A DNA stretch of 20,913 bases from a virus: the IMG/VR virus record IMGVR_UViG_3300003690_000321, positions 1 to 20,913 of that record. The stretch is one strand, 5' to 3'. The stretch's first letter is position 1. Every line of letters begins with the position of its first letter. This document shows positions 1-20,913 of the stretch, piece after piece. The translations under genes were made by a program, and so were the position numbers. Under the pieces are notes generated by a model. The model did no database searches. It worked only from the letters and a program-made list of their open reading frames with translations, and was not told the origin of the DNA.

Positions 1-829
1 CACCAGCGGACAGAGTTAAGTCTCCCGAAGCTGTGATGGCGGACGTGAAGGTAATGACGTTACCAGAGGTGGAGGTGTCGATAACGATCACGTCAGCCGA
101 TCCGTCCGTGATGCTCAGGGCGTCGGCCAGCCCATTGGTCAGCACAATATCGTTAGTCCCGGTCGTGCCGGTGAACAAGATGTCCGAATTCGCCGGCACG
201 TTCAGGCCACTGGCAGTCACGGTAAGCTCGGTGTTGCCAGCTATCTCAAGCGCCAGCGTGGTGCCCCCAACTACATCTACATAGGCAGTTGTGCCGTCAT
301 GGTCTCCCAGGCGTAAGTAGTCACAGGGGGGAGTGGTATTGGAATGGATGTAGACATTCGGGTGGGTGGTAGCCGATATGTCCCAGTCACAATTGATGGC
401 ACCAAGGTCCGTGATATGAAGCCCCTGGTTGCTATTGCCCAGCCCGATGGCGAGAGAGTTATTGCTGGAGTCGCCAGTGCTCCAGCGAATCGCGGCATCC
501 TCGCCATCACCGAAGAATAGGTTTCCCACACAACATGCCGCGCCGTCCCGCATCTGTACGGTGTTGATGGTGAGCTTGCAGGCCGCTATGCGGTCCTCTT
601 GCCGCAGCCAGCGGATTTCTGAGCCCGAGGTGATCCGTATGTCGTACACGCCGTCCGTCACATTATCCCGTGTCCACAGGCCCGTGGAGTCGGTCGTGGT
701 AGATGTTGTGGCGGAGCAACTCGAAGTCGTGTTGGTCGCTGCCGTGGCAACAGTGAAGACGTCCACCGTTGCGCCGCTAATGGCGACGCCTGCTGCGTTG
801 AAGGCGTGTCCCTGTAGGTCAATTGACAT
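1..829 (-). CDS. Fibre/tail-spike-like virion protein, 3' end outside the window
   Basis: This is an open frame from ATG at 829 to the window edge (about 276 codons) with no stop, so the C-terminus is missing. Residues 1-70 look like a carboxypeptidase-regulatory-like beta-sandwich (IDLQGHAFNAAGVAISGATV), a common N-terminal module of phage fibre and adhesin proteins. The remainder is beta-rich, low in charge and rich in Thr, Ser, Gly and Asp, with motifs such as GDGEDAAIRWSTGDSSNNSL and DGTTAYVDVVGGTTLALEIA. I recognise this style from environmental phage fibre-like proteins. The start lies 3 nt after the TAG of the upstream gene and in the same frame, so translation is probably coupled. A virion surface or host-recognition role is inferred from composition and position at the end of the structural module. 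No chaperone or catalytic domain is visible in the part present. Confidence 0.75.
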   Translation of the reverse strand, partial: MSIDLQGHAFNAAGVAISGATVDVFTVATAATNTTSSCSATTSTTTDSTGLWTRDNVTDGVYDIRITSGSEIRWLRQEDRIAACKLTINTVQMRDGAACCVGNLFFGDGEDAAIRWSTGDSSNNSLAIGLGNSNQGLHITDLGAINCDWDISATTHPNVYIHSNTTPPCDYLRLGDHDGTTAYVDVVGGTTLALEIAGNTELTVTASGLNVPANSDILFTGTTGTNDIVLTNGLADALSITDGSADVIVIDTSTSGNVITFTSAITASGDLTLSAG

Positions 830-832
830 AGC

Positions 833-1231
833 CTAGCCTCCGCCCAAGGTGCTCAAGTCCTGATAGTTCAGAGCAGCCCTTACATAGAACTCTGGATCAG
901 TGAGAACGTCGTTGTCGTCTATAAATATAAGAGTTATTCCCTCACCTGCCAACTGAGCACGAGCCATCTTGTCATTGGAGATGGTGGTCGGACCCTGCTC
1001 CAGGTGGAAGAACTGGCCCTGCACATTGATGGCAAGGTTAGGCGGATTATCAAACAAGAAGTCGATTATCAACCCACCCTTCTCAGTCCTGCCACCAAAG
1101 AACCTCTGCTGGAAGGAGAAGTCCACACCCAACTGCAGGCCCAACCGTTCAAGTGTCACTAAGACTATATACTCCGGCTTGGAACCCTGGAAATCCGGCG
1201 GGGGCTGTACCTGTGCGAGTTGAGTAACCAT
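833..1231 (-). CDS. PD-(D/E)XK / Vsr-like fold protein in tail module
   Basis: This is a 132-residue protein. The core follows the order seen in Vsr/DUF559-type PD-(D/E)XK proteins: an N-terminal helix with E20, a strand with acidic D57 (GGLIIDFLF), a second strand NVQGQFFH (N69, Q71, H76), a helix DKMARAQLAGEG, and a final strand ITLIFIDDNDVL. In active members the second strand carries E/D-x-K/Q, but here position 69 is Asn. Catalysis may therefore be lost or altered. The start ATG overlaps the upstream stop (TAATG), which implies translational coupling to the large tail protein. It ends TAG-GCT-ATG into the fibre gene. A nuclease-derived fold used structurally, or a DNA-entry nuclease, are both possible. 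The fold call is from pattern only. Confidence 0.75.
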   Translation of the reverse strand: MVTQLAQVQPPPDFQGSKPEYIVLVTLERLGLQLGVDFSFQQRFFGGRTEKGGLIIDFLFDNPPNLAINVQGQFFHLEQGPTTISNDKMARAQLAGEGITLIFIDDNDVLTDPEFYVRAALNYQDLSTLGGG

Positions 1232-3144
1232 TAGAGTTGCGAAGCAATCAGCCGAACGCGACCCCGCTCGTCGTACCCGGTAAACTCGGAAATCTGCGGC
1301 GATACGATATCCACGTAGTAGTTGCGGGTATCGCCGGTGTCGTCACGATAGGTGAACTCGATAGCGGAGTTGGACTCGTATGCGGTCAGTAGGTCTGCAC
1401 GCTGCTGCTTTGCCGACCTTCCGTGGCTCTCATTATTCAGGTCTATCTCCACACTGAATTGCAGCCGGAAGGGTAGTTTCTTACGGTACTCCAGCGTCAC
1501 GGAACGCACATCGGGGGAAACCCGGTTATTAGTGCCGTTAGCCATGTCGTCCCGATAGCGGAGGGCTCGAAACTCAAGGCCGGTTGCAGACGTCGTAATG
1601 CCCGCAACCCTGCCTGAGAGACTAGCCACCGGCAGCAAGTGGTATGTATGGATACCATCTGAGCTAATTGCCCCCAGGGCAGTCCATGTGTCGTCATCAA
1701 AATCGGTGCCGATATATGGGGTAACAGTCTCAGTGCTAGATGCGCCCGCTACCTCTACATGGAGCCGTACACCTAATTTATCTACTTCAGCCTGCCCGCC
1801 GTCAAACCAGGAGAACTCGTCTCGTGAGGAGTCTGCGTACTCTCTATCCGAAAGCTCAGAGGGGTTCACTATGTCAGGAGGGAGCGATATATATCGCACG
1901 AGCTCGTTCTGGGCAAACCAAAGTCGATAGCCAGAGTAGGCGTTAGATACAATCCCGTAGTCGATGCTCTGCTCCGCACCGGTACTTTCGTACATCACCT
2001 GCCAGCCTACCTCATCCCATGCCAAAACCATTGATACGCCTGTAGCTGTGTTGAAGGATGGTGAGGCATGGGCCGGGAAGCCTGCTGAAGGGAAGGTTTC
2101 GATGCTCAACGATGCAGCAGATGTGGAGTCCACCAGGGCAATTAAATCGTTGTAGGTATCAAGCAGTTGTACGATCACACCCCGTCTATTGGCTGGCAGC
2201 CCCTGGTCTTTGTCTGGCCCCACTGTGGTGATAACTGCACCACCACTGCCAATGGCGTACTTGGTGATACCCAGCCCTTGGGGGATGTATGTGGCGTCCC
2301 GGAATCGGGTTACACCTGCCCCGGCGTTGTCATGGAAGGGCCGGTCAACTTCCGTCTGGACGAATCGGTTATTATCCACGTCGTGAGCGAATAGCCCGAC
2401 TTTGGTAGAGGCGTAGAGAATATGGTTCCCAATGGCGTCTCTACCCACGAATAGGTCCTGCACGTAGTCGTCAGGCAAGGGCAATTTGGCGTCGGGGGTC
2501 CATGCGGCTGTGGGATCGAACGTCCACCGTAGTTGGCCGGTAGAGTCGATACCCCAGAGCCGGTCGTCCCACACCGCACCGTACTGCACGTTGGTGGTCT
2601 GGTTAGTGAACGAGCCACCGTCGATGTAGTACACGTAACCAGTTCCGTAGAAAAAGATCATGTACACGGTGCCATTGAGACGTGCCGTGAGGGCATCTGT
2701 GGCAAGCGCAGCCAGGGTATGGAGATTACTGCCCCACGAGTCGGTGTTGAAGTCGAGCGTTCTAATCGAAAGGCCAAAGGAGGCGTATATAGCGTTTGCC
2801 AATTCGGCAATGGCCCCTATCTTGAACACCCCACTAACACCAGAGGCTGCCGTGGTCGTTACTCGGGACGGGAGGGTTCTATGCCCATCTACTCTGAGCC
2901 ATCCTGTCCCGTACCAGAGACGGCTCGTATCCGCTGCGGCCTGGAAGTCCTTTTTGCCTATCCCACCGCGGGCGGTAGACCATCGTACCTGGGAGAGGCG
3001 CTGCTGTGAGTCCCCGGTGATAGCTCCAAACCGTACCGGTGAGGCGTATTGCGACGATGGGGTAGAGATCACCTGCCCGGTAGTGGCATAAATATCACCG
3101 TTGATACTTACCTCATTGACGTTGATGACGCGCTGCAGCGTCAT
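1231..3144 (-). CDS. Large virion (tail/baseplate-like) structural protein
   Basis: This is a 637-residue protein. I chose ATG 3144 because it forms an ATGA overlap with the upstream gene; an in-frame TTG at 3162 would add six residues (MDSDSK) and force a 22-nt overlap. It is beta-rich throughout, with many short Trp/Gly/Asp blades in the first two thirds that could form a propeller-like region. The last ~80 residues (from about LPFRLQFSVEIDLNN to the end) resemble the C-terminal domain of phage distal-tail or minor-tail proteins: two strands, a helix containing AKQQRADLLTAY, then FTYRDDTGDTRNYYVDI and a closing hairpin. No signal peptide or membrane segment is seen. It ends TAATG into the Vsr-like gene. 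A virion role is well supported by context; the exact tail or head position is not. Confidence 0.85.
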   Translation of the reverse strand: MTLQRVINVNEVSINGDIYATTGQVISTPSSQYASPVRFGAITGDSQQRLSQVRWSTARGGIGKKDFQAAADTSRLWYGTGWLRVDGHRTLPSRVTTTAASGVSGVFKIGAIAELANAIYASFGLSIRTLDFNTDSWGSNLHTLAALATDALTARLNGTVYMIFFYGTGYVYYIDGGSFTNQTTNVQYGAVWDDRLWGIDSTGQLRWTFDPTAAWTPDAKLPLPDDYVQDLFVGRDAIGNHILYASTKVGLFAHDVDNNRFVQTEVDRPFHDNAGAGVTRFRDATYIPQGLGITKYAIGSGGAVITTVGPDKDQGLPANRRGVIVQLLDTYNDLIALVDSTSAASLSIETFPSAGFPAHASPSFNTATGVSMVLAWDEVGWQVMYESTGAEQSIDYGIVSNAYSGYRLWFAQNELVRYISLPPDIVNPSELSDREYADSSRDEFSWFDGGQAEVDKLGVRLHVEVAGASSTETVTPYIGTDFDDDTWTALGAISSDGIHTYHLLPVASLSGRVAGITTSATGLEFRALRYRDDMANGTNNRVSPDVRSVTLEYRKKLPFRLQFSVEIDLNNESHGRSAKQQRADLLTAYESNSAIEFTYRDDTGDTRNYYVDIVSPQISEFTGYDERGRVRLIASQL

Positions 3145-3437
3145 CTTAGAATCGCTATCCAAGCCACGTCGTCACCGTTGGTGGCAGCGTCAATGAAGAG
3201 CAGGTTGGCAACTATCGACCCTGGCCTATAGTCCATCTCCACCGTTGCGTCCACACCACCTGCCGCCCCCAGGGGATAGCCGTTCGTGGCGGAGACGTCG
3301 GAAAGGCCCACATACGTCAGGCCCGAGTTGGCAGTAGGCGCAGTGAACTTGATCCACATGATTTTGTCGGTGGTATTGAGAATACGGACTGCAGTGCCAG
3401 CGGACGGTACGTCCACAATATCGGAGTCGATACGCAT
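3141..3437 (-). CDS. Small beta-rich virion protein
   Basis: This is a 98-residue protein with ATG at 3437 and TGA overlapping the next start (ATGA). It is predicted all-beta: the N-terminus reads DSDIVDVPSAGTAVRILNTT, followed by a WIKFTAPTANSGLTYVGL strand pair and a C-terminal LLFIDAATNGDDVAWIAIL. The layout is that of a small jelly-roll or beta-sandwich capsid or neck accessory protein. The sequence does not let me name a family. Its ATG overlaps the stop of a 10-codon ORF (TAATG), and the upstream Shine-Dalgarno is poor, so initiation probably depends on translation from upstream. Confidence 0.8.
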   Translation of the reverse strand: MRIDSDIVDVPSAGTAVRILNTTDKIMWIKFTAPTANSGLTYVGLSDVSATNGYPLGAAGGVDATVEMDYRPGSIVANLLFIDAATNGDDVAWIAILR

Positions 3438-3469
3438 TAGAGGCCACCAGTGGCAACAAGGTTAAGCAT
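3437..3469 (-). CDS. Coupled 10-residue micro-ORF
   Basis: ATG at 3469 overlaps the TAA of the preceding gene (TAATG), and its own TAA overlaps the ATG of the next gene in the same way. The peptide would be MLNLVATGGL. A perfect bridge of this kind suggests either a translational relay or the residual N-terminus of the downstream protein. There is no independent ribosome-binding site. Whether the peptide itself matters is unknown. Confidence 0.35.
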   Translation of the reverse strand: MLNLVATGGL

Positions 3470-4740
3470 TAGGACACCAGCCTTCTGGGCTCTATTACAG
3501 GGTTTAAGGCCCTCTTAGCCTGCTCCATACGCCTAAACCACAGCCCAGCCCGTGTCCCGTGGGCGTCTGCGTCTGTGGTGCCCCCAGACTTAGCCATCAG
3601 TGCATGAGCCGTCACGTAGGCGATGATGTAGAAGCCGTCTATCTCGGTAGCCGTGGCGTCTGTATCCAGCGTAGCGGGCACATCGCCGCCCACGAGCTTC
3701 AGTTTGTTGTATGGGGCAACCCGGAGTGCGCTTGTGCTTAGAACGAGGTCTCGGGCCTCCTTGTCAATATGCCATAGGTGGGTGGGTATTGATGCCCAGT
3801 TGGCGTCGTCTTGGCGGGTAGCCACTATCTCATCGAACCAAACGGTATGTGCGCCTTTATCCACATTCATCTCTATGCCGATGGATATAAGGGCTCCGTC
3901 TTCCTCGGGATTATCCAAGGCGATGCTGAAGGGCGTCCAGCGGCGGGCTGTGGCAACCGCAGGCACATCCAAGGACTCTTTGTCGTTGCCGTCTGCCGTG
4001 ACCGTGCCGTTATCTAGGTGGATCACATAATCAGCGGCAGCAAGGGTCGTAGTGCTCTTTATCCAGCCCTCGATGTGGGTATACCCAGTAAGATCGGTGG
4101 AGTCTATGGAGTCAGTAGTGAACTCCCCGGCGTCAGCACCAACAGCAATAGTTATCTTCAGCGACGATCCGCGGCGATAGTCCTCAGTATCTATAGCCTG
4201 CGTGAACTCCCCAGCGTTGGGGGTCTCATCGAAGGTTCTCTCGCAGAGGTGTACCTTGGTTTTCTTGACGGACTCGCGGAACTCCAGGCGAGTCAGCATC
4301 TCGATGCCGTCTGGGACGTCGTATCGCCGCCTGATACCGTCTGAGAACAACGAGGTGTCCTCTACACGGTCCCAAGCGATCCCAGTGGCGTCAGTGATAG
4401 CCTGGTTGATTAGGTCGTGGATTATCGCAGGGTCGTGTGGCCCATCCCACAACTCGGCAGTGTCAGGCGAGGCGGTAGCTGCCGCCACTGGGTAGAACGT
4501 GAGCGTCTGCTGGTTAGAGCTTACGGAGGAGTCGGTTACCTGACGTATCTCGCCGTCGTTGGTGCCCGACGTGAAGACGATCCACTTGCCTATGTGCTCG
4601 TCGGCACCACCTATGGGGATGTCGTCGGTGATAAAAGTCGAGGTTGACCCTGATGCGTCAGCCTCTACGAGCTTGATCGCATTTAGGTTGTAGCCAATAG
4701 AGACCCGGAGCTGTTCCCTAGACCTTGCCTGGATTGCCAA
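3469..4740 (-). CDS. Virion structural protein with central carbohydrate-binding-like beta-sandwich
   Basis: This is a 423-residue protein. TTG at 4740 is the only plausible start, because the frame is closed by the TAG of the small upstream gene three codons earlier and the first ATG is about 150 codons in. Residues 1-100 form a beta domain (DEHIGKWIVFTSGTNDGEI). Residues ~105-170 contain a helix (IIHDLINQAITDATG) and ...MLTRLEFRE, as in head-tail adaptor-like proteins. Residues ~195-310 resemble a CBM-type jelly roll (GYTHIEGWIKSTTTL, TPFSIALDNPEEDGALISIG, HTVWFDEIVATR). The C-terminus has a helix with ALMAKSGGTTDADAHGTRAG. A neck or adaptor role for the terminal parts is inferred. The UUG start implies modest expression or reinitiation after the upstream TAG. 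Confidence 0.82.
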   Translation of the reverse strand: MAIQARSREQLRVSIGYNLNAIKLVEADASGSTSTFITDDIPIGGADEHIGKWIVFTSGTNDGEIRQVTDSSVSSNQQTLTFYPVAAATASPDTAELWDGPHDPAIIHDLINQAITDATGIAWDRVEDTSLFSDGIRRRYDVPDGIEMLTRLEFRESVKKTKVHLCERTFDETPNAGEFTQAIDTEDYRRGSSLKITIAVGADAGEFTTDSIDSTDLTGYTHIEGWIKSTTTLAAADYVIHLDNGTVTADGNDKESLDVPAVATARRWTPFSIALDNPEEDGALISIGIEMNVDKGAHTVWFDEIVATRQDDANWASIPTHLWHIDKEARDLVLSTSALRVAPYNKLKLVGGDVPATLDTDATATEIDGFYIIAYVTAHALMAKSGGTTDADAHGTRAGLWFRRMEQAKRALNPVIEPRRLVS

Positions 4741-4746
4741 AGCACC

Positions 4747-4833
4747 CTACTTCTTCTTTTTCTTCATAATGCGGCCCTTGGGACCACGGGATATACCCTT
4801 CTTCTTGCGCTCTTTAGGCGTGTGGACTGGCAT
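4747..4833 (-). CDS. 28-residue highly basic protein
   Basis: This is a short ORF starting at ATG 4833 with GGAG six nt upstream. It encodes MPVHTPKERKKKGISRGPKG followed by RIMKKKKK. About 13 of 28 residues are Lys or Arg and the C-terminus is a Lys run. It lies 3 nt after the TGA of the 185-residue gene and ends TAG in frame with the next ORF. The composition suggests nucleic-acid binding or DNA condensation in the head, but no fold can be assigned. Confidence 0.7.
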   Translation of the reverse strand: MPVHTPKERKKKGISRGPKGRIMKKKKK

Positions 4834-4836
4834 GGT

Positions 4837-5394
4837 TCACTCCAGAAAGAAGTATGCTGTACCGCTCTCGTCTACCGTTACCCGTCCATCGTGGTAGATG
4901 TGAGCGTCAAACTCAGAGCCTAGATTGACGGCTCCTGTAAACCAGTTTAGGTTGATGGAGCCACGGTAGTCGTTCACGAACCAGAGGTTGCTGGTTCGCT
5001 CGTCACGCAGCCGCCAGTTACGCCCAGCCCTATGGTAGCAGAGACGCCAATGTGAGGGCGCTGTGGGAATGCTCCCGTAGTCCTGGCCCTCTTCCCCCAC
5101 CAAGCACGAGGTCTTCGGGAAGTCCAGTACGTCTAGGACCGGCTCATCACCCAGATAGGTGTAGGCTGTATTGTCCCGCATCAACAGCTTGCACCGAAAA
5201 ATGATGTGCCCATTCGCACTAGATGCCTGCATCACCTCAGCCTGTCCGGCTGCGCGGTTACAGAGCCATTCGTTACCGTCTGTGCGCCAGCGGAACAAGC
5301 CCTTTTTACGGTCGAAAGAAAAATCCCAATCTCGGAGATCGCTTGGGGGCGAAAGCGCCACATCCTGAAGCTTTAGCGGGGTGCAGACGGTCAT
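4837..5394 (-). CDS. Hypothetical protein, Trp/Arg-rich, virion module
   Basis: This is a 185-residue protein starting at ATG 5394, which overlaps the previous TGA (ATGA). It is predicted mostly beta and rich in aromatic and Arg residues, for example DWDFSFDRKKGLFRWRTDGN, HWRLCYHRAGRNWRLRDE and TSNLWFVNDYRGSINLNWF. It has five Cys but no evident metal motif. I do not recognise the family. Position between neck-like proteins and tight coupling suggest a minor virion or assembly protein. Confidence 0.75.
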   Translation of the reverse strand: MTVCTPLKLQDVALSPPSDLRDWDFSFDRKKGLFRWRTDGNEWLCNRAAGQAEVMQASSANGHIIFRCKLLMRDNTAYTYLGDEPVLDVLDFPKTSCLVGEEGQDYGSIPTAPSHWRLCYHRAGRNWRLRDERTSNLWFVNDYRGSINLNWFTGAVNLGSEFDAHIYHDGRVTVDESGTAYFFLE

Positions 5395-5591
5395 ACCTTG
5401 GCTGGCACCTTTTCTTCAGACGTGTTGTTGATCTTCTCTTTCGGCGGGGCGGGCATGATATCCCAGTCGGTGTCACTGACAACTAGTCGCTCCAGTGGTA
5501 GCTCCCCACTCTTGAGTTGTTTCAAGAGACCGAGGAACTTGGCATTGTTTTCCCCAATGGTTCGGTTCAGGGCCACATTTATGGCCTTCAT
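5391..5591 (-). CDS. Small hypothetical protein (66 aa)
   Basis: ATG at 5591 overlaps an upstream TGA (ATGA), and the gene ends ATGA into the 185-residue gene. Residues 1-30 form a likely amphipathic helix (NRTIGENNAKFLGLLKQLKS). The C-terminal half is Pro/Lys/Glu-rich and probably disordered (MPAPPKEKINNTSEEKVPAK). The arrangement resembles short helical adaptor or chaperone-like proteins in head operons, but no family can be named. Confidence 0.65.
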   Translation of the reverse strand: MKAINVALNRTIGENNAKFLGLLKQLKSGELPLERLVVSDTDWDIMPAPPKEKINNTSEEKVPAKV

Positions 5592-5632
5592 CCGAAATCC
5601 TGCGGGGTGACGCTTACGCTTACCTCGGGCAT
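5588..5632 (-). CDS. 14-residue micro-ORF, possibly a broken gene tail
   Basis: ATG at 5632 is preceded by AGGA with 5-nt spacing and encodes MPEVSVSVTPQDFG, ending ATGA into the 66-residue gene. The frame is open upstream to the TAG at 5681-5683, adding DAITGESAGYDRID-like sequence that looks protein-coding. It may therefore be the C-terminal part of the 95-residue gene separated by that TAG, rather than an independent peptide. Confidence 0.35.
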   Translation of the reverse strand: MPEVSVSVTPQDFG

Positions 5633-5680
5633 ATCAATCCTATCGTAGCCAGCACTCTCGCCGGTGATGGCGTCCTCACT

Positions 5681-5968
5681 CTACCACCAACGACTATGGT
5701 TATTATCTCGCTTGTAGTCTCTTGAAGCGCCTATCTCTTTTAAGATCGAGCCCATCTCTTTTCGCTGACCCGGTGTATGAGGCTGAGGTTTTTCTTTCTT
5801 CCAATCTGCTGCCACTAGATCACGCATCCAGTGCGCCATCTCCTCCATGTACACCGGGTCAGCCATTTCATCCTTTGTCCCGTATAAAAGCCTTGAGTCC
5901 GACCTACCAGTCATAGTGTCGGTTACCCGATACTCGTTCTTGGAAAGCCATAGACCCATTAGCGCCAT
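5681..5968 (-). CDS. Small hypothetical virion-module protein, possibly fragment of a longer gene
   Basis: This is a 95-residue protein starting at ATG 5968; a second ATG at 5959 gives TAATG coupling to an upstream micro-ORF and is an equally good start. It is mostly helical and charged: GLWLSKNEYRVTDTMTGRSD, then MADPVYMEEMAHWMRDLVAA, then a basic tail DYKRDNNHSRWW. The neighbouring micro-ORF (EIKQWR) would read directly into LMGLWLSKNEY after a single-base shift, and the frame after its TAG stays open for about 30 codons. The native protein may therefore be longer. The family is not recognised. Confidence 0.6.
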   Translation of the reverse strand: MALMGLWLSKNEYRVTDTMTGRSDSRLLYGTKDEMADPVYMEEMAHWMRDLVAADWKKEKPQPHTPGQRKEMGSILKEIGASRDYKRDNNHSRWW

Positions 5969-6003
5969 TGCTTAATCTCGGGAGCCAAAAGCTCAGTTGC
6001 CAT
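5959..6003 (-). CDS. 14-residue micro-ORF MATELLAPEIKQWR
   Basis: ATG at 6003 directly follows the TAA of the decoration-like gene (TAA|ATG), and its TAA overlaps the second ATG of the next gene (TAATG). The peptide looks protein-like. One base change in frame would fuse it to the following 95-residue protein. It is either a coupled micro-ORF or a frameshifted N-terminus. Confidence 0.35.
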   Translation of the reverse strand: MATELLAPEIKQWR

Positions 6004-6525
6004 TTACGGGTCTATCGTAAGTTTAACAAGCTGGAAGTCAGTTGATACGGCAGGAATCAACGCTGCCACACCAATGCTCTCGTTGTCTTGGGCCGAAGAG
6101 GAGTCGAGCAGTACCCCAGCACCTGCCGCCGTGGTCTCCGCAGCAGTTACCTGGTCCCCAACAACCGATACACCCTGCATCAGTACCGCTGCATATCCCC
6201 ACGTCTGAAGCCAGCCGTAGTAGCTGGCCGTTATTGTCGTCGGGGAAACACCGGCAATGATGTTGGTGAGAGTGGTGGGCTGGACAATCACCGAGTCGTA
6301 CATGTTGTAGGTGAGTCCAACGAGGGAGCTTGTCGTCAGCGCTATCGAAAGTCCGTCTTCTTCATCTAGGGTGACGACTAGGCCAGCCGCGCTCGATACC
6401 GCAGTGTTGGACTTGATCTGATAGATCGTGCCCTCACCAGCGGCATCATTGACGTACATGTATCCTTCTTTGTACTGGTCTTTGGTAACGGTCAACGATG
6501 TTGATATGGTTACCGCGGTCGCCAT
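6004..6525 (-). CDS. C-terminal part of split head-decoration-like protein
   Basis: This is a 173-residue, beta-rich protein rich in Thr, Ala, Val and Ser. Motifs KEGYMYVNDAAGEGTIYQIK and TASYYGWLQTWGYAAVLMQG, ending ...LVKLTIDP, match a type of phage head-decoration/stabilisation protein I know from environmental phages. There, this part normally follows directly on the sequence encoded by the adjacent 6527-6748 ORF. Upstream of ATG 6525 the same frame also reads LNDVD, which continues the homologous beta strand. A +1 shift (or one extra base) near 6541 would therefore give one ~248-residue protein. The ATG lies inside the 5' arm of a 16-bp perfect hairpin, which should hinder independent initiation. 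Confidence 0.8.
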   Translation of the reverse strand: MATAVTISTSLTVTKDQYKEGYMYVNDAAGEGTIYQIKSNTAVSSAAGLVVTLDEEDGLSIALTTSSLVGLTYNMYDSVIVQPTTLTNIIAGVSPTTITASYYGWLQTWGYAAVLMQGVSVVGDQVTAAETTAAGAGVLLDSSSAQDNESIGVAALIPAVSTDFQLVKLTIDP

Positions 6526-6537
6526 ATCAACATCGTT
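6494..6537. repeat. 16-bp perfect inverted repeat with nested palindrome
   Basis: The left arm at 6494-6509 (AACGATGTTGATATGG) is the exact reverse complement of 6522-6537. The 12-nt loop contains the palindrome ACCGCGGT (6512-6519). In the minus-strand mRNA the hairpin spans the TGA of the upstream ORF and the ATG of the downstream ORF. There is no U-tract, so it is not a typical terminator. It could stimulate frameshifting, block initiation, or be a mutational product. Confidence 0.95.
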
Positions 6538-6748
6538 CAGCCGATACAGCCAAATCCATATCGTGTGCGGCTACCGTAGCTGGTGCCTGAACGATCCTGC
6601 CTGCGGCTATCTCGGTGCCTGCAGCCTGACAGTACCGATACACCCTGCCGTCAGTAAAGCTCATCCGAGTACCTAGCTTGTGACGCTGGTCAGAAGTAAG
6701 CACCTTCTCCCAACCAGGCTTTCCGTAAATCGTATTCGCAAATGCCAT
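6527..6748 (-). CDS. N-terminal part of split head-decoration-like protein
   Basis: This is a 73-residue ORF. ATG 6748 has a good Shine-Dalgarno (AAGGAGA, about 6 nt away). The sequence KLGTRMSFTDGRVYRYCQAA and GTEIAAGRIVQAP is typical of the start of phage decoration-type proteins in which a longer beta-domain follows. Here the frame ends ERC-TGA at the palindrome, while the missing continuation is found in a +1 frame immediately downstream. I read 6748 to 6004 as one gene broken or recoded at about 6541. It follows the major capsid protein by two genes, a usual place for such proteins. Confidence 0.8.
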   Translation of the reverse strand: MAFANTIYGKPGWEKVLTSDQRHKLGTRMSFTDGRVYRYCQAAGTEIAAGRIVQAPATVAAHDMDLAVSAERC

Positions 6749-6765
6749 TTCAGTCTCCTTCCTAG

Positions 6766-6819
6766 TTACGGGTTCTCATGCCCCGCGATGGGCCGATAGT
6801 TTACAGCAGCCTCGGCCAT
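6766..6819 (-). CDS. 17-residue micro-ORF
   Basis: ATG at 6819 to TAA at 6766 encodes MAEAAVNYRPIAGHENP, filling most of the 84-nt gap between two head genes. The composition looks protein-like, but there is no Shine-Dalgarno and it is too short to judge. It is listed because similar micro-ORFs fill other gaps in this operon. Confidence 0.25.
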   Translation of the reverse strand: MAEAAVNYRPIAGHENP

Positions 6820-6832
6820 CGTTACGGCTGCA

Positions 6833-7315
6833 CTAAGCAGGAACGGCCTTCCTGGCCCTCTTCTTGAACGGCGTGGTGCGTATAGCATCACAGCCGTTTA
6901 CCTTGCACACGCTCCCTGCCTTCTTGGCGAACCTATGAGTGTGGGGCGTCAGCGTGACTTCCTCGTCGTCGGCAATGTGAATAGGAGTAGCGCTGTCGTC
7001 TATCCCTGTCTCAGAGGTAGTAGGTGGGTCTATCGTGGATACCTCTTCCACCGCCGTGCCACCCCCTGTGCCAATCAGCCTGGGCGCTGCAATCGCTACC
7101 GGGTCAGAGGGCGGTATTAAGGACCACCCCCTGCCCAAGTAACGCCTCATGTGGTATGTGTCTGCGGGCAACAGGTTAGGTAGGGGCGTGCCGTCTGCCC
7201 TCCACCACTGCCGTTTCTCCGCCGTGGTGTCAGTCAGCCTCACTGCCACGCCCGTCGAGCGTAAGATGGTTTGCTCCTGAGCCTTGAGCATCTGCATGTC
7301 TTCAGACGTTGGCAT
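6833..7315 (-). CDS. Hypothetical head-module protein with C-terminal Cys motif
   Basis: This is a 160-residue protein. The start ATG 7315 has GAGG 7 nt upstream. The N-terminal ~70 residues contain AEKRQWWRADGTPLPNLLPA and HMRRYLGRGWSLIPP. A disordered acidic linker follows (about 75-125). The C-terminus reads HTHRFAKKAGSVCKVNGC, then a basic tail KKRARKAVP. The two Cys with nearby His residues (H-x-H ... C-x5-C) could bind one metal ion. It immediately follows the major capsid gene, so a head-completion or capsid-accessory function is likely, but no family is recognised. Confidence 0.75.
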   Translation of the reverse strand: MPTSEDMQMLKAQEQTILRSTGVAVRLTDTTAEKRQWWRADGTPLPNLLPADTYHMRRYLGRGWSLIPPSDPVAIAAPRLIGTGGGTAVEEVSTIDPPTTSETGIDDSATPIHIADDEEVTLTPHTHRFAKKAGSVCKVNGCDAIRTTPFKKRARKAVPA

Positions 7316-7328
7316 ACCCCTACCTCAC

Positions 7329-8207
7329 CTACGATGCGTCAGTGTCGGGATCAGCGGCGTCGTATTTCAGTCCGGCTCCGAGCGTGTCGTCTAGCTCAAA
7401 TACCGCGTAGTCGCTGACCATGACCAGTTCCCAGGCCCGTAGAGAGGCGTCGCGCTCTTTCTCGGTACTAGGTGCCAACGACTGGAGTGTCGCCAATGCC
7501 CCGTTCTTCTCCATGATGACGCCAATTGCATCATCCCCGGAGTCTCGGGTGATGTTCCCCGTCTCCAGCACGGGTACGTCCCAGATCATGTATCCCCGGA
7601 AGGCCTTACCCATGAGTCGGGCTGAGTAACCCTCTGGAAGAGGTCGTATCGTGCCTGATCCTATGGTAGAGAGGTCTTTTGCCAACCGCATGACGGCGTT
7701 GGGATGGTGGATTATCACCATGTCTTCGCCCATCTTGTCGGTCTTGGCAACGGACACACAGGCAGTGGCATTGGCCGCAGAGAAAGGTTTGGCGGCATCG
7801 CCGAAATTGGTGCCGCTATTTAGGGACGTAAAGAGACCGATTAGGTCTTCCTCTCTCTTGCGCTTCATGCCGTCACCAAGCTGCTTACCAACCATCTGGA
7901 AGGTCACAGCCATGTTCTGGCGTAGGAGCTTGTCGGTGAGGATGACCTTCGCACCAACCTCGCCGGGCGTCACGGAGACCGTCGTCATACCGATCTCCTC
8001 TTCGTCCACAAGGTCCGCGCCTTCTGTGAGGTCGCTCATGGACATCTGCCCAACCTTGGGGAAGATACCCGTATCGTGCCCCTTTTGGAGGTTGAAGTGA
8101 CGCACCGATCCCCAGACAGGAGCGTTATGCTCTGCCGTAAGACGGGCGGCGTCTATCAACTCCTTGGCGGCATTTTCAAGAGCACCGGTGGTACTAGTCT
8201 GTGCCAT
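7329..8207 (-). CDS. Major capsid protein (HK97-like fold expected)
   Basis: This is a 292-residue protein. ATG 8207 is preceded by AAGGAGA at good spacing. It forms the capsid shell. The sequence has the order seen in environmental podovirus-type major capsid proteins: an N-terminal helix arm, then LTEGADLVDEEEIGMTTVSV, then TPGEVGAKVILTDKLLRQN, then the long spine helix MVGKQLGDGMKRKREEDLIG. A P-domain/A-domain region follows with DMVIIHHPNAVMRLAKDL, a loop FRGYMIWDVPVLETGN and a C-terminal strand ELVMVSDYAVFELDDTLGAG. It is directly downstream of a scaffold-like gene, the canonical order. The ~290-residue length is normal for the group. No processing site or separate protease gene is seen. 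Confidence 0.92.
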   Translation of the reverse strand: MAQTSTTGALENAAKELIDAARLTAEHNAPVWGSVRHFNLQKGHDTGIFPKVGQMSMSDLTEGADLVDEEEIGMTTVSVTPGEVGAKVILTDKLLRQNMAVTFQMVGKQLGDGMKRKREEDLIGLFTSLNSGTNFGDAAKPFSAANATACVSVAKTDKMGEDMVIIHHPNAVMRLAKDLSTIGSGTIRPLPEGYSARLMGKAFRGYMIWDVPVLETGNITRDSGDDAIGVIMEKNGALATLQSLAPSTEKERDASLRAWELVMVSDYAVFELDDTLGAGLKYDAADPDTDAS

Positions 8208-8218
8208 AGCCTATCTCC

Positions 8219-8851
8219 TTAACCCATTCTCTTGGCGAGTCGTGCGTATTCTTCGTCCGTGAGTTCCCTATCAAGCATCCCAAGGTTCTCGCTCTTTCCT
8301 GCAGCAGACCCACGGTTGTTGTCGAACTGCTGCTCGGGAACCTCATTTTGAGTGATTTTCCTCTGGCCCTTTTTGAGGCTAGCCAGTTCAGACTTGATCT
8401 CCGCGTGCTCCCTCATGGACTCTGTTGAGTTGAACTTCAACAGGCTCTTGGGAGCCACACCGAACTCCTCACCTATGGACAGAGCCGCCTCCATGCGCCG
8501 TGACTCGGAGTTGCGGACCTGCTCTACTTCCTGCTTGGTCTGCCAGACGTTGTATTCCCCCTGAACCTTGGCCTGGGCTACCTCGTCGGTGTCGCCCATC
8601 TCCATATACTGCTGGCGCGCCTGAGCCATAGCCTGTTCTACCTGAGCGGCCTGGTTCTGACGTGATACTTCCTCTGCGCGGGCCTGATGCTCTTGGACCT
8701 TTGCCTCGGCTGCCTCAGCCCGTGCAACAGCAGCAGTTTCAGCTTCTGAAGGCGCAGGAGCGAGAGCGGGCTCAACTTCAGGTCTCTCAATGGTAGGAAA
8801 CTCTAGGATTGGTTCAACTACGGGTTCCTCTGGTACCTGCTCTGTAGTCAT
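8219..8851 (-). CDS. Scaffold-like protein
   Basis: This is a 210-residue protein. I chose ATG 8851 because of the strong GGAGG just upstream; an in-frame ATG at 8902 would add 17 residues with no Shine-Dalgarno and would read through the leader hairpin. The N-terminus is Pro/Glu-rich. Residues ~40-140 form a long Ala/Glu/Gln-rich coiled coil (VARAEAAEAKVQEHQARAEE). The C-terminus is charged (LDRELTDEEYARLAKRMG), a helix of the type that binds coat protein. Low aromatic content, high charge and position directly before the capsid gene all fit an internal scaffolding protein of capsid assembly. Confidence 0.88.
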   Translation of the reverse strand: MTTEQVPEEPVVEPILEFPTIERPEVEPALAPAPSEAETAAVARAEAAEAKVQEHQARAEEVSRQNQAAQVEQAMAQARQQYMEMGDTDEVAQAKVQGEYNVWQTKQEVEQVRNSESRRMEAALSIGEEFGVAPKSLLKFNSTESMREHAEIKSELASLKKGQRKITQNEVPEQQFDNNRGSAAGKSENLGMLDRELTDEEYARLAKRMG

Positions 8852-8869
8852 ATAACCTCCAAAAGGAAA

Positions 8870-8975
8870 AGGCCGGTGTCGCGCTAACGCAATGCCGGCC
8901 AATCCTGACCAAGACTATAGGTAGACCATACCACCAGTTTTGTGTATCTTTACTTGCCAGCCACTATCTTGTCAA
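8870..8975 (-). promoter_or_regulatory. Candidate capsid-operon promoter and leader hairpin
   Basis: On the minus strand a perfect -35 TTGACA (8975-8970) is followed after 17 nt by a weak -10 TAAAGA (8952-8947). A second -10-like TATAGT lies at 8919-8914. Downstream, GGCCGG (8900-8895) pairs with CCGGCC (8876-8871), with an inner GCG/CGC pair. TTTTCCTTTT follows immediately, then the scaffold GGAGG. The hairpin plus broken T-tract could be an attenuator or a leader stem protecting the capsid mRNA. All of this is inferred from sequence. Confidence 0.35.
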
Positions 8976-9102
8976 GTTCTATAACCTTGACATGCTGCTT
9001 TCTATTCCTACGGGCAACGATAACGAGCCTGTTGCCATCCAGATAGGCAAGGCCCTCTTTGCCACAGCAGTCACACTTCAGGGTTTGGCGCTCTGCGTTC
9101 AT
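8950..9102 (-). CDS. 50-residue Cys-containing protein
   Basis: ATG 9102 overlaps the TGA of the 1123-residue gene (ATGA), and the ORF ends TAA at 8950. The sequence starts MNAERQTLKCDCCGKEGLAY, with a CxCC cluster (C10, C12, C13), then LDGNRLVIVARRNRKQHV and a short acidic-basic tail. It resembles a minimal treble-clef or zinc-knuckle start lacking a second pair of ligands. It could be a small nucleic-acid-binding or virion accessory protein. The coupling and protein-like sequence make it a credible gene. Confidence 0.6.
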   Translation of the reverse strand: MNAERQTLKCDCCGKEGLAYLDGNRLVIVARRNRKQHVKVIELDKIVAGK

Positions 9103-12100
9103 CGGGGCGGGAAATTCTCTTCGGCATATCGCAGAAACTGTTCAAGTGTCATATTCTTTGGCAGTGGCGCAACAGTAGGGCTTGGCGTTGAAGTAATTGT
9201 TGGGGCTGATGGAGTAGACGTGCGTCTATAAGGTTTAGCTCGTCTCTTTCTCCGTTGATTCTGTCGTGCCCTGTCACCTGCGTCCAAGCGGTCTCTTGTC
9301 TTCTGGGGTAGGATGTCCCGTAGTTGCTGAGGGACACCCTTCGTGCGGGTGTTGGCCTGAACATATTCTAGGATACCTTGGCGCTTCCACTTTACCTCTA
9401 ATGCGTTAAGCAGTGGTTGCCATTTACGATTATCGAATAGGGACGCTGGGGGTGGAGAGGTAGCTTGCACAATAGAGTCATAGTATTCCTGGAGTGCCTG
9501 CTGCTGATCTGGGGTGCCACCAATCACGGGCTCATAATCAGAGTCTCCGAAGATGGTACGCCCACTCTCATCCTGGCGCACAGCAAACTCTGCCGTGATG
9601 CCGAAGTACCGATTTATCTTCTCTTGCTTAGTTAGCGTAGTGTCTTCGGCAGTCTCCTCAAGTTGAGCCATCCGCTGCGTCTCAAGCTCCTGGCTGCGTG
9701 TTGGCTCACGCTCTCTCTCCAGGCCTTCAACAAAGAACTCGTCCCGAGAGACCTTCCAGATATTCCGGGCGTCCCTCTGTTCAAAGGGCCAGAGGTCTAC
9801 GAACGAGACACCAAACTCTTTCTGTGCTGCATCCTCCACCGTATCGAAGCTGGTTATTCCAGCACCTAAACCTCCAGGGATAGCCAGTAGCCCACCCGTC
9901 AAGCCCTGCTCGTTGATGGCATCAACAACGTCCTGGATGAAGAAGGGCGTGAATCTCTCATACACCTGTCGGATCACAGTGCGCTGGCTAAGAGTCAATC
10001 GCTCACCCAAGAATGTGGTGCCCAACGCTATATCAGTCCCGAATGCACCAGGGGGACCCAGTTTGCTCCTCACGAATCTTGCGACGGTCTCGGTGCGGTT
10101 AAGCCCTGTGATGGACTCTGTGCCAGTGCCCAGACGCTCGTTGGTGATGAGTTGAGCAACCAGCCGCACAATAGGCTGGAACCCTCCCCAGAACTCGATG
10201 CGTGTTGGGCCTATTCTTATCTTGCCAAATTCAGATGAGCGGGGGTCCACGCCCACATCAGCAACTCCAGACAACTTGATTAGACTCAGTATCCCAATCC
10301 CTGTACCTACGAATGCAGCAAGGTCTTTCGCCACCATCTTCCGCACGCCGACGTTCTGGGTCAGCCATATAACACCAGCGGACTCGGCCTTATTGGTGGT
10401 AAATAGGCTCGCTGGAAGGGTGAATCGAGAACTGAGCAGGCGCGGGGAGAAGAACGCAGCATTGAGCATTGGTGCAAGGTCTTCTGCCGGGCCAAGACCA
10501 CCACGCCCAGTGGCACGGTTGAGAAATAGAACCAGTTCATCAATATCGGCGTCGGTGATAGTCTTCCCTGCCCTGAGCCAGCCATTATAGGTATCCTTGG
10601 CAACATCAAAGCGGAGTTTATTAAGGAACGTGACATAAGCCCGCTCTGAAATGCGTATGCCTGGAATCCGCTGGGCCAGGCGGGACATAAACGCCTCTTC
10701 ACGGGCCGCTAAGCCGCCTGTAACAGCTGTGCGCTCCGCGATGAACAACCCCTTCTTGTTCTGGGGGCCTCGCTGTACAAGGACAGAGTAAAGGGGGTCT
10801 GCCTTTATCGCATCATCAATGGCAACAGCATAACTCTCTCGCGCCATCGCCTTGAACATCACTACGACGTTTTGAGTGAATCGTTTGGGGTGCCCTGCAG
10901 CCAGCACAACGCCCTGCCGTAGCGGGGCTGATGCGTCAAAGGCGGTAACAAGAGATCGGGGAATGTTAGCAATATCCATGAAGGATTCAAATGCCTTGCG
11001 GCCGCCAGGACGCTGCTTCAGGATAGACTTTGCCAGTGGCGCGCCGAACATCTCCTCCAATAGAACGATCTCGCTACGGGTTGGCAATTCACCTGCGAGC
11101 ACCTTATTCAAGGCTACGTCAGTGCTAGTTTTGGTTAGGTGGCGTAGATCAGAACTCCGAATCTGCTCAAAGAGGGACGTGATCTGGTCCGGAGCCATAC
11201 CAGGCTCGGGAGGTGTGAATCGCACCGTAGGTAGTTCACCAGCCAACGCGCCTCTCGCTCGCCGAAAAGCCTCCCGAGGATCAGCAGTCTTCTCCAACAT
11301 GCGCGCACCGACAGCGACACGACGACCCAACTCTGCGCTCTTCAGTGCTTCGGTTGCCTCACGCACAGGGACAGCGCTCTCAATCAGGCTGGTAAGTCTG
11401 TTAACTGCGACCTCTTCTGGGGCAATTGTGAGCTGGGGTATAACGGGTCGTGGAGGTGGCCTACGTCGCCCTAGGCGAGCAGTTGCTAATCCACCTAGAC
11501 GGCCAAGAGGACCACGCCTACTAACAGCCTGAGTAGGAACCCCACCAACCGGTACGGCGGGGGTAGTGGGAGTGGCGGGGGTAGTGGGGGCGGCAGTGAG
11601 AACATCAGCAGCCCGTGCGGCGGCGGGGGCAGCGGGGGCGGCCGTGGGACTTGGTTGCTGTGCTGCCTGGAGAATATCGGGCTGGAGGGTACGCCTGGAC
11701 CTAGACGAGGACCAGCCTGGTGTGGTCGCGAACCTTTCCAGAGACGGCAACTGCCGCCTTGTGGCCTGTGTTATAGCCTGCCTACCCGCTATTTTTGCTC
11801 CTGCCAGTGGTGCCCGTGCGATAGGGCCAAGAGGGCCAAGGATGGGATTCAAGGGGTCTGTAACCATCTCTGCGGGTATCTTGGCCCAAATTGGCACGAC
11901 CCCAGGCGTGTTATAGGCCCTGGTGACCGCGTCTAGGGGGCCAGCCCCCTCTGCGCGTAACCTTTTAGTCTCCTTCTCCAGGGCTTGCTCACCAGCAAAC
12001 GCTTGTTGTTCCACCCATAGGACAAGTGCCGCAGCAGCAGGTACACCAAGTGTTTGCTGGATGTCGAGTACGGCGCGCTCTTTCGGGCCTCTTAGTAGCC

Positions 12101-12470
12101 TGCCGGCAAGAGCAGATGCCTCAGCGTCACGTCTTCCAGAACTAAGTATGGCTCCAGCAAGACTCAGGGGTGCGGGGAACTCCAATGAAGAAGGCCCCTC
12201 CTCCACCCGAGGAGGTTGGGGAGTAGGAGGGGCCGGGGTAACATCAGGTGGTGTAGCGGCCACCTGTGTAGCAACTGGGGTAGGTGTTGCCGTGGGGGTC
12301 GTCTTACGTCCATATTTGTCTATATATCGGTCCCTCCGTTCCTCCGCGGTCTCGGTGGGAGTAGGGACCGAAGAGGCCTGTGGCACCGGGGTCAGCTTAG
12401 GCCCATATTTGTCTATATATTCCTGGCGTGTTTGGGCCCTACGCCGTTCTGCCTCTGTATGTTCGGGCAT
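9099..12470 (-). CDS. Large polyvalent-protein-like (probably ejected) virion protein
   Basis: This is an 1123-residue protein. Its ATG directly follows the TAG of the 108-residue gene in the same frame. Residues 1-60 carry two copies of an R-x2-YIDKYG-x-K motif (18-23 and 49-54), then Pro/Thr/Ala-rich linkers (55-90, 272-312) and a basic patch (317-342). Residues ~600-775 are the most family-like: FLNRATGRGGLG, NAAFFSPRLLSSRF, a hydrophobic helix near 715-735 (LAAFVGTGIGILSLI), then GKIRIGPTRIEFWGGFQPI. This pattern resembles the helical domains of large 'polyvalent' phage proteins (LPD38-like, from memory), which are packaged and injected with DNA. The C-terminus is Arg/Lys-rich with a short terminal helix. 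An ejection-protein role is inferred; no enzymatic motif is seen. Confidence 0.8.
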   Translation of the reverse strand: MPEHTEAERRRAQTRQEYIDKYGPKLTPVPQASSVPTPTETAEERRDRYIDKYGRKTTPTATPTPVATQVAATPPDVTPAPPTPQPPRVEEGPSSLEFPAPLSLAGAILSSGRRDAEASALAGRLLRGPKERAVLDIQQTLGVPAAAALVLWVEQQAFAGEQALEKETKRLRAEGAGPLDAVTRAYNTPGVVPIWAKIPAEMVTDPLNPILGPLGPIARAPLAGAKIAGRQAITQATRRQLPSLERFATTPGWSSSRSRRTLQPDILQAAQQPSPTAAPAAPAAARAADVLTAAPTTPATPTTPAVPVGGVPTQAVSRRGPLGRLGGLATARLGRRRPPPRPVIPQLTIAPEEVAVNRLTSLIESAVPVREATEALKSAELGRRVAVGARMLEKTADPREAFRRARGALAGELPTVRFTPPEPGMAPDQITSLFEQIRSSDLRHLTKTSTDVALNKVLAGELPTRSEIVLLEEMFGAPLAKSILKQRPGGRKAFESFMDIANIPRSLVTAFDASAPLRQGVVLAAGHPKRFTQNVVVMFKAMARESYAVAIDDAIKADPLYSVLVQRGPQNKKGLFIAERTAVTGGLAAREEAFMSRLAQRIPGIRISERAYVTFLNKLRFDVAKDTYNGWLRAGKTITDADIDELVLFLNRATGRGGLGPAEDLAPMLNAAFFSPRLLSSRFTLPASLFTTNKAESAGVIWLTQNVGVRKMVAKDLAAFVGTGIGILSLIKLSGVADVGVDPRSSEFGKIRIGPTRIEFWGGFQPIVRLVAQLITNERLGTGTESITGLNRTETVARFVRSKLGPPGAFGTDIALGTTFLGERLTLSQRTVIRQVYERFTPFFIQDVVDAINEQGLTGGLLAIPGGLGAGITSFDTVEDAAQKEFGVSFVDLWPFEQRDARNIWKVSRDEFFVEGLEREREPTRSQELETQRMAQLEETAEDTTLTKQEKINRYFGITAEFAVRQDESGRTIFGDSDYEPVIGGTPDQQQALQEYYDSIVQATSPPPASLFDNRKWQPLLNALEVKWKRQGILEYVQANTRTKGVPQQLRDILPQKTRDRLDAGDRARQNQRRKRRAKPYRRTSTPSAPTITSTPSPTVAPLPKNMTLEQFLRYAEENFPPR
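11556..11645. repeat. G-rich low-complexity stretch in polyvalent-like gene
   Basis: Imperfect reiterations of GGGGGTAGTGGG and GCGGGGGCAGCGGGGG on the plus strand encode Ala/Pro/Thr linkers on the minus strand. They are likely to vary in length between isolates. Confidence 0.7.
12310..12420. repeat. 18-bp exact direct repeat
   Basis: The plus-strand 18-mer at 12310-12327 (starting CCATATTTGTC) recurs exactly at 12403-12420, 93 bp apart. On the coding strand both encode YIDKYG in the N-terminal tandem motif of the 1123-residue protein. Codon-level identity indicates a recent duplication or a constraint on the DNA. Confidence 0.9.
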
Positions 12471-12797
12471 CTAAAAGAAGAGGCTCCGAGTTGGCGGGTT
12501 AAAGCGGCTTCGGGGGGCTGTACCCCGGAACGATGGCGAGGTCTGGGCCGCATGTCGCCTGGGATCGAATTCGGGTAGGAACGAGCCCGAAAAGGTGCCC
12601 TGTGGGACTCGGCCCATCCTGGCTTGCTGCGCTAATGACCCCAAGAATAGGTTGTGGATATTGGTGAACTGGTTCTGGAAGAAGCGCCGCTCTGCCGGAG
12701 ATCGACCAAACCCAAAGGACTCATATGTCGCTCGTGGCTGCTCCTCAAGGAACGCAGTGCCGAAGTCACCGAAGGCAAATGGATTCGGTTGTGTCAT
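12471..12797 (-). CDS. Hypothetical virion-module protein (108 aa)
   Basis: ATG 12797 has a distant GAGG (12 nt). The protein is rich in Phe, Arg, Pro and Gln: PFAFGDFGTAFLEEQPRATY, a helix RFFQNQFTNIHNLFLGSLAQ, then a basic, largely disordered C-terminus (APRSRFNPPTRSLFF). It ends TAG immediately followed by the in-frame ATG of the 1123-residue gene. It may be a small companion or linker for that large protein. The family is not recognised. Confidence 0.7.
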   Translation of the reverse strand: MTQPNPFAFGDFGTAFLEEQPRATYESFGFGRSPAERRFFQNQFTNIHNLFLGSLAQQARMGRVPQGTFSGSFLPEFDPRRHAAQTSPSFRGTAPRSRFNPPTRSLFF

Positions 12798-12829
12798 TAT
12801 TTAGCATTACCTCGCGTAGGTTATCTTAT

Positions 12830-14581
12830 TTATATGCCACCACGACCATTGTCGAATAGCTCCTGGGCCGGTGGGACACGGCGGCTGCCGTAGAACGCCC
12901 CAGGTGCAAGAAGTTCGGTGAGGTATTGCCCCGGCTCGCTGGACATCCTTCGGCGAAATAGGTCATAAGCTGCATTGACAGCGTATGGACGCGCCGCCGG
13001 CGAGATGTTTGCCAGCAGAGGTTGTAGAAGAGCCCGCTGTAGCCTCCCTTGACCTTTATCTTCTTGTGCCCCAAAGAGTCCTCGGAGTGCCTGACCCCGG
13101 TCCCAAAGCTGGGATTCCTCTGATTCAGGATCAAGGCGAAGTAAGCTTGCAATGTTCCCTAGTGCTCCACTGAGTGCACTGGCAGTGGGCTTACCTCCCT
13201 CTATGAACGACTTAAATGTACCCGGCATACCGAAGAGTTCGTATTGGGACCGGATATCGCCATACCGATTAAGGACGCTTTGACGTACAGGCCCGAAAGC
13301 CGTTTCAAGTCCTTCCATTAAGGGCGTTATGGTTCGTTCAAATACCCCTTCCGGGTCAGACTGCTCCTGAAACCTATCGCGCTGTTCCCCCGGAGTCATT
13401 CCATATATACCGCTGACATCGTACTCTGGTGCGGTGGGATCGTACATCCCTCCTATATAGTCTCCAGGGTCAGGGCCAGCGTCCTCAAGCGTCAAACCCT
13501 CTCCAAGCCAAAAGGCGGAGGCATCGGCAGATGGGTCTTTGGAGCCCGCTGCCTCATAGAATGCGTATATTCGTGCAAGGGCCTCTTCTTTTTGCGTTCT
13601 CCCCTCCGTTAAGACAAGCCGACCCTGGTGGTATTCGGTTAGTATCTCTTCGAGTGTCTGGGGGCGATCAGCTTCAGGGGTTACCTCCCCGCCAGTGTCT
13701 ACCTCTTGAATCGGTATCCTGGTATCCATAAAGGCTTGCGCTTTTATTTCTGCAGCGTTCCTAGTGTCCCCTAGGGACATATAGTAGTCAGTCATCCCAT
13801 CATGAAAGGCAGCGGCATCCTGGTAGGAAGCGCTCGCTTCATTACGAAAGTTAGACAATAGTTGTTCTGGAATATCGACATCAGGTCCGGTCACTACGGG
13901 AGTGGTTGTATCCGCAGGTGCTGCGGGGTCGTACTCACTCAGGGGACGGAATCCTTGGGTTTGGGGCGTGGTCCCTGGTGCGCCCCATATCCAGGAATAA
14001 CCGCCACCTCCTTGCGTTGTGACTGCAACGCTTCCAAGCACTACCCAATCTGAAGGAGCCTCTGCAGGCCGCTCATAGCGGGTTCCCCCTAGGAAGGTAG
14101 CACCGGGGGTGACCGCGGGGGTATCCGCGGGGGTATCCGGCAGCGTAACCGGCGGGAGCCCAGTGGGGGGTAGGCCCGGCTGGGGCTGCCCAGTAAAACC
14201 AGGCAGGAACTCGCCGGATGGCTTGAGACTGCCCTGCATGTCGATGGGCTGGAGCTCTCTAGGCAGTGTGCCCTGCGCCGAGCCGTTGACACGCCACCAA
14301 CGCCCGTCTTGGATTTTACGGATATGAGCCCCCTCTATCCATACTCCCAGCCTTTCCTTAAATTCAGCACTTAGAGGGATTATCCTTGAGTATGCGTCCT
14401 GGATCGGACTGAGGGACGCTGGGCCAGCGGGCGAACTCCAGAGGGCATATAATTTCTTGTCCCCAGGTTCAATCTGGACATGGGCAACTTTCTCCCATGT
14501 GTCAGAAACCCAGTCGGGCTGGTATTTTTTGGGTCCAATGTAATAATCCGTTGCTGGGGGTGGCTGGTAAAAGGGTGCCAT
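12830..14581 (-). CDS. Hypothetical virion protein, Trp-rich N-terminus and Pro-rich linker
   Basis: This is a 583-residue protein. ATG 14581 has an excellent GGAGG with 7-nt spacing that overlaps the last portal codons. Residues 10-100 form a Trp/Tyr-rich beta region (DTWEKVAHVQIEPGDKKLYA, VWIEGAHIRKIQDGRWWRVN). Residues 107-160 are Pro-rich with PDTPADTPAVTP from a DNA tandem repeat. A second small beta element follows (VVLGSVAVTTQ...YSWIWG). The C-terminal two thirds is acidic and helical, ending ARPYAVNAAYDLFRRRM and PAQELFDNGRGG. It is a probable internal or neck virion protein because of its place between portal and scaffold. No catalytic motif is visible. Confidence 0.75.
   Translation of the reverse strand: MAPFYQPPPATDYYIGPKKYQPDWVSDTWEKVAHVQIEPGDKKLYALWSSPAGPASLSPIQDAYSRIIPLSAEFKERLGVWIEGAHIRKIQDGRWWRVNGSAQGTLPRELQPIDMQGSLKPSGEFLPGFTGQPQPGLPPTGLPPVTLPDTPADTPAVTPGATFLGGTRYERPAEAPSDWVVLGSVAVTTQGGGGYSWIWGAPGTTPQTQGFRPLSEYDPAAPADTTTPVVTGPDVDIPEQLLSNFRNEASASYQDAAAFHDGMTDYYMSLGDTRNAAEIKAQAFMDTRIPIQEVDTGGEVTPEADRPQTLEEILTEYHQGRLVLTEGRTQKEEALARIYAFYEAAGSKDPSADASAFWLGEGLTLEDAGPDPGDYIGGMYDPTAPEYDVSGIYGMTPGEQRDRFQEQSDPEGVFERTITPLMEGLETAFGPVRQSVLNRYGDIRSQYELFGMPGTFKSFIEGGKPTASALSGALGNIASLLRLDPESEESQLWDRGQALRGLFGAQEDKGQGRLQRALLQPLLANISPAARPYAVNAAYDLFRRRMSSEPGQYLTELLAPGAFYGSRRVPPAQELFDNGRGGI
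14113..14136. repeat. 12-bp perfect tandem repeat
   Basis: CCGCGGGGGTAT is duplicated exactly at 14113-14124 and 14125-14136. It encodes part of the Pro/Thr/Asp linker of the 583-residue protein in the minus direction. Confidence 0.9.
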
Positions 14582-14584
14582 TAC

Positions 14585-16427
14585 TTAACCTCCGGGGCCG
14601 AATAGGCCTGCGTCGGAAAGACGTCTATCTGCGGACTGTGCGCCGGGCCTTGGTTGTCCTGGCGGGACGTTGGGCCCTGCCTGGGGAGTTGGAACCGGTC
14701 TCGGAGCTCCCTGCATGGGGCCTGGCAGCACTGTTGGGGCAAAGCCGGCGGTACCGTTCGGCGGGGGACCAGGGGGGCCACCACCAGGGGGACCACCAGG
14801 GGGACCACCAGGACCGCCACCACCAGGACCGCCAGGCATAATGCCTGCCTGCTGAAGAGCCATCTGCTTTTGCAGAAGCATCTCCTGCAACTCTCCGAAG
14901 AGTATCCGGGCTACCTCGTCTCGCCCCTGCTCCTCTGCCGCCACCATGTGGGTCCACATCACCGCTATCGGAGTCAACCGCTCTCCTTGCTGCTCCTTTA
15001 ATAGTCGGTCCATGTTGTCGGTATCTTGGATATTGAGCACGTTGTCCCATATCCATCGGTCAGAGGCAAGTGGCGTTGGGCCATCGCGCATAGCCTGGGC
15101 CTGAGCTACCTTGGCCGCATCGTCTTGAGGGAGTTGCCCGACCAGCTTGATCTCAATGGTGCAGGCTTCTTCCACCACCTCGGCGGGGATTTCCTCTCTG
15201 AAGAACTCGCGGTTCTCGTCAAAGCCCTGCGCGGTGACCTCTGCAAACTTCCCTGTGGCGTACTGCTCGGTGAACAGCCGCTCGATCTGTCGGTAGGAGT
15301 TCTCTATCAGGCGCAATCGGGGCTCTATTACGGTGTCAATGCCCTGACGAAGCTGAGTAATGGCGAACCCCGAAAGGGTGAAGGCGATCTCCCCGTATGC
15401 CGAGAACGGGAGTGAGCCGCGCTGTATCTCCCCGGTAATGAGACCCAAAAAGGTCCCGGTGTCCCTGACCATCTCCATTAGGGGAATGGTGTCGATCCTG
15501 TCGCCATCGGCCAGTGAAACGATCATGCCGGTCTCGGACGGGTGCTCTTCTAGCTGCTTGCGCCCGTCAGGAGAGGTTATGGACATCGGGCCCTTGCGGG
15601 AACGTGACACCAACTCCTCAACAATGGACATAACGAGGTTGTAGTCTTCTATGGTGCCGCGTATGGCCTTGAAGACGCTCTCGCCGTAGTCGGCGTCGGT
15701 ATCGGTTGAGCGCTCTACGGAAGACCTAATGGGCGGTGCACTGCCGGGGAACGCTATCCAGGCAGGAACACGCTTTCCACCGTGTACTGCGGGCTTCTTT
15801 AGAATCATGCCCTCGCCGACATCGGCAACGACGGTGTTGATCTTCTTGTCGTAGTAGTCGTAGACCATGAAGTCGTCTTCGGAGCCCATCGACTCTTCTA
15901 CTTCAAAGTCCCATTCGGCCTTGATCTCAGTGGCCGTCTTCTTTACGGCGTAGCAAATCCACTCCAGGCCGCCGTGTCCCACGCACCAGAAGGTGTGCAG
16001 GGGGTCCCACGGGAAGGCGTCGAAGACGGTTTTGCCGTCTACCTTCCTTATAAGAGCGCGCCCGCAGATCGGCCCGCGCACGGTCCCATAGAAGGACAAC
16101 TGCTCCTTGAGCACCGGGAGGCCCTGGTCCAGCAGCCCCTCGTCTATCTGGCGTAACGCTCCCCACCAGAACTTCTCTTTGAGGTTATCGAACTCTCGCT
16201 CATGTAGCTGCACATTGTGCTCTGGGCACCTGGCGGTCATCGCCGACGCCGCGCACCAGTTCATCACCTTGTCGGCGTAGTACATGGGCATTGGAGAGGT
16301 GTAGACCCGGAAGCCCTCGTTCTCCGTAGTCCTGCTCGAAGCGGTCTCTCAACGACGACGTGGCCCGCTCGTGCGCCTTGACCTTGTCGATGATCTCTTT
16401 GGGTTCTGGCCCCGTTACTTTAGCCAC
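14585..16427 (-). CDS. Portal protein, interrupted by one frameshift
   Basis: This is the head vertex channel through which DNA is packaged. The start is GTG 16427, directly after the terminase TAG (TAG|GTG). Residues 1-34 (ending LRDRFEQDY) lie in one frame. The continuation ENEGFRVYTSP and everything after lies in a +1 frame; the break is around 16317-16326. A shift-corrected protein would be about 613 residues. The second frame on its own starts at ATG 16291 (MPMYYADKVMNW). The sequence after the break shows portal-like order: YADKVMNW near the N-terminus, FYGTVRGPICGRALI, the helical core (LVMSIVEELVSRSRKGPMSI, LPFSAYGEIAFTLSG), and a Gly/Pro-rich low-complexity tail from about residue 480 of the main frame. 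The break could be a sequencing error, a mutation or programmed recoding. Confidence 0.85.
14764..14836. repeat. ACCACCAGG-type low-complexity repeat
   Basis: Reiterated CCACCAGGGGGA / CCACCAGGACCG units on the plus strand encode GGPPGGPP-type Gly/Pro sequence in the portal C-terminus. Copy number is probably unstable. Confidence 0.85.
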
Positions 16428-17816
16428 CTAGAACCTCATCACGGCGATTTTCTCCCGGCTTCTCTGCATAGTATACCCGTAGTTGTCAATCAGGCCATAT
16501 ATGGTTGCGCTGATGCCGTGGTTGTTCTTTTGCTCTGGCGTTTGGCCGACTATATTGCCCTCGCGGGTAAGTTTCCAGCGGTAGGGCTCCATCTTGCGGT
16601 CGTCGAACGGAGACGTTGACGCGCCGAACTCTGAGAGTATTCCCTTTTGCTTTGGACTGAAGGTGATCTTGGGTATCCCGAAGATAGGGTCGGGCTTGAG
16701 GTGAGCTCGTAGGCGCTCAATGCCGTCGTTTATCCCTACCTTATTAGAGGAGAGGTAAATCCCTGCATTCTTCAGCCAAATCTCCACTGGGGCGGCCATT
16801 GCCTGGTGCTGCAGCCCCGCGATGTCGATGACGCCGGAGATGAGCCCCTTGTTGATGCCCTTCCACCAGGTCTTCTGCTGGCAGATCGCGATGATGTCCT
16901 CTGTGACCATAGTGCGCTCGTAAACCTCGTCTATACCGCACATCTGGCCGTTTATTTCCTGGTAGACCTCTACCGCATAGGCTCCAGCATACCCTGGGTC
17001 TATGAATATGAAGACAGGCTCGTCGGGCACCCACTGCACGTCCCGTAGGTGGATGTCGGGCCGAAACTCTGGGAACACGAGCCCTGTGGGCGGGACCGGA
17101 ACGCCCTCTATGCGCTCCATGAAGAAGCGGTCAGAGGTATTGCGCTTCAGTTCGAGTATCTTGGGGTCGTTTCTACCGCCCGGATAGAAGTACAAGTTGG
17201 AGTGAGAGGGCAAAGAGAAGCTCTTGCGGTCGTCTACGCCGTGCTGCCAGGCGATATGGTTCTGCGCGTACCACGGCTGCTCTGCCTCTAGGGTCCCAAC
17301 GAGTATCAGCCACCCGCTCTTCATGTTGACACGGGCCTGCGCCGTCTCAAACACCTCAAGACCCTGCTGCCCAGCCTCGCACATGACGATCCCGTGCGGC
17401 GCGTCCTTGGAGAGACGAGAGATTTTGGCCGCAGACTTGGTCTCTATGCGAACGAAGAGCTTCCCGCCGGAAAGACAGTCGATATGGCCGGGATCAAGCC
17501 TCTTAGACGGCTCTACAGTGAACCCAAGAGCTTTGAAATGGTCCGCGAGGTATCCAAACTCCCTGGCGGTCTCCTCGTAGCTCTCCCCAATAAGCCAATA
17601 AAGGATAGGATCAGCGTCCCCACGCCCGTCCTTTGGATTATTGAGCAGATCGTACCCGTAGTTGTCTATTACCTTAGCCGCAGCCGCAACACTCTTGCCC
17701 CCCTGAATACCCCCAGTTAGCTGCAGAAACCTCTCTCGCGCCTCAATGAACGGAAGCTGCCCGTCCGTCGGCGTAAGACCAATCTGCTCAAATACCTCCT
17801 GCGTAACCGCGTCCAT
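16428..17816 (-). CDS. terL: Terminase large subunit
   Basis: This is the ATPase and nuclease of the DNA-packaging motor, 462 residues, a normal length. The ATPase domain has Walker A GGIQGGKS (35-42) and a Walker B-like strand GIVMCEA (142-148, E147), with a coupling-type segment WLILVGTLEA (169-178). The RNase H-like nuclease domain begins at FIFIDPGY (D273) and continues with GIDEVYE (D296) and GVIDIAG (D331); a late acidic D444 lies in GLIDNYG. It sits immediately upstream of the portal (TAG|GTG), the classical arrangement. ATG 17816 lacks a Shine-Dalgarno. A promoter-like pair ends 5 nt before it, so a leaderless transcript is possible. Confidence 0.95.
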   Translation of the reverse strand: MDAVTQEVFEQIGLTPTDGQLPFIEARERFLQLTGGIQGGKSVAAAAKVIDNYGYDLLNNPKDGRGDADPILYWLIGESYEETAREFGYLADHFKALGFTVEPSKRLDPGHIDCLSGGKLFVRIETKSAAKISRLSKDAPHGIVMCEAGQQGLEVFETAQARVNMKSGWLILVGTLEAEQPWYAQNHIAWQHGVDDRKSFSLPSHSNLYFYPGGRNDPKILELKRNTSDRFFMERIEGVPVPPTGLVFPEFRPDIHLRDVQWVPDEPVFIFIDPGYAGAYAVEVYQEINGQMCGIDEVYERTMVTEDIIAICQQKTWWKGINKGLISGVIDIAGLQHQAMAAPVEIWLKNAGIYLSSNKVGINDGIERLRAHLKPDPIFGIPKITFSPKQKGILSEFGASTSPFDDRKMEPYRWKLTREGNIVGQTPEQKNNHGISATIYGLIDNYGYTMQRSREKIAVMRF

Positions 17817-17821
17817 TCCGA

Positions 17822-17852
17822 ATTATGACTCAGAACAAGGAAGAGATGTCAA
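17822..17852 (-). promoter_or_regulatory. Candidate promoter for terL
   Basis: The -35 TTGACA (17852-17847) and -10 CATAAT (17827-17822) are separated by 19 nt. The -10 ends 5 nt before the terL ATG, so the predicted transcript start would be at or next to the start codon. The hexamers are good but the spacing is long. Confidence 0.4.
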
Positions 17853-17869
17853 ACACAGAAAGCCACAAA

Positions 17870-18007
17870 TCACCGCCCCTTATCAGCCTCTCGGATAATT
17901 CGTGCCTGCGCTTTCGCCTTCTTCTTCGTCGTCCTCTTAGCCTTTATCCCCCCAGGCGTCGTCACACGAAAAGTCCCATCCCTATTCCTCGTAACCCTAA
18001 CCGGCAT
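17870..18007 (-). CDS. Small basic protein (45 aa)
   Basis: ATG 18007 overlaps the end of the upstream RHH gene by 11 nt; TGA is at 17870. The sequence begins MPVRVTRNRDGTFRVTTPGG, a short beta-hairpin of a type I know from other phage small proteins. A Lys/Arg/Ala helix follows (KAKRTTKKKAKAQARIIRE). It is probably nucleic-acid binding. It sits between the RHH protein and terL, so it could take part in packaging-site recognition or regulation. The gene shares the G-rich coding-strand composition of its neighbours. Confidence 0.7.
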   Translation of the reverse strand: MPVRVTRNRDGTFRVTTPGGIKAKRTTKKKAKAQARIIREADKGR

Positions 18008-18203
18008 CAGAAACCCTCACCCCAATACCCACCCCATTATGCTCGGTCTTGATCGACCACGTTGTCCCCGTAGCCCGATTAAGAGCCGCCTGACGTATAT
18101 ACGCAGATACCCTCTCCCCCGCCCTCCCCGCAGCACCACTAATCACCTCAAAGTCCTCCCCCCTCAACAACACCACAACACGCCGAACCCCGTCATCCCT
18201 CAT
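17997..18203 (-). CDS. Ribbon-helix-helix (CopG/MobC-like) protein
   Basis: This is a 68-residue protein. Residues 6-14 (VRRVVVLLR) form the DNA-contacting strand. Residues 15-29 (GEDFEVISGAAGRAG) form helix A, and 31-44 (RVSAYIRQAALNRA) form helix B with the typical S-x-Y-I-R-x-A-A pattern of RHH/MobC-type proteins. A short tail with TTWSIKTEHNGVGI follows. RHH proteins bind DNA as dimers at short repeated operators; iterated repeats lie just upstream at 18485-18533. It may be a repressor of the late operon or a packaging accessory factor. ATG 18203 has a G-run about 8 nt upstream. Confidence 0.75.
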   Translation of the reverse strand: MRDDGVRRVVVLLRGEDFEVISGAAGRAGERVSAYIRQAALNRATGTTWSIKTEHNGVGIGVRVSDAG

Positions 18204-18288
18204 AATCTATACCCCCAGTCATATACCACATCACCACCAACATCACCATCACGTAAACCCCCACCCCAACCCATAGCCACCATTGCAC
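18193..18288 (-). CDS. Tiny putative membrane protein (31 aa)
   Basis: GTG at 18288 to TGA at 18193, overlapping the RHH start by 11 nt. The peptide contains one continuous hydrophobic segment, QWWLWVGVGVYVMVMLVVMW, followed by YMTGGIDYEG. The composition suits a single-pass holin-like peptide. However, the G/T-rich strand naturally yields Val, Trp, Gly and Leu codons, and no Shine-Dalgarno is evident. The alternative overlapping ORF MVAMGWGGG... ends ATGA at the RHH start. Confidence 0.35.
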   Translation of the reverse strand: MQWWLWVGVGVYVMVMLVVMWYMTGGIDYEG

Positions 18289-18637
18289 TACAACGCCAAC
18301 AGAACGGAAAGCCTTTTAGGCATCGAAATCTAGATGGGTAGCATCCATATCTCCACAACAATCCATAAGCCATACCCCCCCCACTACAACACTATCATCC
18401 ACCTAAACCTCATCAACCATCCCCACCCCTACCACAACCTCCCACACCCACTCAGACCTCCTACACCCTCACCAGCCCACCAGACCGACACCACCACCAC
18501 CGACACCACCAGCCCGACACCAGCCCGACACCAGACCCCACCAATCCGCCCCATTCTACGGTTTCCCTTGCGTGCGGGACGGATTCACTAGACGAATCCC
18601 TGAAGGTGAAACGTGCCTTTCGGCTATATGGCCGATG
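18289..18637. other. G-depleted spacer between terS and the RHH gene
   Basis: No confident gene. The plus strand is almost free of G: 3 G in 18361-18480 and 11 G in 18361-18540. The minus strand has many G-runs. Short minus-strand ORFs exist (a GTG-started 28-codon ORF with GAGG, after an in-frame TAG), but they are unreliable in such composition. Two small hairpins occur: GGATTC-7-GAATCC (18581-18599) and TCGGC-6-GCCGA (18620-18635, just after the terS stop). The terS frame stays open for 58 codons past its TAG (to 18464). Confidence 0.8.
18485..18533. repeat. CGACACCA iteron-like cluster
   Basis: CGACACCA occurs four times, beginning at 18486, 18501, 18515 and 18526. Within this, CAGCCCGACAC is perfectly tandem at 18510-18520 and 18521-18531, and CCGACACCACC repeats with 15-bp period at 18485 and 18500. 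It lies between the terminase genes, upstream of an RHH gene. It could be an operator, replication iterons or a packaging-recognition site. Confidence 0.8.
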
Positions 18638-19273
18638 CTATGTTGCGGAATTCGCAGTGTCTACCTTGTCGCCTATGGCCTTGGCGGTACCCTCAATCGT
18701 TACCTCTACACCAGGGCGGCCCAGGGCGGCCCTCATTTCTGTGAGCCGCGCTACAAGCGCCTGGCCGGTGTCGTCGGTCACCGTCACCCTGTCCCCATAT
18801 TTAGACGGCCAGGCGCTCTTCAATGCAAAAACGAGCGCAAGAGGGTTGTGGCCGGGTTTCATCGAACCAATAATCTCGAACAGCTTCGACTCAAGGAACA
18901 ATTCGCGAAAGGAATGCTCGGCATCCTTGAACCGCTCATTGAACCCGTGCCGGTCATGCTCCGCCCATTCGTAGACCGACCGCCGGTCTATACCGGCCGT
19001 TACGGCTGCGCGGGCACGGTTGCCCTGCGTGATGTACGCGGAGAGGAAACGTTGCTGGCGCGCCCACGTATCCCTTTGAATCTGCGAAAAGGCGAGCGGA
19101 GCTTCAACCTCAAGCACCGACGCCGCAGCCGCTTCCAGCGTAGCCACCCATCTAGCCTGCGACTCCGCCTGTGCTACCTCGGCCGACGCTTCGCTGTTGT
19201 GGCGTTTGCTTGGAGTGGGCGCTGTAGTGCGGTTTCTCTTGGGCGCGGGCTTGTCACCGTCTGTGGTGTTCAT
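18638..19273 (-). CDS. terS: Terminase small subunit
   Basis: This is a 211-residue protein that would recognise the packaging site and recruit TerL. The N-terminal ~60 residues are charged and low-complexity. Residues 66-105 (TWARQQRFLSAYITQGNRAR, AAVTAGIDRRSVYEW) form a helix-turn-helix typical of phage small terminases, where a Tyr-x-Trp ends the recognition helix. A charged coiled oligomerisation region follows (ERFKDAEHSFRELFLESKLF) and then the family-like segment NPLALVFALKSAWPSKYGDR. A 10-bp perfect tandem (CCAGGGCGGC at 18711-18730) lies in the C-terminal coding part. Distance to terL is unusually large (about 820 bp). The start ATG 19273 has only a weak ribosome-binding site. Confidence 0.88.
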   Translation of the reverse strand: MNTTDGDKPAPKRNRTTAPTPSKRHNSEASAEVAQAESQARWVATLEAAAASVLEVEAPLAFSQIQRDTWARQQRFLSAYITQGNRARAAVTAGIDRRSVYEWAEHDRHGFNERFKDAEHSFRELFLESKLFEIIGSMKPGHNPLALVFALKSAWPSKYGDRVTVTDDTGQALVARLTEMRAALGRPGVEVTIEGTAKAIGDKVDTANSAT

Positions 19274-19321
19274 ACCGTCAAGGATATTCCAGGCGCGGCC
19301 ACCCGGTCAACGCACGCGTAA

Positions 19322-19343
19322 TATTGGTGCCTTATTGGTGCCT
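19322..19343. repeat. Perfect 11-bp tandem repeat, operator candidate
   Basis: TATTGGTGCCT occurs twice head to tail (19322-19332, 19333-19343), ending 8 bp before the -35 of the plus-strand promoter and lying in the divergent region with terS. The period is about one helical turn, so protomers would bind the same face of the DNA. Confidence 0.8.
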
Positions 19344-19351
19344 ACAAATAC

Positions 19352-19381
19352 TTGACAATGCCTGCTAGGCTAGGATATGAT
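19352..19381 (+). promoter_or_regulatory. Sigma70-type promoter for plus-strand module
   Basis: A perfect -35 TTGACA (19352-19357), an 18-bp spacer and a -10 TATGAT (19376-19381, one mismatch to TATAAT). The expected transcription start is near 19388, about 27 nt before the first ATG. It is the strongest promoter-like site I see in the window. Confidence 0.75.
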
Positions 19382-19414
19382 GCTTGCAAGTAGCACCGAG
19401 GAGGAGTAGATAGC

Positions 19415-19588
19415 ATGGACCAGCCAAGCGACCCCAAGACCATATTTGACGCCATTGTGGCGGACATGGAACTACGCAAGGCGACGCGACGCCAAGCCAT
19501 TGTGGCAGACCTGGAACTACAACAAGCTGCTGACGCGGCCGCCATTATGGCAAAAGCTCGCGAACTACGCCACATTTTGCGTAGCTAG
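19415..19588 (+). CDS. 57-residue protein of three 15-residue helical repeats
   Basis: ATG 19415 follows GAGGAGGAG at 8-10 nt and lies about 27 nt after the predicted transcription start. After a short leader (MDQPSDPKTIFD) the protein is built from three repeats of exactly 15 residues starting at A13, A28 and A43: AIVADMELRKATRRQ, AIVADLELQQAADAA and AIMAKARELRHILRS. The DNA shows the same 45-bp period (19451, 19496, 19541). It is strongly helical and amphipathic and could form a coiled-coil oligomer. Early position suggests a small host-takeover or regulatory protein. The family is not recognised. Confidence 0.75.
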   Translation: MDQPSDPKTIFDAIVADMELRKATRRQAIVADLELQQAADAAAIMAKARELRHILRS

Positions 19589-19603
19589 CACAAGGAGATA
19601 GAT

Positions 19604-20524
19604 ATGGGAGTCTATACCGACAAGGCCACACTGCTGGCGCTGGCACGCGCTAGCGTGGCGTTCATAGACGGGCGCGGGCCGCGGCCCACAATGCCGGAAG
19701 GGTTCGCGATACCGCGCCGCGTCTCAAAGGCAAACGGTCCGGCGTCCGTATGGCCACGCGAAGATAGTACATGGCGCCGCGAGTGGCGCCGCTTCGAGAT
19801 TTTCCTAGACTCGGGCGGACAGAATCCGCAATGGGACCCCATTACCCACACCGGCAACGGCAAGCTCCCGTTCGCGGCGTTTAGCGCGGCGCCCGATATA
19901 ACGTGCCCAGGCGCTGGGCCGTGCCTACGGTGGTGCTACTCGTTCAAAGCCTGGCGCTACGCGGCGCCATATTTTCGCCAGCTACAAAACACGATACTGT
20001 TGCGGACGGTAGGGGGACGGGCCGCAATTAGGGACGCCGTTCACGCCATAGAACAGGGGCGCGAGTTCCGCCTATACGTTGACGGCGATTTTGACAGCAT
20101 CGAAACGATGGCGTTCTGGTTTGAGCTACTAGGCGAACGCGAAGATCTTCGCGCCTACGGATACTCAAAATCGTGGCCGCTATTCCTAAAGTGGGCCGCG
20201 TCCGGGCGCCCGTGGCCGTCCAATTACCAGCTAAACGCAAGCAGTGGCTCTAAATACGGCGCCGCCATGCTGGAGAAGATCAAGGCGCTACCCGTCTACC
20301 GCGGCACCTTTGACGCCATACCAGCGCCCTACGCAATGCCTACGCGTGCCATTGAGCCGCAACGCTGGCAGCAATGGGCCGCCATACTACGCCAGCGCGC
20401 CCGCGATATGGGCATGGGGAAAGTCTTCGTGTGCCCAGGCAAATGCGGCTCTTGCACTCCAGCAGGCCACGCTTGCGGCTCTTCGAGCTTCCGCGGTGTC
20501 CCGATAGTGATAGGGCTTCACTAG
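19604..20524 (+). CDS. Gp88-like Cys-rich phage protein, probable metalloprotein
   Basis: This is a 306-residue protein. ATG 19604 has AAGGAG 7 nt upstream. Cys cluster 1 is C101-x5-C107-x3-C111 in ITCPGAGPCLRWCYSFKAWR; cluster 2 is C277-x3-C281-x2-C284-x6-C291 in VCPGKCGSCTPAGHAC. Between them are FRLYVDGDFDS (159-165) and the conserved-looking AYGYSKSW and NYQLNASSGSKYG. This order (CPGA-C-CY, then GDF, then YSKS, then a C-terminal CPG-C cluster) resembles the mycobacteriophage Gp88 family and, more distantly, phage Gp37/Gp68 proteins, as I recall them. The Cys clusters suggest Fe-S or zinc binding, but no CxxxCxxC radical-SAM motif is present. The reaction is unknown. It is probably an early nucleic-acid or host-modification function. 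Confidence 0.82.
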   Translation: MGVYTDKATLLALARASVAFIDGRGPRPTMPEGFAIPRRVSKANGPASVWPREDSTWRREWRRFEIFLDSGGQNPQWDPITHTGNGKLPFAAFSAAPDITCPGAGPCLRWCYSFKAWRYAAPYFRQLQNTILLRTVGGRAAIRDAVHAIEQGREFRLYVDGDFDSIETMAFWFELLGEREDLRAYGYSKSWPLFLKWAASGRPWPSNYQLNASSGSKYGAAMLEKIKALPVYRGTFDAIPAPYAMPTRAIEPQRWQQWAAILRQRARDMGMGKVFVCPGKCGSCTPAGHACGSSSFRGVPIVIGLH

Positions 20525-20529
20525 TGCCA

Positions 20530-20547
20530 GCGCCGGGCCTACGGCGC
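20530..20547 (+). other. Small hairpin in early-gene spacer
   Basis: GCGCCG (20530-20535) pairs with CGGCGC (20542-20547) around a 6-nt loop, located between the Gp88-like gene and the next ribosome-binding site. There is no T-tract, so it is not a convincing terminator; it may affect mRNA stability or processing. Confidence 0.5.
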
Positions 20548-20563
20548 ATAGAAGGGATACATC

Positions 20564-20767
20564 ATGTACACCGTCACCAACTACCGAACGAAAAAAGCCC
20601 TAAAGGCCGATGTGGCCGCTGGCGTGAGGGTTGACGTGTGGCAACCTGGACCGTTCCCCGCTAAGACCGATGGCGCGGTGAGCCTGGAAGGCCCTCACTA
20701 CCCCGCCGCCCATACATGGTATGCGAACGCCACCATCGCCGACGGCGTCATCGTCAAGGTCAAGTAG
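20564..20767 (+). CDS. Small hypothetical protein (67 aa)
   Basis: ATG 20564 is preceded by GAAGG at about 8 nt. The sequence MYTVTNYRTKKALKADVAAG starts with a strand and helix, followed by VRVDVWQPGPFPAKTDGAVS, LEGPHYPAAHTWYANATIAD and GVIVKVK. It is predicted a compact alpha+beta domain with a beta-rich C-terminal half. I have the impression of similar short proteins in other phage early regions but cannot name a family. It is co-directional with, and 39 nt after, the Gp88-like gene. Confidence 0.75.
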   Translation: MYTVTNYRTKKALKADVAAGVRVDVWQPGPFPAKTDGAVSLEGPHYPAAHTWYANATIADGVIVKVK

Positions 20768-20795
20768 CTAACCCATAGCACGAGGAGGTATGACC

Positions 20796-20913
20796 ATGAG
20801 CCTATGCGAGAACCGGGCCCTTGCTACATGGGCCCCCAGCTGCAACGACGAAGCCAGCCACACGGTGACCGGCATGAAGACCGGCATCGGACTGTTAATA
20901 CTCAAAGTTTGCC
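20796..20913 (+). CDS. Hypothetical early protein, truncated by window end
   Basis: ATG 20796 was chosen because AGGAGG lies 7 nt upstream; the in-frame ATG at 20790 is too close to it. Thirty-nine codons are visible: MSLCENRALATWAPSCNDEA, then SHTVTGMKTGIGLLILKVC, continuing beyond the edge. Cys at 4, 16 and 39 might be metal ligands. No family can be assigned from the fragment. Confidence 0.6.
   Translation, partial: MSLCENRALATWAPSCNDEASHTVTGMKTGIGLLILKVC

Follow-up and report, generated by a model that had tools for sequence, protein, structure and literature searches.

A short-range template switch very probably broke a once-intact capsid-associated gene in the marine-type phage contig studied here. 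The window, i.e., the whole stretch of DNA analyzed, is a linear viral-contig record of 20,913 bases. In the window this gene is split between two reading frames, whereas it is intact in its relatives, and the piece of sequence foreign to the gene family is one arm of a perfect hairpin at the break.

Genomic Context and Protein Identity

The broken gene (6748-6004, minus strand) is part of a tailed-phage structural block on the minus strand, which also contains the genes for terminase (17816-16428), portal (16291-14585, likewise broken) and major capsid protein (8207-7329) as well as tail-region genes. The major capsid protein matched Pfam Phage_capsid_4 and the PHROG major head protein, and the broken gene lies two genes downstream of it. 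In addition, a gene of Pfam PF17338 (phage GP88 family) was found at 19604-20524 on the plus strand, opposite to the structural block.

An earlier note on this DNA had called the broken gene a head-decoration gene. Similar to phage decoration and head-fibre proteins, such as phi29 gp8.5 and the capsid proteins of HFTV1 and T1, it is located near the major capsid gene, and its predicted fold is all-beta and weakly matches these three. The best Foldseek match was the phi29 head fibre gp8.5, with a weak E value of 0.017, followed by several capsid-associated proteins. Moreover, 6 of 59 full-length relatives matched phrog_29386, annotated as a virion structural protein (best E 5.7e-5). Different from the known decoration and head-fibre proteins, however, the gene had no significant sequence or fold match, and no Pfam match was found for it. 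When the family profile was searched against PDB sequences, the only matches were meaningless ones to antibodies. The position and the weak fold matches are in keeping with the head-decoration label, and this identity is plausible but unproven.

Two Fragments of One Gene

The N-terminal fragment (6527..6748, minus strand) comprises 73 amino acid residues and ends at the frame-0 TGA at 6527-6529, and the C-terminal fragment (6004..6525, minus strand) comprises 173 residues in frame +1. Their scores to the family profile were 106 bits over residues 1-71 and 211 bits over residues 76-248, respectively, and the fused reading scored 322 bits. The two ORFs thus match consecutive parts of one protein family, in line with the reading in the earlier note. 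The step near 6541 into LNDVDMATAV described there was also borne out: the gene has gained one base, the net +1 step lies at about 6541 and coincides with the palindrome, and the junction joins DLAVS to LNDVDMATAV. A good Shine-Dalgarno sequence, AAGGAG, precedes the ATG of the N-terminal ORF. The first ATG of the C-terminal ORF, in contrast, lies within the hairpin stem and has weak Shine-Dalgarno pairing, with a duplex energy of -3.8 versus -8.8 for the first ORF. In the structure predicted by AlphaFold2 for the closest relative, L003 (mean pLDDT 87.6), the break falls in a loop between the strands at 66-68 and 78-81.

Scans of viral contigs yielded more than 100 loci, from which 64 distinct family proteins were extracted; both gene ends were within the contig for 59 of them, and the other 5 were cut by contig ends. 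The entire match lay within a single uninterrupted ORF in all 64, and the 59 full-length homologs aligned in one frame. The two-ORF arrangement, which the earlier note would have taken as evidence against its reading if relatives shared it and made no fused product, was thus found in 0 of 64. When the intact relative proteins were searched back on the window, 71 relative ORF records had their match broken at about 6542/6522. The hairpin, the stop and the split were each found in none of the relatives examined. L003, of which L004 is a near-identical copy from another sample, has an intact gene, with a protein identity of 86% in the C-terminal part and a DNA identity of only 77%, and no nearer contig was found. 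No match was found by nucleotide search in 50,697 phage records, and a protein search gave one distant match (MW202566, 32%). Exact-DNA scans, in a collection from which near-identical records may be missing, found no other contig of the same virus, and a capsid-protein scan of bacterial and archaeal genomes found no prophage.

Programmed +1 frameshifting of the prfB type and bypassing of the gene-60 type both involve two overlapping frames, a stop and a hairpin. The window is similar to these systems in that overlapping frames and a stop also occur there with a strong structure, and the earlier note had accordingly proposed +1 frameshifting stimulated by the hairpin. Different from these systems, however, the arrangement in the window is not conserved and has no recognized slippery site, and its structure covers the stop itself. 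In all 64 relatives, a single frame suffices for the protein, with neither a shift nor the hairpin; the TGA does not precede the structure but is part of the 5' arm of the stem; reading of the sequence revealed no known +1 slip motif; and the shifted reading would put six family-foreign residues into the protein. Programmed frameshifting is therefore extremely unlikely. Bypassing was considered as well and dropped.

A Perfect Hairpin over the Stop and Start Codons

The earlier note had described a 16-bp perfect inverted repeat with a nested palindrome over the TGA and the downstream ATG, and this description held in full. On the minus strand, the upstream arm AACGATGTTGATATGG (6522-6537) and the downstream arm CCATATCAACATCGTT (6494-6509) are complementary at 16 of 16 positions and are separated by the 12-nt loop CGACCGCGGTAA (6510-6521), in which the palindrome ACCGCGGT is nested at 6512-6519. 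The upstream arm is thus the reverse complement of a segment only 12 nt away, and the hairpin spans 44 nt. Both the frame-0 TGA and the downstream ATG (6523-6525) are within the upstream arm.

With loops of up to 30 nt allowed, no other stem in the window exceeded 10 bp, and stems in 40 first-order Markov shuffles reached 12 bp at most. Its RNA fold had a z value of -5.6, and none of 200 shuffles reached equal stability. The palindrome is real, is well past chance expectation and is without a counterpart in the relatives. Perfect 16-bp arms with a nested palindrome could also be expected of a conserved regulatory DNA or RNA element inside the gene. However, the palindrome was absent from all relatives examined, no second copy was found in the window, and an Rfam scan gave no match, which leaves a regulatory element with a next to negligible probability. 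The tRNA and terminator scans likewise returned nothing relevant. A terminator was considered and dropped.

Other hairpins were found in related loci. For instance, L013 contains at 5591-5646 a 14-bp inverted repeat in which TTAATACTACCTGT and ACAGGTAGTATTAA flank a 28-nt loop; it lies about 40 nt past the same gene, inside the next coding gene. Repeats of this type were also found in L010, L014, L054, L055, L081, L082, L086, and L104; neither the window nor more distant relatives have them. In both arms, the outer 11 nt are invariant despite synonymous positions, and the loop varies synonymously; this repeat is possibly a conserved hairpin embedded in coding sequence. L134 has three hairpins, at 3349-3391, 4345-4385, and 5471-5515, whose stems of 16-17 bp differ and whose loops share the motif AAACAAGTGA. 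These loop-motif hairpins were not seen in other loci of the set.

The Upstream Arm Is Foreign to the Family

Comparison of the two arms with the relatives, as the earlier note had suggested, identified the upstream arm as the foreign piece, both against L003 and against the 59 full-length relatives. In the alignment with L003, a single extra base and a burst of differences fell exactly over the upstream arm: 6 of its 16 bases were identical, compared with 78% elsewhere (P about 6e-4). In the downstream arm, 11 of 16 bases were identical, including the family sequence ACATCGTT, and this arm encodes the family-like TISTSL. Its inner half (ATATCA) also differs from L003, however, so that part of the match between the arms could predate the event.

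The protein alignment gave the same picture. Of the 247 residues of the fused reading, 10 were never seen at their column in 59 relatives, and six of these 10 are consecutive (L70 N71 D72 V73 D74 M75) and are essentially the product of the upstream arm. Among the residues that LNDVDM replaces is the glycine G75, which 55 of 59 relatives have. All residues encoded by the downstream arm, in contrast, occur in relatives, and both flanks of 70-75 are family-like. In a rough likelihood calculation that included no prior for the event, copying was favored by about 13.5 log10 units relative to independent changes. Given the cluster of differences, the gain of one base and the perfect repeat, the changes are best read as a single copying event, in which the downstream arm, the presumed template, would have been copied over the upstream arm as an inverted copy. 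As DNA identity to L003, the closest relative, is no higher than 77%, the exact sequence before the event and the switch points are approximate.

A Probable Short-Range Template Switch

In short-range template switching, synthesis of a growing strand moves from its template to a complementary segment nearby, which is copied before synthesis comes back (PMC7954356, PMC8794818, PMC7202029). The copied length has a median of 12 nt, 65% of the events lengthen the sequence, and perfect inverted repeats often result (PMC7954356); the same mechanism was described in PMC8794818 and PMC7202029. With about 16 nt copied and a net change of +1, the event here is typical of known template switches. During synthesis of the strand complementary to the gene, the growing end would have formed a fold-back at the small central palindrome or moved to the other strand, used about 16 nt of the newly made downstream arm as template and then resumed copying of its normal one. 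About 15 nt of coding sequence would thereby have been overwritten by a 16-nt inverted copy, generating the perfect hairpin and the +1 frame, with both stem codons, TGA and ATG, as by-products of copying. We infer this direction of copying and the fold-back route; the central ACCGCGGT, in whose place L003 has ACCACGGT, would permit the nascent strand to fold back.

The event shares an adjacent inverted copy, a perfect stem, a mutation cluster and a small length change with a frameshift with the quasipalindrome or short-range template switches of the Ripley model (PMC7202029, PMC7954356, PMC8794818). Different from these, the ancestor here is deduced from relatives of at most 77% identity. At the hairpin site, L003 has only a near-palindromic center, ACCACGGT, and no strong stem (z +1.5). 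Since no strong pre-existing quasipalindrome is visible in L003, the narrower label of quasipalindrome correction is not proven. Of the quasi-palindrome template-switch mutation put forward in the earlier note, the switch itself, with completion of the repeat and loss of the frame, is strongly supported, and a quasi-palindrome in the exact sense is not needed.

Age and Origin of the Break

Between the window and L003, the N-terminal part had a dN/dS of 0.13, and the C-terminal part had one of 0.11. These values give no sign of long relaxed selection, which argues for a recent break or an artefact.

The low dN/dS in both halves would also be consistent with a functional split, in which translation stops at the TGA, restarts at the ATG one base further on and makes two polypeptides on purpose. 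The TGA-T-ATG spacing allows reinitiation, and the break falls in a predicted loop. However, no relative is split, the nearly invariant glycine is lost, the ribosome site is weak and the ATG is buried in a very stable stem. Reinitiation would be physically possible, and a deliberate split is very unlikely. Similarly, the initiation switch with the ATG hidden in the stem, as proposed in the earlier note, is unlikely, given the lack of conservation in relatives, the weak duplex and the position of the start codon. It is highly improbable, too, that the template switch has just turned one capsid-associated protein into two coupled polypeptides that still assemble together, with TGATATG in the hairpin; if true, a gene split would have been caught in the act in a phage. 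We infer that the allele left by the switch is most likely a loss-of-function allele or is present only in the assembled sequence.

A second lesion was found near the start of the portal gene (16318..16326, minus strand), where the frame changes and 26-50 nt are missing compared with relatives. The N-terminal frame of the portal gene starts at 16427, with its first 27 recognizable residues at 16326-16406, and the remainder, from 16318 to 14588, is in another frame. About ten portal homologs from the relatives' own contigs were unbroken, each being one ORF of about 620 amino acid residues. The presence of lesions in two virion genes, which is unusual among these contigs, suggests that the genome is defective or that amplification, sequencing or assembly introduced errors.

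The same copying event may thus have happened in vitro, by polymerase snap-back during amplification or library preparation or through assembly from few reads, with the gene of the virus itself intact. The portal lesion on the same contig, the unbroken homologs of this gene in 64 relatives and of the portal in about ten, the absence of relaxed selection and the lack of a second contig carrying the sequence are all consistent with such an origin. Chimeras of multiple displacement amplification likewise arise when the polymerase switches between nearby inverted templates, but such chimeras are typically inverted one-way joins accompanied by deletions (PMC1855051). Here, in contrast, the original template was taken up again after 16 nt. 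Furthermore, the 44-nt hairpin would fit inside single reads, and the other comparable genes of the contig are intact. As a sub-case of the template switch, an in-vitro event has a considerable probability, somewhat short of an even chance, and natural and in-vitro origins of the switch are about equally likely.

Implications

The mutation is of an ordinary kind that has been described before, or else it is a copying artefact. The allele itself is of little importance and may be an artefact. Nevertheless, comparison of each arm with many intact relatives shows that a known copying error can account for a striking combination of palindrome and frameshift in a phage contig from a metagenome. The same test could be used to screen phage contigs for template switches and for false claims of programmed frameshifting.
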